From Methanomassiliicoccales archaeon (GTDB lineage Archaea; Thermoplasmatota; Thermoplasmata; Methanomassiliicoccales; UBA472), in the NCBI GenBank assembly GCA_013415865.1, contig CP058896.1, forward strand, positions 393,957 through 457,956: a stretch of 64,000 nt of DNA, read 5' to 3'. Positions 1 through 64,000 of this stretch are shown piece by piece. The notes under the pieces are model-generated. The model worked only from the letters and a program-made list of their open reading frames with translations, ran no database searches and was not told the DNA's origin. The position numbers and the translations under genes were made by a program. Numbering within the stretch: the stretch's first letter is position 1; the number at the start of each line of letters is the position of its first letter.

Positions 1-2
1 AC

Positions 3-752
3 ATGGCCTTCACGTGGGAGAAGGATGTCATTCCGTCAAAAAAATTTAGGACCCTCCCTATGATGCCTGTGATCTGGGATGATATCTCGGGGGACGCGCT
101 GGTCACGAGCATCTCTTGGACGGACAGGTTGGTGCAGGGTCCGGACGTTGCCCCGTTCAAAGATTATTGGAACGCCGCTATGAAAGAGGCCTACCAGGCC
201 AAAGAGGCGTTCATCATCGATGTGACGGGGACCGTGACAGGGAACCCCAGGGTGAACGAGCTCCAGAGGTTGATGAAACGTAAAGCGGAGATAAGCCTTG
301 ATGTTGGGATAAGGAGTGAACACGATGTCTATGATTGTTTCACCCTCGGGGCCTGGGAAGTGATCGCTTGCTCGTGGGCGATGCCGTCTATAAAGATCTT
401 CGAGCAGGTGGTCGAGATGACGGACCGTTGCATACCCTGTCTCTGCCATTCTAAGAAAATCGTTTGGGGCAAAGAGAAGGACAACCCCCTGAAGATAGAA
501 GAGGCCGTTAGACAACTGAAGGATTATGGATATCGCAAGGTCGCCATCATGGACCTATGGTCACTTGGAAAGAAAAAATATTCCGGAGAGGACATTGTGC
601 TCCGCGCGCTCGGACAGGGTGTCGACGTGATGGCGGGAGGAGGTATCACGGACGAGGCCCTGGACAAGATCAGGGAGATCGGTGCGGTCGGTGCGATCCT
701 AGACCCTTTCTCACCAACTGTAATGTCGCATCTGGTCAAGAGGGTCGGTTGA
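3..752 (+). CDS. HisA/HisF-family TIM-barrel protein (hisAF-related)
   Basis: A 249-residue protein of the HisA/HisF (beta/alpha)8-barrel type. What shows this: an early strand with FIIDVTGTVTGN, a middle strand with LDVGIRS, and a C-terminal phosphate-binding strand DVMAGGGITDEALDKI, all of which recur in histidine-biosynthesis isomerases. The sequence is too divergent to be HisA itself. It resembles the hisAF-related proteins of methanogens and methylotrophs, which often sit near C1-cofactor genes; that role is inferred. No other histidine gene is near. The ATG at position 3 lies at the window edge, so an upstream start cannot be excluded. The PrsW-like gene follows 31-67 bases downstream on the same strand. 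Confidence 0.75.
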   Translation: MAFTWEKDVIPSKKFRTLPMMPVIWDDISGDALVTSISWTDRLVQGPDVAPFKDYWNAAMKEAYQAKEAFIIDVTGTVTGNPRVNELQRLMKRKAEISLDVGIRSEHDVYDCFTLGAWEVIACSWAMPSIKIFEQVVEMTDRCIPCLCHSKKIVWGKEKDNPLKIEEAVRQLKDYGYRKVAIMDLWSLGKKKYSGEDIVLRALGQGVDVMAGGGITDEALDKIREIGAVGAILDPFSPTVMSHLVKRVG

Positions 753-819
753 GGATGAGGCTCTCGGCCGAGATCGGGAGACGGTGGCCATCGACCGTGA
801 CGATCTGCGAGGGGGACCT

Positions 820-1608
820 TTGACCTGGTATACCGACCTCCCGGTCATTGTTACGCTGTCGGTGCTCCCACCTCTGCTGTACCTTTGGTGGTTCACCAAG
901 GCGGAGACTTACCAGCCGGTCGAGAGGTCGGACGTGGTGAAGGCATTTTTGACTGGCGCTTCGCTAGGGGTCATCGGCGGGGCCATGCTCACACTAATGA
1001 TCGTGATCCCATTTGTCATCCTATCAGATGACCCGGACGGTCCGGCCGTGATGCTCATGACGGCGGTGATAGCTGCGCCGATCGCGGAAGAGGCCATGAA
1101 GGGCGCTTGCCTGTTGCTTTTCAAGAGCAGGCTCGATAGGCTCGCATCTGGCCTTGTCCTAGGTGTTTCGGTCGGATTGGGCTTCGCCACCGTAGAGAAC
1201 TTGTTATATGGCATTACTGCAGCCTTTGAGGGGCTGTTCATGGCCATTTTGCTGGTGGGGGTAAGGTCGTTGACCGCGGCGTTTGCGCACGCATCATTCA
1301 CCGGGATATTGGGCTATGGGGTCGCAAGATCGAAAAGGCAAAGAAACGATGCCATATGGTTGCCATTTTACATCCTTGCTGTGACCTTGCATGCTTTTTT
1401 CAATCTTGTCGCCTCTTACTCTGAGATCTTTGATATAAGCACATTCCTGCTCGTGTCCTCGACCATAGTGCTCGGTGCCATGACCTTCATTTTGTTCTTC
1501 ATCCTTAGGAAGAGGGTGGTTCAATTGAATGACATGGAAAGGGACGAGGAAGAGAAGCTTGCGATAAAAGAGGCCCAAATGATATATCTTGGCGGTTCCA
1601 ATGGGTAA
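820..1608 (+). CDS. PrsW-family intramembrane metalloprotease (copy 1)
   Basis: A polytopic membrane protein with the PrsW (M82) signature motifs in order: an EE pair in IAEEAMKG, GFATVENLLYG, AHASFTGILGYG and LHAFFNLVAS. The glutamates and two histidines are the presumed metal and catalytic residues. About seven hydrophobic segments alternate with short loops, and the C-terminus is charged and cytoplasmic. PrsW relatives cleave membrane-bound substrates such as anti-sigma factors; the archaeal substrate is unknown. A GTG at 784 would add 12 residues, but the TTG at 820 is preceded by a strong GAGGGGG ribosome site at 809-815. It overlaps the next PrsW gene by 8 bases, so the two are probably co-translated. 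Confidence 0.78.
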   Translation: MTWYTDLPVIVTLSVLPPLLYLWWFTKAETYQPVERSDVVKAFLTGASLGVIGGAMLTLMIVIPFVILSDDPDGPAVMLMTAVIAAPIAEEAMKGACLLLFKSRLDRLASGLVLGVSVGLGFATVENLLYGITAAFEGLFMAILLVGVRSLTAAFAHASFTGILGYGVARSKRQRNDAIWLPFYILAVTLHAFFNLVASYSEIFDISTFLLVSSTIVLGAMTFILFFILRKRVVQLNDMERDEEEKLAIKEAQMIYLGGSNG

Positions 1609-2389
1609 AAGCATGGCCTTGTCCATGCTCGACATCGTCCTAGTGCTGTTCGCGGCCGTGTCCCCTCCGATATTGTATGCCCTTTGGATAAGGAATGCCG
1701 AGACCTGTGACAGGGAGACGCTGCCCTCGGTGATGCGTGCATTTCTGTTGGGGGCCTTCTTCACCTTAGGTCTCGCCATCGTGATAGAGACGGTCGTCCT
1801 GACAGTGCTCTATTCAGATGGTGGGATATTCACCAGGCCATTCTGGTCATTGGACCTCAAAGACCCGGACATGCAGCTTTTCATCATAGCCTGCGTGGTG
1901 GCGCCCCTGGTCGAGGAGATGACCAAAGGCCTTGGCATCTTTGGCATGAGGGCAAGGATCAGAGAGCTTGAGGATGGCATAGTCTACGGGGCGGCTGTAG
2001 GCCTGGGGTTTGCTGCCTTTGAGAACATATTGTACGAGGTGGATGCGCTGTCCGTCGGGTTCAGTGTCTTTGTGGGGACCGCCGTGGCAAGGGCGCTCAC
2101 CTCAACGGCCCTTCACGCAAGCGCCAGCGCGATCCTGGGATTGGGGTTGTCAAGGGGGCTTCTAGGTAGGCCAGGTAGGTTCCATAGCATCATTCCATAC
2201 TACCTTCTGGCGGTGCTGCTTCACGGGGTCTTCAATCTCTTGGCAATAACTGGAGAGATCACGGGTTCCACGGTGCTCTATCTTATCGCGGTCATCGCAG
2301 GGCTCGTGCTGGTCCAAAGGACCTTCGGTTCGTTGTTGAATAAAGTACGGATGATGGACATGGAATGCAGGGAGGGGCGTTCAATCTGA
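1601..2389 (+). CDS. PrsW-family intramembrane metalloprotease (copy 2)
   Basis: A second PrsW-type membrane protein that keeps every motif of its upstream neighbour: VEEMTKG, GFAAFENILYE, LHASASAILGLG and LHGVFNLLA. Order, spacing and topology match, so the pair looks like an old tandem duplication that has diverged strongly. The ATG at 1601 lies within the last codons of copy 1; a TTG at 1589 and an ATG at 1613 are alternatives. The 3' end overlaps the stop of the convergent iron-sulfur flavoprotein gene by 9 bases. The substrate is unknown. Two different PrsW proteins in one transcript could form a heteromeric protease or act on related substrates, which is inference. Confidence 0.77.
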   Translation: MGKSMALSMLDIVLVLFAAVSPPILYALWIRNAETCDRETLPSVMRAFLLGAFFTLGLAIVIETVVLTVLYSDGGIFTRPFWSLDLKDPDMQLFIIACVVAPLVEEMTKGLGIFGMRARIRELEDGIVYGAAVGLGFAAFENILYEVDALSVGFSVFVGTAVARALTSTALHASASAILGLGLSRGLLGRPGRFHSIIPYYLLAVLLHGVFNLLAITGEITGSTVLYLIAVIAGLVLVQRTFGSLLNKVRMMDMECREGRSI

Positions 2390-2926
2390 TGCTAGCTCTC
2401 TTCCGATGTCAGCTGCCCTTTCCAGAGCTTCCTTCCTTTCATTTATCTCGCCCTTCTTGAACACCGACGGGACCAGAAGCTCGAAATCTGACCTGAACCC
2501 AATGGTATTGAGGAAGGATCTGACCTCTGAGACCGTATTCCTGAAGTTCGCCTTAGGGTCAGCTCCCACAGCAAATATGGCCGCCCTCCTTCCTTTTCTT
2601 ATTGGACCGGACACCCAGATGCATTGACATCTGTCTATTGCCTTCTTAAGTTGACTGGAAGGGCCTGAGAAGAAGATGGGGGTAGCTACGATGAGAGAGT
2701 CCGCCTTTTCAATGAGATCGTAGACCATTGCCATGTCATCTTCGATCACGCAGTGGCCTTTTTCACGGCAGCCATCGCATTCGCGGCATCCTTCGATCCT
2801 AAGCTTTGCGATGTCCAACCTCATCGTTTCCGCGCCTATCACCCTCGCTGCGCCCAAGGCGGTCTCGATCAATATCTCAGTGTTACCTTTTTCGCGTGGA
2901 CTGCCATTGAGCGCGACGACCAACAT
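2381..2926 (-). CDS. Iron-sulfur flavoprotein, NADPH-dependent FMN reductase fold
   Basis: 181 residues with a flavodoxin-like fold. The N-terminal LNGSPREKGNTE is the FMN phosphate loop, and PIFFSGPSSQLKKAIDR is the isoalloxazine-contact region. Between them lies a compact cysteine cluster, C47-x2-C50-x2-C53-x5-C59, as in the iron-sulfur flavoprotein (Isf) family of methanoarchaea, where it binds a [4Fe-4S] cluster and the protein passes electrons from ferredoxin to oxygen or peroxide. A protective electron-transfer role is therefore likely, but the donor is not shown by the context. The gene stands alone, with the receiver protein 40 bases upstream on the same strand. Confidence 0.82.
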   Translation of the reverse strand: MLVVALNGSPREKGNTEILIETALGAARVIGAETMRLDIAKLRIEGCRECDGCREKGHCVIEDDMAMVYDLIEKADSLIVATPIFFSGPSSQLKKAIDRCQCIWVSGPIRKGRRAAIFAVGADPKANFRNTVSEVRSFLNTIGFRSDFELLVPSVFKKGEINERKEALERAADIGRELASD

Positions 2927-2966
2927 GCACGATGCCCCTGTGGGGAGAAATGATCGTTCGATTTGA

Positions 2967-3359
2967 TTATACCTGTTTCATCTTGTTGTGATGCTCGAGG
3001 TTCTCAAGGATCCTATCTTTGAGCTTTTCATAGTATTGGAATGTTTTCGGCACATAATCTGAGGCGCCGCTCTTCAGCACCTGGAAGCTTATGTCGGGGT
3101 CATCCATCGCGGTCACGAATATGATCGGTGTGCTCTGATCGAACGACCGTATCTGCTTCAGCAGCTGTGCTCCTGTCGCATCTGGAAGCCTATAGTCCAG
3201 GACGATTATGTCATACCTCGAGGCCTTCAATTTCATCAAGGCCTCTTTTCCGCTCTTTGCCGGATCGATATAGAAATCATTGGTCGATAGGTATTCCATA
3301 CAAAGCTCGATGTGATCGACGTTATCCTCGACCATTAGGACCTTTATCCTATCCGGCAA
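2967..3359 (-). CDS. Stand-alone response-regulator receiver protein
   Basis: 130 residues forming only a CheY-like receiver domain. Key residues are present: the acidic pair E11-D12, the phospho-acceptor D55 in IIVLDYRLPD, T83 in FVTAMDD and K105 in DYVPKTF. There is no output domain, so it must act through protein contact. No histidine kinase lies nearby. Upstream is a long AT-rich stretch that must contain its promoter. It could be a chemotaxis-type or kinase-relay protein; the partner cannot be read from the window. Confidence 0.87.
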   Translation of the reverse strand: MPDRIKVLMVEDNVDHIELCMEYLSTNDFYIDPAKSGKEALMKLKASRYDIIVLDYRLPDATGAQLLKQIRSFDQSTPIIFVTAMDDPDISFQVLKSGASDYVPKTFQYYEKLKDRILENLEHHNKMKQV

Positions 3360-3906
3360 AGATGACCTCCTATCGTGGATAGAAATGATAGAACATGTTT
3401 ATGAGCGTTATCGATGGAATCATTCGAGGTATAGATTCTTCAAAGAATAATTCGATGAGCAGGAGGCCAGGCTTCAGAAGGCCGTGTTCGTGAAATACCG
3501 ATTTTGCACGGATTATTAAATGTGAATAATTGTGTATTATAAGAATCAACACCTTAAATTTATTTATTTTGATTTGATGATAGCCAGTATATATTTTTAT
3601 TTATTTAATTTATTATAGATATTATTAATACTGATAACTTTTGGAATCACATAGTATAAATATAGGACCAAATATCAGCACTTTTGACAGCACTCGGGAC
3701 AGGAGCTCATTCCCCCTATTCTCCTCCGAAAAATATGTTCCACCTTGCGCCCCGCCCGAGTTGCTTTCTCATTTTCATTCTGAACTGCCATTGAGCATGT
3801 TTTCACTTAAACAAAGATGGTATGTTTTATCGAGGCCAGGCTTTAAGGGCCTCACCAATAACTACATCAATGAAGACCTTCATATGGAGTTGTTCAGGGT
3901 GCTTTG
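3360..3906. other. Long AT-rich divergent intergenic region
   Basis: About 547 bases separate the leftward receiver gene from the rightward glycerol-1-phosphate dehydrogenase gene. The centre (about 3490-3665) is very AT-rich, with several TATA-like stretches, including one near 3653-3662. Two short open frames occur (3370-3552 minus, 3641-3907 plus); neither has a ribosome site, normal codon use or recognisable sequence, so I do not call them genes. The region presumably holds two divergent promoters and a long leader for the downstream gene. Confidence 0.5.
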
Positions 3907-4971
3907 ATGGAAGAAGGTGACTTCACCAAGGCTCGCTCAATGGTTTTTCCAAGGAACGTCCTTGTCGGTCACGGCGTCATAAGATCGGTGCCCCAGGTCT
4001 GCAAGGACTTTGCACTGTCAGGGACCGCTTTGATGGTGGCCGGGCAAAAAACAATAAAGGCGGCGGGAGAGACCATAAAGGATGGCCTTGTGAGGGAAGG
4101 GTACGATGTGCATGAGATACTTGTAGGTGAGGCCACCGACGAGAACTTGAAGAAGGTTATCCAGGCGGCGAAGGATGTGAAGCCCGACTTTTTATTAGGA
4201 GTGGGGGGTGGAAGCAAGATAGACCTTGCAAAGATGGCCGCCAAGGAAATGAACCTGGAATTTATATCCATACCTACCTCGGCATCTCATGATGGCATCG
4301 CCTCAGGAAGAGCGTCAATTAAAAACAATAAGGGACCTATCTCGATGGATGCGAAGGTCCCATTGGGCGTCATAGCGGACACCGAGGTCATAGTCCAATC
4401 GCCCTTCCGCCTATTAGCGGCAGGATGTGCGGATGTCATCTCCAACTCGACGGCCCTTATGGATTGGGAGTTCGCCAAGAGATTGAGGAACGAAAGCTTC
4501 AGCCGCTCGGCCTATGCTCTTGCAAGCTATACTGCCGAGACGGTGATCGAGAATGCAGACCTGATAAGACCTGGGCTTGAAGAGAGCGTCTGGATAGCCA
4601 TCAGGCCGATCATCATCTCAGGGATAAGCATGAGCGTTGCGGGGAACTCCAGACCGACCAGCGGTTCTGAGCATATGTTCTCCCATGCATTGGACCTGAT
4701 CGCGCCAGGGAAGGCCCTGCATGGAGAACAATGCGGGGTCGGTTGTATCATGATGATGTATCTTCATGGTGGGGACTGGAAACGCATCAGGAATGCGCTG
4801 ATCAAGATCGGCGCTCCAACGACGGCCAGAGAATTAGGGATCACCAAGGAGCAGGTCATTCAGGCATTGGTCACAGCAAACAAGGTGCGGAAGGACAGGT
4901 TCACCATACTTGGCATGGGCCTGACCCCAGAGGCCGCAGAGAAGATCGCTACGATCACACAGGTTATCTGA
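3907..4971 (+). CDS. egsA: sn-glycerol-1-phosphate dehydrogenase
   Basis: Makes sn-glycerol 1-phosphate from dihydroxyacetone phosphate with NAD(P)H, the step that sets archaeal membrane-lipid stereochemistry. The 354-residue protein has the iron-type alcohol dehydrogenase/glycerol dehydrogenase fold. GVGGGSKIDLAK is the nucleotide-binding glycine loop and PTSASHDGIAS the substrate loop. Metal ligands are expected in the Asp near CADVIS and the histidines of SEHMFSHALD and LHGEQCGVG. The ATG at 3907 is used; a TTG lies directly before it. UPF0179 follows 28 bases downstream on the same strand, so the two are probably co-transcribed. Confidence 0.95.
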   Translation: MEEGDFTKARSMVFPRNVLVGHGVIRSVPQVCKDFALSGTALMVAGQKTIKAAGETIKDGLVREGYDVHEILVGEATDENLKKVIQAAKDVKPDFLLGVGGGSKIDLAKMAAKEMNLEFISIPTSASHDGIASGRASIKNNKGPISMDAKVPLGVIADTEVIVQSPFRLLAAGCADVISNSTALMDWEFAKRLRNESFSRSAYALASYTAETVIENADLIRPGLEESVWIAIRPIIISGISMSVAGNSRPTSGSEHMFSHALDLIAPGKALHGEQCGVGCIMMMYLHGGDWKRIRNALIKIGAPTTARELGITKEQVIQALVTANKVRKDRFTILGMGLTPEAAEKIATITQVI

Positions 4972-4999
4972 GGGATCGAAATGAGAGAGGTGAGAATAG

Positions 5000-5425
5000 A
5001 TGGTCATAATCACATTAATCGGAGAGAGACAGGCGAAGGAGGGTGCGAAGTTCATCTATCGCGGGCCTCTGACAGAATGCAGGGATTGCAAGCTGAAGGC
5101 AGTATGCTTCAATCTGGACGTTGGGGGGCTCTACAAGATAAAAGGTAAAAGGGATGTCCATCACGAATGCAAGATCCATGAGGACGGTGTCCGGGTGGTC
5201 GAGGTCGAACGCGTCCCGATAAGGGCGGTTATCAGCAAGAAGGCCGCCGTGGATGGCTCCACCATCTCCATTGAGGGGGCCCGATGCAAGAACCTCGGGT
5301 GTGAGAAATATCTGCTATGTCATCCTCCTGGCCTAGAAAAGGGCATGAAGGGGAGGATAGTAAAGCTTTGCAATGACATAGATTGCCCTGAAGGCCAGAG
5401 ATTAGTAGAGGTGATGCTTGACTAA
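5000..5425 (+). CDS. UPF0179 cysteine-rich archaeal protein
   Basis: 141 residues of the uncharacterised archaeal UPF0179 family, recognised by the opening ITLIGERQAKEGAKFIY and the cysteine pattern. Nine cysteines occur (C27, C30, C36, C57, C96, C101, C107, C124, C129), grouped as CxxCx5C and later CxxxxCx5C, which suggests a structural zinc or an iron-sulfur site. There is no membrane segment. The ATG at 5000 has a GAGAGGTGAG ribosome site just upstream. Position after egsA suggests a link to lipid or redox metabolism, which is inference only. Confidence 0.8.
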   Translation: MVIITLIGERQAKEGAKFIYRGPLTECRDCKLKAVCFNLDVGGLYKIKGKRDVHHECKIHEDGVRVVEVERVPIRAVISKKAAVDGSTISIEGARCKNLGCEKYLLCHPPGLEKGMKGRIVKLCNDIDCPEGQRLVEVMLD

Positions 5426-5699
5426 GGTTCTTGGACAATGACGAGGGCCCTATCAGACATCGTTCGGACCTAGGTGAGGGGTTAGCGTCGACGATGACGT
5501 GGTCGACAATGAAGACGGGTCTCAGGCCATCAATAATATGACCTGCGACATTGGACCGACCCCATCAGACCAATGATGGTGCCCTTTTGTTGGAACTGAT
5601 ACGTGTCGAATTATCATAGATCGTATAAACCATCAAAACTTACACCGTTCTAGAGCATTCCTTGATATACTGATGCCTGCCCTAATTGGATTTCAGACA

Positions 5700-6128
5700 A
5701 TGTCGACCATCGAGCGCTTGGCGCATAAGATCATGCCGGAGATCAGAAAGGATTTCAGGTCCATCTTCCCAGAGGCAGAGACCAAGTTCTTCGTGGACGG
5801 CGAAGGACGCGGTGTGATCAAGGTCATCGAGAACGGCTATCTGGTAGGTATGGAGTTCATAGAGACAGAGGTCTCTTGGGCATCGAAGAAACGCATGTGG
5901 GAGTACTATGTCGTCCTTGTGAACAAATGTCGGCTGGTCGTCTATGTCCCTAAGGCACATGCGGACAGCGCCAGGATGAGGTTGCTGGAGTTCAACAACT
6001 ATTGGCTGAACTATTACCTTGTTTACTCCTATGATGAGGGGCTGCGGACCGAGCTCGTCGGGCGGCCGAGGCCTTTGATGACCTCTCCGCTCAGAACGGC
6101 AGCATTCCCCTTAGGTGGTTATCTGTGA
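5700..6128 (+). CDS. Conserved-looking protein of unknown function
   Basis: I do not recognise this protein. It is about 142 residues from the ATG at 5700, or 151 from the ATG at 5673. It is soluble, with alternating hydrophobic and charged residues of normal coding quality (KFFVDGEGRGVIKVIENG, then WEYYVVLVNKCRLVVYVP), suggesting a mixed alpha/beta fold with a central sheet followed by an aromatic-rich helix (NNYWLNYYLVY). A weak TATA-like TATAAA lies at about 5625. The gene stops 4 bases before the convergent purC stop. Codon use resembles its neighbours, so it looks native. Confidence 0.6.
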   Translation: MSTIERLAHKIMPEIRKDFRSIFPEAETKFFVDGEGRGVIKVIENGYLVGMEFIETEVSWASKKRMWEYYVVLVNKCRLVVYVPKAHADSARMRLLEFNNYWLNYYLVYSYDEGLRTELVGRPRPLMTSPLRTAAFPLGGYL

Positions 6129-6132
6129 TGGT

Positions 6133-7038
6133 TCAACGGAACCTCTGTCCGGTCAGCCTCTCATACATATCGATATAGAGTGCGCTGACCTTCTCGACCA
6201 TCTCTGCGGGCAGCGGGGGGATTTCCGGCTCGTCGGCCCCTGCTTTTCTGGCCCTCATGAGCCTCTCATGATATCCGATATCGCGGTAGTACTGACGGAC
6301 CATCTCCTTTGACAGCTCCACCATTTTGCCATGGCGGTACATCTCTGCGTCCCACCAGCGGTCCTCGTCCGCGGTCCCGAAGGTGTCCACGACCATGAGC
6401 CTCCTCATCCTGTCATACGCGAACTCCTTCTTACCGTCGACATGGATCAGCCCTCTGGAACCCGCCTCTCTTGCAATGATCCCGTCGATGACCTTGATCA
6501 CTTCGAAGACGTGGTAATATTCATCAGGGGTAAGGCCAGAGATCCTGATCGCCTCCTCGGTCGTGAGGTTCCTGTCAGTCTCCTCTAATTTCGTTGTTGT
6601 CTCGAAGAACATCTTTGGAAGCTTCTCCCCATAGGATGGCATGTGACCTTTGGGGAAGCCTAGCTGCTCCGGGGCCACCTCCCCGTTCCTTATCCGGTCG
6701 TTCAAGGAACCGGCATTATAATGTCTGCAGATGAACTCCAGGGGGATCAGATAGTTGACAGTGCTATTGTTCAATTTGGAATAATCGGGGATCACTTCCA
6801 CACGTTCGACCCTCATCCTGTTGCCAGCGACCAATTGCTTGAAGTCGGTCTTTATCCCCGCCTCCTCGCAGAGCTTGAACCAATGGGCCGCGGTCCTGCA
6901 CAGGGTCTCTCCCTTGAAAGGTATGTCCGTCGGGATGATCTTGTCGAACACTGAGATCCGGTCCGTGAATTCGAACTCCAAAGTATCCTCATCTACAATC
7001 CAGACCCTCTTGACCTTGCCCTCGCGGTAGAGCTCCAT
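6133..7038 (-). CDS. purC: Phosphoribosylaminoimidazole-succinocarboxamide synthase
   Basis: SAICAR synthase of purine biosynthesis joins CAIR and aspartate using ATP. The ATP-binding start (YREGKVKRVWIVDEDTL) is followed by the SAICAR signature regions FTDRISVFDKIIP, PLEFICRHYNAGS and GLIHVDGKKEFAYD, and then VVDTFGTADEDRWWD. At about 301 residues it is the longer form seen in many archaea. Two adjacent ATGs (7041 and 7038) follow an AGGTG ribosome site; the second is better spaced. No other purine gene is near. A 50-base gap separates it from the KaiC-like gene upstream on the same strand. Confidence 0.92.
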   Translation of the reverse strand: MELYREGKVKRVWIVDEDTLEFEFTDRISVFDKIIPTDIPFKGETLCRTAAHWFKLCEEAGIKTDFKQLVAGNRMRVERVEVIPDYSKLNNSTVNYLIPLEFICRHYNAGSLNDRIRNGEVAPEQLGFPKGHMPSYGEKLPKMFFETTTKLEETDRNLTTEEAIRISGLTPDEYYHVFEVIKVIDGIIAREAGSRGLIHVDGKKEFAYDRMRRLMVVDTFGTADEDRWWDAEMYRHGKMVELSKEMVRQYYRDIGYHERLMRARKAGADEPEIPPLPAEMVEKVSALYIDMYERLTGQRFR

Positions 7039-7091
7039 CATGGCACCTGGCGATAATCAGGATCTGAGATTAATTGTTTTTGCAATTATCA

Positions 7092-7787
7092 TCATAGCAT
7101 CTCGGCGCCCTCATGCACAACGATGCCGCCATTAGTTATCTGGTAAGGAGTGATCCTTCTGGAGTGCTTGGTCCTCCTCATCTTGATGATGCGGAGCGAC
7201 AGCTGAAGCTCGTTCTTGTCATGTCTCTCCTCATAACGGAGGGATATGACCCCATCGGATACATACTCCACAAGGCCATCCCTCGACGCCAAGGGATTGT
7301 CGTCCTTGACCTCGGCCGTCATCAGACAGGTGGCGCCCGCCTTTTTGATCATTTGGGACAGGTTGAACATGTTAGCCCTTCTTTCGTGCTCGGTGTCGAA
7401 GAGCATGTTTAGCAGGGAGATCGAATCGACGACTATCCTGGACGCACCGAAGGACCTGATGAAGTCGGGAAGCTCGCTCTTGATCCGGGAAATGGTGGAC
7501 TTGGCGTCGTTGGGTTCGAGCTTGACTATGTAAAGTTTCTGCGAGTCGATGTATGGTCTCAGGTCCCATCCATGAGAGGCCGCATCTGACAAGATGGACT
7601 CCTGGTCCTCCTCTAATGAGATGTAGATGCCTTTTTCTCCCTGGGAAAGCCCTTGGTTCAAGAACTGGAGACCAAACGTTGTCTTTCCGGTACCGAAAGA
7701 GCCCATGACCACGAAGGTCTCGCCCTTCGGCACACCCCCTTCGAGCATGCTGTCCAGCCCCTCCACTCCTGTCCTGACCCTTTCCAT
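7092..7787 (-). CDS. KaiC-like RecA-superfamily ATPase with intact P-loop
   Basis: 231 residues forming a single KaiC/RecA-type ATPase domain. It starts with the typical RTGVEGLDSMLEGGVPKGE, followed by Walker A GSFGTGKTT, YISLEEDQESI, and Walker B IVVDSISLL. Archaeal KaiC homologues act in signalling and motility control (for example ArlH), but none of those partners is present here. The gene starts 4 bases after a second KaiC-like gene whose P-loop is broken. The two are surely co-transcribed and may form a hetero-oligomer in which only this subunit hydrolyses ATP; this is inference. Confidence 0.83.
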   Translation of the reverse strand: MERVRTGVEGLDSMLEGGVPKGETFVVMGSFGTGKTTFGLQFLNQGLSQGEKGIYISLEEDQESILSDAASHGWDLRPYIDSQKLYIVKLEPNDAKSTISRIKSELPDFIRSFGASRIVVDSISLLNMLFDTEHERRANMFNLSQMIKKAGATCLMTAEVKDDNPLASRDGLVEYVSDGVISLRYEERHDKNELQLSLRIIKMRRTKHSRRITPYQITNGGIVVHEGAEML

Positions 7788-7791
7788 AGTA

Positions 7792-8655
7792 TCACGCGAT
7801 CCTCTCTGTATCGATGACGACCAGCCCGCTCTGGGCTGTCACCGTAGTGGCGAACCTCGCCACGCGTTCCTTGTCCAAGTGCGGTAGGATGCTCATGAAT
7901 TTCTCCACGTGAATGTACCGCTGCCTCCTTGATGAGGTACCGACCTTGCTCCATTCGAAGACCAATGCCCCGTCGACCGAGTCCATTATCATCCTCTGTT
8001 TTTTCTCGTCAACGACGTCCTTCGTCATCAATAGATAGATGACCCCTCCCCACTTCTTCGATATCCTCTGCATGCCCTTGAGCACCGCTATCAGGTCTTG
8101 GACCTCGATCTTGGTCGAGAGCAGGAGGTCAGTGAGCGAGTCTATTATCACCATGTTCCCCTTGGCATTCTCGTCGAGATATGTCACGAGCCCTTCCAAG
8201 AGATTCTCTTCGCCGTTATTGCTGAACAATGCTGACGCTCCCTCTCCCGTCCATCCCCTTGGTACAAGGGTCTGGCGGAAGTAGCTGTTGGAAAAGTCCT
8301 TGAAGATGACGTTCTTGGCGAATGATTCATAGAAATCGGAGTTAAAGGACATCTTTATCTCCTGGAGGATGTCCTCTTTCGACCTTGAGAAAGTGACGTA
8401 ACATATCTTGTCCGGCATCAATTTCTCTCTCAGCATCGAGCCGAGGTAGAACGTCGCGCTCTCCGGTGATTCTTTCACAATGCTCAGCTTTGCCGCGGAG
8501 GTTATGACATATTCGTTCTGACCTGCGCCCAGGTCGCCGAGCAACAGCACGACCGAGCCTGGCGGCATACCCCCCTTGATGATGCTGTCGAAATCCGCTA
8601 CGCCTGTCGGTATCCGTCCCCGTGGAGCTCCCATCCCACGACCTCGCCAGGACAT
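7792..8655 (-). CDS. KaiC-like protein with degenerate Walker A motif
   Basis: 287 residues with KaiC-like architecture: RIPTGVADFDSIIKGGMPPG at the N-terminus and a Walker B-like MVIIDSLTDLLL. The P-loop position reads GDLGAGQN (residues 40-47), so the lysine and the following Ser/Thr of a normal GxxGxGK(S/T) are Gln and Asn. The C-terminus (LPHLDKERVARFATTV...TERIA) resembles the extra tail of archaeal signalling ATPases of this family. ATP hydrolysis is unlikely without the lysine, so a regulatory or nucleotide-sensing subunit is inferred. It is first in a two-gene unit with an intact KaiC-like partner 4 bases downstream. Confidence 0.78.
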   Translation of the reverse strand: MSWRGRGMGAPRGRIPTGVADFDSIIKGGMPPGSVVLLLGDLGAGQNEYVITSAAKLSIVKESPESATFYLGSMLREKLMPDKICYVTFSRSKEDILQEIKMSFNSDFYESFAKNVIFKDFSNSYFRQTLVPRGWTGEGASALFSNNGEENLLEGLVTYLDENAKGNMVIIDSLTDLLLSTKIEVQDLIAVLKGMQRISKKWGGVIYLLMTKDVVDEKKQRMIMDSVDGALVFEWSKVGTSSRRQRYIHVEKFMSILPHLDKERVARFATTVTAQSGLVVIDTERIA

Positions 8656-8710
8656 CCATCGATTTATAATGTAGATAATCCTTTTGAAGGTGGACTGGCG
8701 TCCGAGAACG

Positions 8711-9731
<1,021 letters not shown>

Positions 9732-9803
9732 TCATACGTCAGGTGTGATAAAAATGTGATGGGTGGCGTAAGAGAAAGGAAAATCAGGAAAATTGTTTCT
9801 GTC

Positions 9804-11765
9804 CTAGTTCACGACCGGCGATTTTGTAGGCATCCCCACCAGTTTTTCAGGCAGATCGGCCAGCTTTTTCAGGAGACCCTCCTTCTTCGAGCCTCCTACA
9901 AGAGCGTGCTCGAGGACGTCCCTCATCGTCGAGACAGGGATTATCTCGATCTTTCCGACATACTTCTTGTCGAGCACGATGTCATTGAGATTGGCCTTCG
10001 GGATGATGACCTTCTTTATGCCTGACTCGGCCGCCGCCTCGATCTTCGCCGTGACGCCCCCGACAGGTAGGACCTGCCCCCTGACGCTCAAAGACCCCGT
10101 CATCGCCACGGACTGGTCTATTGGAACGTCCTCCAGGGCCGACACCACGGCCGTTGCGATGGAGATAGACGCGGAGTCGCCCTCCACGCCCTCATAGGTC
10201 CCGATGAACTGTATGTGCACGTCGTGGTTGCTTATGTCCTCGCCTGTGTATTTCTTGATCACCGCCGAGACGTTCTGGACGGCCTCCTTGGCTATCTCCC
10301 CTAGCTTTCCAGTGGCTATTATTGTGCCGCCGTTCTTTGTCTGCGCCGGGGTTACCTCGGCGACGATAGGGAGCACGATGCCCGAGAGCTCGGACATCGA
10401 CGATTCCGAGTTCATCGCGGCCAGACCGTTCACGACGCCGACCGCCTCCCCCTCGACCCCGAAGGTCCTGTACTGCTTCCTCGCCTGGATATAACGGTCT
10501 ACTATCTGTTGCTCCAGGCTCTTGGCGATCGCCTTCGCGGCGATGACGTGTTCCTGGGTGACGATCGGGGCGTTCCTCTCCCGGGCGATGTCTCCCGCCA
10601 CGCGGACCAGTCCGCCCAGCTCCCTTAACCTTAATGTCAATTGCCCTTTTCTTCCTGCACGCCTCTGGGCCTCCTTTATGACCTCAGCTACCGCGAACTT
10701 GTCGAAGTGCGGGATCTTCTTGTCCTTGGAGACCTCCTGCGCCACGAACCTGACGAGCTTCTCCCGGTTCTCGTGGGTGTCGTCCATGGTGGACCTCATG
10801 TAGACCTCGTAACCGTAACCTCTTATGCGTGACCTCAGGGCAGGATGCATTCCAGACATCGCATCGAGGTTTCCTGCACAAACAAGGATGAAATCGCATG
10901 GCACAGGCTCCGACTTGACCATCGCACCGGATGAGCGTTCGCTCTGACCGGTGATCGGGAATTTGCCCTCCTGGAGCGCTGTGAGCAATGACTGTTGGGA
11001 CTCCATCCGCAGCATGTTTATCTCATCTATGAACAGGACGCCCTTGTTGGCCTTGTGTATCGCACCTACCTCCAAGCGCTCATGTGCCGGCGTCTCCAGG
11101 CCGCCGCTCTGGAAGGGGTCATGCTTCACGTCCCCTAACAGCGCGCCAGCATGGGCCCCGGTGGCATCGACAAAAGGTGCTGGATCGGATGGGTCATGGC
11201 CGACCAGCAGTTTTGGGACATTGTAGTTCTCCTGGCGCTGGCCAGTATACCTTGTTGCAAAGAAGATCAACGCCGCCGCTATGATGCCGACGAGCAGTAT
11301 GTCGATGCTCGCGTAGATGATGAACATCGCGACAGTCAGCATTATGACCATCATTATTATGAACGACACCATCGAGGATCTCTGCCTTTTCCTCGCCGCG
11401 GCCTCGGCCTTCTGTGCGTTCACAATCTCCTTCCCCTTCCCGGCAGGGACTATGCGGATCCTTGGTTCGTTCCCATCGTCAGGGTTGTGATACGCGATAA
11501 TGTCCTGCAGCTCGCTCTTGGGAAGGTATTCGGTCATGGACCTAGCGAGCATTGACTTGCCCGTCCCTGGTTCACCTATCAGCATGACATGGCGCTTCTG
11601 CTCGGCCGCTTTCTTGACGACCTCGACCGCTGCGTCCTGCCCGATCACCTGGTCAGCGAGCTTCTCCGGGATCTTGATATCGGCGGTGGACTCAAAGGTC
11701 TGCGACTGGATCCAGATATCCACGTCCGGTACCTGCTCCCCCTCCTTCTTCATCTCATCGACCAT
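9804..11765 (-). CDS. lonB: Archaeal membrane-anchored Lon protease LonB
   Basis: 653-residue ATP-dependent protease. The AAA+ module has Walker A GEPGTGKS (residues 64-71) and Walker B LFIDEIN (244-250). Two adjacent transmembrane segments (about 132-170) are inserted between these motifs, the hallmark of archaeal LonB. The C-terminal protease domain has the catalytic Ser531 in EGDSAS and Lys574 in [10 protein letters not shown]. It degrades damaged and regulatory proteins at the membrane and is usually essential. A TATA-like CCTATTTAAGG (11782-11792, minus) is about 20 bases before the ATG, so the transcript is almost leaderless. It diverges from the Hel308 gene. Confidence 0.97.
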
Positions 11766-11964
11766 AGTTCATTCCTGCTTACCTTAAATAGGTACACTAA
11801 CAACGACTCATACAGGCACCGCTAGATAAGGTTATCCCTAACCATCAGCGGGAAAGATAATTAGCCAGCATGCATTCTGCCGTATCATGCGAAAATCTTT
11901 CACAACATGTCCCAGTGAGGCAGCGGCAAGAATATTAGGGTGACAGGCGGTCGGTGAACGGTAA

Positions 11965-14181
11965 ATGAGGTTGGAAGAACTGGGCCTATCACCGGGCGTG
12001 ATGGGGGTGCTCAAGGAAGATGGCATAACCGAGCTCTATCCACCGCAGGTGACGTCGGTCCCGATCGCGTTGTCCGGGAAGAACCTGGTCGTTGCCGTCC
12101 CGACCGCCTCTGGTAAGTCCCTTATAGGTTATCTGGCAGCCACCAAGCATGTCCTTGAGAAAGGAGGGAAGGTGATGTACATCGTCCCCCTGAGGGCCCT
12201 GGCGGCAGAGAAATTCGAGGACCTGAAGAAGTTCGAGGCCCTGGGCATAAAGGTGAGCATGTCGGTAGGCGACTATGATGAACCAGATAAACACCTGAGG
12301 AATGCCGATATAATAGTGGCGACCTCGGAGAAGGCGGACTCCCTCCTGAGACACCGGGGGGAATGGCTATCGTCGATATCCCTGGTGGTAGCGGACGAGG
12401 TGCACCTCATCAACGACCCTGAGAGGGGGCCAACGCTCGAGGTGACATTGGCGAAGCTCATGCGGTTCGGCCCCAAGGTCCAGATAATCGCATTGTCGGC
12501 CACGGTCCGCAACTCATTAGAACTTGCGGCCTGGCTCCATGCAGAGCATGTTTCAAGCGGATGGAGACCTGTTAAGCTGAAGGAAGGGGTCTTTACCGAT
12601 GGGGTCATACGTTTCACGGACAACTCGAAGAAGAAGGTCCCATTGGAGGAGGACCCCGTTTGGAGCCTGGTCAAGGATTCATTGTCGAGCGGGGGACAAT
12701 GCCTGGTCTTCGTCAACACCAGGAGGTCTACGGAATCGATGGCCTCGAAGTACGCCAAGCTCATGGGGCAGCTGGCCGTGGGGGCCCCAGAGGAGGGAGA
12801 ACTGAAGGAGATCGAGGGAGAAGGGGAGCGCACATCGATTGCGGCAACATTGAGATCTTGCCTCAAGAAAGGAGTGGCCTTCCATCATGCCGGGCTCACC
12901 CACGAGCAGCGCCGATATGTGGAGTCGAATTTCAAGAAAGGGAGGATAAAGATCATCATTGCCACGCCCACCTTGGCCGCCGGCATCAATCTTCCCGCGA
13001 GAAGGGTCATAATCCGGGACGTCCAAAGGTTCGAGGAGGGGGGCTATGTGCCGATCCCTGTCATGGAGATAAAGCAGATGTGCGGACGGGCCGGGCGTCC
13101 GCGATATGACACCGAGGGCGAGGCGATCGTCATTGCGAAGAACGAGGATGATGCGAGCTTTATCTTTGACAATTACCTTTTGGCAGAGCCAGAGGACGTA
13201 TTCTCGAAACTTGGACAGGAGACCGTCCTAAGAGGTCATGTTCTCTCGAGCATTGCGACCGAGACGGCGAGGTCGTGGAGCTCTTTGATGGAGTTCCTCT
13301 CGTCCACTTTTTTCGCCCATCAATCTGACATATCCGAGATCGAGGATGTCGCCCGCGATATCATCTCCTTCTTACATAAGGAGGGGATGATCGTCGTGGA
13401 TGGTGATGATTACAGGGCCACCTTCTTCGGCCAGAGGGTCAGCGACCTTTACATCGACCCGTTGACCGCGGTAAAGCTCCGTGATTCACTGAGAAGGTAT
13501 GAAAGGGGCATGGGCCACTTCGGCTTCCTACATGCGGTCTGCGCGACCCCCGATATGTCGAACATCTACGCGAGGAAGAATGACCTGGAATGGCTCGAGG
13601 TGCTCGTGTCAAAGAGGTGCAAGGACCTGCTCTGCGATATCCCCGAGGATGATGAGTACGATTTCTTCCTGTCCGAGTTCAAGACCGCCATGACTCTTGA
13701 AGAATGGATCGAGGAGACGGATGAAGAAAAGATACTCGATGTGATGGGGATCGGCCCCGGCGACCTGAGGAACAAGGTGGAGCTGGCAAAATGGCTCTTG
13801 TATTCTATGAGAGAGCTAGCTGGCATATTCAACCGGGAGGCCTATCCTGTCCTCACGGACCTCATGAAAAGGATGGAACATGGAATAAGACCTGAGCTTC
13901 TGGACCTTGTAAGGTTGAAGGGTATCGGAAGAGTGCGAGCAAGATCGTTGTATAATAAGGGTTTCACAACGGTCGAGGCGATATCAAAAGCGGACGTCAG
14001 GGCCCTGGCCAATGTCATCGGCATCGGGGAGACTCTCGCCCGGAACCTTAAGGAACAGGTCGGGGGGCCATTGGAAACATCAAAAGAGGGCCCTATGGAT
14101 ATAAGCCGTGTGAACGATGGCAACGCGGAGGAAGGAGGTCAGAAAAAGGTGCATAAGCAGACCTCCATATCCGATTTTTAG
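11965..14181 (+). CDS. Hel308 superfamily 2 DNA helicase with C-terminal PIP-box
   Basis: 738-residue 3'-5' DNA helicase for stalled replication forks. Motif I is VPTASGKS (45-52), motif II DEVH (144-147, DExH type), ALSATVRN is motif III, and QMCGRAGRPRYD is motif VI. After the RecA domains come the winged helix and ratchet domains, and a helix-hairpin-helix (LKGIGRVRARSL...IGIGETLARNL) near residues 650-700. The extreme C-terminus QTSISDF (732-738) fits the PCNA-interacting consensus Q-x-x-I-x-x-F. The ATG at 11965 is the first in frame. Its TAG stop overlaps the convergent KaiC-like gene by 4 bases. Confidence 0.94.
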   Translation: MRLEELGLSPGVMGVLKEDGITELYPPQVTSVPIALSGKNLVVAVPTASGKSLIGYLAATKHVLEKGGKVMYIVPLRALAAEKFEDLKKFEALGIKVSMSVGDYDEPDKHLRNADIIVATSEKADSLLRHRGEWLSSISLVVADEVHLINDPERGPTLEVTLAKLMRFGPKVQIIALSATVRNSLELAAWLHAEHVSSGWRPVKLKEGVFTDGVIRFTDNSKKKVPLEEDPVWSLVKDSLSSGGQCLVFVNTRRSTESMASKYAKLMGQLAVGAPEEGELKEIEGEGERTSIAATLRSCLKKGVAFHHAGLTHEQRRYVESNFKKGRIKIIIATPTLAAGINLPARRVIIRDVQRFEEGGYVPIPVMEIKQMCGRAGRPRYDTEGEAIVIAKNEDDASFIFDNYLLAEPEDVFSKLGQETVLRGHVLSSIATETARSWSSLMEFLSSTFFAHQSDISEIEDVARDIISFLHKEGMIVVDGDDYRATFFGQRVSDLYIDPLTAVKLRDSLRRYERGMGHFGFLHAVCATPDMSNIYARKNDLEWLEVLVSKRCKDLLCDIPEDDEYDFFLSEFKTAMTLEEWIEETDEEKILDVMGIGPGDLRNKVELAKWLLYSMRELAGIFNREAYPVLTDLMKRMEHGIRPELLDLVRLKGIGRVRARSLYNKGFTTVEAISKADVRALANVIGIGETLARNLKEQVGGPLETSKEGPMDISRVNDGNAEEGGQKKVHKQTSISDF

Positions 14182-14903
14182 AAGTCCGATATCGCCCTGG
14201 TGACAAAAAAGTTCTTGTCCTTGTAATAGAACGAATAGTGGGTGCTGGAATGCTCTGTCTCTCTCATCTTCACGCATCTCAGCCTCCTTTGCACGTCCGT
14301 CTCCCCGACCTCGACCATCTTCAAATGCAAGATGCCATCGGCCAGGAAATCCTCGTCCTTACCGCCATAGTATGAGAAGGCCCCGACCGGCATCTCGCAG
14401 ATGATGAAAGTGGTAAGGTCCATGCTCTTCAACCACTCGAAAAGCCTGAAAATGTTCTCTCTTGGCTCAGGGAACTTTGCGATCAGGTTGAGCGCCCCAA
14501 GGGAGTCGATGACCAAGAGCTGGTAGTTCATTCTCTTCTTCGATTCCTCGATGGCGAACTTGAAGGTGTCCAGCCATTCATCGCCCTCTGTCTTGAGGCG
14601 CAGCTGGCCCAGGTCCAGGATCTCCACTTTCCCTTTCGTCCCTTCGACGAACCCGAGATTGTGCATCTGTCTCAGGAGGCTCGGCCTGCTCTGCTCCAAG
14701 GATACATATAGACCAGGTATGCCCTCGTGGACGGCATTCCTGAAGAGCATATGGTAGGCTATTGACGATTTCATGGTGCCAGCTGAGCCCGCGATGAGAA
14801 CGACGTTGCCCTCCGGGATGCCTCCGGAGATGTTCTCATCAAACCCATGTATGTAGGTTTTAAAACGTCTCCTCTGTTCCATTTCCTTCCCCGATACTGC
14901 CAC
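14178..14903 (-). CDS. KaiC-like RecA-superfamily ATPase (third paralogue)
   Basis: 241 residues. The opening FKTYIHGFDENISGGIPEGN is typical of KaiC-domain proteins. Walker A is GSAGTMKSS, with Met before the lysine, as in several archaeal members; YVSLEQSRPSLL and Walker B QLLVIDSLGAL follow. It is distinct from the 7-8.6 kb pair and stands alone, convergent with Hel308. The role is unknown; a nucleotide-dependent signalling switch is the usual assumption. Its last residues ISDF resemble the Hel308 tail, but the required Gln is absent. Confidence 0.82.
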   Translation of the reverse strand: MAVSGKEMEQRRRFKTYIHGFDENISGGIPEGNVVLIAGSAGTMKSSIAYHMLFRNAVHEGIPGLYVSLEQSRPSLLRQMHNLGFVEGTKGKVEILDLGQLRLKTEGDEWLDTFKFAIEESKKRMNYQLLVIDSLGALNLIAKFPEPRENIFRLFEWLKSMDLTTFIICEMPVGAFSYYGGKDEDFLADGILHLKMVEVGETDVQRRLRCVKMRETEHSSTHYSFYYKDKNFFVTRAISDF

Positions 14904-14931
14904 TTAATGGTTTTGTCGATGTTATAAGGCT

Positions 14932-16161
14932 TTACAATTTTGGTGGTGCGTGTCCTATGGCCCGGAGGACCGAGGTCATGTCCGCCTTTGCTTGGATGAT
15001 ACCTTCACATGACCTCATCACGGTGTCGGGGTCCTTAAGGACATGGCCTGTGCACACGCAGACCACCCTCTCGTCCCCATCGATCTCGCCCATCTCCCTC
15101 AACTTTATCAGACCAGCTATGCTCGCGGCCGAGGCCGGTTCCACACCTATGCCTTCCAGGCGACCGAGCAACTTCTGTGCTGCCAGGATCTCTTCATCGG
15201 TGACGTCGATGGCCGTTCCCCCTGTATCATATATCGCCTTCAATGCCTTCTTTCCCGAGGCGGGGTTGCCTATCCTGATCGCGGTCGCCACCGTCTCAGG
15301 TCTTTCCTCGGGCACAAAGTCCTTGCTCCCTGCAAGGAATGCCTTGACGATCGGGGCGGAACCGGAGGCCTGGACCCCCGTCATCTTTGGGACCCTGTTG
15401 ATCCATCCCATCTCGCGCCACTCCATGAACCCCTTGTAGACGGCCCAGATATTGGCCGCGTTCCCCACCGGCAGTATCACCCTGTCCGGGACCTGGAAAT
15501 CAAGCTGGTCCATGATCTCGAACGCGATGGTCTTCTGTCCCTCGGGCCTATATGGGTTTATCGAGTTGAGGACATAGAGATGACCTGCCGCCCCCATCTC
15601 CCTTATGACCTTGAGCGCGTCGTCGAAATTGCCATCGACCATGACGACCTTAGCGCCGTAGAACATGGCCTGGGCGAGCTTACCTGCCGCCACCTTGCCT
15701 GAGGGCAGCAGCACGATGCAATCCATCCTCGCCTTGGCCGCATACGCCGCCAGGGATGCCGATGTATTACCGGTTGATGCGCAGCCGACTATCTTGCATC
15801 CCAGCTCTGCCGCTCTTGAGACCCCTATCGTCATGCCACGGTCCTTGAAAGAGCCCGTGGGATTGGCACCTTCGAACTTCACCATCACCTCCTTGGTCTT
15901 CACGAGCTCGCCAAGCGCCTTGCATCTGTACAAGGGCGTACCGCCCTCCATGAGGCTGACCTTCCTCGATGGGTCGACAGGCAGGAACGGAGCATAGCGC
16001 CATACGCCCATAGGATAGGACCTTAGCTCCTTGGGAGAGCTTATTTCGATTGCCCTGAGGTCGATGTCGACCGTAAGACGGCCGCCGCATCTGGGACAGC
16101 TGTCGACGAAGGGGTCCTCCACATCCATCCTGCACTCGAAGCAACTGACCCTATGGTTCAT
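14932..16161 (-). CDS. thrC: Threonine synthase
   Basis: Converts O-phosphohomoserine to threonine with PLP. An N-terminal zinc ribbon (CFECRMDVEDPFVDSCPRC) precedes the fold-II PLP domain. The Schiff-base lysine lies in NPTGSFKDRG, the phosphate loop in ASTGNTSAS, and the C-terminal serine region in VEPASAASIAG. The start chosen is the ATG at 16161, which forms an ATGA overlap with the thrB stop; an in-frame start at 16212 would run 51 bases into thrB. With thrB this completes the last two steps from homoserine. Confidence 0.95.
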   Translation of the reverse strand: MNHRVSCFECRMDVEDPFVDSCPRCGGRLTVDIDLRAIEISSPKELRSYPMGVWRYAPFLPVDPSRKVSLMEGGTPLYRCKALGELVKTKEVMVKFEGANPTGSFKDRGMTIGVSRAAELGCKIVGCASTGNTSASLAAYAAKARMDCIVLLPSGKVAAGKLAQAMFYGAKVVMVDGNFDDALKVIREMGAAGHLYVLNSINPYRPEGQKTIAFEIMDQLDFQVPDRVILPVGNAANIWAVYKGFMEWREMGWINRVPKMTGVQASGSAPIVKAFLAGSKDFVPEERPETVATAIRIGNPASGKKALKAIYDTGGTAIDVTDEEILAAQKLLGRLEGIGVEPASAASIAGLIKLREMGEIDGDERVVCVCTGHVLKDPDTVMRSCEGIIQAKADMTSVLRAIGHAPPKL

Positions 16162-17099
16162 CTGGATTCCTTCCTGACCCCTTCGCCCCATGTGGTGATC
16201 CAGCACAGGCATTCGACCCCGCGGCTCTCATAGAAGCTCTGGACGGCGTCCCCAATGGCCGTTCCGTCCATCTTTTCAAGGTCGAAGAAGGAACATATGC
16301 AGGGCCCAGAACCACCGAGGAAAGATGCCAGTGCCCCCGCCTTCTTTGCTGATTCCTCAGCTTCGCGAAGATGGGGGATGAGCGGCGCCCTTGCAGGTTC
16401 GATGATCTTGTCCTTGACGCTCCTCGCCACGAGGTCGAGGTCGCCCGAGGCCATGCCTGCCACGAACGATGACGCCTGCCCTATCTGGAATATGAAGTCC
16501 TTCAGCTCCACATGCCTTGGGAGCACCTTCCTCGCCTCCTTGGTGGGCACCGCGAAGCCAGGCAGGGCTGCCACTATCCCAAGGTTCTTTGGAGGGTTCA
16601 CCCTGACGATCTCCAGAGGGTCATATGAACGTATGATGGTGAAACCGCCATACAATGACGGCCCGCAGTTGTCAGCGTGGAAGCTCCCGGATGAGGCCTC
16701 CTCTCCTTTTGCGGCGGCATACAGTAATTTGTCCATGCTCAAAGGCTTTTCAAGGAAGAGGTTGGCCGCATAGGCACCTCCGGCAGCCCCTGCCCCCGAG
16801 GAGCCCATCCCGCTGCATGGCCTGATGCCTTTCTTTATCGTGATGGTGAGACCAAAGTCCGCATTTCCCATCTCCAGCACCTTTGCTGCGGCCACGGCGG
16901 CCGTGTTCTTCGTGTGCTCGATGGTCACTGCATGCGCCCCTATCCCTTCTATCTTCTCAACGCGGACGCCCTTTTCGCTCGTCCTCCTTGCCTCGATGAG
17001 GTCCGTGGGGTCTTTGAGCGCAATACCGAAAACATCGAAGCCTGCGCCTAGGTTGGCTATCGTGGACGGGGCCCTGACGGTTACGCGGTCGGATGACAT
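16158..17099 (-). CDS. thrB: Homoserine kinase (GHMP family)
   Basis: 313-residue ATP-dependent kinase making O-phosphohomoserine for the neighbouring threonine synthase. GHMP features are VRAPSTIANLGAGFDVFG at the N-terminus, the ATP loop IRPCSGMGSSGAGAAGG, and the C-terminal GASFLGGSGPCICSF-like motif (here ALASFLGGSGPCICSF). It is first in a two-gene operon, with a 4-base overlap to thrC. The upstream region is divergent with the Cgi121 gene. Aspartate semialdehyde, the precursor of homoserine, is made by Asd encoded at 62.8 kb. Confidence 0.95.
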   Translation of the reverse strand: MSSDRVTVRAPSTIANLGAGFDVFGIALKDPTDLIEARRTSEKGVRVEKIEGIGAHAVTIEHTKNTAAVAAAKVLEMGNADFGLTITIKKGIRPCSGMGSSGAGAAGGAYAANLFLEKPLSMDKLLYAAAKGEEASSGSFHADNCGPSLYGGFTIIRSYDPLEIVRVNPPKNLGIVAALPGFAVPTKEARKVLPRHVELKDFIFQIGQASSFVAGMASGDLDLVARSVKDKIIEPARAPLIPHLREAEESAKKAGALASFLGGSGPCICSFFDLEKMDGTAIGDAVQSFYESRGVECLCWITTWGEGVRKESR

Positions 17100-17245
17100 G
17101 TTTGTGACCTTCCTTAGAAATATGATTATTTGCTCTGGATGACCTCAAAACCCCTCCGTGACTTTAAACCTTTGCTAAAAGGGTTCGCTGGCCCGGGGGA
17201 AAGGTTAGATAAAAACGGTCATATAATCCTGCCGCTTGTCATCCA

Positions 17246-17740
17246 ATGATGCGAACTTTCTACCTTCGTGGAGGAAGGGGGAGGGCAATAGAACCATCTG
17301 TTCTAATCAAGGATGTCCAGAGCAGATTGGGGAATGAGGCCCTATGTCTCGATGCGGACCTTGTCTGTGGGGCAGAGCATATAGGGTCGGCCGTATATCA
17401 CGCTGAGAGGGCCTTCAATTATGGTACTAATTCCTCTGACTCCTTTGCCATGGAGGTCCTGCTCTATGCCTCTGGGGAGCGTCAGCTCTCGAAGGCCATG
17501 TCGAAGATGAGCGTGAAGACCGGGGATGTGAATGTCGCCATACTTACCTTTGATGGGGGGGTCAGTGATGATATGATGAGAGACTGGCGCATCACCCCGG
17601 ACAGCAGCGTCCTCGGATTTACCATCGCCAAGGCAAAAAGGTTCGGGATCGGACCGTTGGAGGTGTCATCCGTTCCCTTAGGAATGCTCCAGGACCTTGT
17701 ACTTGAGAGGGTTGCGTTCGTAGATGTTATCAAGCGTTGA
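17246..17740 (+). CDS. cgi121: KEOPS complex subunit Cgi121
   Basis: 164 residues of the Cgi121 family, a KEOPS subunit that binds tRNA during N6-threonylcarbamoyl-adenosine (t6A37) synthesis. The clearest signature is SDSFAMEVLLYASGERQLSKAM, followed by VKTGDVNVAILTFDG. No other KEOPS gene (Kae1, Bud32, Pcc1) lies in the window. A TATA-like CATATAATC at about 17219 sits some 25 bases before the ATG, suggesting a nearly leaderless mRNA. ATG at 17249 is an alternative start. The giant helical-repeat gene begins about 100 bases downstream on the same strand. Confidence 0.87.
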   Translation: MMRTFYLRGGRGRAIEPSVLIKDVQSRLGNEALCLDADLVCGAEHIGSAVYHAERAFNYGTNSSDSFAMEVLLYASGERQLSKAMSKMSVKTGDVNVAILTFDGGVSDDMMRDWRITPDSSVLGFTIAKAKRFGIGPLEVSSVPLGMLQDLVLERVAFVDVIKR

Positions 17741-17843
17741 GACCCTCAAGCTTTCTGGCAATTGATCCTTGTGAAAGCTGATTAATATTCAGTAGAGAAT
17801 ATCCATCACATAATGGTCATGACCGACCGGGTGGTAGCAAGGT

Positions 17844-20800
17844 TTGCCTGACGACTTCATCAAGCAACTTCAGCTCTCAAAGCAGATAGAGCAAAAGGCA
17901 AAGGAGGCGGCACAGGACCGCAAGGCCTCTGAGAAAAGCCTGGCCGAGGCGGAGGCCGAGCTGGCGAAGATCAAGGCCAAATTAGGCAACGTTGAGGAGG
18001 CCGAGAAGCTCTTGGCCATGGCAAGGGAGGCGTTCAAGGATAAAGACTACAAAAGATGCCTGGCGATGTCAGAGGAGAGCATCAAGGCATCGAAGAGCGA
18101 GATGGTCAGATGGGTCGAAGAAAGGTTCGGGTCCACCAGACAGCTTTTATCGGTCCTGCAGGAGAGCGGCGTGAATGTGACCGATGTCTCGGCCCTTCTT
18201 CAGAAAATATCGGGACCGCTAGGCCGAGGAGATCTGGATGAGGCCGTGGCGGCCTCCTCAGAGGCCTATGACAGAGCTGTCGGTCTGGCCAAGGACGTGG
18301 TCTCAAGCCTTGTGTCCGAAGGGAAAAAAGAGTCGGAGGTCCTCAGCGAACGGTCATTGGATATGGCCGAGGAAGTGGCAAAGCTGAACAAGGCGGAGTC
18401 TTTGCTCAGCTCTGCCGACTATCTTTCCGCGATACGGGAGGCCCAGAACTCCGTAAATTCGTTGAGGGGGAAGTTCAGGTCATACTATCTGTCGAGGGTC
18501 GAAGAAATCAAGAGAAGGATGATGTTATGGCCTGGAAGGGGGCTTGAAAAGGTACAGATGGCCTTGGACAACGCCATCGCGAGGATGGAAGCACATGAGA
18601 TAGAAGATGCATTGATAGAGCTGGGCGCGGTGGAGGAGAGCGTCAACAGGTCTATCGCCGAAGCAGTGAGGGCGCATCTTGATATCCTTGCCAGCAGGAC
18701 GGCCACCGTCGGACAGATGGGCATGTTCACGAGAGAGGTCGTCAGGACCATCGAGGAGGCCCGGACCGTCCTTGAGCAGGGAGACCTTGTTCGAGCGATA
18801 GAGGTGGTGAAGGTGGCCGACGAGCTGCTCAGGGATCTGGGGTCAGAGCTCGTGGCGAGAGAGCTGCTCAGATCAAAGGTCCAGTTGCAGATAGCCATGA
18901 CGGTCGGGGCCGACCTTGTCCCAATGGCAAAAGAGATGGAGTCCGCAAGAGGATTTGTATGGCAAGGAGATTTCGCTTCGGCGGTACAGTCCGTCATCAG
19001 GGCCAGGGATGCTCTCGAACAGAGCATTTCAGGGTATCAAGACCCGGCGGCCCGTTTGATGGAGCTCAAACTTGCTGTCGCAAAGGCAGAGTCGCTTGGG
19101 CTGAACGTTGCCGATGCTATCCGGGCCTCGTCATTGGCCAGGAAAGCTGTCCTGCAAAAAGACTACCACAGGTCCTCAGAGATGCTCAAGGACGCTGCCA
19201 GAGAGGTCCATAACAGCATACACGCCTTCTATGGTAAACAAATAATGATGATAGAGATGGGACTGGCGACGGCCTTGAGGATGCAAGGGGACGTTTCCCT
19301 TGAGTCGGACAACCTGGACCAGGTGGTCGCAAAGATCAGGGCGAATGAATATACTGTTGTCGAGGAGGAGCTGAAACGTCTTTCAGAGGGCGTCGAGCTC
19401 ATAATCAGGGACCTGGCCGAGAGGGCCGTGGAAGAATCCAGGAAGATCATCAATGAGTACGAAGGTCCGACGGACAAGGTCGGGCCCACGGCAAAATTGG
19501 CAGAAGCGGACATGGCGATCGCTGAGGGAAAATTCCCTGAGGCCTATGACCTGGCGGTCGAGGCCGTCTCATTATTGAGGAGGGAGGAGAGCGAGCTCAT
19601 CGGGTCGAAGTTCGAACAGGCGGAAAGGCTCCTCACGATCATGGTCGAGCTAGAATGCGAGAGCAAGATGCTCAGGTCGAAATTGGAAAGGGCCAAGGAG
19701 CTCAACGCCTCAGGGGATGTCGCTGGAGCTATAAGATTGACCGAAGAGGTAGTCCACTATGCCAAGGACATCATCAAGGACGATGTGCAGAAGGAGATGG
19801 TCAAGGTCAAGAAGGCCATCTCCATCTCAAAGAAAAAAGGAGTGGACGTCGCAGAGGCCGAACGGACCATGAAGGAGGCCTTCGACCTACTTGGGCAGGA
19901 CAGGACCGAAGCGGCATATGAGAGGATGCAGGAGAGCATGGACAAGCTGAAGGAGGTCAATAGACTTCATCACGAGGCCTATGACCTGATAGCGGATGTT
20001 AGAGGGCTCATCAACGAAGCTGCCGCGAAAGGTCTTGATGTCAGCAAGATAGAGGACCGTCTTGACGGTGCACGGTCATTGTTCGAATCGGGGCGTTACA
20101 AGGAATCGATGGATGTCTCCAGGGTAGCGCTGCTTGATATCGAAAGACGGGCGGCGCCCCATATCCTTCCGAGGATCATCGCCGAGGCGAAGGAGATGTT
20201 CGCCCTGGGGCGGAAGATGAAAATCGACACGACGAGGGCGGAGAACGAGCTTGAGAATGCGGAGAGGCTTGTCGGGAAAGGCGACTATGAAAAGGCTATC
20301 GCCATGGTCAAGGAGGCCAGAGGCCAGATCGCGGCCTTGATGTCCGATGCGTTGTCCAGGGACATCTCGGCGGCCCGGGCCGCCCTGGAAAAGAGCGAGA
20401 CCGAGGGAAAGAATGTCGCATCCCTAAGGCTCATGATCGAAAAGGCCGATGGCCAGCTTGAGGACAGGCAGTACAACGAGGCCTGGAGGATAATCGAGCT
20501 CGTGAAATCCGAAATAGACCAATCGACCTTCATGGACGCAAAGGCGTCCGACTATGTCCGGCAGGCCGAGATGGGGATCAAGGACCTGAATGAGATAGGC
20601 ATGGACTCCCCTGCGGCCCAAGAGGTGCTTAGGCAGGCCAGGCTTTTACAGAAACAGGGGAATCTTACTCTGGCCATCGAACTGTCCAAGAAGGCTTTCC
20701 TTATCGCCGCTGAAACGGCAGAAAGGATCGTGACCGAAAGCGTGGCCCGTGCAGAGGAGGAGGCAGGGGTGAAGGGACTGTCGAGCACGGAGATGTCTAC

Positions 20801-22163
20801 TGTCATCGACCTCAGGGAGAGGATCAGGAACGCTGTCACATCGCATCGTTTCAAGGAGGCCGTGATCCTACTTCCATCATTCCAACGGGCCCTTGATGAT
20901 CTGGTAACGAACAGAAAGAGGGCGCTGTCATCACTCTCTGAAGCAGAATCCAAGGTCCCTGACAATAACATTGAAGCTCTCCCTGTCCACCTGAAGGAAA
21001 TGCTCATGAGGGCGAAGAAGGAGCTTGAGGAAGGGTCGTTCATTGATTCGACCGCGACATCGGAGAGGTTCCTGCAGGAGATGGCATCGATCGAGGCGAT
21101 GAGGGCGACGAGGAAGAACGAGATCTTATCCATAAGAGAGGACCTGGAGTTCATAAGCGATGACAGAAAGAGGCGGGAAATAGCGGACCTGGTCGATTCC
21201 GCTGAGGCGCACCTCTCTAAATTGGAGCTGGAAAGAACCTCTTTGTATCTCAGAAGGGCCCGAGCATCGTTGATGGAGGCGACCGGGAGCGAGGTGGGGA
21301 AATGCTTCGAGGACCTTATGCTTCTGCAGAAGATAATCGACCAGCTTGGGTTGCCAAGGCCGGAGCAGGAGGCCCAGAATGGTCAGGCGATCAAGATATC
21401 TGACATAAGGCCTAAGGACCTGGAGAAGCTACGCAGAGAGATAGGGGTGTTCATAAACGCTGTCGCCACGGGGTTGAATTCCCGGCTGGAAAAGGTCATT
21501 GCCAAGGTCCAGGAAGCAGGGGAGCAAGGAAGACCTATAACTGCGAGCATGGCCCTGATCGAAAAGGCCAGGTCGGCAATATCGGGAGAAAGGTTCCCTG
21601 AGGCGATGGAGGCTATCACCGACGCCGAAAGGTTCATAGGTGTTCCAGATGAGGTCATGGAACGTTTCAATTCTGGAAAGGCAGAGCTGATGGAGGTACT
21701 TACCAACATGAGGTCTGACGCCATTGAGGTCGATGACCTGGTCAAAAGGTTGGAGGCTCTGGAAAAGTCCCTGCCTGAAGGACCGGAGGATTCTCTCAAT
21801 GGCCTGATCTCACTAGGTGCCGCCATCAGAGAGCAGATCGAGAACATGAGGCCCTTCATCGATGTTTCTGTGGAATTCATCGATCCCCCGAAGAAGGGGT
21901 CCTGGGGGAAGGCATTGGTCAAGGTACGCAACTCAGGGGGGTCGACGGCCATGCATGTCAAGGTCTCGTTCGGTGAGGAGGTCGAGGTCAAAGGGACCTC
22001 GCTCATCGACCTGCTACCGCCGAGCGGGACAGAGGTGATGAGGGCCGAGATACTTCCATATTTCTCTGGAAGTAAAAAGGTCCCAGTGATGGCAAGATGC
22101 GAGAGCATGATCGACAGGAAAGATATGTCCTTCGAGTCGGGGCTCGAGGTCTATGTAAAATGA
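17844..22163 (+). CDS. Giant helical-hairpin (TPR-like) repeat protein with C-terminal beta-sandwich
   Basis: 1439 residues of unknown function. The N-terminus is coiled coil (residues 1-50, Ala/Glu/Lys-rich). Then at least 15 helix-turn-helix units recur, each built like A-xx-LxxAxxLxxxGDYxxAIxxxxEA, for example AERLVGKGDYEKAIAMVKEA and ARTVLEQGDLVRAIEVVKVA; these resemble TPR or tubulin-cofactor-like hairpins joined by longer helices. The last ~110 residues (VDVSVEFIDPPKKGSWGKAL onward) form a beta-rich, CARDB-like domain. No signal peptide or membrane segment is seen, so it is probably a cytoplasmic scaffold. The start is TTG at 17844, just after an in-frame stop at 17835. Repeat copies differ at DNA level, so expansion is old. 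Confidence 0.8.
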   Translation: MPDDFIKQLQLSKQIEQKAKEAAQDRKASEKSLAEAEAELAKIKAKLGNVEEAEKLLAMAREAFKDKDYKRCLAMSEESIKASKSEMVRWVEERFGSTRQLLSVLQESGVNVTDVSALLQKISGPLGRGDLDEAVAASSEAYDRAVGLAKDVVSSLVSEGKKESEVLSERSLDMAEEVAKLNKAESLLSSADYLSAIREAQNSVNSLRGKFRSYYLSRVEEIKRRMMLWPGRGLEKVQMALDNAIARMEAHEIEDALIELGAVEESVNRSIAEAVRAHLDILASRTATVGQMGMFTREVVRTIEEARTVLEQGDLVRAIEVVKVADELLRDLGSELVARELLRSKVQLQIAMTVGADLVPMAKEMESARGFVWQGDFASAVQSVIRARDALEQSISGYQDPAARLMELKLAVAKAESLGLNVADAIRASSLARKAVLQKDYHRSSEMLKDAAREVHNSIHAFYGKQIMMIEMGLATALRMQGDVSLESDNLDQVVAKIRANEYTVVEEELKRLSEGVELIIRDLAERAVEESRKIINEYEGPTDKVGPTAKLAEADMAIAEGKFPEAYDLAVEAVSLLRREESELIGSKFEQAERLLTIMVELECESKMLRSKLERAKELNASGDVAGAIRLTEEVVHYAKDIIKDDVQKEMVKVKKAISISKKKGVDVAEAERTMKEAFDLLGQDRTEAAYERMQESMDKLKEVNRLHHEAYDLIADVRGLINEAAAKGLDVSKIEDRLDGARSLFESGRYKESMDVSRVALLDIERRAAPHILPRIIAEAKEMFALGRKMKIDTTRAENELENAERLVGKGDYEKAIAMVKEARGQIAALMSDALSRDISAARAALEKSETEGKNVASLRLMIEKADGQLEDRQYNEAWRIIELVKSEIDQSTFMDAKASDYVRQAEMGIKDLNEIGMDSPAAQEVLRQARLLQKQGNLTLAIELSKKAFLIAAETAERIVTESVARAEEEAGVKGLSSTEMSTVIDLRERIRNAVTSHRFKEAVILLPSFQRALDDLVTNRKRALSSLSEAESKVPDNNIEALPVHLKEMLMRAKKELEEGSFIDSTATSERFLQEMASIEAMRATRKNEILSIREDLEFISDDRKRREIADLVDSAEAHLSKLELERTSLYLRRARASLMEATGSEVGKCFEDLMLLQKIIDQLGLPRPEQEAQNGQAIKISDIRPKDLEKLRREIGVFINAVATGLNSRLEKVIAKVQEAGEQGRPITASMALIEKARSAISGERFPEAMEAITDAERFIGVPDEVMERFNSGKAELMEVLTNMRSDAIEVDDLVKRLEALEKSLPEGPEDSLNGLISLGAAIREQIENMRPFIDVSVEFIDPPKKGSWGKALVKVRNSGGSTAMHVKVSFGEEVEVKGTSLIDLLPPSGTEVMRAEILPYFSGSKKVPVMARCESMIDRKDMSFESGLEVYVK

Positions 22164-22219
22164 TATGTCGGTCGTGCAGACGGCCCCCGATCACCATACC
22201 AGCGGATGAAAGGGGAGGG

Positions 22220-22621
22220 TCATGCCGGCGCGAACTTATAGCCATAGTGGATCACACCGCCGGGACCTTCCTCTCCGATCTTACGGAGCTTGGCCCTGAC
22301 CTTCATCCCTATGGTGACCTCGGAGGGCTCGCAATCGATCAGCTGAGCGGTCAACATCACCCCTTCTGACATCCTGATCATGGCCACGATGTAAGGCTTC
22401 TGCATCTCAAAGGCCGATGGCGCCTCGTGCACGACGCTGAAGGAATAGACCTCTCCTTCCCCGGAAAGGTGGAACCTCTGCATCTTGCCGATCGACCTTC
22501 TATGGCAGACCGGGCAGACATGCCTCGGCGGAAATGTGACCTTTCCGCAATTGCCGCATCTCGTCGCCACGAGATTGTACCTTGTGGCGTTGTCCCTCCA
22601 GAACCTTGCTATGGTCATCAT
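22220..22621 (-). CDS. DUF35 Zn-ribbon/OB-fold acyl-CoA-binding protein
   Basis: 133 residues. An N-terminal zinc ribbon (CGNCGKVTFPPRHVCPVCHR) is followed by an OB-fold with the family motifs GEVYSFSVVHEAP, PYIVAMIRM and IGMKVRAKL. In archaea DUF35 holds thiolase and HMG-CoA synthase together and bridges a shared CoA site, so acetoacetyl-CoA passes directly between them. The gene overlaps the thiolase gene by 4 bases and is last in the regulator-HMGCS-thiolase-DUF35 operon. Its 3' end faces the giant repeat gene with about 56 bases between. Confidence 0.93.
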   Translation of the reverse strand: MMTIARFWRDNATRYNLVATRCGNCGKVTFPPRHVCPVCHRRSIGKMQRFHLSGEGEVYSFSVVHEAPSAFEMQKPYIVAMIRMSEGVMLTAQLIDCEPSEVTIGMKVRAKLRKIGEEGPGGVIHYGYKFAPA

Positions 22622-23784
22622 TTCACCCCCAATATATGAACGACGGCCGTGGAACCGGTGCCTCCGACGTTATGCGCCAGCGCACAACTAGCGCCTGAGA
22701 CCTGCCTCTTCCCGGCCTCGCCCCTCAATTGTTGCACTATCTCGACCAGTTGGGCGATGCCCGTGGCCCCTATCGGGTCACCGCGGGCCTTTAGGCCTCC
22801 GGAGGTGTTCACGGCGACCTTTCCCCCGATGCTGGTCTGGCCATCGGCGGTAGCTCTTCCACCTTGGCCTTTCTCGAAGAACCCTAGGTCCTCGATGGCC
22901 AATATCTCTGATATCGTGAAGTTGTCATGCACCTCTGCGACCTGGACATCCTTCGGTGAGATGCCGGCCTGGCGATAGGCGCGCTGGGCCGCATACCTTG
23001 TCGCCTCAAAGGTGCATATGTCGGCCCGGCTATGGAGGGCCAGCGTATCAGAGGCCTGGGCCGATGCCAATATCCTCACCGGGGAATCCGTGTATTTTTT
23101 CGCCCTCTCCATCGAGCACAGCACGAGCGCGGCCGCACCATCGGAGTTGGGGGCGCAATCGAACATCCCCAACGGCTCAGCGACCATTCCGGCCCTCAGG
23201 ACCGTCTTGATGTCGATCTCCTTTTGGAACTGCGCGAAGGGGTTGAGGGCCCCATGCCTATGGTTCTTCACCGCGACCTCCGCGAGCTGCTCTCTTGTGG
23301 TGCCATACTCATGCATGTGCCTCCTGGCGATCATGGCATGGAGCGAAGGGGAGGTCGCGCCGAACACGCTCTCCCACTGCTGGTCCGACGCCGATGACTG
23401 TATCTTGTTTGATATGGCGTCCCCCACGTCCGTCATCTTCTCAGCCCCCCCGACCACGACGGCATCGTGCATGCCGGAGGCAATGGCGAGATATGCCTGT
23501 CTGAGGGCAAGCCCTCCCGAGGCACCGGCGGCCTCGATCCTTATGGCCGGGATATGGTCCCTTGCCAGACCGGAGTAGTCCGCCATCAGCGCCGCGACAT
23601 GCTCCTGCTCGATATAACGGCCTGCGGACATGTTGCCGACATACAAAGCGTCGATCTCCTCGGCAGAGATCTTGGCGTCCTGCATGGCCATCAGCCCGGC
23701 CTGGATGCCCATCTCCCTGAAGGACATGTCCCAGAGCTCGCCGAACTTCGTCATGCCGATCCCGACGATAGCGACCTCCCTCAT
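22618..23784 (-). CDS. Archaeal thiolase (SCP2-like), acetoacetyl-CoA synthesis; nucleophile Cys replaced by Gly
   Basis: 388 residues of the archaeal thiolase family that condenses two acetyl-CoA and partners HMG-CoA synthase through DUF35. Thiolase features are [14 protein letters not shown] at the start, [19 protein letters not shown], and the C-terminal HNVGGTGST that replaces the classical CxG loop. At the nucleophile position the expected (A)CASGG reads AAGASGG: residue 87 is Gly, encoded by GGT at 23524-23526, one base from TGT. This could be a real loss of the usual mechanism, a lineage trait, or a sequencing error. Four-base overlaps on both sides show tight coupling to HMGCS and DUF35. 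Confidence 0.88.
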
Positions 23785-24839
23785 TCCCCTGCCTCCTTCA
23801 AACGTATCTTGCCCCGATATTTGGCATACGTGGCATAATCGATGAACTTCGTCCTCTCCAACATCTGCTCGACCGTCGGGGCGGCATCCTTCCTGAACGT
23901 CCTCATCCCGTCTGTGACGGTGATGTCGAACCCATCACTTCCGGCGCCAGACCCGTAGGCGATAGCGAATATCCTGTCACCTGGCGAGGCATGGTCAAGT
24001 ATCGATGCAAGTCCCAATGGAACGGCCCCGCTGTAAGTGTTGCCGATCTTAGGGGTCAACAATCCATGTTCGATCTGCCTGTCATCAAAGCCCAGCATCT
24101 TTGCGACCCTCGTAGGGAATTTGCCATTCGGCTGGTGGAACACCGCATAGGTATAGTCCGAAGGTCTTGTGCCCATCCGTTCCAACAGTCCCTTCGCACA
24201 AGAGGTCACATGTTTGAAGTATGCGGGCTCGCCTGTGAATCTGCCTCCGTGGGAGGGGTAGGGCTGCCCCTCTCTGCGCCAAAAGTCTGGAGTGTCGGTC
24301 GTGAACGAATAGGTCCCGTTGAACCTGGCGATGAGATTCTCACGGCCGATGAGGTATGCTGCGCCTCCTGCCGATGCTGAGAACTCCAAAGGGTCTCCGG
24401 GGGCCCCTTGGGATGTGTCGGCCCCGATGGCGACCCCGTACCTGATCATGTTCGAGCCAACAAATCCCATGCACATCTGTATGCCCGCCGTTCCTGCCTT
24501 ACATGCGAACTCGAGGTCGGCGACGGTCATGTGCGGGGAGGCGTCGATGGCCTCGGCAACTATCGTTCCCGATGGCTTGACCGCATATGGGTGTGACTCA
24601 GAGCCTACATATAGTGCACCAATGTCCTTTGGACTGACATCACACCGCCTCATCATGCTGCGGGCCGCCTCGACCGCTATGGTGATAACGTCCTCATCGG
24701 GCGCTGGCACGGACTTGCTGCTTATCATCAATCCCTTGCCCATCGCCTCGCCGTCTGTACCCCAGACCCTGCCTATCTCTGCAGGAGTTATCCTGAAGCG
24801 CGGCACATAGGCGCCGTAGCTTACTATTCCGACATCCAT
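23781..24839 (-). CDS. Hydroxymethylglutaryl-CoA synthase
   Basis: 352-residue archaeal HMG-CoA synthase, which adds acetyl-CoA to acetoacetyl-CoA to open the mevalonate route to isoprenoid lipids. The nucleophile is Cys113 in [12 protein letters not shown]. The catalytic His is in [11 protein letters not shown], and the early glutamate region is [12 protein letters not shown]. It follows the XRE regulator by 17 bases and overlaps the thiolase by 4. Archaeal HMGCS shares its CoA pocket with thiolase via DUF35. Every expected active-site motif is present, unlike in the neighbouring thiolase. Confidence 0.96.
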
Positions 24840-24856
24840 CTCAAAACACTCCCATC

Positions 24857-25537
24857 TCAGATGCGTTCGAGGCGCTCCACGAGCGCCTGCGTATGAAGGT
24901 TGGTCTTCACCAGTGGTAGGTTCTCGAGCGTCGCGAGCCTGATCGCAAGGTCATCGACGTGCTCGGGCCTCTGATAGACGACCAGGGCCGGCTTCAATGG
25001 ATGTGCCCTTATCGCTATCATCGGGGACCTGCCGAACTTCACCCCTGTGAATATCAATGCGCGCTCGCTGCTCCACCCATATATCTTCAAATAGTCCATG
25101 GAACTGAGGGACATTATCGCCTTCATCGAGTCTATGATCGTGAAGCCATGTATGTCCCTTTCCAGGCTCACCCCTTTGGTCAATGGCTCCGCCTCGATGA
25201 TCTCGACGAACTCTGATGCCTTCATGCTCGAATTGAACTCCTTGATGGAGATGATGCAATCATGTTTCTCACCGAGGTCATATCTTTTAAGGACCTTTCC
25301 ACCTCTGCTCTCGTCAATGTCGAGCAGACCATCGACGATCCGACGGATGATGAGGATGCCTGGTGACCTCCTTCTTCCTGACTCATAGTCGCTGATCACC
25401 GAGGGCGATACTCCAAGATGCTTTGCAAGGTCCTGTTGCGAGACCCCGAACTCCTCTCGCCATTTGCGTATGGTCCTGCCGGCCTCTGCTGACAGGACTA
25501 TCTCGCCAGCGATCTTCTCCCTCAGCTGTTCGCGCAT
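24857..25537 (-). CDS. XRE-type HTH regulator heading the mevalonate operon
   Basis: 226 residues. An N-terminal helix-turn-helix (about residues 20-75; [20 protein letters not shown]) is joined to a conserved archaeal C-terminal domain that lacks a known ligand-binding motif. The same regulator-HMGCS-thiolase-DUF35 order occurs in other archaea, so control of isoprenoid synthesis is likely. The TATA box TTTATATAA (about 25557-25567) lies only 20-30 bases before the ATG. The near-palindrome CTGTTAAATAG (25543-25553) sits between the TATA box and the start, as expected for autorepression. The second copy at 25646-25656 is upstream. Confidence 0.87.
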
Positions 25538-25542
25538 GTGGC

Positions 25543-25553
25543 CTGTTAAATAG
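25543..25553. promoter_or_regulatory. Putative operator copy 1 (CTGTTAAATAG)
   Basis: An 11-bp near-palindrome (consensus CTRTTWAAYAG) between the TATA box and the start codon of the XRE regulator gene. Its exact reverse complement recurs at 25646-25656. The symmetry fits a dimeric HTH protein, and the position would block transcription initiation, so autoregulation is inferred. Confidence 0.45.
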
Positions 25554-25556
25554 TGT

Positions 25557-25567
25557 CTTTATATAAA
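25557..25567 (-). promoter_or_regulatory. TATA box of the XRE-HMGCS-thiolase-DUF35 operon
   Basis: AT-rich TTTATATAA 20-30 bases before the regulator ATG, at the distance expected for a leaderless archaeal transcript. Confidence 0.55.
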
Positions 25568-25645
25568 TTTGTCGAAGATGACTATCGACAGATTCCGTAA
25601 AGATGAAAATGGAGGGCATGCTTGGCATCATGGCTGTCGTTCATG

Positions 25646-25656
25646 CTATTTAACAG
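25646..25656. promoter_or_regulatory. Putative operator copy 2 (CTATTTAACAG)
   Basis: Exact reverse complement of the element at 25543-25553, 103 bases away and on the far side of the TATA box. Two such sites would allow DNA looping or cooperative binding by the regulator. The core TTAAATAG also resembles a TATA element, so chance similarity is the alternative. Confidence 0.35.
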
Positions 25657-25768
25657 CTTATCATGAGCCTCAAGATGCAGAATTCAAATCTAACATCATT
25701 GATGGCAAACGTCGTAAGAAGATAGTTTTTTAATACAGTTCCCCGTTAAGCCCTCCCTGCTACCATTT

Positions 25769-25846
25769 GGGACTGTGGGGTAGCTTGGTCCATCCTAGAT
25801 GGTTCGGGACCATTTGACTCCAGTTCAAATCTGGACAGTCCCACCA
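25769..25846 (+). tRNA. tRNA-Pro (anticodon CGG)
   Basis: A full cloverleaf is readable. The acceptor stem is GGGACTG/CAGTCCC, the D-arm contains TAGCTTGGT, and the anticodon stem GATGG/CCATT has one G-U pair. The anticodon loop TTCGGGA gives CGG, with G37 as usual for tRNA-Pro. The T-arm is TCCAG-TTCAAAT-CTGGA. The discriminator is A, and the CCA end is encoded (25844-25846). There is no intron. A TATA-like TTTTTTAATA at about 25725-25735 lies 35-45 bases upstream. It reads the CCG proline codon. Confidence 0.95.
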
Positions 25847-25886
25847 TGCCTTATCAGTCCTTTGATCAAAATGCTCAGCATCGATT

Positions 25887-27092
25887 TTACCTGTCAACAA
25901 AGGCCGTCCTGGTCCTGGTCAACAGCCATGCCTGGAAGAACAAGGTCCATCCTATCAACGACAGGACCAGGCTCAATGCCCATGCCCCGGCGAACATTGG
26001 GTCCATTCCATTGCCTGACACGCATACCGAAAGGAAGAGGGGGAATGCCATCGCCAAGATCCTCCACATGACCCTCCTGTCCTCGACGGCCCATACCATC
26101 ATCAGTGACACGGGCATGAGGAAGTAAACGAACAGTATCTTGGGGTAGAACAGGAAGAAGGCCACCATCACGAACAGCGCCCCTTCCCATAATGTCAGCC
26201 TCCATTTCCAACTGAGATATGTGGAGACAGATATCGCTCCCAGGGTCATCCCAAGCCCGGCCCATCCTGGCAGCTCGATCCCCGCCTGTCTGATGAAATG
26301 CCATGGGCTGATGCTTGATCCGCCCGTCGGATAGTCAGGGTTCCCAAGGAGGTAGTACCTTGGGAATCGAAGAAAATCCTCTGGGGCGAGCAAGAGGAAC
26401 GGGAGAAGGCTGACCACGACAATGAGGATGAAATAAAAAAGTAACCTTGAGCGTTCCTTCCTTGTGTTCGGCCCAATCAACATCCAGGGGAAGACCAGCA
26501 TGTTAAATAGCTTGGTCAGGGCGCCCAATACTGCGGAGATGGCCGTGGGCAGGACCCTACCGTTCATCATAAATATGATGGGCAACAGGAAAAAAAGGAC
26601 CGTTATGGCCTCATCCTGCGCCCCCAATGGTATCTCGATCATGCCAAATGGAAGGAAAAGATACAGGAGACCGGTGAGAAAGGCAAGACGGTCATTGAAG
26701 CTACGAAGGCCGAGATACACCACGCACACGGTCATGATGCTGAAGGTACAGAAATAGGCCTGATAGACCCAGATGTCACCACCGAGCGCCTGGGGGATCG
26801 TGAAGAGGTACATTATCAGCGGAGGCGACTCCGAATGAAAATCCTTGTATGGTATTTTCCCACTGAGGATCCATTCAGCCCTTTCCCGGTAGGTGGCCAG
26901 GTCCTCAGGGTAACCTATCACATCGCCAAGATAAGGTCTGAGGACAAGGTTGTCAAGCAGGATCAGTGCTGTGTAAAGCACAAGACCGATCAGCACAAGG
27001 ATCATCAGCTTTTCAGATGTAGGCCTGGCGATCGTTCTCTCTAGCCATGGCCAGTACCCCGGCCACCTCTTTTTTGCCAGCTCATCCGTCAT
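25887..27092 (-). CDS. Polytopic membrane protein resembling GT-C glycosyltransferases
   Basis: 401 residues with about ten hydrophobic segments. After the first segment, the loop YKDFHSESPPLIMYLF is typical of GT-C or DUF2029-type glycosyltransferases that use polyprenyl-linked sugars, with the acidic/His loop at the active site. Later segments (for example FVDR at the C-terminus) carry no other clear motif. A role in glycan or lipid glycosylation is inferred. It stops 40 bases after tRNA-Pro and is transcribed toward it. The start ATG at 27092 is preceded by the divergent promoter region shared with the methyltransferase. Confidence 0.65.
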   Translation of the reverse strand: MTDELAKKRWPGYWPWLERTIARPTSEKLMILVLIGLVLYTALILLDNLVLRPYLGDVIGYPEDLATYRERAEWILSGKIPYKDFHSESPPLIMYLFTIPQALGGDIWVYQAYFCTFSIMTVCVVYLGLRSFNDRLAFLTGLLYLFLPFGMIEIPLGAQDEAITVLFFLLPIIFMMNGRVLPTAISAVLGALTKLFNMLVFPWMLIGPNTRKERSRLLFYFILIVVVSLLPFLLLAPEDFLRFPRYYLLGNPDYPTGGSSISPWHFIRQAGIELPGWAGLGMTLGAISVSTYLSWKWRLTLWEGALFVMVAFFLFYPKILFVYFLMPVSLMMVWAVEDRRVMWRILAMAFPLFLSVCVSGNGMDPMFAGAWALSLVLSLIGWTLFFQAWLLTRTRTAFVDR

Positions 27093-27108
27093 GATAGGCC
27101 CCGCGCCT

Positions 27109-27135
27109 GGTCCACGATATAATGGACCGAACGGT
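27109..27135. promoter_or_regulatory. Inverted repeats in a divergent promoter region
   Basis: GGTCCA (27109-27114) and TGGACC (27123-27128) form a perfect 6-bp inverted repeat with an 8-base spacer, followed by ACCGAACGGT (27126-27135), another inverted repeat. The region lies between the leftward membrane-protein gene and the rightward methyltransferase gene. A binding site is possible, but the evidence is only the symmetry. Confidence 0.25.
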
Positions 27136-27213
27136 CATCCAGATATTTGACGGTGATATATAATCTGCCCCAGTAAAGGATTCATAGGCGGTAGGCAATG
27201 GTCATCCGAGATA

Positions 27214-27918
27214 ATGCCCGATGCTGATCCGGACAAAAAGATGCCTCAGATAATGAACGCTTTTTCAAAGAGGGCCATCTCCTACGAGGAGGACATAGTG
27301 AGGATCGTTCCGAATTATGATGAGATGCTTGACGCCGCGGTAGGTTCGATACCTTTCGATGAAGACCTGGAGCTGACCATCATTGATTTGGGCACGGGCA
27401 CGGGTTCTTTGGCGGCAAGGTTGAGGAAGAGATTTCCACGGGGCCGCATCACTTGCGTCGATATGACCGCCGAGATGCTCGATGTGGCCAAAGAAAGGTT
27501 CAAAGATGACCCTCTTGTCAAGTTCCTTCAAAAGGACTTCTATCATTTGGAGATCCCGGCTGGGAACGATGTCATCGCATCTTCCTTGGCACTGCATCAC
27601 CTGATCACCGATGACGATAAGAGGGGATTCTATCGCAAGATCTGTGAAGGGCTGAGGGATGGTGGTGTGTTCGTCAATGCCGACGCGGTCCTATCGTCGG
27701 ATGAAGAGATCGAAGAGCTTTACATGAGACGGTGGAGGGAGTTCATGGGAAAGGGCCTCGGGCCTGAGGAGATAGAGGAGGTCCTAGAAAGGTTCAGAAG
27801 GGAGGATTCTCTGCCTTACCTCATTGATGAGCTAAGATGGCTTTCCGAGGTCGGTTTCTCAAAGGTCGATGTCATATGGAAGGACCACATGACGGCAGTG
27901 GTCTGGGCCAGACGGTAA
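27214..27918 (+). CDS. Class I SAM-dependent methyltransferase
   Basis: 234 residues with a Rossmann methyltransferase core. Motif I is IIDLGTGTGSLAARL, motif II is ITCVDMTAEML, and VIASSLALHHL is motif IV. There are no extra domains. The substrate cannot be read from the sequence; similar proteins act on small molecules or quinone-like compounds. A TATA-like GATATATAAT lies about 60 bases before the ATG at 27214. An upstream ATG at 27198 is out of frame. Confidence 0.83.
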   Translation: MPDADPDKKMPQIMNAFSKRAISYEEDIVRIVPNYDEMLDAAVGSIPFDEDLELTIIDLGTGTGSLAARLRKRFPRGRITCVDMTAEMLDVAKERFKDDPLVKFLQKDFYHLEIPAGNDVIASSLALHHLITDDDKRGFYRKICEGLRDGGVFVNADAVLSSDEEIEELYMRRWREFMGKGLGPEEIEEVLERFRREDSLPYLIDELRWLSEVGFSKVDVIWKDHMTAVVWARR

Positions 27919-27960
27919 GATGGGGCCTTCGCATGATTAATCTATGACATCAAATGTAAT

Positions 27961-28337
27961 GTGAGCGTGCGCGTTGCGATGATTGTCTGTGATACCTGCG
28001 CGGTCCTCGAGGTCGCCCTATCCTCTCATGTCATAAGGCAGAGGCATGAGGTCATCACGGTCGGTTTTGAGGACCAGACCTTCACCAGCATGGAAGGTCT
28101 GATGCTCAGGCCACATATGTTGCTGGAGGACGTTCATCCAGACACGATACATGCCTTCATCATTCTTTTCCAGGTGGGACGTCCGTGGACGATGACGTTA
28201 TCGAGGATGGCAACATGATCACTGCCCGGGCGAACGCGTATGTCGATCTGGCGTTGCTCCTTGGAAAAAGGTTGGAGGTGTTCAATGACCAGGTCGATCA
28301 CGAATTAACGATGCAAGATTTCAAAGAGTTCGAATGA
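27961..28337 (+). pseudogene. Disrupted DJ-1/PfpI-family gene
   Basis: The GTG at 27961 opens a frame that reads like the N-terminus of a DJ-1/PfpI protein (VRVAMIVCDTCAVLEVALSS, then HAFII at about 28165), but continues as nonsense to 28218. From 28176 a different frame (offset by two) reads GTSVDDDVIEDGNMITARANA and on to KRLEVFNDQ...FKEFE before TGA at 28335-28337, which is the family C-terminus. The middle of the protein, including the nucleophile elbow with its cysteine (normally AxCHG), is absent, as if about 60-70 residues were deleted with a frameshift. The remaining pieces could not form a working enzyme. Confidence 0.72.
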
Positions 28338-28400
28338 AATGGAGATCTGGAGCGGGGCGACGGGTTAAAATATGGTTACTACATCGACATTTCGACAGAG

Positions 28401-29282
28401 ATGACCGCGGATCGTAGCAGGATCAAGCTCGGACTTGTCCAGATGAAGATGGAGGTTGGCATTGAGAAGAACATCCAGAAGGCTGTCATGCATATAAAAG
28501 AGGCGTCGCGTAAAGGCGCGGACATCGTTTGCCTGCCAGAGCTCTTCACGACCAGGTATTTTGCACAATATGAGGGGGGTGGATTATCTGAGGAGGAAAA
28601 AGGCGCTTTTCTCGAAAGGATCCCTGGCAGGACCACAGATGCCTTGTGCAAGGTAGCATGCGATGAGGGGGTGGTGGTCGTCGGAGGGTCGATCTATGAA
28701 AGGGCGGATGGAAAGTTCTTCAACACGTCCGTGGTCATAGACGCGGATGGGGAGGTCTTGGGGACATACCGCAAGACCCACATACCGCATGACGAGAACT
28801 TCTACGAACAGGATTATTTTGCACCTGGAGATACAGGATTTAAGGTCTTCAATACGAGATACGGCAGGGTCTCGGTGCTGATCTGCTATGACCAATGGTT
28901 CCCGGAGGCCGCCAGGGTCTGTGCCCTTGAGGGAGCGGAGGTCATCTTCTACCCTACCGCTATCGGGCTTGTCGATGGGATAGAGCAGAGCGAGGGCGAT
29001 TGGCAGAAGGCCTGGGAGAACGTCATGAGGGGGCATGCCATAGCCAACAACGTGGTGGTGGCCGGTGTCAACAGATGTGGGAGAGAGGACAAGATGGAAT
29101 TTTGGGGGGGCTCCTTCGTCATCGATGCCTTTGGAAAGACCCTCAAGAGGGCTGGGAAGGGTGAGACCGTGATGGTCCAAGAGGTGGACCTGGAACATGG
29201 GGCCGAGATAAGACGTGGCTGGAGGTTCTTCGCGAACCGAAGGCCTGAATGCTACTCCAAGCTTGTTGAGAAGGTGCTCTAG
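28401..29282 (+). CDS. aguB: N-carbamoylputrescine amidase (carbon-nitrogen hydrolase)
   Basis: 293 residues of the nitrilase superfamily, hydrolysing N-carbamoylputrescine to putrescine, CO2 and ammonia. The catalytic triad is visible: Glu47 in CLPELF, Lys126 in GTYRKTHIP and Cys163 in VLICYDQWFPE. FYPTAIG and WENVMRGHAIANN are typical of the AguB branch. The neighbour one base downstream is agmatine deiminase, which makes its substrate, so the two form a putrescine pathway from agmatine. A TATA-like GTTAAAATAT lies about 30 bases before the ATG. The gene ends in TAG, directly followed by the ATG of aguA. Confidence 0.94.
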   Translation: MTADRSRIKLGLVQMKMEVGIEKNIQKAVMHIKEASRKGADIVCLPELFTTRYFAQYEGGGLSEEEKGAFLERIPGRTTDALCKVACDEGVVVVGGSIYERADGKFFNTSVVIDADGEVLGTYRKTHIPHDENFYEQDYFAPGDTGFKVFNTRYGRVSVLICYDQWFPEAARVCALEGAEVIFYPTAIGLVDGIEQSEGDWQKAWENVMRGHAIANNVVVAGVNRCGREDKMEFWGGSFVIDAFGKTLKRAGKGETVMVQEVDLEHGAEIRRGWRFFANRRPECYSKLVEKVL

Positions 29283-30383
29283 ATGCCTAGGAAGGAGATC
29301 TGCAACTGTGAGCCCGTCAAGATGATCGCGAGGATGACGCCTAAGGAGGCTGGGTACTTCATGCCTGCAGAATGGGCAAAGCATGATGCCACCTGGATGT
29401 CTTGGCCTAAGAACCCCCTGACATTCCCTGGCGAGAAGCTTGAGAGCGTCGAGGACATTTTTGCCAAGATGGTGTCGGCCCTGAGCGGGGGAGAGACCGT
29501 CAGGGTCCTGGTCGATAATGACGAGATGGAGGCCAGAGCTGAACGCTGCATTTCGAAGACAGGTGCCGACCTTTCCAATGTCATGTTCATAAAGATAAGG
29601 ACGGCAGATGTCTGGGTACGGGATTATGGGCCGACATACGTTCTATCGAGGAAGGGGGGGCTCAAGGGTACCGTCAAGTGGAGGTTCAATGCCTGGGGAG
29701 GCAAGTATGATGACCTGCTGTACGATGATCTGGCGGGGGAGGAGATCGTCCGATGGGCGGGTCTGCGCTCCTTCAGACCGAACGTGGTCCTGGAAGGGGG
29801 GTCCATCGATGTCAATGGGAGCGGGACCGTGATGACCACCGAGCAATGCCTCCTGAACAAGAACAGGAATCCTGAGCTGTCAAAAGGGGAGATCGAGGGG
29901 GTCCTTGAGGACTATCTTGATGTCTCAAAGATCATTTGGTTGAAGTCGGGGATAGATGGGGATGACACCGATGGGCACGTAGATGATTTTGCACGGTTCG
30001 TGTCCGAAAGGGCGGTCCTGTGCGCCCATTCGACAAGCAATGCGGGAGAGAACCGCTCCGTGCTCGAGACGAACTTGAACATCCTACGGAATGCCACGGA
30101 CCAGGATGGAAGAGCATTGGAGGTCATAAAGCTCCCGATGCCGTCACCTGTCCAGATCGCAGAGGAAGATAGGTTCCTTCCTGCAAGCTACGCAAACTTC
30201 TACATTGGTAACAAGGTCGTGCTGCTACCGGTGTTCGATGATGAGAATGACCGTGAGGCGCTGGAGGTCCTAAGGTCGTGCTTTAACGGTCGAGAGATCG
30301 TTCCTATTGAGGCAAGGGACCTGGTATACGGCTATGGAGGGTTCCATTGTGTGACACAGCAGGACCCTTCACCTCTCAACTAG
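29283..30383 (+). CDS. aguA: Agmatine deiminase
   Basis: 366 residues of the peptidyl-arginine-deiminase-type fold. It converts agmatine to N-carbamoylputrescine and ammonia. The C-terminal motif GGFHCVTQQ carries the nucleophilic Cys356. EWAKHDATWMSWP is the family start, and the Asp/His region DDTDGHVDDFARF contains the other catalytic residues. The ATG is adjacent to the aguB TAG stop, so translation is coupled. The 3' end faces the rubredoxin gene at a 4-base gap. Arginine decarboxylase, needed to make agmatine, is not in the window. Confidence 0.95.
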   Translation: MPRKEICNCEPVKMIARMTPKEAGYFMPAEWAKHDATWMSWPKNPLTFPGEKLESVEDIFAKMVSALSGGETVRVLVDNDEMEARAERCISKTGADLSNVMFIKIRTADVWVRDYGPTYVLSRKGGLKGTVKWRFNAWGGKYDDLLYDDLAGEEIVRWAGLRSFRPNVVLEGGSIDVNGSGTVMTTEQCLLNKNRNPELSKGEIEGVLEDYLDVSKIIWLKSGIDGDDTDGHVDDFARFVSERAVLCAHSTSNAGENRSVLETNLNILRNATDQDGRALEVIKLPMPSPVQIAEEDRFLPASYANFYIGNKVVLLPVFDDENDREALEVLRSCFNGREIVPIEARDLVYGYGGFHCVTQQDPSPLN

Positions 30384-30387
30384 ATCA

Positions 30388-30555
30388 TCACCTCACCATC
30401 TCGAACTGCGACTTCATCGCCCCGCAAATAGGGCAGACCCAGTCATCTGGTAGGTCCTCAAAGGACGTCCCTGGCGGGACCCCGCTCTCAGGGTCGCCCT
30501 TCATAGGGTCGTACACATATCCACAAACAGAGCATTCCCATTTCTCCATGGCCAT
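30388..30555 (-). CDS. Rubredoxin (copy 1)
   Basis: A 55-residue mononuclear iron electron carrier. Two CxxC loops, [11 protein letters not shown] and WVCPICGA, supply the four iron ligands, and the aromatic core (Y, W, F) is kept. The ATG at 30555 has a GGAAGG ribosome site 5 bases before it; an in-frame ATG is at 30549. It lies 50 bases downstream of the hemerythrin gene on the same strand and probably shares its mRNA. Rubredoxins pass electrons to oxygen- and peroxide-reducing enzymes such as flavodiiron proteins and rubrerythrins. Confidence 0.93.
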
Positions 30556-30605
30556 GTTATCCTTCCTCGATGGGCATCACCATGATTAATCCTTTCTGCG
30601 CGAGA

Positions 30606-31145
30606 TCACATCTTCGATGTCCACCTCTCATAGACCCTGCGGTATCTCTCATGTATTAGCATCCTGTCGAACTCATGGAACTCGGCGATCATCGCATCCT
30701 TCTCTTCCCTGGAGAACAGCTCCATCGCCCTTATGAAGAACCTTTTGTCCTCCTCTTCGATGTGCCTTGGGTAAAGCGCGCCCATCTCAGCAATGGCATT
30801 GACTATCTGTTCCTTTGCTGATGCGTCCCCAAGGACCATTTTGGAACTGCCCTCTTCGATCGACCTGACCAGATCTCTGGCCCTTATGTGGTCTTTGATC
30901 AGCTGGTCGAGCGACGCCTCCAATTCCATGGACATATGTTTTTTCCTTAGGTCAAGGAATAGGATGTCCTCCTCCTTGCCGTGATGGCATCTGTCGGCAT
31001 AGTTCCTCATGAAATCGACCGCATCCAGCAAGAAATCATGGTCCACATGACCCCCTCCCTCGATCCTTTTTCCTTCTTGGACTATCCTTGCCACCATCTT
31101 CTCTATTAATCGATGCTCTATCATCAATGGTCCGGTCGGCATCAT
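30606..31145 (-). CDS. Hemerythrin-like (HHE domain) protein
   Basis: 179 residues, four-helix diiron hemerythrin fold. Candidate metal ligands are His11, the CHHGKEED region (His54/55, Glu58/59), His86 and RHIEEEDKRFF (His128, Glu132). It could bind oxygen, nitric oxide or iron. Its place between two rubredoxin genes on the same strand suggests a role in oxygen handling by an anaerobe; this is inference. The ATG at 31145 is followed in frame by a second at 31142. Confidence 0.86.
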   Translation of the reverse strand: MMPTGPLMIEHRLIEKMVARIVQEGKRIEGGGHVDHDFLLDAVDFMRNYADRCHHGKEEDILFLDLRKKHMSMELEASLDQLIKDHIRARDLVRSIEEGSSKMVLGDASAKEQIVNAIAEMGALYPRHIEEEDKRFFIRAMELFSREEKDAMIAEFHEFDRMLIHERYRRVYERWTSKM

Positions 31146-31253
31146 ATGTCATTCCCATAGTTAATTTGACCTACGAGCATGTAATGGTAATCCCCAATGA
31201 AATGCCATAGGCCCATAGCATCTGACAATTATTAGTTGATGGAGACCTTGCTA

Positions 31254-31436
31254 TCAGGCATGAACAGATGCGAAGGAGACCATGCTGTTCTTTGTCGCAC
31301 CGCAATATGGGCAATGCCAATCGTCTGGAATATCCTCGAACGATGTACCTGGGCTGATCCCGCTGTCCGGGTCCCCTTTCTCAGGGTCATAAATATATCC
31401 GCAGATAGGGCATACATACTTCTCCATATCGACCAT
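31254..31436 (-). CDS. Rubredoxin (copy 2)
   Basis: A 60-residue rubredoxin with iron-binding loops [12 protein letters not shown] and [10 protein letters not shown], and the GDPDSGI and [11 protein letters not shown] segments that mark the family. It differs from copy 1 by about a third of positions and has a short tail ([11 protein letters not shown]). A GGAG ribosome site precedes the ATG at 31436. The gene is first of three leftward genes (rubredoxin-hemerythrin-rubredoxin); the 108-base gap to hemerythrin may hold its own promoter. A shared AT-rich region separates it from the divergent gpmA. Confidence 0.93.
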
Positions 31437-31661
31437 GGATAATCTCCTGTTCCTGGATTGTGAGTATTGTGGTTATGAGGCTTTTGGTGGGATGAACATA
31501 GAAAGGGATGGGGGCTTACGACCCAGAAACGAAGGGTCGAGCGGTCTGCCCGAACATGCGTCCTTGGAGCACAAATTATAAATATTGTAAATTAAAGGAC
31601 CAAAATACTCTTCGGCAACGCTTATTATTCCCTGCCGCTTTCCCTCTCCCAGGGGGCATTG

Positions 31662-32408
31662 ATGATCAAGATCGTCCTTCTCAGGCATGGAGAGAGCGAA
31701 TGGAACAAGGAGAACAGGTTCACCGGATGGACGGATGTGGACCTCTCTGAGAAGGGCAGATCTGAAGCGGTGAACGCCGCGAAGCTGCTCATAGAGAACG
31801 GTTTCACTTTCGACGTGGCCTTCACATCGGTGCTGACAAGGGCGATCAGGACATTATGGATCGTCCTTGACGAGATGGACCTGATGTATATTCCTATCAA
31901 TAACTCCTGGCGATTGAACGAAAGGCATTATGGCGCCCTCCAGGGGCTCAACAAGGCCGAAATGGCCCAGAAGTTCGGCGAGAAGCAGGTCCTGATTTGG
32001 AGGAGGAGCTATGATGTACGGCCACCGCCGTTGACCGTCGATGACGAGAGGTATTCAGGAAGGGACAGGAGGTATAAAGGTCTGAGCATCGAGCAGATCC
32101 CCCTCACCGAATGCCTGAAGGACACTGTAGAAAGGGTCGTCCCCTATTGGGAAACAGCAATAGTCCCAGAACTGAAGAAAGGTAGCAGCGTCATCGTCGC
32201 TGCCCATGGCAACAGTCTGAGGGCGTTGATGAAGTACCTCGACAATATTCCTGATGACGAGATAGTCGATCTGAACATACCCACAGGCGTGCCCCTTGTC
32301 TATGAGCTTGATGACGACCTGAGGCCTGTCAGACATTATTACCTGGGGGACCCCGAAGAGCTGGCGAAGGCCATTGATGCCGTCGCGAGACAGGGAAGGT
32401 CGAAGTGA
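31662..32408 (+). CDS. gpmA: 2,3-bisphosphoglycerate-dependent phosphoglycerate mutase
   Basis: 248 residues, interconverts 3- and 2-phosphoglycerate through a phospho-histidine. The nucleophile His9 is in [10 protein letters not shown], followed by [14 protein letters not shown]; the second catalytic His lies in [12 protein letters not shown]. This dPGM type is rare in archaea, most of which use the cofactor-independent enzyme, but is known in Thermoplasma. The ATG at 31662 follows an AGGGGG ribosome site; a TTG lies 3 bases earlier. The divergent rubredoxin gene shares the AT-rich upstream region. Confidence 0.95.
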
Positions 32409-32496
32409 GCGGACCTCTCTCGACCTAGCAGGGGACCTTCTGATTCGAAAATATATTCTACCTCTCAGATAAGATTATATTTCGGAGGGTGTGCGG

Positions 32497-33363
32497 ATGA
32501 AAAACCCTGTTCTTGTGACCGGGGCGACCAGCCCAGTTGGCAAGTACCTTGTCAAGTTCTTGGTGGGAAGGGGAACGAGGGTCAAGGCGATGGTGTATGA
32601 TATGAGAAAGGCAGAAGGCCTTGAGGATGCCGGAGTGGAGATCTTTGTCGGCGACCTCCGCGATGAAGAAGATGTGAGACTGGCCATGAAGGAGGTCGAC
32701 AAGGTCTATCTCATCACTCCTCTAGTCAAGGACATGGCAGATATCACCAGGACCGTTGTTAAGATCGCGGAGTCAGAAGGTGTAAGGAAGATCGTCAGGC
32801 AATCCTTGATCGATTGTGGCGTCGACCTCCTTTATGAGTTCTGGAAGAAGCATCGGGAATGCGATGAGATAGTCAGGAGGTCTATGATGGACCACACCTT
32901 TGTTCGTCTCAACCAGCTCATGCAGGGGTTCCTTAAGTTCAATGGGAGGGGGATCAAAGAAGAGGGGGTGATCGCAAAACCATGCGGTGAAGGCAGGACG
33001 AGCTTCGTTGATGCCTATGATGTGGCGGAGGCTGCGAGCCTCATCATCGATGGCAATTGGCACGAGGGAAAGACGTACACGTTCACAGGGCCCGAGGCAT
33101 TGTCGAATAAGGAGGTCGCAGAACGGATGTCCCATGTCCTCGGCAAACCTGTACGATATGAGGACATCGACGAGGCCAAGGCAAGGACGTTCCTCATCGA
33201 TGAAGGTTATGGCTCCTGGTTCGCCGATGGCTTCATGGAGATGTATGAGGTGGAGAGGAGGGGGCTGGCCTCCACGGTGACGAACGATATTGAGAGACTG
33301 ATAGGGAGGAGGCCCAGAAGGATCGAGTCGTTCATAAAAGAGAACGTCGAGATACTAAGATGA
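32497..33363 (+). CDS. NmrA-like NAD(P)-binding protein (atypical SDR)
   Basis: 288 residues. The Rossmann start PVLVTGATSPVGKYLV and the acidic VGDLRDEEDVRLAM mark the NmrA/SDR-a family, similar to NADPH-sensing proteins and quinone-type oxidoreductases. The YxxxK catalytic pair of true dehydrogenases is not evident, so a sensor or reductase role stays open. The ATG at 32497 has GGAGG at 32484-32488, so it is preferred over the GTG at 32491. The 3' end overlaps the convergent nitroreductase gene by 9 bases. Confidence 0.8.
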   Translation: MKNPVLVTGATSPVGKYLVKFLVGRGTRVKAMVYDMRKAEGLEDAGVEIFVGDLRDEEDVRLAMKEVDKVYLITPLVKDMADITRTVVKIAESEGVRKIVRQSLIDCGVDLLYEFWKKHRECDEIVRRSMMDHTFVRLNQLMQGFLKFNGRGIKEEGVIAKPCGEGRTSFVDAYDVAEAASLIIDGNWHEGKTYTFTGPEALSNKEVAERMSHVLGKPVRYEDIDEAKARTFLIDEGYGSWFADGFMEMYEVERRGLASTVTNDIERLIGRRPRRIESFIKENVEILR

Positions 33364-33876
33364 ACCTCTCCATCTCTCGCTATGGACCCTGGAAGGGTCA
33401 TATCTGTTGTTTGTGGGCTTCTCTTCATTCGGATGTCCCAGTGCCATCAGCGCAAAAGGCACCACGTGCTCAGGAAGTCCCATGTGCTCCCTCATCGGTC
33501 TTATCCTGTCCTCCACCGGATATATCCCCAACCATACCGCCCCCAATCCTCTGGAGCATGCTGCCAGCAGCATGTTCTCCATCGCCGCTGAGCAGTCCTG
33601 AGGCCAGAACCCCTTGTATTTTTCAAGCTTCTCATCTCCGCATACCAGGATCGCCATGGGGGCCTCCTTCAGCATCTGGGAGTAAGGCTGGAATGACATT
33701 ATCTTGTCCAACGATGCGCGTTCCTTGATCGTTATGAAGTGCCAGGGCCTCTCATTTCCCGCTGAAGGCGCCGACATCGCCGCCCTCAGGATATAGTGGA
33801 TGTCATCATCTCCCACGGGCCGGTCCTTGTACCTGCGGATGCTCCTTCTTGAAAATAGGACGTCTATCAGAACCAC
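33355..33876 (-). CDS. Nitroreductase-family FMN flavoprotein
   Basis: 173 residues. The FMN-binding RRSIRRYKDRPV, the SAPSAGNERPWHF loop, and the C-terminal GLGAVWLGIYP and ALGHPNEEK motifs define the nitroreductase family. Members reduce nitro compounds, quinones or flavins with NAD(P)H. The substrate is not indicated. It overlaps the convergent NmrA-like gene and diverges from the PEBP gene, with about 108 bases of shared upstream sequence. Several redox genes lie within 3 kb, but they are not one operon. Confidence 0.9.
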   Translation of the reverse strand: MVLIDVLFSRRSIRRYKDRPVGDDDIHYILRAAMSAPSAGNERPWHFITIKERASLDKIMSFQPYSQMLKEAPMAILVCGDEKLEKYKGFWPQDCSAAMENMLLAACSRGLGAVWLGIYPVEDRIRPMREHMGLPEHVVPFALMALGHPNEEKPTNNRYDPSRVHSERWRGSS

Positions 33877-33984
33877 CGGTGCAACATTGGTCGATGAGCG
33901 TACTTAATTCTTGTCGATGAGGTATCGTTGACCGTCGAAGACAAGGTTAATCTTCAACGACATCGAATCTTCATCGGTGATTAT

Positions 33985-34440
33985 ATGGAAAAGGTAAAGG
34001 TCGCTCTCGGGTTCGATAGATTCCCCCGCAAATATACTGGTGAGGGCGAGAATATCTCTCCGCCCATATCTATCGACGGCGCAAAGGGAAGGAGCATGGC
34101 GATCGTCGTTGACGATCCCGATTGTCCCACTGGCACCTGGGTGCACTGGGTGATATGGAACATGCCTGTGGTCCCTCTTGTTCCAGAGGCGATAGAGAAA
34201 AGACCTCATATAGAAAGGCCTTTCATGGCCGTCCAAGGGACGAACTCAGGCGATGAGATAGGATATGACGGCCCTCTCCCTCCCAGGGGTCATGGACCGC
34301 ATCGCTACTACTTCAAGGTCTACGTGCTCGATTCGGAGATCGACCTTGAAGCTGGGGCCACGAAAGAAGACCTCATGAGGGCCATCAGGGGCAGGACCAT
34401 CCAACAAGGTGAGACGATGGCCACGTACGAAAGGAGATGA
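33985..34440 (+). CDS. PEBP/YbhB-family phospholipid-binding protein
   Basis: 151 residues of the phosphatidylethanolamine-binding (RKIP-like) family. Key motifs are YTGEGENISPPI, VDDPDCPTGTWVHW (the DPD-x-H-W anion pocket) and GPLPPRGHGPHRYYF. Bacterial and archaeal members are of unknown role; they bind small anionic ligands. I choose the ATG at 33985, which gives the normal N-terminus MEKVKVAL; an upstream in-frame start at 33928 adds 19 unlikely residues. The 3' end nearly abuts the convergent M50 gene (4 bases). Confidence 0.92.
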   Translation: MEKVKVALGFDRFPRKYTGEGENISPPISIDGAKGRSMAIVVDDPDCPTGTWVHWVIWNMPVVPLVPEAIEKRPHIERPFMAVQGTNSGDEIGYDGPLPPRGHGPHRYYFKVYVLDSEIDLEAGATKEDLMRAIRGRTIQQGETMATYERR

Positions 34441-34443
34441 TCC

Positions 34444-35163
34444 TTACCGCCCTAGTTGCCTAGGGTCGATCGTGAGAAGCAGCACGACCCCGGCCAATAT
34501 TATGACCCAGTTCAAGAGGAATATTCCCACGGCGACCATCAGGAGGGCCACCGCCCTGCTGATAAATATTGTGACCTCGGATGCTCTTGCCAGACCGAGG
34601 TCGTAACGGAGCAGGTCCCTCAGCACAAGGCCTCCGTCCATGGGCAAGATCGGGAGGGCGTTCATCACCCCGAGGAACAGATTTAGGAGCCCGAACCCGC
34701 TGAGGACTATGGCCGCAAACGTCTCGGCCCAGCCGGCCAATCCCCCTCTTACCAGGTAATATATAGAGAGCAGGGCGAGGCCCACGACAATGCTCAGGAG
34801 GGCACCAGTGATCGCGACCTCTGCCTCGCCGCGGGGCCAATCTTTTGTATGGTCCATTTCAGAGACGCCCCCAGCAAAGAAAAGTGTCACGCTCGTTACC
34901 TGATAGCCCTTATGCTTTGCCGCCCAGACATGTCCCAGCTCGTGCAGGAGTATGGCAAAGAAAAGGAAGATGGCCAAGAATGCCCCCAAGATCATCTTAC
35001 CATAAAGGTCATAGGTTGACCTTCCCAGGCCGATCGGGAATCCGGATACATCGAAGAACGCGACGCCGAACACCAGGGCGTACAAAGGAAGGGCTAGGAT
35101 GAGCGAGATGTTGATGAGCAATGGTACGCCCATCACTTTGCCTATGTACATTGAATATCTCAT
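34444..35163 (-). CDS. Membrane site-2-type zinc metalloprotease (M50)
   Basis: 239 residues with five or six transmembrane segments. The zinc site HELGH (residues 74-78) lies in one segment, and the second motif NALPILPMDGG, supplying the Asp ligand, in a later one. There is no CBS or PDZ domain, so this is the minimal SpoIVFB-like archaeal type that cleaves substrates inside the membrane. ATG 35163 fits an AAGGG ribosome site and leaves room for the divergent promoter; the upstream ATG at 35205 would add 14 hydrophilic residues. The substrate is unknown. Confidence 0.9.
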   Translation of the reverse strand: MRYSMYIGKVMGVPLLINISLILALPLYALVFGVAFFDVSGFPIGLGRSTYDLYGKMILGAFLAIFLFFAILLHELGHVWAAKHKGYQVTSVTLFFAGGVSEMDHTKDWPRGEAEVAITGALLSIVVGLALLSIYYLVRGGLAGWAETFAAIVLSGFGLLNLFLGVMNALPILPMDGGLVLRDLLRYDLGLARASEVTIFISRAVALLMVAVGIFLLNWVIILAGVVLLLTIDPRQLGR

Positions 35164-35252
35164 CGTCCCTTCTAATTCATCGGACCGCTTGATATTCCTT
35201 GTCATCGGATAGAATAAAAATACAACCTCAAATTATCGAGGTCGGGAACAGT

Positions 35253-36455
35253 ATGGACGCCAAGGACGTGGTCGAGAGGGCCAAGGAACATTTCGGCAAG
35301 CTTGTGGAAGACCAGTTGAAACGGGTCGAGAAGATGAAGATGGGGGGTCCTTGGTTAGACCATTCCAAGCTCGACAAGGTGGTCATCGGTGTCGTAGGTG
35401 GTGACGGGATAGGTCCATACATATGCAGACATGCCGAGGACATCCTCAGATTCCTTTTGAAAGAGGATATCGCATCTGGCAAGGTGGAGGTCCGGAACAT
35501 CGAGGGATTGACCATCGAGAACCGCGTAAAGGCCATGAAGGCGATCCCAGACGATGTCCTTGAACAGATCAAGGAATGCCATGTCCTCCTCAAGGGACCT
35601 ACCACCACCCCTAAGAAAGGCGACCCCTGGCCCAATATCGAGTCCGCGAACGTTGCGATGAGGCGTGAGCTGGACCTCTTCGCGAATGTCAGGCCGGTGA
35701 GGGTACCAGAGGAGGGCATCGATTGGATCTTCTTCAGGGAGAACACCGAGGGGTCCTATATCCTGGGGAGCAAAGGTGTGAATGTGACCGAGGACCTGGC
35801 ATTCGATTTCTGCGTCGCGACGAGCCAAGGCAGCGAGAGGATCATCAGACTGGCCTTTGAGCATGCAAAAAAGAATGGAATAGACAAGGTGAGCGTGGTG
35901 ACGAAGGCGAACGTCGTCAAGACGACCGATGGTAAGTTCTTGGCCATCGCTGAGAAGGTCGCAAAGGATTACCCGGGGATCAAATGGGACGATTGGTTCA
36001 TCGATATTATGACCGCCAAGCTCATCGACCCTTACAGGAGAAGGGACTTCAGGGTCATGGTCATGCCTAACCTTTATGGTGATATCCTCACTGACGAGGC
36101 CGCACAGGTACAGGGGGGCGTCGGTACGGCTGGAAGCGCTAACATCGGCACAAGATATGCCATGTTCGAGGCGATCCATGGTTCCGCCCCGAGGATGGTC
36201 GAGGAGGGGAGGGCCCAATACGCCGACCCAAGCTCGATAATAAAAGCTGCGGCGATGCTCCTCAACCACATCGGGCAGGTCGACAAGGCAGAGAAATTGG
36301 AGATGGCCCTGGACATCTGCTGTCAGTTCGAGAGGAAGATAAAGATGACAGGGCGTTCGGACGGCGCGACCGGTGCCGAGTTCGCGAAGTACATAATGGA
36401 TACGCTTCTAAGGGAAGATCTCGAGACCGTCTGGAGGTCGTATCAGAAGGTATGA
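35253..36455 (+). CDS. icd: Isocitrate dehydrogenase (NAD(P)+-dependent)
   Basis: About 400 residues of the isocitrate/isopropylmalate dehydrogenase fold. Substrate motif FRENTEGSYILGSKG, metal-binding NLYGDILTDEAAQVQG and cofactor-loop AMFEAIHGSAPRMV are intact. Length and the extended N-terminus match isocitrate dehydrogenase rather than the ~330-residue isopropylmalate or homoisocitrate enzymes. It supplies 2-oxoglutarate, the substrate of the homocitrate synthase at 46-47 kb. I take ATG 35253; the TTG at 35199 has no ribosome site. TATA-like AGAATAAAAATAC (about 35211) is near. The gene diverges from M50. Confidence 0.88.
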   Translation: MDAKDVVERAKEHFGKLVEDQLKRVEKMKMGGPWLDHSKLDKVVIGVVGGDGIGPYICRHAEDILRFLLKEDIASGKVEVRNIEGLTIENRVKAMKAIPDDVLEQIKECHVLLKGPTTTPKKGDPWPNIESANVAMRRELDLFANVRPVRVPEEGIDWIFFRENTEGSYILGSKGVNVTEDLAFDFCVATSQGSERIIRLAFEHAKKNGIDKVSVVTKANVVKTTDGKFLAIAEKVAKDYPGIKWDDWFIDIMTAKLIDPYRRRDFRVMVMPNLYGDILTDEAAQVQGGVGTAGSANIGTRYAMFEAIHGSAPRMVEEGRAQYADPSSIIKAAAMLLNHIGQVDKAEKLEMALDICCQFERKIKMTGRSDGATGAEFAKYIMDTLLREDLETVWRSYQKV

Positions 36456-37346
36456 TCAATAGGGGTCCTTTCCTACCACGGTCGGGTTCTCGGGATAGCT
36501 GCTCCATTCCGTGTAAGCGCCCTCGTAGATGTGGACGCTCGGATAATCGAGCAGCCATTTTAGCGCGATGAACTCGCAGGTCGCCTCCCGGCTCGTGCCA
36601 CAGGAACATATGATGAGCTTATCTGGTGTCGCCCCGACCGACGTAAAGGCCTTGCGCACCTCTTCGATCGGTCTCAACTTCCTTGTGTTGCCTGGCTCCA
36701 TGATAGAGCGCCATGGAAGGTTTATAGATCCTGGGATGTGCCCCGGCTTGGCCCATGGTCCTTGCCCTTCGTAGACCGGAGGAGGCCGTGCATCTAGCAA
36801 CACCACATCTCCCCTGTCCTTGAGCTCCTTGACCTCTTCCATATCAACGTAATAGTCCTCGTTCACCTCGGACACAAACTGGGATGTGTCCTTCTTAGGG
36901 AACTCCTTGGTGAGCCTTCGTCCCTCGGAACGCCATTTATCGATGCCCCCATCGAGGACGTAGATCTTGTCATGCCCATACCTTGCCAGGCAATAGGCCC
37001 AATGGGTCTGTTCGAGGCCATCGCCCCATCTCTTGGCCTGGCCAACACCTGTGGCGACCACGACCGGCCTCCCCTTCTCAATGCCGATACGTCCGAAGAT
37101 AGCATCTATGGCATCCTCTGGCGCATAGACACCTGGTCGGCCATATTCGCTGACCCTCAGATGTCCCTCCTCAGCGTATACAGCTCCTGGTATATGCTCC
37201 AGGATATAATCATGGATCTGAGGCTGGCAATCAAGTATCAAGATATCGTCTTCAATATGGTCTTCGAGCCAGGATGTGGATACCCACCTGACCTTGCCCT
37301 CGCCTTTTGGGAATGGATGCTCTGACATAGAACTACCTATAGGCAT
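36456..37346 (-). CDS. Two-domain rhodanese-type sulfurtransferase
   Basis: 296 residues with two rhodanese modules. The N-terminal one (ILDCQPQIHDYILEHIPGAVYAE) is the inactive copy, and the C-terminal one has the active-site loop IICSCGTSREATCEF with the nucleophilic Cys. The inter-domain regions include VLDGGIDKWRSEGRRL and VVLLDARPPPVYEGQG. It moves sulfane sulfur from thiosulfate or 3-mercaptopyruvate to an acceptor. It stops one base after the convergent icd stop. ATG 37331 (MSEHPF) is an alternative start. Confidence 0.93.
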   Translation of the reverse strand: MPIGSSMSEHPFPKGEGKVRWVSTSWLEDHIEDDILILDCQPQIHDYILEHIPGAVYAEEGHLRVSEYGRPGVYAPEDAIDAIFGRIGIEKGRPVVVATGVGQAKRWGDGLEQTHWAYCLARYGHDKIYVLDGGIDKWRSEGRRLTKEFPKKDTSQFVSEVNEDYYVDMEEVKELKDRGDVVLLDARPPPVYEGQGPWAKPGHIPGSINLPWRSIMEPGNTRKLRPIEEVRKAFTSVGATPDKLIICSCGTSREATCEFIALKWLLDYPSVHIYEGAYTEWSSYPENPTVVGKDPY

Positions 37347-37410
37347 CTATGGGAGCAGAAGCAATATTAAAAGTTCTATATGCTCAGCATTGCACTTTGC
37401 CTATGTCGGA

Positions 37411-37737
37411 TCAAACGTTCTGAGACTGATATTTGGTGTATCGGTCTAAGAGATAGCAGATGTTGTCCGAGAGCTCTTTAGTGACGGTGCCCTCGGTCTG
37501 GGCCGCCTTCACGTAATTCTTCGCCTCGATGATGGACTGTCTTGATGCCTTTGCGATTATGCTGGCGATCATGGTCTGTTTGATGGCGGGGTCCATCTCC
37601 TTGCCGTTCATCAGTTCCCTGATATCATATTTGAACTCGCCTATACGGCGGAGATTCAACATCGGGACCCTTGTAGATTCCAAATCCCTGCGCTGGAAGT
37701 TCGTGTCCCTGCGCTTTCCCTTGTAAGTGTTGGCCAA
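37411..37737 (-). CDS. Small basic protein of unknown function
   Basis: I do not recognise this 108-residue protein. It is hydrophilic, with a basic N-terminus (KGKRRDTNFQRRDLESTR), and a helical C-terminal half (QTMIASIIAKASRQSIIEAKNY). There is no membrane segment and no cysteine pair. It lies 64 bases upstream of the sulfurtransferase gene on the same strand. The start ATG at 37737 follows an AT-rich region (about 37760-37800). Codon use is normal, and length and composition would fit a nucleic-acid-binding or assembly protein, but that is a guess. Confidence 0.6.
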   Translation of the reverse strand: MANTYKGKRRDTNFQRRDLESTRVPMLNLRRIGEFKYDIRELMNGKEMDPAIKQTMIASIIAKASRQSIIEAKNYVKAAQTEGTVTKELSDNICYLLDRYTKYQSQNV

Positions 37738-37847
37738 AATGATTACTCCAGTAGGGTGTGCAAGAACAAGCCCACTATATAAATATTATGCAAATATTGA
37801 ATATATTGTCGAGGCCAGAGAAGCTGCTGGCCTTTTAGAACACATTG

Positions 37848-38300
37848 TCATTTCTTAGACCTTTTCGCCTGGCCCTTCTTGGGTCGCTCCTTGGTCTGGT
37901 ACTTTGCCTGTTCTGCTTCTTCTTCGTCCCATTCCTCGAAGAGCTCCGCGATCCCCCTCTTAGCTGTCGACCATGTCGGTACTCCGCCGGTCAGGACCGC
38001 TATGTTGAGGGCCTCGATGATCTCCTCCCTTGTGGCACCATAGTTCTTCGCGACCTTTGCCTGCGGATAAATACAGTCCTCGCACATCCGCACGGCTACG
38101 CATGCAAGTGCTATCAACCTCTTTGTCTTCCGGTCCAGGGCCCCGTCCTCCACTATGACCCTGTCCATGTCGTGTATGAGCGACGCAAGCTCTGGGTGAT
38201 GTTTCTTTATAGCATGCAAAGTGTTCGGTGTAAATCCGCCCATCTCCTTGTGGAGCTTCTCGACGGCCTCGTCCGCCCCCATTCTCGTGCATTTACCCAT
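37848..38300 (-). CDS. Carboxymuconolactone decarboxylase (AhpD-like) family protein
   Basis: 150 residues. The core RLIALACVAVRMCEDCIYPQAK contains the CxxC (C73-x2-C76) of AhpD-like disulfide reductases, followed by the usual GATREEIIEALNIAVLTGG. The residue at C76+4, normally His, is Gln80. The C-terminal ~25 residues are a highly charged tail rich in Lys, Glu and Gln. A thiol-redox role in peroxide defence is likely but not proven. ATG 38282 is an alternative start. Confidence 0.86.
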   Translation of the reverse strand: MGKCTRMGADEAVEKLHKEMGGFTPNTLHAIKKHHPELASLIHDMDRVIVEDGALDRKTKRLIALACVAVRMCEDCIYPQAKVAKNYGATREEIIEALNIAVLTGGVPTWSTAKRGIAELFEEWDEEEAEQAKYQTKERPKKGQAKRSKK

Positions 38301-38388
38301 GTTATCACTCTGGGTGATGATTGGTACAGATGGTTTATATGATTATTGCCGATCGACGGCAGAAGAATCCTTGCTCCATTACATCACG

Positions 38389-39117
38389 TCATTTCTCGTC
38401 CAGCTCGTGCCTTGGTACGAACTCGTCCATTGACCTGCCATTTCCTTTCATCGCTCTCTTCCTTTCCATTGGGTCGAATCTCTCACCGGTCACCATGTAC
38501 ACCACCCTCTCGCCTATGTTGCACGAATGATCGGCGATCCTTTCCAGGTATCTCGCTACCAAGATGTAGTGTATCCCGACCGTTATCTTGTTAGGGTTCT
38601 CGAAAAGATAGGTGAGCGTCTCCCTGAAGACGGAGTCGTAGAGGGCGTCCACCTCGTCGTCCCTTTCGAAGAGGGCCCGAGCCTCCTCAGCGTTCCTCGT
38701 GGTGAAGCAGTCAATGGCATCGGTCACCATGCCCACCACTAGAGAGGCCATGTGCGGGATGTTCACCATACGCTTGAACTTCTGTCCGTTGAAAACATCG
38801 GCCACCTCCGCAATGTCAGAGGCGTAGCGTCCTATCCTGTTGAGGTCCTCTATGATCTTTAGACAGGTAGAGATCGTCCTAAGGTCTCCCGCGACGGGGG
38901 TGTGGAGCGCTATAAGGTCAAGACAGTGCTTCTCGATCAGGTTGTCATATTTGTATATCTCCTTGTCAAGCCTCCTGACCTCATCTTCAAGCGCCCTGTC
39001 GCCTGTAACGATGAGCTTGACGGCCTTCTCGATGGCCTGTCGCGCGAGCTCGCCCATCTCCTCCACCTCTTTGTTCAATAATTCAAGCTCGTGAGTGAAC
39101 TGAATCCTTGATGACAT
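38389..39117 (-). CDS. phoU: Phosphate transport regulator PhoU
   Basis: 242 residues forming two three-helix bundles of the PhoU family (LDKEIYKYDNLIEKHCLDL... and FERDDEVDALYDSVFR), with the conserved acidic metal-binding repeats. PhoU damps the activity of the Pst transporter and links it to phosphate sensing. It is last in the operon pstS-pstC-pstA-pstB-phoU, one base after pstB. A second, AbrB-fused PhoU-like regulator is divergent at the other end of the operon. Confidence 0.94.
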   Translation of the reverse strand: MSSRIQFTHELELLNKEVEEMGELARQAIEKAVKLIVTGDRALEDEVRRLDKEIYKYDNLIEKHCLDLIALHTPVAGDLRTISTCLKIIEDLNRIGRYASDIAEVADVFNGQKFKRMVNIPHMASLVVGMVTDAIDCFTTRNAEEARALFERDDEVDALYDSVFRETLTYLFENPNKITVGIHYILVARYLERIADHSCNIGERVVYMVTGERFDPMERKRAMKGNGRSMDEFVPRHELDEK

Positions 39118-39118
39118 G

Positions 39119-39910
39119 TCATCCCATCCTCCCTGTGATGTATTGCTCCGTGAGCTTCTCCTTGGGGTTCTCGAAGATCTGCTTGGTCTCGCCGAACTCT
39201 ACCAGCTCACCAAGGTAGAAGTATGCTGTCCTGTCGGCGACCCTGGCCGCCTGCTGCATGTTGTGCGTCACGATCATGACAGTATAGTCCTTCTTTATCT
39301 GGATGAGCAGGTCCTCGATCTTCGCCGTGGCGATCGGATCGAGCGCCGAGCATGGTTCGTCGAACAATACGATCTCAGGCTCGATCGCCAATGCCCTTGC
39401 GATGCACAACCTCTGCTGCTGACCTCCAGACAGGTTGTATGCTGATCTGTCCAGACGGTCCTTAACTTCATCCCATAGGGCGGCCTTTCTGAGCGAGTTC
39501 TCCACTATCGTATCAAGCTCCTTCCGTGTCGGTTTCCTGTTCTTGCTCCCATCTGGTACGCCGTGGAGACGGGGGGCATATGCGATGTTCTCATAGATCG
39601 ATTTCGGGAATGGATTGGGTTTTTGGAACACCATCCCTATCCTTTTCCTAACATCGACGACGTCGATGTCCTTGTCATAGATGTTCTTGCCATCGACCAT
39701 CACCTTGCCCTTGACCGTACAGCCAGGAATGAGGTCGTTCATCCTGTTGATGCATCTGATGAATGTCGATTTACCGCATCCAGAGGGGCCTATGATGGCC
39801 GTTATCTCATTGGCCTCTATGTTTATGTTCACATTTTTCAGGGCATGGTTCTGTTCAAAGTATACGTTCAGGTCCTGTATCTCGATCTGAGTGGACAACT
39901 GGCTCACCAC
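39119..39910 (-). CDS. pstB: Phosphate ABC transporter ATP-binding protein
   Basis: 263-residue ABC ATPase that drives phosphate uptake. Walker A is [10 protein letters not shown], the signature is LSGGQQQR, Walker B is [11 protein letters not shown], and the H-loop is VTHNMQQA. The PstB-specific N-terminus ([18 protein letters not shown]) is present. It overlaps pstA by 7 bases and sits one base before phoU. Confidence 0.97.
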
Positions 39911-40764
39911 CTGTACTTCTTCCTGTATCTGTTCCGCAACAGGACAGCGAATGCGTTCATGAACACGACCAGGGCAACCAGGACCAGCGCGGCACCCCAG
40001 GCGACCGGATAGGACTCCTTTATGTTCGAGGTCTGCGTCACCATGATGTAGATGTGATATGGAAGCGCCTGGAACGGTTCCATCACGCTAGATGGAAGGG
40101 CTGCGTTGGCGGCCACCCCCGTCACAAGTATAGGGGCGGTCTCCCCGCCGGCCCTTGAAAGCGAGAGTATCGTCCCGGTGAGTATCCCGCTCGCCGAGTA
40201 GGGAAGGACATGATGTCTGATCGTCTGCCATTTGGTACAACCAAGTGCCACAGATGCCTCCCTTAGAGATCTGGGCACGGCATCCAAGGCCTCCCTGGTC
40301 GCGACCATGATTATCGGGAGCACCATTATACCAAGGGTGAGACCAGCGGCCAACAAGCTCAGACCAAAGCCCAGGTACCAGACAAATAGCGCAACCCCCA
40401 ACAGCCCATAGACTATGGACGGGACCCCAGCCAGATTGTGAATGATGACCCAGAGGTACCGTGACCATTTGAGATGTCCCACGTATTCTGTGAGGAACAC
40501 TGCTCCCAGGATGCCGACAGGAATGCTGAAACCGAGCACCAATAAAAGAAGATAGAAGGTCCCTATGAGAGGTGAGAAAATCCCTCCTCTGGTCATTGAG
40601 CCGGTCGGGGATGGCATGGGGTCCTGGGTCAGAAAGTCCCAGCTCATCACGCCCATCCCTTCCACAACGATATACAAAATTATGATACCTAACGAAGCGA
40701 GAACGGTGAGCGCGCAGAGGCGGAAGACCATGAAGATCATCTCTTCTTTGTCCTGACGCTTCAA
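39904..40764 (-). CDS. pstA: Phosphate ABC transporter permease PstA
   Basis: 286-residue inner-membrane permease with about six transmembrane segments and the ABC coupling loop [20 protein letters not shown] followed by [20 protein letters not shown]. The EAA-type loop contacts PstB. It overlaps pstC by 4 bases and pstB by 7, so the complex is translationally coupled. Confidence 0.95.
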
Positions 40765-41669
40765 TCGTATCCCTCCTTGAACCTGGTCAAGATTATGTCC
40801 GCGATCATATTGACCGCAAAGGTGATCATGAACAACAGAAGCCCGACCGCGAAGAGCGCCTGGTAAGGTGTGGAGCCGACCACCGCCTCAGGTATCTCTA
40901 TCGCCAATGATGCCGGCATCGTCAGAACGGGGAATAATGGATTGGAGGTGACTTGGGCCGCATTGCCCGCTGCCATTGTGACGGCCATGGTCTCTCCGAT
41001 CGCCCTTCCCAGAGCGAGGACGACCGATGCTATCAGTCCAGAGAGCGATGCGGGGAGCACGACATGCCTGATCGTCTCCCACTTGGTCGCCCCGAGCGCA
41101 TATGAGGCCTCCCTCAGGCTCCTAGGGACCGAGTTCATGGCCTCCTCGGCGATACTGACCTGTATCGGTATCATCATGACGGCGAGTATCAATCCTGCCA
41201 AGAGCGCGTTTAGCTTTGAGAACGGGTCGAATATTCTTTGGACCCAATCCGCTAGGACGATCACGGCGAAAAGACCGAGGACCACCGATGGGATGCCTGC
41301 GATGACCTCTATCACTGGCTTCAATATGTTCTTGACCTTGAGCGGTGCGATCTCTGCGATATAGATCGAACAGCCCAACCCTATGGGTATCGCAATGATG
41401 CCAGCGATGAGACTGACCAAAAAGGTACCTGTGAGGAGGGGAAGGACCCCATAGGAGGGGTTCTCAGAGAACGGGTTCCAGTAATCCCCGGTCAAGAACT
41501 CGCCGGGGGTGACCTTTTCAAAGAAAGGTAATGAATTGGACAACAAAAAATAAAAGACGAGCACCAGTGTGCTCAAGGAGAAGACGGCACAGGCCAAAAG
41601 GACAAGCTGGACACCTCCCTCGAAAAGCCTTTTCCCGAGCTTGTCAACAGCCTTGACCTTCATAGCCAT
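40761..41669 (-). CDS. pstC: Phosphate ABC transporter permease PstC
   Basis: 302-residue permease with six transmembrane segments. The coupling loop [20 protein letters not shown] and the later SVVLALGRAIGETMAV match PstC. It forms the channel with PstA. It lies between pstS (45-base gap upstream) and pstA (4-base overlap). The first residues MAMKVKAVDKLGKRLF precede the first membrane segment. Confidence 0.95.
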   Translation of the reverse strand: MAMKVKAVDKLGKRLFEGGVQLVLLACAVFSLSTLVLVFYFLLSNSLPFFEKVTPGEFLTGDYWNPFSENPSYGVLPLLTGTFLVSLIAGIIAIPIGLGCSIYIAEIAPLKVKNILKPVIEVIAGIPSVVLGLFAVIVLADWVQRIFDPFSKLNALLAGLILAVMMIPIQVSIAEEAMNSVPRSLREASYALGATKWETIRHVVLPASLSGLIASVVLALGRAIGETMAVTMAAGNAAQVTSNPLFPVLTMPASLAIEIPEAVVGSTPYQALFAVGLLLFMITFAVNMIADIILTRFKEGYD

Positions 41670-41714
41670 GGTCCTGTCCTCCTTTTTTTCACTGGATGTT
41701 AATAAAGGATGGGT

Positions 41715-42716
41715 TTAATCCTCGGCCCTGAGGATCTGTTCGTGGATGGTCTCGGCCATCTCCTCTACAGGTAGGTCAGCTGCCGCGGCCTCTTTCGCAT
41801 AGCCTATACCGACATATCCTATCCCACCTTTGTTATCCTCCACCTGGACAACTATCTGTGAATTGCCCGAGAACTGCTGCATCGAGGAGGAATACTCTCC
41901 CTTAAGGAGGGCCACCTCCTTGAAATAGTCGTAGGTGCCCGAGGCAGAGTTACGACCATACAGGACTATAGGGGCGTTGTCCCCACCGACCTGGTTCCAG
42001 TTGGTGTAGGTCCCATTATAGATGCCACGGAGCTGCTCCATGGTCAGGCTCTCGACCTTGTTGTCTGCATTCACGATGACGGCTATCCCATCGATCGCGA
42101 CCTTGAACTCCACTGGGTTGATCCCGTTCGCGATCGCGGTATCCTTCTCAGACTGCTTCATGGGCCTCGAGGCCTGTGCCACATCGACATTCCCTTGTAT
42201 GAACTGGGCGATGCCTAGACCGGAGCCGCCGCCTGTTATGGTCACCGATATGCCTGTTTCATTGGCGAAATGTGATGCCCAGAGCTGACAGAGCTCGTGC
42301 ATCGTGTCAGACCCCATCTGGGTGATGGCATTGTCGGCACCTGCAGCAGAACCGCCGGCCAACTTCTCCCTCATTGCGGCCAGATCAGCATCCGAGAGGG
42401 CGTAGAACCCCGCATCGGCCGCCAAGGATTGGCCCTTGCTTGCCGTGAGGATAAAGTCTAACCATTTGTAGATCTCTCCGTTCGGCGTTCCATCCGTATA
42501 TAGATATAGGTACCTGGCCAGAGGATAGCTCCCATTATAGACCGCAGTAGCGTCCAACGGGGAGTATGCCGGTGAGCTGCTGTCCTTCTTTAGGGTGACG
42601 ATCTTGAGCGCAGGTGAGTCGTCTTCTCCGCTGCCCATCAGCAGCACGGCACCGATGCCCGCTGCCACCAAGACCAAGACCGCCGTGACCGCCATGATCA
42701 TCGTCTTCTTTTCCAT
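41715..42716 (-). CDS. pstS: Phosphate-binding protein PstS
   Basis: 333-residue extracytoplasmic binding protein. An N-terminal hydrophobic segment (residues 6-30) ends near MGSGEDDSP and serves as anchor or signal; there is no clear lipobox cysteine. Binding motifs include MGSDTMHELCQLW, TGGGSGLGIAQF and GRNSASGTYDYFKE. It captures phosphate and hands it to PstCA. An AAGGTGAT ribosome site precedes the ATG, and the TATA box lies about 150 bases upstream, giving a leader of roughly 125 bases. Confidence 0.95.
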   Translation of the reverse strand: MEKKTMIMAVTAVLVLVAAGIGAVLLMGSGEDDSPALKIVTLKKDSSSPAYSPLDATAVYNGSYPLARYLYLYTDGTPNGEIYKWLDFILTASKGQSLAADAGFYALSDADLAAMREKLAGGSAAGADNAITQMGSDTMHELCQLWASHFANETGISVTITGGGSGLGIAQFIQGNVDVAQASRPMKQSEKDTAIANGINPVEFKVAIDGIAVIVNADNKVESLTMEQLRGIYNGTYTNWNQVGGDNAPIVLYGRNSASGTYDYFKEVALLKGEYSSSMQQFSGNSQIVVQVEDNKGGIGYVGIGYAKEAAAADLPVEEMAETIHEQILRAED

Positions 42717-42866
42717 TTATATCACCTTCAAGGACTTATGGCCAGATTGTTTGGACATGAACATACTGTGGCACGATGAGGAAAGCGAAAGATATCGTGA
42801 TGCACTTATGGTCCTTACATACCGGCCTAAGCCTTTCTTCACGGGTGGGTCGAGTTTAGAATTATC

Positions 42867-42883
42867 CCTATATACATTATGTA
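42867..42883 (-). promoter_or_regulatory. pstS promoter with palindrome TACATTATGTA
   Basis: The palindrome TACATTATGTA (42873-42883) immediately precedes and overlaps a TATA element (minus strand GTATATAGGG) that fits the pstS operon promoter. A regulator bound here would exclude TFB/TBP. Half of the element, TGTATATA, recurs in the palindrome before the divergent AbrB-PhoU gene. Confidence 0.4.
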
Positions 42884-42932
42884 GGTAGAATATATATTAG
42901 AAAATTGAATATGTATCTATATAGAGAATAAT

Positions 42933-42948
42933 TATTGTATATACAATA
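42933..42948. promoter_or_regulatory. 16-bp perfect palindrome before the AbrB-PhoU regulator gene
   Basis: TATTGTATATACAATA is a perfect 16-bp palindrome ending 10 bases before the regulator ATG, near the expected transcription start. It is a likely operator, perhaps for the AbrB domain of the protein encoded just downstream or for another phosphate regulator. Confidence 0.5.
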
Positions 42949-42958
42949 TCATTAATTA

Positions 42959-43996
42959 ATGATCCTACTGAAGAGGGAGGCCGTGAACTTGGAGATAAGG
43001 AGAGTTCAAAAAACAGGTTCATCAACGATGACGGTGTCCTTGCCAAAGGACTGGGTGGACCAACAAGGGATCAAGCCTGGAGATCCTGTCTCCATGATCG
43101 TGCTTCCAGATGGGACGATAAGTATAGACCCGAAAAGGGAAAGGAAGAAGGACTCAACGAAAAGGACGATCTGGGTTGAAAGCAATGAGGCGTCAGAGCA
43201 CCTTACTAGGAAGTTGATCGGGGCATATCTTGCCGGGTTCAATCTTATTGAGGTGCGGTCGAAGGACCGCCTGGACCATGAGATCAAGCATGCGGTCAAA
43301 GATTTTGCAAGACTGGTGATCGGGCCTGAGGTGATCGAGGAGACGAGCAACTTCCTCCTTTTGCACGACCTCTCTGACCCAGTAGAACTGCCTCAAGAGA
43401 AGTGCGTGAGAAGAATGCATCTGATAGTCAGCTCGATGCATAAGGACGCCATGGAGAGCCTGAGTCCGTATGATGTCGACCTGGCCCATGATATATGCGA
43501 CCGTGATGCAGATGTGGATAGGCTCTATTGGATGGCCGTCAAACAGTACAACCTCATCATCATGGACCGAAGATTGTCAGAGAAGATAGGGGTTGATGTG
43601 TTCCAAGGTATGAACCTGATGACGGTGGCCCGAGGCATAGAAAGGATAGGCGATCATGCCGAGAAGATCGCGAAAAATATACTTGCTGCGGAAGAGCAAG
43701 GGATCGGGATCGAGAATGTTGAAGACCTGAGAAGGGCGTCAAAGGCAGCGTTGGGGATATTGGACAGCGGGATAGGGTCTTTTTTTCTAAAGGATATAAA
43801 AAAGGCCAACAACGCCATCGACCAAGGGAAACAGGTAGTTATTAATTGTGAGTCTTTGTCTGCCTCGACCGGATCGAGGAATACTGCGGCTGCAGTCATC
43901 CAAACATCGATACTGGACAGTATTGTAAGGACAACGATGTACGGTATGGACATCGCCGAGATCGCGATCAATGCCGCGATGAGAGAGCCCCAATAG
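42959..43996 (+). CDS. AbrB-PhoU fusion phosphate uptake regulator
   Basis: 345 residues. The N-terminal AbrB/SpoVT-type swapped-hairpin DNA-binding domain (EIRRVQKTGSSTMTVSLP, then GIKPGDPVSMIV) is followed by PhoU-like helical bundles with the metal-binding DRDADVDRLYWM and RGIERIGDHAEKIA segments. Such archaeal proteins link phosphate sensing directly to DNA binding. It is divergent from pstSCAB-phoU, and a 16-bp palindrome lies 10 bases before its start, so control of itself and of the pst genes is inferred. It ends in TAG. A hairpin follows at 44002-44032. Confidence 0.88.
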   Translation: MILLKREAVNLEIRRVQKTGSSTMTVSLPKDWVDQQGIKPGDPVSMIVLPDGTISIDPKRERKKDSTKRTIWVESNEASEHLTRKLIGAYLAGFNLIEVRSKDRLDHEIKHAVKDFARLVIGPEVIEETSNFLLLHDLSDPVELPQEKCVRRMHLIVSSMHKDAMESLSPYDVDLAHDICDRDADVDRLYWMAVKQYNLIIMDRRLSEKIGVDVFQGMNLMTVARGIERIGDHAEKIAKNILAAEEQGIGIENVEDLRRASKAALGILDSGIGSFFLKDIKKANNAIDQGKQVVINCESLSASTGSRNTAAAVIQTSILDSIVRTTMYGMDIAEIAINAAMREPQ

Positions 43997-44001
43997 ATCA
44001 T

Positions 44002-44032
44002 GCATAGGGCCGATGAGCACATGGGCCTATGC
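44002..44032. terminator. Hairpin between convergent genes, possible terminator
   Basis: GCATAGG (44002-44008) and CCTATGC (44026-44032) form a 7-bp stem with a 17-base loop just after the AbrB-PhoU stop and before the end of the leftward leuD-like gene. No T-run follows closely, so the assignment is tentative. Confidence 0.3.
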
Positions 44033-44149
44033 CTCTGATATAAATGGGACTGCGATCGAAGATCGGCCGTGGTCTGAAATTACGCCTTTGGACCGCCCCA
44101 ACGAATTCGGACCGCTGGCTTGAGATCGATGGTCTCTGACCTGAACTGG

Positions 44150-44659
44150 TCAGTCCAGGTTGAAACCACCGTATCTCTTGAAGTGCTCAGCAAGGCCCCC
44201 ATCATTCAATATCTTGACCATGACAGGTGGCAATGGCACGGCCTTGATCTCTATGCCCTTGGTCCTGTTAAGCACTATGCCCCTCTCAAGATCGACATCC
44301 AGCTCGTCACCTTCATCTATCTGGGAGGTATCACATTCAATGACCGGCAGGCCTACGTTGATGCAATTGCGGAAGAAGATGCGCGCAAAGGACCTGGCAA
44401 GCACGGCGCTGATGCCCGCCGCCTGTATTACCAATGGCGCCTGCTCCCTGCTCGACCCCATGCCGAAGTTCTGTCCTCCGACGATGAAGTTCCCTTTCGA
44501 GATCTCCTTATGGAAGCCAGGCCTTATATCCTCCATCAGGTGAGTGGCCAGCTCCTTCATGTCGGTGCTTTTGAACTTGTATTTGCCACTTATGATGTAA
44601 TCTGTGTTTATATTGTCACCGAACCTGTGCGCTCGACCGTTCATCTTCGTCTGCATCAT
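44150..44659 (-). CDS. Homoaconitase/isopropylmalate isomerase small subunit
   Basis: 169 residues of the swivelling aconitase-type domain. FGDNINTDYIISGKYKF is the substrate-recognition loop, and NFGMGSSREQAPLVIQ carries the active-site Ser-Arg. The loop tip (GKYKFK) differs from both LeuD (YL-V-type) and the YLRT loop of methanogen homoaconitase, so the substrate (isopropylmalate, homoaconitate or another 2-hydroxy acid) is open. The ATG overlaps the large-subunit stop by 4 bases. The operon starts with a homocitrate synthase, which favours homoaconitase. Confidence 0.88.
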   Translation of the reverse strand: MMQTKMNGRAHRFGDNINTDYIISGKYKFKSTDMKELATHLMEDIRPGFHKEISKGNFIVGGQNFGMGSSREQAPLVIQAAGISAVLARSFARIFFRNCINVGLPVIECDTSQIDEGDELDVDLERGIVLNRTKGIEIKAVPLPPVMVKILNDGGLAEHFKRYGGFNLD

Positions 44660-45906
44660 AGCACCTCCCTCGGGTCAGAGATACATCCCTTTAGGGCGGT
44701 ATATGCAGCGGTTGCAGGGCTGGCTAGGTATATGTCCGCCTTGGTGTTGCCCATTCTTCCCTTGAAGTTCCGGTTCGCGGTGGACAGGACCTTCTCACCG
44801 TCGGAGGGTACGCCATTACATGTTCCGACGCAAGGCCCACAGGAAGGTGCCAGGACGGCCGCCCCCGCTTTTATGAGCTTCGCCAGCACACCGGTCTCCA
44901 TCGCCCTGACGTATATCGATCTTGACGCTGGAGCGACGATGAGCCTGGTGTTCCTATTCACTGTCCTTCCATCCAATATCTTCGCGGCGATCTCGAGGTC
45001 CTCATACCTTCCATTCGTACAAGTGCCAATGTATACCTGGTCTATCTCAAGTCCCAATACCTTCTCAATAGGTACCACATTGTCGACGTCGGGGGGGCAT
45101 GCGATCTGCGGGCCCATCTCGCTGAGGTCCTCCACGATCACCCTTTCATATTTCGCGTCCATCGTGGCATAGGTCGGCCTGTACGGAAGATCGGTCTTGT
45201 CGGCCATGTACGCGATCGTCTTATCATCGCATGCCATGAGACCTACCTTCGCCCCGGTCTCGACCGCCAGGTTAGATATGGTCATCCTGGCATCTACACT
45301 AAGGGCGTCTATGACATCGCCATACAGCTCGAGCGCCTTATATGTGGCGCCGTTCGCCGTCAATGTGCCGACCATGTGAAGGGCCACGTCCTTGGAATAG
45401 ACCCCTTTTTGAAGCTTTCCGTTATAAACTATCTTGATCGTCTCTGGCACCTTAAACCACATCTTTCCGCTTATCAGGGCCGCTGCCATGTCCGTCGACC
45501 CTACTCCCGTGCTGAAGACGTTCAATGCACCATATGTGGTGGTGTGAGAATCCGCTCCTATGACTATCATGCCAGGAGCTACCTTCCCGGACTCCGGCAG
45601 CAGGGTGTGACACACCCCCTCCCCGATGTCATAGATCTTTACACCATGCTTCCTCGCGAACTCCCTCATTATCTTGTGAAGGTTGGAGACCCCTTCTAGC
45701 GGCGAGGGCACGTTGTGGTCAATGACAATTGCATACTTTGCGGGGTCAAGCACCTTCTTCCCGCCCATGTCCTCGAACGCCTTTATCGTCAACGGCGTCG
45801 TGCCGTCCTGGCTCATCATATAATCGACAGGCGCTACCACTATCTCTCCGGCCCTGACGGCCTTTCCGACATGCGATGACAATATCTCCTCTGCAATCGT
45901 TCCCAT
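44656..45906 (-). CDS. Homoaconitase/isopropylmalate isomerase large subunit
   Basis: 416 residues of the aconitase family. The [4Fe-4S] cysteines lie in GTCTNG and SCGPCVGTCNG, and DHNVPSPLEG and GADSHTTTYGAL are catalytic motifs. The length is that of archaeal LeuC/HacA. With the small subunit it catalyses the two-step dehydration and hydration of a 2-hydroxy dicarboxylic acid. It follows the NifV-like synthase by 15 bases. Neither lysine-carrier (LysW) nor leuB genes are present, so leucine, lysine or coenzyme B precursor synthesis cannot be separated from the window alone. Confidence 0.93.
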   Translation of the reverse strand: MGTIAEEILSSHVGKAVRAGEIVVAPVDYMMSQDGTTPLTIKAFEDMGGKKVLDPAKYAIVIDHNVPSPLEGVSNLHKIMREFARKHGVKIYDIGEGVCHTLLPESGKVAPGMIVIGADSHTTTYGALNVFSTGVGSTDMAAALISGKMWFKVPETIKIVYNGKLQKGVYSKDVALHMVGTLTANGATYKALELYGDVIDALSVDARMTISNLAVETGAKVGLMACDDKTIAYMADKTDLPYRPTYATMDAKYERVIVEDLSEMGPQIACPPDVDNVVPIEKVLGLEIDQVYIGTCTNGRYEDLEIAAKILDGRTVNRNTRLIVAPASRSIYVRAMETGVLAKLIKAGAAVLAPSCGPCVGTCNGVPSDGEKVLSTANRNFKGRMGNTKADIYLASPATAAYTALKGCISDPREVL

Positions 45907-45921
45907 ATTGCTGACCTTCCT

Positions 45922-47100
45922 TCAATCCTTAAGATGGTGAAGCTTTCCGTTCTTGAAATCCTCGTATAGGTAAACGAGCTCGAGCTCGCTCAATGAGCGC
46001 TTCAGGGCGACAGAGCTGGCCCTCACATGCTCCAACAATATACCTGATGTGTTGTCGTCGATCTCGTGTCCATGCTTTGCCAAGACCTGCTTCAATGTGT
46101 GCCTTCCAGAGTGCTTTCCTATGATGATCTTGCGGGACAGCCCGACCTCTTCTGGCGAGTATGGTTCATAATTGCTGAGGTACTTTATCACGCCGTCAGT
46201 GTGGATGCCGGCCTCGTGGGCGAAGCAGTTCTCCCCGACTATGGGCTTCCAACCAGGGATCGTCCTTCCTGCCGCCCTCGCGACATATTCCGAGACCTCC
46301 CTGAACCTCTTGGTGTCGAACTCCACGTCCATCTTCAAGATATGTTTGGCGGCCATGGCGATCTCCTCGAGCGGGCTGTTACCCGTCCTCTCGCCTATGC
46401 CCAGGACAGTGGTTGAGGCGAACCGGGCTCCTGCCTGTATACCTGCGATGGCGTTGGCAGTGGCCATGCCAAAGTCGTTGTGCGTATGCATCTCGACCTC
46501 GATCTTCGCGTTCTCGATGATGTACTTGATGTCATCATATGTACGTCGAGGGTCTTGCATCCCTATCGTGTCACAATAGCGGAACCTGTTCGCCCCGGCC
46601 TCCTTGGCCGTCAATGCGAACTTGATCAGGAAGTCCCTGTCCGCCCTTGACGCGTCCTCTGCATTGCAAGAGATGTAAAGACCGTGGTCCTTGGCATATG
46701 AGACCGCTTCCGTTATCTTGTCAAGGACCCACTCCCTGGATTTCATCAATTTGTGCTGTATATGGATGTCAGAGGAGGACATCGATATGGCGACCGAGTC
46801 AACATCGCAATCTATGCTATGGTCGATATCTTCCTTGTTCGCCCGGTTCCATCCGAGAATTGATGCGCTCAGTCCTAGACCGGCGATCTTTTTTATCGCC
46901 TTCTTCTCGTCCCCGCCCATCGCAGGTATGCCTGCCTCTATCTGCTGTACCCCGATCTCGTCAAGAAGCTTCGCGATGCGTAGCTTCTCAAGGTTGGCGA
47001 ATACTATCCCTGCGGCCTGTTCCCCATCCCTCAAGGTCGTGTCGCATATTACCAGCGGGCATTTTTTGAATTTTTCCAGGATCACTGAGCTGTCCTTCAT
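45922..47100 (-). CDS. Homocitrate synthase (NifV-like) of the isopropylmalate synthase family
   Basis: 392 residues, a Claisen condensation enzyme. The family start ICDTTLRDGEQAAGIVF, the EAGIPAMGGDEKKAIKKI segment, HTHNDFGMATANA, and GKHSGRHTLKQVL match NifV/AksA-type homocitrate synthases more than LeuA, and the ~120-residue LeuA regulatory domain is absent. It joins acetyl-CoA to 2-oxoglutarate; in methanogens this starts 2-oxosuberate and coenzyme B synthesis, elsewhere lysine. It heads an operon with the isomerase subunits. Two 14-bp direct repeats lie 30-70 bases before the ATG. Confidence 0.9.
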   Translation of the reverse strand: MKDSSVILEKFKKCPLVICDTTLRDGEQAAGIVFANLEKLRIAKLLDEIGVQQIEAGIPAMGGDEKKAIKKIAGLGLSASILGWNRANKEDIDHSIDCDVDSVAISMSSSDIHIQHKLMKSREWVLDKITEAVSYAKDHGLYISCNAEDASRADRDFLIKFALTAKEAGANRFRYCDTIGMQDPRRTYDDIKYIIENAKIEVEMHTHNDFGMATANAIAGIQAGARFASTTVLGIGERTGNSPLEEIAMAAKHILKMDVEFDTKRFREVSEYVARAAGRTIPGWKPIVGENCFAHEAGIHTDGVIKYLSNYEPYSPEEVGLSRKIIIGKHSGRHTLKQVLAKHGHEIDDNTSGILLEHVRASSVALKRSLSELELVYLYEDFKNGKLHHLKD

Positions 47101-47129
47101 CTTATTTCCCTTTCCCAGATGCTACAATG

Positions 47130-47170
47130 CATTGGCGGACCGTTGACATTCATGGTCATTGGTGGACCGT
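47130..47170 (-). promoter_or_regulatory. Direct repeats upstream of homocitrate synthase
   Basis: CATTGGCGGACCGT (47130-47143) and CATTGGTGGACCGT (47157-47170) differ at one base, and their starts are 27 bases apart (about two and a half helical turns). They lie 30-70 bases before the homocitrate synthase start, in its leader or promoter. A tandem operator is the simplest reading. Confidence 0.4.
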
Positions 47171-47384
47171 GCAGAGCGTGTCGATATTTCTTATGACCGT
47201 AACGTCGTCGACACTCGACCGCCCGGGGCGTCCCATAACGGACAGCGCGATATGAAGTATGGCACGCTATGTCACGCCGGAATTACTCCATGAAAGGTTC
47301 GATACAAAAGCGTTTCGCAATGGATCGTCCTTAGATGGCCCAACGTGATGATTTGGACGGTTCGTTCATGTTAATTTCAGACCC

Positions 47385-47969
47385 CTATGTTCCGAATATC
47401 TTCTCCACATTGGTGTCGTATATCATTATCAGCTCGACAGAGGAATCCCATTTGGTCTCCCTGGCCAATATAAAACCGTTCTTCACCCATAGGTCGACTG
47501 TATAGACCGTTTCCCCGTAGCTATAGACGTACTGGTAATGCTGGGCATTGACGGTCCCCCAATCGCCTATCTCTATGGAATCTATCCCGATATACGTTAC
47601 ATCATAGGGCGAGGCCATCATGCTCTCATATGAATAACCAAAACCCGTCACATTTTTTTGGATGTAGCCCTGGGCAGAATAGATCACATATCCCTGGAGC
47701 GATGTCGTTGTGTTGATCAACATCTTGTCCGCCATCACTTCTTTTATAGTATAGCGATAAATGTATTGAGGATACAGTGGTTGTTCGCTCAACGGAACGT
47801 CGTACGAACCCCATTCCACGAAATCCCCAGGCCTCCATTCGCTCCCATCCCCATCTCCATCGCCGTCATCACCGGCCATTAAAAAATATGCGATACCGGC
47901 CACAATACCCACCGCCAGCACAGTTGCGATAGCAATTATTGCTGTCCTGCTCATCGAATACGTCGCCAT
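47385..47969 (-). CDS. Membrane-anchored extracytoplasmic protein of unknown function
   Basis: 194 residues. The N-terminus (SRTAIIAIATVLAVGIVAGI) is one hydrophobic anchor, followed by a low-complexity Asp-Gly linker (GDDGDGDGDGDG) and a Tyr-rich, beta-prone external domain (for example YDVTYIGIDSIEIGDW, then YVYSYGETVYTVDLW). No cysteines or catalytic motif are seen. It is a typical anchored archaeal surface protein of unknown role. The Asp-rich linker may bind calcium or be a flexible spacer. A 10-bp-arm inverted repeat lies 40-70 bases upstream (48012-48035). Confidence 0.7.
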   Translation of the reverse strand: MATYSMSRTAIIAIATVLAVGIVAGIAYFLMAGDDGDGDGDGSEWRPGDFVEWGSYDVPLSEQPLYPQYIYRYTIKEVMADKMLINTTTSLQGYVIYSAQGYIQKNVTGFGYSYESMMASPYDVTYIGIDSIEIGDWGTVNAQHYQYVYSYGETVYTVDLWVKNGFILARETKWDSSVELIMIYDTNVEKIFGT

Positions 47970-48011
47970 TAAAAACCCCTCATTACATGAAGACGTTGCC
48001 CTAGATGGTTA

Positions 48012-48035
48012 TTAATGATTTCTAAAAATCATTAA
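48012..48035. terminator. AT-rich inverted repeat, pelota terminator or operator
   Basis: TTAATGATTT (48012-48021) and AAATCATTAA (48026-48035) form a perfect 10-bp inverted repeat with a 4-base loop. It lies downstream of the leftward pelota gene, where T-rich runs on the minus strand suit archaeal termination, and upstream of the anchored unknown protein, where it could be an operator. Sequence alone does not decide. Confidence 0.35.
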
Positions 48036-48099
48036 AATCTCAAAAGTGATTTATTACAATTATTAATAATAAATAATATATTTTTAATAGTACAATCTG

Positions 48100-49140
48100 T
48101 CATGCATTGACCTTGTATCGGAGCAAGGCCGCGATGCCTCCTATCGAGCCGAGCTTCCTACCACCTTCATGGTGCTCGCTCACCACAACGACCTTTCCTC
48201 TGCCCGCCTCGACCGACGACATGAGCTGTTCAAGATGGCTCTCCCTCACCTTGCTGTCAAGCACCAACAATATCTCCACAGCCCCTGAATCGGCCGCCTC
48301 TTTCACCTGCTTCGGCCCATATGCCACAGGACCGTCCTTGGCGATCTCCTCAAGCACCTTTTCCACCAGGACCATCTCCTCGGCGACCCTCGAGTCCTTG
48401 AGCACCTCGCTGCCGATGCCTTTTTTCATGAGCTCATGTATGCCCTGCATTCCGGCCTGTCCAGTGTGGTACACGAAGGAATGCTTGAACAGCTCAGGCT
48501 CTCGCTCCTTCCCAATGGTCTGAAGCGTCTCCTTGGCGAAGCCGGGTCCGAGGAGGACGAGCGCCACTCCAGGAACGGATACCTGCTTCACTTTGGATAT
48601 TATCTCGCCATAATAGTCCCCTGTTTCCTTCTGCTCATACATCTTCCCGCAGCTAGGGCCGCAGATCTCAGCCACCTTTTTGATACCATACTGTCTGAGC
48701 ACGGCTATGGTCGCCTCATCATTCTCCAAGGAAACGAAGACGATGACCGGCCTGGAGGCTTCCTCGACCCCCCTCTTTATCCTGTCAAGGTCTGTCTGGT
48801 TCCACTCCTTTTTGATTATGCTTATCCAATCTCCAATATCCAGGCTCAATGTATGGTAGGAACCTATGTCCTGTGGACCTTCCTCTATCACCCCAAGGAT
48901 CCTCAGCCTGTTGTCGTACTCATGGAACTCCACTTTCTCCACCCTTATCCCTAGGGTCATTCTCTTCTTCTCACCTCTTTCGGACCTGACCTTGTCCGTC
49001 TTGGTCTCGTCCCTTCGATAGGTCGAAGCGTAGACCAGGTCGCCTGGTCGGACAATGTTGTAAAGATGCCATAGGTCGTCGGCGATCTCTACCTGGAGCT
49101 TGATCTCTCCTTTATACCGGTCCTGATGGAGCACCCTCAT
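48100..49140 (-). CDS. pelA: mRNA surveillance protein pelota
   Basis: 346 residues, archaeal pelota (Dom34), which with aABCE1 splits stalled ribosomes. The N-terminal Sm-like domain (MRVLHQDRYKGEIKLQVE, then DDLWHLYNIVRPGDLV) is followed by the eRF1-like middle domain (ASRPVIVFVSLENDEATIAVL) and the C-terminal domain ending in SEHHEGGRKLGSIGGIAALLRY. The GGQ of eRF1 is absent, as expected. A TATA-like TTATAATAC about 27 bases before the ATG suggests a leaderless mRNA. Confidence 0.96.
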   Translation of the reverse strand: MRVLHQDRYKGEIKLQVEIADDLWHLYNIVRPGDLVYASTYRRDETKTDKVRSERGEKKRMTLGIRVEKVEFHEYDNRLRILGVIEEGPQDIGSYHTLSLDIGDWISIIKKEWNQTDLDRIKRGVEEASRPVIVFVSLENDEATIAVLRQYGIKKVAEICGPSCGKMYEQKETGDYYGEIISKVKQVSVPGVALVLLGPGFAKETLQTIGKEREPELFKHSFVYHTGQAGMQGIHELMKKGIGSEVLKDSRVAEEMVLVEKVLEEIAKDGPVAYGPKQVKEAADSGAVEILLVLDSKVRESHLEQLMSSVEAGRGKVVVVSEHHEGGRKLGSIGGIAALLRYKVNA

Positions 49141-49327
49141 GACAGTAGGCGAATGGACTGGATGGTATTATAACAGATGCTGTCGTTCAACCCGTTGGGC
49201 GAGGCTTGTAGGATAAGAGCGGATATCGCTCACCCTCCGACATCGATGACGGACGTAGGTACAAACGTGAGATATGATGTCCCCATACAGACAAATAAAG
49301 CGCGTTCAGATAATGAAGCTTAGAATA

Positions 49328-49339
49328 GGTTATATATCC
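49328..49339 (+). promoter_or_regulatory. TATA box of carAB
   Basis: GGTTATATATCC lies about 24-35 bases before the carA ATG, the distance for a nearly leaderless archaeal mRNA. Confidence 0.55.
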
Positions 49340-49362
49340 CCTAAGTTTACCATCGAATCCTG

Positions 49363-50448
49363 ATGTCAAAGTGTTTCCTTGTGCTCGAGGACGGGACGGT
49401 TCTTGAGGGCACGGGTTTTGGTTTTGAGGAAACAACATATGGTGAAGTGGTCTTCAACACTGGGATGACCGGTTATCAGGAAAGCCTTACGGACCCATCA
49501 TACCTCGGTCAGATCCTGATCATGTCCTACCCCCTGATCGGAAATTACGGAACGAACCGTCAGGACGTGGAATCTGGGAGCGTTCAGGTGCGCGGATTCG
49601 TGGTGAGGGAGAACTGCCACGAGCCCACGGACATGTATGGGGGGATGACCCTTGACAAGTACCTCAAAGAAAACAAGGTGCCGGGCATATCGGATATCGA
49701 CACGCGGTCGGTCATCATAAAGATAAGGGAGAAGGGGACCCCGAGGGGGGCCATCGTTTTCAACGAGGACCCTGAGGAGGTCATCGCCCACATTAAGAAC
49801 ATGCCATATCCCTCAGAGCACAACCTTGTCGGAATGGCGAGCACGAAGAGCGTGGTGCATCATCCATCAACAAAGAAGAATGCCAGGACCGTCGCCCTGT
49901 TCGATTGCGGGGCCAAGGCCAACATAATCAGGGAGCTGAAGAAGCGGTTCAATGTTGTCCAGCTTCCCTACGACACGCCGAAGAAGTGGTTCAGGGACAA
50001 TGAGGTCGATGGTATCATGATCTCAAATGGTCCTGGCGACCCCTCGCATCCCGATCTAAGGGCCACCACGATCAAGACCATTTCTGAGATAAAAGAGGAT
50101 TACCCGATTATGGGCATATGCATGGGGAATCAGTTGCTAGCCCTCGCGTTCAAAGGTCGCACTTATAAGCTCCCCTTCGGCCATCGCGGGGCGAACCAGC
50201 CCGTGAAACATAAGGACCGAGTATACATCACGTCACAGAACCATGGCTATGCTGTGGACCCTCTGTCGATAGAAGGGAGCGGGCTCGAGGTCACCCATGT
50301 CAATGCTAATGACGGCACTGTAGAGGGAATGACCCATAAGGAGCTCCCGATATTCTCTGTGCAATACCATCCTGAGGCAAGACCTGGACCTATGGACACC
50401 ACCTTCCTCTTCGATGATTTCGCGAAGATGCTGGAGGGGTCGGATTGA
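49363..50448 (+). CDS. carA: Carbamoyl-phosphate synthase small (glutaminase) subunit
   Basis: 361 residues. The N-terminal CPSase domain (LEDGTVLEGTGFGFEETTYG) is followed by a class I glutamine amidotransferase domain, with the nucleophile in GICMGNQLLA and the catalytic His in FSVQYHPEA. It releases ammonia from glutamine for carB, feeding arginine and pyrimidine synthesis. The gene overlaps carB by 4 bases. Confidence 0.97.
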   Translation: MSKCFLVLEDGTVLEGTGFGFEETTYGEVVFNTGMTGYQESLTDPSYLGQILIMSYPLIGNYGTNRQDVESGSVQVRGFVVRENCHEPTDMYGGMTLDKYLKENKVPGISDIDTRSVIIKIREKGTPRGAIVFNEDPEEVIAHIKNMPYPSEHNLVGMASTKSVVHHPSTKKNARTVALFDCGAKANIIRELKKRFNVVQLPYDTPKKWFRDNEVDGIMISNGPGDPSHPDLRATTIKTISEIKEDYPIMGICMGNQLLALAFKGRTYKLPFGHRGANQPVKHKDRVYITSQNHGYAVDPLSIEGSGLEVTHVNANDGTVEGMTHKELPIFSVQYHPEARPGPMDTTFLFDDFAKMLEGSD

Positions 50449-53400
50449 GCAAAAAGAAGGGCAAGCTCATGGTCATAGGCTCCGGCCCGATAGTCATCGG
50501 CCAGGCCGCAGAGTTCGATTTCTCAGGTTCCCAGGCATGCAGGTCCCTCCGAGAGGAAGGTTATGAGACCGTGCTCGTCAACAGTAACCCTGCCACCATC
50601 CAGACGGACCTTGAGATGGCCGATATCGTGTATATAGAACCTCTGAACGTCGAAACGATCGCCCGCATAATAGAAAAGGAGAAGGTGGAAGGGGTGCTGT
50701 CCGGGATGGGCGGTCAGACGGCTTTGAACATATGTTCCGAGCTGGCTGAGAAAGGCTATCTTGAAAGGCTGAACTGTCGCCTTTTCGGGACGCAGCCCAA
50801 GGCCATCGCCCTCAGCGAAGATAGGGAGCTCTTCAAGCAGACCATGCTGGACATCGGTGAGCCTGTACCAAGGTCAAGGACAGTGCATTCCATCGAGGAG
50901 GCGAAGGAGGCGGTCAAGTACATAGGCAGGTATCCTGTCCTGGTAAGGCCCGCATACACCCTAGGTGGCACCGGTGGAGGCGTGGCGTATAACGAGGAGG
51001 AGCTTATCCCGATCGTCGGTCGTGGTCTGATCTATTCAAGGATCAGGCAGGTGCTCATCGAGGAGAGCGTTCTTGGATGGAAGGAGTTCGAATACGAGGT
51101 CATGAGGGACAAGAACGACAATTGCATCATAATCTGCTCCATGGAGAACCTCGACCCCATGGGCATACACACCGGTGAGAGCATAGTGGTCGCACCGGTC
51201 CAAACGCTCAACGACGTCGACCACCAAAGGCTCAGGACCGCATCTATAAAGATCATCAGGGCGCTCGGGATAGAGGGCGGATGCAACGTCCAGTTCGCCT
51301 TCGACCCTGTCACGAGGGAGCATAGGGTCATCGAGGTCAACCCCAGGGTGTCGCGCTCCTCGGCATTGGCCTCGAAGGCCACCGGCTACCCGATCGCAAG
51401 GGTGGCGGCGAAGATCGCCGTGGGCAAGACGCTCGACGAGATACAGAACAAGATCACTGGGAAGACGTCGGCGGCCTTTGAGCCGACTATCGATTATTGT
51501 GTCATAAAGGTGCCCCGTTGGCCTTTCGATAAGTTCCGTACCGTCGATAAGAGGCTCGGGACCCAGATGAAGTCCACCGGTGAGGTGATGGCCATCGGTA
51601 GGACGATCGAAGAGGGCCTTATGAAGGCGATCAGGTCCCTGGAAACGGACAAGGTCGACCTTGAGGGCGAGAAATGGACGGACGATGAGCTTGAGAACGA
51701 GCTCAAGTTCGCAACGGACAAGAGGTTGTTCGCCATCGCAGAGGCCATAAGGCGCGGAAGGAGCGTCAAGGAGATCGCTGCGCTCACCCAGTGGGACGAG
51801 TTCTTCATCAAGAAGATCAAGAACCTTGTGGAAATGGAATTCGAGCTGAAGAAAGGGATGCCATCCGTCGACCTGCTGAGAAAAGCAAAGAAGATGGGAT
51901 TCCCAGACGAGAGCATCGCAAAGTTCTGTGGGATGAAGGAGGAAGATGTCCGTGAGCTCCGCAAACGGAACGGGATCGTCCCGACCTACAAGATGGTCGA
52001 CACATGTGCGGCCGAGTTCGAGGCCGCCACGCCCTACTTCTATTCCACCTATGAGGCCCTTTCCGAGGCGAAGCGGTCCGAAAGGAAGAAGGTCATCATC
52101 GTGGGCGCAGGACCCATCAGGATAGGCCAGGGCATCGAGTTCGACTATTGCTGCGTCCATGGGGTCATGGCCTGCCAAGAAGAAGGTGTAGATGCCGTTG
52201 TCATCAACAACAACCCCGAGACCGTCTCCACGGACTATGACATATCCGACCGTCTGTACTTCGAGCCTCTGACCTTGGAGGATGTCCTTAATGTGATCGA
52301 GGCCGAGGACGCGGACGGGGTCATCGTGCAATATGGAGGCCAGACCTCGGTCAACCTGGCGGTGCCTTTGGAAGCGGCGCTCAAGGGGAAGAAGGCAAAG
52401 GTCCTCGGGACAAGCCCTGACATGATAGATGTCGCAGAGGACCGAAAGCGCTGGACCCAACTGATGAAGGAACTTGATATAAAACAACCCGAGTCGGGAA
52501 CTGGATATTCACATACGGAGGTGAAGGCCGTTGCGGACAGGATAGGCTATCCTGTTCTGCTAAGGCCCTCATATGTCCTCGGAGGGAGAGGGATGGAGAT
52601 CATCTACAACGAGGATGAGCTGAGGACCTATGTTGAGACGGCGGTCCGCGTATCGAGGTCCCATCCTGTTCTGATAGACAAGTATCTGTCGCACGCTATC
52701 GAGCTGGACGTTGACGTCGTGAGCGATGGGGAGGACGTTTTCATAGGAGGGGTCCTTGAGCACATCGAAGAGGCCGGGGTCCATTCTGGAGATGCGACGA
52801 TGGTGCTGCCCCCGCAGACCGTCCCCCCTCACGTGATCGAAAAGGTCGTCGACATAACGGTAAAGGTGGCAAAGGCCCTGCAGGTCAAGGGCCTCATGAA
52901 CCTCCAATTGGCCGTCAAAGGCGATGAAGTTTATATGCTGGAGGCGAACCCGAGGGCCTCAAGGACCGTGCCATTCGTTTCAAAGGCCATCGGGGTGCCC
53001 TTGGCCAAGGTGGCGACGAAGGTGCAGCTCGGAAAAAAGCTCAGGGACATGGGCCTTGTGGGCATGGCGAGGTTCGACCATGTCGCCGTCAAGGCGTCCG
53101 TCTTCCCCTTCCTCAAACTGCCGGGCGTGGACTCGATCCTCGGTCCAGAGATGAAGAGCACAGGGGAGGTCATGGGCATCGATACAGATTACGATGCTGC
53201 CATGTACAAGGCCCTCATCTCGGCCGGCATGAAGCTCCCCATGAAAGGAGGGGTGTACATCACGGTCTCCGATAATGACAAGAGGGAGGTGCTCCCCATC
53301 GCAAAGCAGCTTTTCGAGATGGGCTTCCGCATATATGCGACGAAGGGCACGTCGACCTTCCTCAGGGACAACGATGTCCCGACCACCACCGTCTACAAGG

Positions 53401-53648
53401 TCAGGGACAACACCCCGCCTGATGCTCTTGGTCTGATGAGGAAAGGGGAGATCAACCTAATCATCAACACCCCTACGTATAGCTCCGGTTCTATCAGGGA
53501 CGGGGCCATGATGAGAAGGCTCGCCGTCGAGCTTGAGATACCGTTCCTCACCACCATCCAGGCAGCCAGGGCGACGGTGGCCGCCATCAGAAGGGCCAGG
53601 AGAGAGGAGATGGGAGTGAGCGACCTGGCATCTTACCATGTGAAATGA
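50445..53648 (+). CDS. carB: Carbamoyl-phosphate synthase large subunit
   Basis: 1067-residue synthetase with two homologous ATP-grasp halves (IVIGSGPIVIGQAAEFDFSG-like motif at the start and IRIGQGIEFDYCC in the second half), an oligomerisation domain between them and a C-terminal MGS-like allosteric domain. It is full length, not split as in some archaea. The start is the TTG at 50445 (MSKKKGKL), overlapping the carA stop; a GAGGGGTCGGA ribosome site precedes it. Confidence 0.97.
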   Translation: MSKKKGKLMVIGSGPIVIGQAAEFDFSGSQACRSLREEGYETVLVNSNPATIQTDLEMADIVYIEPLNVETIARIIEKEKVEGVLSGMGGQTALNICSELAEKGYLERLNCRLFGTQPKAIALSEDRELFKQTMLDIGEPVPRSRTVHSIEEAKEAVKYIGRYPVLVRPAYTLGGTGGGVAYNEEELIPIVGRGLIYSRIRQVLIEESVLGWKEFEYEVMRDKNDNCIIICSMENLDPMGIHTGESIVVAPVQTLNDVDHQRLRTASIKIIRALGIEGGCNVQFAFDPVTREHRVIEVNPRVSRSSALASKATGYPIARVAAKIAVGKTLDEIQNKITGKTSAAFEPTIDYCVIKVPRWPFDKFRTVDKRLGTQMKSTGEVMAIGRTIEEGLMKAIRSLETDKVDLEGEKWTDDELENELKFATDKRLFAIAEAIRRGRSVKEIAALTQWDEFFIKKIKNLVEMEFELKKGMPSVDLLRKAKKMGFPDESIAKFCGMKEEDVRELRKRNGIVPTYKMVDTCAAEFEAATPYFYSTYEALSEAKRSERKKVIIVGAGPIRIGQGIEFDYCCVHGVMACQEEGVDAVVINNNPETVSTDYDISDRLYFEPLTLEDVLNVIEAEDADGVIVQYGGQTSVNLAVPLEAALKGKKAKVLGTSPDMIDVAEDRKRWTQLMKELDIKQPESGTGYSHTEVKAVADRIGYPVLLRPSYVLGGRGMEIIYNEDELRTYVETAVRVSRSHPVLIDKYLSHAIELDVDVVSDGEDVFIGGVLEHIEEAGVHSGDATMVLPPQTVPPHVIEKVVDITVKVAKALQVKGLMNLQLAVKGDEVYMLEANPRASRTVPFVSKAIGVPLAKVATKVQLGKKLRDMGLVGMARFDHVAVKASVFPFLKLPGVDSILGPEMKSTGEVMGIDTDYDAAMYKALISAGMKLPMKGGVYITVSDNDKREVLPIAKQLFEMGFRIYATKGTSTFLRDNDVPTTTVYKVRDNTPPDALGLMRKGEINLIINTPTYSSGSIRDGAMMRRLAVELEIPFLTTIQAARATVAAIRRARREEMGVSDLASYHVK

Positions 53649-53649
53649 T

Positions 53650-54549
53650 TCAGGTCCCATTCTTTTCGCCTATCTTCACCTCATATTTCGCGACGATCAT
53701 GACGCCCAGTAAGAGCATCGCGCCGCTCACGACCAGCATCGGGGATGGTACCTGACCAAGGAAAATTATCGCCAACAGGGATGCTATCATCGGTTCCCCC
53801 AACAATGATATGCTGACGAATGACGCCGTGACATATCTGAGGCTCCAGTTGTACATCGTATGGCCGAAGATCGTCGATACTCCCGCCAGAAGAAGGAAGA
53901 GAACAAGGTCATTCTCAGATATCGGCAGCACTGGCACGGACATGACGAAACATGATGCGAAGAGGAACAGCGTGGCGGCGGAGTACACTATGAAGGCGTA
54001 GGGGATGATGTCGACGACCTGTCTCATCACCCTCCCTCCGACAATAAAGACGGCCGCCAGCACACATCCTATCAAAGCCAGGATATTTCCCTCAAGACCG
54101 CTTTCGCCCAGACCGCTCAAGGAGACCAGCACGATCCCGAGAAAACCAAGGACCATGCCTATCATTGCCTTCTTGTCCGTCTCTTTCAGATAGAAGACCG
54201 ACACAAGACCGATTATCAACGGATGCGCGGTGACGAGAAGGGTCGATGCGGCGACCGTGGTTAGGGTGAGGGAGGCGTTGAAGGTGTAGAAATGTAGCGC
54301 GAGAACTATACCTATTCCCATCAGCACATACCAATGCCGTTTCGGAAGGGAGCGCAGATGCTCTCTGCGCGGCCCCATCGCCATCGGAAGAAGGAACAGT
54401 GCCGCGAAAAGCATCCTATATGCTGCGATGACCAAAGGATCAGCATCGCTCCAGACGATGAATATCGAGGCAAATGAGACGCTGACGACGGCTATCAGCA
54501 CTCCGATATAGGGAGATGCTCCCTTGCCGTCCAGCTTGAGGAGGGGCAT
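53650..54549 (-). CDS. EamA/DMT-family transporter
   Basis: 299 residues, ten predicted transmembrane helices in two EamA repeats (first half from VLIAVVSVSFASIFIVWSD, second from VIPYAFIVYSAATLFLFAS, here IIPYAFIVYSAATLFL). The family exports amino acids, nucleosides or other metabolites; the substrate is unknown. It lies one base after the convergent carB stop and 4 bases downstream of the ACT-domain gene on the same strand, so it is probably co-transcribed with that regulator, which favours an amino-acid role. Confidence 0.88.
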   Translation of the reverse strand: MPLLKLDGKGASPYIGVLIAVVSVSFASIFIVWSDADPLVIAAYRMLFAALFLLPMAMGPRREHLRSLPKRHWYVLMGIGIVLALHFYTFNASLTLTTVAASTLLVTAHPLIIGLVSVFYLKETDKKAMIGMVLGFLGIVLVSLSGLGESGLEGNILALIGCVLAAVFIVGGRVMRQVVDIIPYAFIVYSAATLFLFASCFVMSVPVLPISENDLVLFLLLAGVSTIFGHTMYNWSLRYVTASFVSISLLGEPMIASLLAIIFLGQVPSPMLVVSGAMLLLGVMIVAKYEVKIGEKNGT

Positions 54550-54553
54550 GTTA

Positions 54554-55054
54554 TCAATGAATAAGTATCGACCTGACCCCTTTGCAGCCCTTGAGGCGAG
54601 GTATCAGCTCTGGCTGCACCGGGCTCTCCGTTATTATGAACAACCTTGGCTCCGTGCTTAGGTCCGGGTCGGTGACGATCGCCTGGCGGATGCTTATTCC
54701 CCCCGCCGCTATGACGCTGGTTACCTCCGAGATTATGCCAGGGGTCGAGGCGTTGGTGGGGATTATCTCGATCGCGCTCCAACCCATCTCCGATGCCACG
54801 TCCTTCAAGAACGAGGTGGGCCTGAGCTTGGAGAAGACCCTGAGCAGCTCGGGGCTCGCCTCAATGGTCTCGACCGCCGCCCTGACGATCCTCCTGTCGA
54901 CCCCCGCGGCCTTGCCTATCGCAACGTCAGCGAGCTCGATCTCACCACTGTAGATGCGGCCATCCTGGACGCGCAGACCTTGCTCAAGGAGCAGCTTTGC
55001 CACCTTCGCCTGAGAGGGATAGCGACCGAAATAGTTCGATATCTGTTTCCACAT
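54554..55054 (-). CDS. ACT-domain regulator of amino acid metabolism (COG2150 type)
   Basis: 166 residues. The N-terminal half (AKLLLEQGLRVQDGRIY, then VDRRIVRAAVETI) resembles a winged-helix or small helical domain, and the C-terminal half (IEIIPTNASTPGIISEVTSVI) is an ACT domain that binds amino acids. Proteins of this archaeal type are presumed regulators. The divergent neighbour 200 bases away is the aromatic amino acid operon, and the co-directional downstream gene is a DMT exporter. Control of either by an aromatic or aspartate-family amino acid is plausible but untested. Confidence 0.85.
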   Translation of the reverse strand: MWKQISNYFGRYPSQAKVAKLLLEQGLRVQDGRIYSGEIELADVAIGKAAGVDRRIVRAAVETIEASPELLRVFSKLRPTSFLKDVASEMGWSAIEIIPTNASTPGIISEVTSVIAAGGISIRQAIVTDPDLSTEPRLFIITESPVQPELIPRLKGCKGVRSILIH

Positions 55055-55250
55055 AACAGAACGGCATCCCCCTGGTCATTTAAAATGTTTGTCGTTGTAT
55101 AGTTTTGTCCATCGAGGGGATGCCCGGGCAAAGGGAAAGCTATAATCGGGTTGAGCATGATAGAGTCTGGGCGCATCAGCCGTTTTGAGGGGCGGGGCTC
55201 ACCTGCCTTCGAAAGGGTTATATGCGTGCTAAATATTGACACGGTTCACC

Positions 55251-55257
55251 GAGGTGA
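55251..55257 (+). promoter_or_regulatory. Ribosome site fixing the GTG start of the first shikimate gene
   Basis: GAGGTGA 4-5 bases before the GTG at 55262. A TATA-like TTATATGC at about 55218 upstream supports transcription starting near 55245, which excludes the earlier ATG at 55151. Confidence 0.65.
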
Positions 55258-55261
55258 AAGA

Positions 55262-56053
55262 GTGCTTGGCAAGAACGTAAGGATGGAACGCATCATGGAC
55301 AGGTCGACCGGGCGTGCAGTGATCGTTCCGATGGACCACGGAATAACAATGGGTCCGATAGAGGGGCTGATAGACATGAGGTCGACCATAGACAAAGTAT
55401 CCCAGGGAGGGGCGACCGCGATCGTCCTTCATAAGGGCATCATCCCATATTCTCATCGCTCGTTCGGGCGCGACATCGGTCTCATAGTCCATCTCTCGGC
55501 CAGCACAGGTCTGTCACCGCATACCAATCACAAGGTCCTTGTGACCACCGTCGAGGAGGCCATTAAGACAGGCGGTGATGCCGTGTCCATCCATGTGAAC
55601 CTGGGTGATGAGCATGAGCCAGAGATGCTCAGGGACTTTGGAGAGGTCTCCAGGAAATGCGCGGAGTGGGGCATGCCCCTAATGGTGATGATCTATCCCA
55701 GGGGGAAGGACATCAAGGACGCGTACGATGTCGACCTGGTGAAGAAATGTGCCAGGACCGCGGCCGAGCTTGGGGCTGACCTGATAAAGACGAACTACAC
55801 TGGGGATATTGACAGCTTCAAGGAGGTCGTCCGCGGTGCCGAGGCACCGGTCATCATTGCGGGAGGGCCGAAGATGAGCTCGGACGAACAGCTGCTCCAG
55901 ATGGTAAAGGATTCAATGGATGCCGGAGGCAAGGGGGTCAGCATTGGAAGGAACATCTTCCAGCACAGGAACATCATCGGCATCACCAAGGCGATAAGTG
56001 GGATCGTCCTGGAGGACATGGACGTCGAGGAAGCACTTAAGATATTGAAGTGA
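55262..56053 (+). CDS. aroA': 2-amino-3,7-dideoxy-D-threo-hept-6-ulosonate synthase
   Basis: 263-residue class I aldolase-like TIM barrel. It joins L-aspartate semialdehyde to 6-deoxy-5-ketofructose 1-phosphate, replacing DAHP synthase in most euryarchaea. Family motifs are [15 protein letters not shown], the catalytic Lys in [12 protein letters not shown], and the phosphate site [21 protein letters not shown]. The GTG at 55262 is chosen from its ribosome site. The dehydroquinate synthase II gene follows. It heads the operon that ends in asd, the source of its substrate. Confidence 0.95.
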
Positions 56054-56058
56054 ACAAG

Positions 56059-57090
56059 ATGTCAGAGAAGTTGGTCTGGGTCCGGAGCGACCTTTTCCCA
56101 TCAAAGAGCGACAGGAAGAAGGCCGTCACGGCGGCCCTCGAGGCGGGACTGGTGGATATCCTCATCCGGGACGAGGACACCGAGTTCCTGAGGCTTGGAA
56201 GGTTCGATGCCGTGGTCGTGAAAGGGGATGAGCTGTACGAGGACGGTAAGCTGACCGGAAAGATCGTAGCGATAGACCGGCCGGAGGACCTGGCCAAGGC
56301 ATCCGCCCTTAAGGACAAGGTAGACCATCTGCTCATAGCGGCAAATGACTGGAAGGTCATACCCTTGGAGAACCTCATAGCAGAGTTCCAGCGCTCGAGG
56401 ACCCTGATCATTGCCGGAGCGAGGACCCCTGAGGAGGCAAAGCTCTTTGCCGAGACGCTGGAGGTGGGGGTGGATGGGGTGGCCATCGAGCCTTCCGCTC
56501 CTTCGAAGATAAAGGACTTCAAGGACATCATGTCGTCAAGAAAGGGAACGATGGAGCTCACGCCGGTCAAGATAACCAGGATCGTACCTATAGGGACGGG
56601 GGACAGGGTATGCGTTGACACGTGCTCTTTGCTCAGGATAGGTGAGGGCATGCTCATCGGGTCGCAGAGCTCCTGCATGTTCCTGGTCCACTCTGAGAGC
56701 CTTGAGAGCGAGTATGTCGCGGCAAGGCCTTTCAGGGTCAACGCGGGCCCGGTCCATGCCTACGTCCTTTGCGCCGACGGGAAGACAAAGTATCTGTCCG
56801 AGGTCCGAGGAGGGGATGTCCTGTTGGCCGTGACCTCGTCGGGAGAGACAAGACCGGTGGTCGTCGGCAGGGCGAAGGTCGAGGTGAGGCCCTTGCTCTT
56901 GATAGAGGTGGACGCGGACGGAAGGAGGCATTCCATCATTTTGCAGAACGCCGAGACCATCCGGATGTGCACCAAGGATGGTGCGGTGTCAGTCTCTGAC
57001 CTCAAGGTCGGACAGGAGGTCCTGGCTAAGGTCGAAAAAGGTGGCAGGCATTTCGGCCACGCTATCGAAGAGACGATCGACGAGAGGTGA
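56059..57090 (+). CDS. aroB': 3-dehydroquinate synthase II
   Basis: 343-residue archaeal enzyme, unrelated to bacterial AroB, that oxidatively cyclises the ADH product to 3-dehydroquinate with NAD. Recognisable parts are the start KLVWVRSDLFPSKSDRKKAV, the internal MELTPVKITRIVPIGTGDRVCVDTCS, and GMLIGSQSSCMFLVHSESL and FRVNAGPVHAYV. The ATG at 56059 gives the normal N-terminus; a GTG at 56050 overlaps the previous stop. Confidence 0.95.
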   Translation: MSEKLVWVRSDLFPSKSDRKKAVTAALEAGLVDILIRDEDTEFLRLGRFDAVVVKGDELYEDGKLTGKIVAIDRPEDLAKASALKDKVDHLLIAANDWKVIPLENLIAEFQRSRTLIIAGARTPEEAKLFAETLEVGVDGVAIEPSAPSKIKDFKDIMSSRKGTMELTPVKITRIVPIGTGDRVCVDTCSLLRIGEGMLIGSQSSCMFLVHSESLESEYVAARPFRVNAGPVHAYVLCADGKTKYLSEVRGGDVLLAVTSSGETRPVVVGRAKVEVRPLLLIEVDADGRRHSIILQNAETIRMCTKDGAVSVSDLKVGQEVLAKVEKGGRHFGHAIEETIDER

Positions 57091-57093
57091 CCG

Positions 57094-58560
57094 ATGAAGG
57101 TCTGTGTTTCTGTCGCTGAAAGGGATGTCCCGTCAGCGGTCGATGCATGCCGTCGTGCTGTCTCCCTCGGGGCGGACATGGTCGAAGTGAGGTTCGACAT
57201 GATGGACGAGCTACCTCATGACCTGACGCTTTTCAGGAGCATACCGGTGCCCCTGATCGCCACGCTGCGCTCGGTCACGGACGGTGGTAAGTATTCAGGA
57301 GATGATGAGGAAAAGGTCAAGCTCCTGACCATGGCCGCTGATAACGGCTTCGCGTTCATCGATTCCGAGAGCGTTTTTAAAGGATCTGATGTGCTCAAAA
57401 GGACATCGGGCAACACCAGGCTCATCGTCTCCTATCATGACCATGAGAGGACGCCGAAGGTCTCGGACATAGTCCATATCCTTGTGTCCTGCTCGTCAAA
57501 GGGGGATGTAGCGAAGGTGGCCTTCAGGGCGAACACCTTCAAGGACGTCCTATCATTGGTCGAGGCGTCGAAGGCGTACTCTGAGACAGGCAAAGAATTT
57601 GTCGCGATATCGATGGGCGAGAAGGGGGTGGTGACCAGGGTCCTCTTCGAGCGTCTTGGCGCCTCCTTCACCTATGCCTCATTGGAAAAAGGGAGGGAGG
57701 TCGCGCCGGGACAGATGGACGTCTCGACCCTCAAGGCACTGTCCGGAGACATTGTGGTGACGGGCGTGACCGGCAGGTCCCTCTCACATTCTCTGTCACC
57801 TTGGATGCATAACGCGGCATTCTCGGACCTGGGCATCCCGGGCATATATCTCAAATTCCAGGCCGAGCACGAGGAGCTTCCAGACCTGTTGGGGCTGATG
57901 GTCGAGCTCGGTATCAGGGGGACCAATGTCACCATTCCGCACAAGGAGGCGGTAATTCCATTACTGGATTCCATAGACCCGGAGGCCGAGAGGATAGGGG
58001 CGGTGAACACTGTAAAGAACGATGATGGGTCGCTGGTCGGCTTCAACACTGACGTGTACGGCGTCAGGATGACGTTCGAGAAGAACCGCTTCGCACCAAA
58101 GGGAAAGAAGGTGCTAGTCATGGGCGCAGGTGGTGCGGCCAGAGCTGTATCGGCATATCTCTCCTCAGAGGGGGCGGACATCTTCATCGCAAACAGAACG
58201 GCTGAGAAGGCCAGGGCATTGGCGGAGGCGTTCGATGGCATTACCGTGATCAAGGTCGAGGAGGTGCCTGACCATCATTTCGATGCGATGGTCAATTGCA
58301 CCCCGTTGGGGATGAAAGGATACCCTGATGAGATCTCCATACCTGCGGAGGCGATCAGGGAGGGACAGTTCATCATGGACACCATCTACAACCCGCCGAT
58401 GACGAAGCTCGTCGCCGAGGGCCTCGCAAGGGGAGCAACAGCGGTATCAGGAAAGGACATGCTCATATTCCAGGCGATGCAGGCCTTTGAGATCTGGACC
58501 GGGGTCAGACCGAAGTATGAGGTCATGAGGGCCGGCTTTGAGGAGGGAATGTCCAGATGA
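57094..58560 (+). CDS. aroDE: Fused 3-dehydroquinate dehydratase-shikimate dehydrogenase
   Basis: 488 residues. The N-terminal type I dehydroquinase (about 1-215) has the Schiff-base Lys141 in VAKVAFRA and the catalytic His in VSYHDHERT. The C-terminal shikimate dehydrogenase (about 219-488) has GRSLSHSLSPWMHN, NVTIPHKE and the NADP loop GAGGAARAV. Two consecutive steps are thus in one chain, an arrangement known also from plants. It starts 3 bases after aroB' and overlaps the shikimate kinase start by 4 bases (ATGA). Confidence 0.96.
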   Translation: MKVCVSVAERDVPSAVDACRRAVSLGADMVEVRFDMMDELPHDLTLFRSIPVPLIATLRSVTDGGKYSGDDEEKVKLLTMAADNGFAFIDSESVFKGSDVLKRTSGNTRLIVSYHDHERTPKVSDIVHILVSCSSKGDVAKVAFRANTFKDVLSLVEASKAYSETGKEFVAISMGEKGVVTRVLFERLGASFTYASLEKGREVAPGQMDVSTLKALSGDIVVTGVTGRSLSHSLSPWMHNAAFSDLGIPGIYLKFQAEHEELPDLLGLMVELGIRGTNVTIPHKEAVIPLLDSIDPEAERIGAVNTVKNDDGSLVGFNTDVYGVRMTFEKNRFAPKGKKVLVMGAGGAARAVSAYLSSEGADIFIANRTAEKARALAEAFDGITVIKVEEVPDHHFDAMVNCTPLGMKGYPDEISIPAEAIREGQFIMDTIYNPPMTKLVAEGLARGATAVSGKDMLIFQAMQAFEIWTGVRPKYEVMRAGFEEGMSR

Positions 58561-59399
58561 AAGGGAGCGGCATCGCACGCGGCGCAGGCACAGTGATCAA
58601 TGCCATGGCCACAGGCAAGGGATGCGCATTTGGGATAGACATCAGGACCGAGGCGGACGTCGAGCTGAACGACACGGGTGAGATCGAGGTGGTGATCGAA
58701 GGGCACCCCGAGGAGCCGACAAGGCTAATAGAGCTCTGCGTCGGAGGCATCCTCGAGAAGTTCGGAAGGCAGGGGACAGGCGCCAAGGTCGTGACCAGGT
58801 CGCAGATACCGATCTCCAGGGGCCTGAAGAGCAGCAGCGCGGCGGCCAACGCCGTTATAAAGGCGACATTGAGGGCCATAGGCGAGGACATGCAGGTCCT
58901 CGACGCGATAAGGTTCGGATGCGAGAAGGCGATAGAGGCCGGAGTATCGGTGACAGGGGCCTTCGATGATGCCTGTGCCTCGATGCTCGGCGGGGTGGTG
59001 CTCACCGATAATGCTAATTTCGAGATCATAAGACGTGAGAGGATGGACGCGTCCCTTGTCGCCCTGATATATGTGCCAGACCGAATGATCAGGAAGACCG
59101 GGCTGCCTTTGTCAAGGATAAGGGCGAACGCTGACCTCATCGAGCTGGCATATATCCTCGCAATGCATGGAGATTATAGGACCGCGATGAAGCTGAACGG
59201 AATGGTCTACTCCTCGGTCCTTGGGGTCGACCCGTCGGTCATGCATGAGGCCTTGGAGAAGGGGGCGGTCGCGGCAGGGCTGAGCGGTACGGGGCCGGCG
59301 ACCGTCATGCTCGTGGAAAGGGAGAGGGCGGAGAAGCTGCGCTCGTCCCTGAGCGTCTCTGAGAAGATCATCGTCGCGGAGCTCTATAATTGCGATTGA
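58557..59399 (+). CDS. aroK: Archaeal-type shikimate kinase (GHMP family)
   Basis: 280-residue GHMP kinase, not related to bacterial AroK, that phosphorylates shikimate. ATP loop is ISRGLKSSSAAANAV, the N-terminal motif is GIARGAGTVINAMATGKG, and the C-terminal glycine motif is AAGLSGTGPATVML. It starts with an ATGA overlap on aroDE. The next gene, EPSP synthase, uses its product. Confidence 0.95.
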   Translation: MKGSGIARGAGTVINAMATGKGCAFGIDIRTEADVELNDTGEIEVVIEGHPEEPTRLIELCVGGILEKFGRQGTGAKVVTRSQIPISRGLKSSSAAANAVIKATLRAIGEDMQVLDAIRFGCEKAIEAGVSVTGAFDDACASMLGGVVLTDNANFEIIRRERMDASLVALIYVPDRMIRKTGLPLSRIRANADLIELAYILAMHGDYRTAMKLNGMVYSSVLGVDPSVMHEALEKGAVAAGLSGTGPATVMLVERERAEKLRSSLSVSEKIIVAELYNCD

Positions 59400-59408
59400 G
59401 GTGTCAAC

Positions 59409-60677
59409 ATGTTGCTCAAGGTCAGACCGTCCACGGTAGAAGGAAGGATCGTTGCGTCGCCGTCAAAGAGCTACACCCACAGGGCTTTGGTCCTTGCCTC
59501 ATTGGCACATGGGACCTCGGTCCTGAAGGGGCCGCTTCTGAGCGGGGACACGCTCGCCACCTTAAGGGCCATCGAGGCGTTCGGGGCGAAGGTATGTCAT
59601 AAGGGCAGGGACCTGGAAGTGGAAGGAGGGCCCCTGAGATGCCCTGAGGACGTGATTGACGCGGCCAACTCGGGAACGACCATACGGATAGTTGCAGGGA
59701 TAGCCTCGCTGCTTCCATGCTACACGGTGCTCACCGGCGATGCATCGGTCAGGAGGAGGCCGATGCAGCCCCTGATCGATGCCTTGTCCCAGTTAGGTGT
59801 CGAATGCCGTTCGACAAGGGGCAACGGGCTTGCACCGTTGATAGTGAGGGGGCCTAACACCGGACGCGTGGCACATATCCGAGGGGATATCAGCTCCCAG
59901 TTCATCTCGTCCTTGCTCATATCCTCCCCGCTGAAAAAGGTGGATACCGACATAATCATAACGAGCGAGCTTAGGTCGAGGCCATACATCGACATCACCA
60001 TCGAGATGATGTCGAGGTTCGGAGCGGAGGCCAAGACGACCGAGAATGGCTTCCATATCATTGGAGGGCAGACATATAGGCCTGACCATTATCAGGTCCC
60101 CGGCGACTATTCCTCGGCGGCCTTCCCCCTCACTGCCGGTGCCCTTATCGGAAAGGTACAGGTCGATAATCTGGACCCGAGGGATGCACAAGGGGACCGC
60201 ATGATACTTGACATATTGTCCTCCTTCGGCGCCACCGTAACGCAGAGAGGGGGCTCGGTCACCTGCTCCTCAGGCCCGTTGCAAGGGGCCGACGTTGACC
60301 TGGGCCAAGCGCCAGACCTGTTCCCCATCGTGGCGGTCCTGGCCACGCAGGCGAAGGGGAGGAGCAGGCTGTTCAACGCCGAGCATGTCCGGCTCAAGGA
60401 GAGCGATAGGATCTCCGCCACCGTGACCTTCCTTAAGGCAATGGGCGCCGAGATGGAGGAGACCAGGGACGGGTGCATCATCAACGGGCCTTCAAAGCTC
60501 AAGGGGACGCATGTTATGGCGCATTCGGACCACAGGATACTGATGGCGGCGGCCGTGGCGGCCCTCGTGGCAGATGGAGAGACCACGGTCTCAGATGGCG
60601 ATTGCTTTAAGATATCTTATCCTGGTTTCGTCGATGATATGCGGTCCATTGGGGCGGACCTGGAGCTGGTTCCATGA
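59409..60677 (+). CDS. aroA: 3-phosphoshikimate 1-carboxyvinyltransferase (EPSP synthase)
   Basis: 422 residues with the EPSP synthase double fold. Motifs are VASPSKSYTHRALVLASLAHG, ANSGTTIRIVAG, GDASVRRRPM and, near the C-terminus, RLKESDRISA (the phosphoenolpyruvate and phosphoshikimate sites). It joins phosphoenolpyruvate to shikimate 3-phosphate. The ATG at 59409 is 9 bases after the kinase stop. It overlaps aroC by 4 bases. Confidence 0.97.
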   Translation: MLLKVRPSTVEGRIVASPSKSYTHRALVLASLAHGTSVLKGPLLSGDTLATLRAIEAFGAKVCHKGRDLEVEGGPLRCPEDVIDAANSGTTIRIVAGIASLLPCYTVLTGDASVRRRPMQPLIDALSQLGVECRSTRGNGLAPLIVRGPNTGRVAHIRGDISSQFISSLLISSPLKKVDTDIIITSELRSRPYIDITIEMMSRFGAEAKTTENGFHIIGGQTYRPDHYQVPGDYSSAAFPLTAGALIGKVQVDNLDPRDAQGDRMILDILSSFGATVTQRGGSVTCSSGPLQGADVDLGQAPDLFPIVAVLATQAKGRSRLFNAEHVRLKESDRISATVTFLKAMGAEMEETRDGCIINGPSKLKGTHVMAHSDHRILMAAAVAALVADGETTVSDGDCFKISYPGFVDDMRSIGADLELVP

Positions 60678-61750
60678 ACACTATAGGGGTGAAGCTCAGG
60701 CTCACGATATTCGGCACGAGCCACGGAGAAGGTGTTGGATGCGTCATCGATGGTATCCCCGCGGGCATGACGATATCATTGGATGATATACAGAGAGAGC
60801 TTGACCTGAGAAGGCCATCGGTGGGGATAGGGACCCCGCGCAGAGAGGAGGACATCGTCCTCCCGCTATCGGGCCTTAAGGACTCAAAGGCCACCGGGGG
60901 GGCCCTGACGCTTTTCATCAAGAACGTTGACAAGGACAGCGAAAGATACAAGGACCTTGAGTTCAGGCCAAGACCTGGACATGCGGACCTAACGGCCGTC
61001 ATAAAGTATGGGGGATCGCATGACATCCGGGGGGGAGGTCAGTTCTCTGGAAGGATGACCGCCCCGATCGTCGCTGCCGGGTCGGTGGCCAAGGCCATAT
61101 TGGCAAAGATCGGGGTCAACATAAGGGCATACACGGTCCAGATCGGGAAGGTCAGGGACGATGCTGACAGGACCTACGAGGAGATCGCCGAGAAGGGAAG
61201 GGCCAATGACATAAGAGCGGCGTCGGTCGAGATGGCCGAATTGATGAGAAAGGAGATAATGGACGCCAAGGCCGACGGTGACAGCATAGGTGGGGTGGTG
61301 AGATGCCTCGCTGTGGGGCTCCCGATCGGTGTCGGTGAGCCTTTCTTCGATACCCTTGAGGGGGAGCTGGCCAAGATGATCTTCGCCATACCTGCTGTAA
61401 AGGGGATAGAGTTCGGGGCGGGCTTCAGGTCAGCGTCGATGAGGGGGTCTCAGCACAACGACCCCTTCACCATAAAGGACGGTAAGGTCGTCACGACAAA
61501 GAACGATTCAGGCGGAGTGCTTGGGGGGATCAGCAATGGGATGCCCCTTGACCTGAGCGTCGCGTTCAAGCCCACCGCCTCGATCGCTCAGGAACAGGAC
61601 ACCATAGACCTTAGGACCATGCGGCCGGCCAAGATCAGGACCGAGGGGAGGCATGACCCATGCATCGTGCCCAGGGCCGTCGTGGTCGTCGAGGCGGCGG
61701 TGGCGCTGGTACTGGCAGACCTATGCATCAGAGGTGGTTTCATTGACTGA
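60674..61750 (+). CDS. aroC: Chorismate synthase
   Basis: 358 residues, reduced-FMN enzyme that makes chorismate from EPSP. Family motifs are FGTSHGEGVGCVIDG, RPGHADLT, SGRMTAPIVAAG and the C-terminal RHDPCIVPRAV. The ATG overlaps the aroA stop (60674-60677). The 3' end overlaps the chorismate mutase-prephenate dehydrogenase start (TTG at 61743) by 8 bases. Confidence 0.97.
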   Translation: MNTIGVKLRLTIFGTSHGEGVGCVIDGIPAGMTISLDDIQRELDLRRPSVGIGTPRREEDIVLPLSGLKDSKATGGALTLFIKNVDKDSERYKDLEFRPRPGHADLTAVIKYGGSHDIRGGGQFSGRMTAPIVAAGSVAKAILAKIGVNIRAYTVQIGKVRDDADRTYEEIAEKGRANDIRAASVEMAELMRKEIMDAKADGDSIGGVVRCLAVGLPIGVGEPFFDTLEGELAKMIFAIPAVKGIEFGAGFRSASMRGSQHNDPFTIKDGKVVTTKNDSGGVLGGISNGMPLDLSVAFKPTASIAQEQDTIDLRTMRPAKIRTEGRHDPCIVPRAVVVVEAAVALVLADLCIRGGFID

Positions 61751-62822
61751 GAAGGTGGACGGCATCCGTTGGATGATCGAGGAGATAGACAGGGAGATCA
61801 TGGTGCTCATCAAGAAGAGGATGGACGCAGCGCTCAAGATGGGCAAGACCAAGGTCGAAAAGTCGATGCCTGTCCGGAACCTCAAGGTGGAGGATGAGGT
61901 CATCGGGCGATACATCAGCAGAGCAGGGGAGGCTGGCATATCTGAGGAGGCGGCGAAGGAGATCGCCCAGATACTTATCAGGGAATCGATCGAGGCCCAG
62001 GCAAGATTGCCGAGGCCAATGAGGTCTGTAAAGGAGGTCCTCGTGATCGGCGGGGCGGGAAAGATGGGGCTCTGGTTCGCCAGATATATGGCGATGAGGG
62101 GTCACAAGGTCAAGATATTTGACAAGAAGAGGTGCAAGGAGTTCCCGAACGTGACCGACATGACGACATCGGTCAAGGCAGCGGACGTCATCATCGTGGC
62201 GGTGCCGATCTCCGAGGCCAAAGGGGTGCTGGAGAAGATAATTGAGGCGAGACCGAAAGGGCTTGTCTTCGACATCATGTCGGTCAAGCAACCGATCATC
62301 CGGACCCTGGAGAGAGCGGCCGAGGAGGGGCTGAAGGTCTGCAGCGTCCACCCGATGTTCGGGCCGGACGCGCTCTCGATGTACAGCAGGAACATCATCG
62401 TATGCGACTGTGGTTCCACCAGAGGTGTTGAGGAGTTCCTGCCTCTGGTGGAGGGGATGGGGGCGAACATAACTGAGATGCCGGTGACCGAGCATGATAT
62501 GCTCATATCCTATGTGCTTGGCCTGAGCCACGCGATAAACATCGCATTCTTCAGCTCACTTAGGGCCTCAGGCATAGAGTTCAAGAGCTTTGAGGACATC
62601 GCCTCCACGACGTTCAAGAGACAGGCCTCGTCCGCCAGGAGGGTCGCCTTGGAATCCCCTGACCTATATTACGAGATCCAGCACGAGAACCCTTACACGG
62701 AGAGGTGCTTCGATCTCCTGATGAAGGTCATAACAGACCTGAAGGATTCGGCCCTCTCCGAGGACAAGGAACGTTTCGTCCAGATGATGAAGGAAGGCAG
62801 GAAGTATTTCGGAGATGATTGA
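61743..62822 (+). CDS. tyrA: Fused chorismate mutase-prephenate dehydrogenase
   Basis: 359 residues. The N-terminal AroQ-type chorismate mutase (about 1-90; IRWMIEEIDREIMVLIKKRM) precedes the TyrA dehydrogenase (GGAGKMGLWFARYMAMRGH, then HPMFGPDALS, and CDCGSTRGVEEF). It commits chorismate to tyrosine, making 4-hydroxyphenylpyruvate. The TTG at 61743 has a GAGGTGG ribosome site just upstream; an ATG at 61653 would extend 90 bases into aroC with unlikely residues. It lies one base before asd. Confidence 0.92.
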   Translation: MTEKVDGIRWMIEEIDREIMVLIKKRMDAALKMGKTKVEKSMPVRNLKVEDEVIGRYISRAGEAGISEEAAKEIAQILIRESIEAQARLPRPMRSVKEVLVIGGAGKMGLWFARYMAMRGHKVKIFDKKRCKEFPNVTDMTTSVKAADVIIVAVPISEAKGVLEKIIEARPKGLVFDIMSVKQPIIRTLERAAEEGLKVCSVHPMFGPDALSMYSRNIIVCDCGSTRGVEEFLPLVEGMGANITEMPVTEHDMLISYVLGLSHAINIAFFSSLRASGIEFKSFEDIASTTFKRQASSARRVALESPDLYYEIQHENPYTERCFDLLMKVITDLKDSALSEDKERFVQMMKEGRKYFGDD

Positions 62823-63887
62823 ATGGCGAAGATACAGGTTGCAGTGCTAGGCGCGACTGGAATGATAGGGCAGAGGTTCGTCCAGCTCCTCGAGGACCAT
62901 CCCTGGTTCGAGATCGGCGGGCTCTATGCCTCCGAGAGGTCGGAAGGGAAGAGGCTGGCAGACGTCATGAAGGTCAAGGACCATGTCTTCAAGGAGGAGA
63001 CCCTCGAGAGAAGGATCGAGCAGCTGGACGCCAAGGCGGTCGCGAAAAGATGCCGCGTCGCCTTCTCCGGACTTCCATCGGACATCGCCAAGGACATCGA
63101 GACCTCCTTGTCGGAAGAGGGCGTCGCGGTCTTCTCCAACGCAGCCTCGCATAGGATGAGGCCAGATGTACCTTTGCTGATCCCTGAGGTGAACCCTGAC
63201 CATCTGGACCTCATCAAAAAGCAGAAATGCTATAAGGATGGGGGGTACATCGTCACCAACGCGAACTGCTCGACCACGGGTCTGGCGCTGCCGTTGAAGG
63301 CGATCTTAGAGGCGTTCGGGCTGAAGTTCGTCTGCGTCTCCACATACCAGGCCATATCGGGCGCAGGATATCCTGGCGTACCCTCACTGGATATCATGGC
63401 GAACATCGTGCCGTTCATCAAGAACGAAGAAGAGAAGATGGAAGAGGAGATCTTCAAGATGCTCGGCAAGAAGACCGCCAAGGGCATAGAGATGCCAAAG
63501 TTCGATATGGTGGCTTCATGCGCCAGGGTCCCCGTGATAGATGGACACACCGAGTCCGTGGTCATCAAGATGGATAAGGAGGCCTCGGTCGATGAGGTGG
63601 TGAAGGTGCTGACGAAGTTCAGGCCCGCCCCGCAGAGGCTGGGGCTCCCTACCGCCCCCTTGAGACCCATAATCGTCCGCATGGAGGAGAACCGCCCGCA
63701 GCCCCTATGCGATGTCTATGCTGGAGAGCCTTCGCGCGCAAGAGGGATGGCGGTGACGGTCGGAAGGGTGAGGCAGAGCGGAAACAAATATACGAAACTA
63801 TGGCTGTTATCCCATAACACCCTGAGGGGCGGTGCCGGAGGCTCGGTCCTCAACGCCGAGCTGGCAAGAGCTAAGAAATTGCTTTGA
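62823..63887 (+). CDS. asd: Aspartate-semialdehyde dehydrogenase
   Basis: 354-residue archaeal/fungal-type enzyme reducing aspartyl phosphate to aspartate semialdehyde with NADPH. The Rossmann start is VAVLGATGMIGQRFVQLL, the nucleophile Cys149 is in NANCSTTGLAL, and QAISGAGYPGV and the GHTESV region are also conserved. It follows tyrA with no gap. The product is used by the first enzyme of this operon (the archaeal shikimate route), by DUF39 downstream, and for homoserine and threonine at 15-17 kb. Confidence 0.96.
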   Translation: MAKIQVAVLGATGMIGQRFVQLLEDHPWFEIGGLYASERSEGKRLADVMKVKDHVFKEETLERRIEQLDAKAVAKRCRVAFSGLPSDIAKDIETSLSEEGVAVFSNAASHRMRPDVPLLIPEVNPDHLDLIKKQKCYKDGGYIVTNANCSTTGLALPLKAILEAFGLKFVCVSTYQAISGAGYPGVPSLDIMANIVPFIKNEEEKMEEEIFKMLGKKTAKGIEMPKFDMVASCARVPVIDGHTESVVIKMDKEASVDEVVKVLTKFRPAPQRLGLPTAPLRPIIVRMEENRPQPLCDVYAGEPSRARGMAVTVGRVRQSGNKYTKLWLLSHNTLRGGAGGSVLNAELARAKKLL

Positions 63888-63897
63888 GGTGATGGGA

Positions 63898-64000
63898 TTG
63901 AAGAGGACCGTCGAGGAGATCAACGCCAGGATCAAAAAGGGCGATGCGGTCGTCATGACCGCCGAGGAGGCCATTGACCTGGTGAAGAAGGATGGCCTGG
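63898..64000 (+). CDS. DUF39 homocysteine biosynthesis protein (partial)
   Basis: Only the first ~34 residues fit in the window (RTVEEINARIKKGDAVVMT, then AEEAIDLVKKDG), which match the start of the DUF39 (COG1900) family. In methanogens this protein, with a ferredoxin-like partner, forms homocysteine from aspartate semialdehyde and sulfide. Its place right after asd fits that role. The GAGGTG ribosome site (63886-63891) abuts the ATG at 63892, so the TTG at 63898 is the better-spaced start. The rest lies beyond the window. Confidence 0.75.
   Translation, partial: MKRTVEEINARIKKGDAVVMTAEEAIDLVKKDGL

Follow-up and report, generated by a model that had tools for sequence, protein, structure and literature searches.

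The closest described systems to the protein reported here include helical strings of bacteria. EzrA is a spectrin-like regulator of bacterial cytokinesis, and the account in PMC4243239 describes it, like spectrin, as a cytoplasmic, linear array of head-to-tail three-helix bundles on long shared helices, with repeats that have diverged in sequence; the EzrA molecule is bent into a semicircle. Ebh and Embp are composed of small three-helix bundles that share a long central helix, with 126 residues per bundle pair. They are elongated by SAXS, which for six 126-residue FG repeats of Embp gave a Dmax of 34.8 nm, as outlined in PMC7587433.

The window analyzed here is a 64,000-nucleotide stretch of a Methanomassiliicoccales archaeon (contig CP058896.1, positions 393,957–457,956 of the forward strand). 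Its open reading frame at 17844..22163 (+) is a genuine gene encoding a protein of 1439 residues, referred to below as the rod protein. In-frame stops lie directly upstream of the TTG start, and TTG or GTG occupies the corresponding place in nearly all relatives examined. A candidate TATA-like element, GATTAATATT (17780..17789, +; about 55 nt upstream of the TTG), was identified by eye, also in the nearest relative. The upstream neighbor in the window lineage, at 17246..17740 (+) and separated by 103 nt, encodes the KEOPS subunit Cgi121 (PF08617, E 2.8e-8). Neighboring genes outside the scans were assigned by eye, and we take them to be gyrase, FTCD, ThrB, and ThrC.

Residues 51–1334 (17994..21845, +) form about 20 helical units of about 62 residues, judged by AlphaFold2 and by periodicity. 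In the AlphaFold2 model, which covers residues 2–1200 with a pTM of only 0.34, each unit comprises a short helix of about 15 residues, a tight turn, and a long helix of about 39 residues. The short helices mostly start 59–66 residues apart; unit 2 (approximately residues 113–174) and the stretch at approximately 1170–1230 are irregular. Profile autocorrelation peaks at lags of 126 (−0.415) and 62 (−0.419), both of which exceed the best lag in 200 of 200 column-shuffled profiles (shuffle maximum −0.463). These units are preceded by a long helix (residues 1–44; 17844..17975, +) with a motif around QLQLxKQxEQKAKEA, the most conserved stretch of the protein (2.02 bits over residues 1–30, against a protein mean of 1.12). 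At the other end, residues 1335–1439 (21846..22160, +) are assigned to an Ig-like β-sandwich, given that they align with the relative L064, whose model displays this fold. A sequence-only reading of the window had placed the gene correctly in its coordinates, length, and position after Cgi121, and had predicted a repeat fold, which is what AlphaFold2 returned. Its estimate of at least 15 helical units was right, since about 20 are counted, and the homology to modeled L064 supports its C-terminal β-sandwich. Repeats in the DNA of the gene are limited to short, weak matches, and the units have therefore diverged, as it had also held. The N-terminus that it described as a coiled coil is indeed helical, but corresponds to the long helix that opens the string.

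Searches with the rod protein or with profile A1 against Pfam, NCBIfam, PADLOC, and PDB sequences produced no credible family and no confident match of the whole chain, in line with the earlier remark that no family name was evident. Profile A3 retrieved only helical or designed proteins from the PDB sequences (E 0.019–0.1), and Foldseek returned nothing for the rod at E ≤ 0.001 (best E 0.057). Structural matches to vinculin, talin, and the dynein tail were set aside as reflecting a common helical arrangement and not kinship. The best TPR match (PF13424, PF13181, PF12895) had an E of 5.8e-4 and 20.5 bits, below the cut-off of 27.2, and the TPR period is 34 residues while that of the rod is 62. 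No FIVAR or GA match was found in the window protein (Pfam to E 10) or in 21 members (to E 0.05). HEAT families were likewise absent from the Pfam scans of the window protein and 21 members, the units being 62 residues long, and the spectrin-like unit of about 100 residues is not that of the rod. The maximum 19-residue Kyte–Doolittle mean is 1.06, agreeing with the earlier claim of no membrane segment; by this hydropathy alone there is also no signal peptide and no cell-wall or membrane anchor. No publication on the rod protein was found in a literature search mostly outside subscription journals. The family profile does detect similar helical units in two proteins of the same genome, one of 353 residues with zinc ribbons and one of 287 residues with a membrane helix and zinc ribbons, and in proteins of 1582–2000 residues from other members of the class. 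These differ in length and end domains and fall outside the rod gene family.

The rod family is nearly class-wide in Thermoplasmata and is represented by one gene in most of the lineages sampled, with a full-length copy in two complete genomes of family f18. The gene is missing, with ScpB present, from most of f2, which we take to be Methanomethylophilaceae, and from the sampled genomes of f22 (presumably Thermoplasmatales) and f33. Measured from the N-terminal motif to a proline of the β-sandwich, the rod spans 1309–1330 residues in 34 of 44 aligned full-length members, across 16 families, a count that sets aside fragments, f14, f18, f2, and members from other classes. (No ORF was obtained for L057, and L042 was left out of A2 since its ORF contains X.) Identity to the window protein drops to about 20% while this length is maintained. 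Gaps of at least 10 residues in the rod are few among the 32 of the 44 members with less than 50% identity, and conservation over the same rows is 2.02 bits at the N-terminal end, 1.37 at the C-terminal end, and 0.87–1.28 in the rod units. Three families differ in length by whole units: f9 and f11 are one unit shorter (60 and 61 residues), and f29 is longer by 123 residues, or two units. Other departures are 40 and 10 additional residues in f20, and two Methanomassiliicoccus-type rows, shorter by 11–12; a gap in L103 is a start-call artefact. Rod length is not strictly fixed, as f18 members are by inspection some 90 residues longer, and related finger-bearing proteins of other classes reach 2780–3042 residues.

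Because length is nearly constant across many lineages, the protein may be a fixed-length tether or scaffold. The reading we prefer, tentatively and at a little under even chances, is a cytosolic, elongated helical string that acts in this way through its two ends. Each short helix would pack on two successive long helices, at the end of the first and the start of the second; long helices would thereby be common to neighboring three-helix bundles, an arrangement also seen in EzrA, spectrin, and Ebh. From the geometry of about 20 units of about 62 residues, we infer a straight rod in the cytosol of roughly 60–70 nm: 20 × (39 − 15) × 0.15 nm gives 72 nm, and scaling by the Embp SAXS value gives 61 nm. 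The conserved N-terminal helix would bind one partner, and a second would be bound by the C-terminal Ig-like domain, accompanied by a RING-like finger in most members of the class other than Methanomassiliicoccales and f14; the rod, as a tether, would set the distance between the two. The likeliest place for it to act, a choice that is itself doubtful, would be the nucleoid, together with SMC-ScpA-ScpB. A soluble, non-catalytic, extended scaffold is consistent with all findings. The sequence-only reading of a cytoplasmic scaffold is thus supported in part, in that it fits the helical string, the conserved ends, the narrow length range, and the lack of a membrane segment. Its suggestion of a cytoskeletal role matches the EzrA- and Ebh-like layout by analogy only. 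The further suggestion, that the protein organizes a large complex, is possible in view of adjacency to SMC-ScpA-ScpB in two separate groups and to a KaiC-linked coiled-coil gene in f29, but neither occurs in the window lineage.

The first of these adjacencies raises an alternative, in which the rod protein is an accessory factor of archaeal SMC-ScpA(-ScpB) condensin. HEAT-repeat HAWK proteins serve eukaryotic condensin and cohesin, and the rod would take their place by means of a different fold. SMC, ScpA, ScpB, and the rod gene form a co-directional row in eight of eight fetched loci from f19, f23, f25, f27, f28, and f31 (SMC, ScpA, and ScpB identified by Pfam for L099), and ScpB lies within 1 kb upstream of the rod gene in at least 23 genomes. 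The archaeal ScpA proteins tested in PMC7055376 reportedly did not bind ScpB, and archaeal SMC may therefore lack a third subunit. However, the co-directional cases fall within a single clade (SH-aLRT 99) and thus go back to one origin; the tree omitted L048, L052, L054, L056, L063, and L110 of the 44 members and added twelve rows. In L099, SMC, ScpA, and ScpB are 0–3 nt apart and the rod gene follows a further 171 nt away, the ScpB-rod gap across the clade being 54–172 nt. The rod gene of the window genome is about 455 kb away from the SMC operon, ScpB occurs in 281 of 300 sampled class genomes, rod-less lineages included, and the Pfam scans above contain no HEAT signature. A class-wide SMC operon that includes the rod was accordingly rejected, on the grounds of the single clade, the wider ScpB gap, and its absence from the window lineage. 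The link is partly restored by f14: in its genus g45, all four genomes (G079, G097, G166, and G239) have the rod gene convergent with ScpB, and G097 has it convergent with the whole SMC-ScpA-ScpB trio. In the remaining 19 rod-bearing genomes of f14 no adjacency was seen, although contig breaks could hide some cases. On this evidence an accessory role in condensin is unlikely.

A second alternative, which we regard as quite improbable, makes the rod the scaffold of a signaling or switching module together with a KaiC-like ATPase and a coiled-coil/zinc-ribbon adaptor (cc). In all five f1 and f6 loci read, the gene of a KaiC-like ATPase (PF06745; P-loop GPPGSMKTS) has the cc gene after it; KaiC and cc matches adjoin in many class genomes, and the immediate upstream neighbor of the rod gene in f29 is cc, at a distance of 38–40 nt. 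Four genomes of f40, from another class, contain a contiguous set of orthologous KaiC (56% identical in L148 to the KaiC of the window genome), a low-complexity protein of about 250 residues, and a helical-unit protein of 1755–1772 residues, and f57 has a comparable arrangement. Seven genomes of the SMC clade have a KaiC match, a cc match, or both some 24–33 kb from the rod gene on the same contig. Against this, the KaiC-cc pair of the window genome is about 690 kb from the rod gene, and the f40 helical-unit protein has no N-terminal motif, β-sandwich, or finger and may be a paralogue. KaiC-like ATPases are also multi-copy, with up to nine or more matches per genome, and the alignments by which cc of f29 is judged homologous to cc of f1/f6 are rich in coiled coil (E 1e-8 to 1e-14). 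An MKSS-type KaiC gene within the window (14178–14903) was rejected as the counterpart of the f40 partner, as the GyrA-adjacent KaiC is nearer (56% versus 32%). KaiC and the rod are both absent from the f2 and f22/f33 genomes without matches, to which no weight was given because these lineages may lack many genes. The variation of rod adjacency by lineage (SMC, Cgi121, or the coiled-coil gene) counts against the preferred tether reading as well.

Relatives of the window protein carry a CARDB-like sandwich: CARDB (PF07705) is matched at E ≤ 0.05 in 8 of the 21 members of A1, and above cut-off in L048 and L071 among ten class C-termini scanned, whereas the window protein alone gives no Pfam match to it. 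Most of the distant class members end in a zinc finger, C-x2-C...C-x-C-G...H-x2-C...C-x2-C. This finger was invisible to the sequence-only reading, which had the window alone. It matches Prok-RING_1 (PF14446), a C4HC3-type family, above cut-off in L048 (31.1 versus 29.1) and below cut-off in the nine other C-termini. Such a finger could suit a substrate adaptor or E3-like protein, with the helical array holding substrate alongside the Ig-like domain and the finger recruiting a conjugating enzyme. However, the window protein does not have the finger, and neither does any Methanomassiliicoccales or f14 member examined, so the finger is not the core function; in some members it scores about equally with C1, PHD, or zf-RING_2, and we consider such a role very unlikely. 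In f14, whose members have neither β-sandwich nor finger, the protein can therefore dispense with its C-terminal end. A membrane coat or trafficking scaffold, akin to a solenoid with an Ig-like ear (adaptins, COPI) or a RING (Vps), has in its favor the relatives' domain order of helical array, Ig-like domain, and RING-like finger, and a COPI leaf among the matches of the Ig-like domain, but it is most improbable given that neither sequence nor Foldseek identifies the array as an adaptin or Vps solenoid and that the matches of the Ig-like fold include many unrelated proteins (transglutaminase, TRAP-alpha, complement; Z 11–12.5).

If the fixed-length rod is real, Thermoplasmata possess a very long, spectrin-like cytosolic rod, raising the questions of what there is to measure or span at about 65 nm in an archaeal cell, and whether archaeal SMC complexes have another partner. 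It is interesting to speculate, while thinking it unlikely as a whole, that the protein is a phylum-wide molecular ruler: a cytosolic, spectrin-like rod of about 65 nm with a selected number of units, which would tether SMC-ScpAB or KaiC-cc to a second site bound by the Ig-like or RING-like end, making it an archaeal counterpart of HAWK or spectrin scaffolds.

Among known proteins, CARDB and Prok-RING_1 are C-terminal modules of class members, both above cut-off in L048; the window protein has no finger, and its sandwich is assigned by homology. For the rod, the highest VIA-align rows include EzrA at the top (4uy3; Z 8.9, rmsd 7.2, 143 residues aligned) and EbhA (2dgj; Z 7.9, rmsd 7.3, 222 aligned), values to be read with caution, since among helical bundles a Z below about 13 can mean no more than a common arrangement. 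Ebh and Embp are giant staphylococcal surface adhesins, whereas the rod is archaeal, with about 20 units and without a FIVAR/GA match or membrane segment. Like EzrA and spectrin, the rod is predicted to be a linear string on long helices, here of about 39 residues flanking helices of about 15, with repeats that have diverged. Its units are shorter than those of EzrA, about 62 residues against about 100, and include a short helix of 15 residues; the rod protein also lies outside the EzrA family, has no membrane anchor, and ends in an Ig-like domain.

The rod gene (window 17844-22163, +) is intact and single-copy in genome G000, which is one contig of 1.82 Mb; the window covers C1:393957-457956 of it. 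The ORF starts with TTG, immediately preceded by in-frame stops, and the start site is common to nearly all relatives examined, as TTG or GTG. A TATA-like GATTAATATT lies ahead of the start in the window and in the nearest relative, so the gene is likely transcribed separately. The closest named relative, L053 ('Euryarchaeota archaeon bin.505'), shows 50% full-length identity; other named relatives belong to MAGs of Methanomassiliicoccales, Methanomassiliicoccaceae, and Methanomassiliicoccus. Pfam, NCBIfam, PADLOC, and PDB-sequence searches gave no credible family match, and literature searches, with most subscription journals outside their coverage, found no published account of the protein. 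Single in-frame stops in the rod genes of four genomes (G079 and G166, TAG; G149, TGA; G138, TAA) may be due to sequencing error, decay, or recoding.

The AF2 model of residues 2-1200 (pLDDT 82.8, pTM 0.34) is wholly helical, with short (about 15 residues) and long (about 39 residues) helices alternating; residues ~90-150 are poorly resolved. Successive short helices begin, for the most part, at intervals of 59-66 residues, and the autocorrelation of the profile is highest at lags 126 and 62, exceeding all 200 shuffles. The C-terminal model was built on the relative L064 to take in its RING-like zinc finger. In this model (pLDDT 89.8), the helix pattern goes on and is followed by an Ig-like sandwich and the finger. 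The sandwich aligns with a transglutaminase C-domain (Z 12.5, rmsd 2.1, 99 residues aligned), and with TRAP-alpha and the COPI leaf at Z of about 11. The C-terminus of the window protein aligns to the L064 sandwich and is without the finger.

Rod length, taken from the conserved Gln of the N-terminal motif to the proline opening the sandwich, is 1309-1330 residues in 34 of 44 members, spread over 16 families, and 1318-1330 in 30 of them. A survey of rod gaps of 10 or more in 32 rows below 50% identity found one missing unit each in families f9 (60 residues) and f11 (61), at the same site, two additional units in f29 (+123), +40 and +10 residues in f20, and gaps of 11-12 in two named Methanomassiliicoccus-type rows; a gap in L103 stems from an incorrect start call. 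Members of f18 are, by inspection, about 90 residues longer, and those of other classes far longer. Conservation is 2.02 bits per column in the N-terminal 30 residues, 1.37 in the sandwich, and 0.87-1.28 in the units. This combined pattern is as expected for a spacer that works at both of its ends. New here are the 62-residue unit, gained or lost whole in some families, and the narrow rod length.

So is the class-wide distribution. The gene was matched in 41 of 61 genomes of close relatives, and the family profile matches 188 of 300 Thermoplasmata genomes at 1e-5, a count that takes in shorter paralogues; many of the ORFs encode 1440-1630 residues. A profile of the f14 branch found the gene in 23 of the 27 f14 genomes tried and both f29 genomes, and in none of six f22/f33 genomes. 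Most f2 genomes do not have it, and two of genus g23 retain a diverged copy. A phylum draw, also containing class members, gave 37 matches among 244 genomes at 1e-10. Two proteins of other classes (f37, 3042 residues; f52, 2780) have the same sandwich and finger at their ends as class members.

The finger, another new finding, present in most of the distant class members, was not visible to the sequence-only reading from the window alone. Its pattern occurs in 28 of the 44 members, every one outside Methanomassiliicoccales; all 15 rows from that order lack it, as does L121 (f25). All four f18 sequences read carry it, and none of the seven read from f14 does. A Pfam scan of ten C-termini matched it to Prok-RING_1, above cut-off solely in L048. 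From this spread, the finger may have been lost secondarily in Methanomassiliicoccales, subject to how the tree is rooted.

Further helical-unit proteins were observed. Class members L127, L128, L129, and L130 encode 1582-2000-residue proteins with units as in the rod and two copies of a C-terminal helical/β-sandwich module; their final ~200 residues may correspond to the extension found at the C-terminus of isoleucyl-tRNA synthetase in archaea. G000 itself encodes two short ones, of 353 residues with N-terminal zinc ribbons (L131, C1, about 1092 kb) and of 287 residues with a single membrane helix and zinc ribbons at the C-terminus (L132, C1, about 535 kb). Genomes of f29 (L105, L170) encode more helical-unit proteins, one of about 3400 residues, and yield many first-look candidates with the family profile.

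Gene neighborhoods provide two candidate partner systems, SMC-ScpA-ScpB and a KaiC-like ATPase with a coiled-coil/zinc-ribbon protein. The order SMC, ScpA, ScpB, rod holds in all eight loci fetched from f19, f23, f25, f27, f28, and f31, and at least 23 genomes have ScpB upstream of the rod gene at a distance of up to 1 kb. The seven SMC-adjoining rod sequences included in the tree form one clade (SH-aLRT 99). Within f14, all four genomes of genus g45 have the rod gene and ScpB in convergent orientation, and one of them (G097) has the full trio at the locus; the convergent arrangement is not seen in the other 19 f14 genomes with the gene. The adjacency either had two origins or is old and was later inverted. 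SMC, ScpA, and ScpB are adjacent in the Thermoplasmata loci L126 (G000:C1:862000-881900) and L099, in contrast to Thermoplasmatales, where scpB is far from scpA according to PMC7055376.

For the second candidate, the coiled-coil/zinc-ribbon gene precedes the rod gene by 38-40 nt in f29, and its relatives elsewhere in the class follow a KaiC-like ATPase. In four genomes of f40, which belongs to another class, an orthologous KaiC stands in a contiguous gene block with a rod-like protein whose orthology is uncertain. The KaiC/coiled-coil pair itself recurs in many class genomes; at L155:8336-14762 (G000:C1, about 1096.3-1102.8 kb), gyrB-like and gyrA-like ORFs (by eye) are followed by a KaiC-like ATPase (P-loop GPPGSMKTS) and then by a coiled-coil protein whose tail is basic and of KPVSIRKIIKRK type. 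Three KaiC-family genes also lie near the rod gene in the window (14178-14903 (-) and 7092-8655 (-)), that at 14178 having the unusual P-loop GSAGTMKSS.

Cgi121 lies upstream of the rod gene, with 0-2 genes between, in f1, f2 (g23), f3, f5, f6, f8, and f24 loci, which also have a Hel308-type helicase nearby. The original observation of a helical-repeat gene after Cgi121 stands. The cytoplasmic scaffold proposed for it gained structural support; the gene-order evidence diverges between lineages and proves none of the partner systems.

The turns between helices are tight, as in hairpins; on that basis one unit would extend the rod by (39-15) helix residues, or 3.6 nm, and 20 units would make a rod of about 72 nm by helix geometry. 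Scaled to Embp, for which PMC7587433 gives a Dmax of 34.8 nm for six 126-residue FG repeats, the rod would be about 61 nm. EzrA (Z 8.9) and EbhA (Z 7.9) are among the best VIA structural alignments for the rod, although Z scores at this level may reflect a shared arrangement. EzrA is spectrin-like yet bent, as described in PMC4243239, so the end-to-end distance of the rod may fall short of its contour length.
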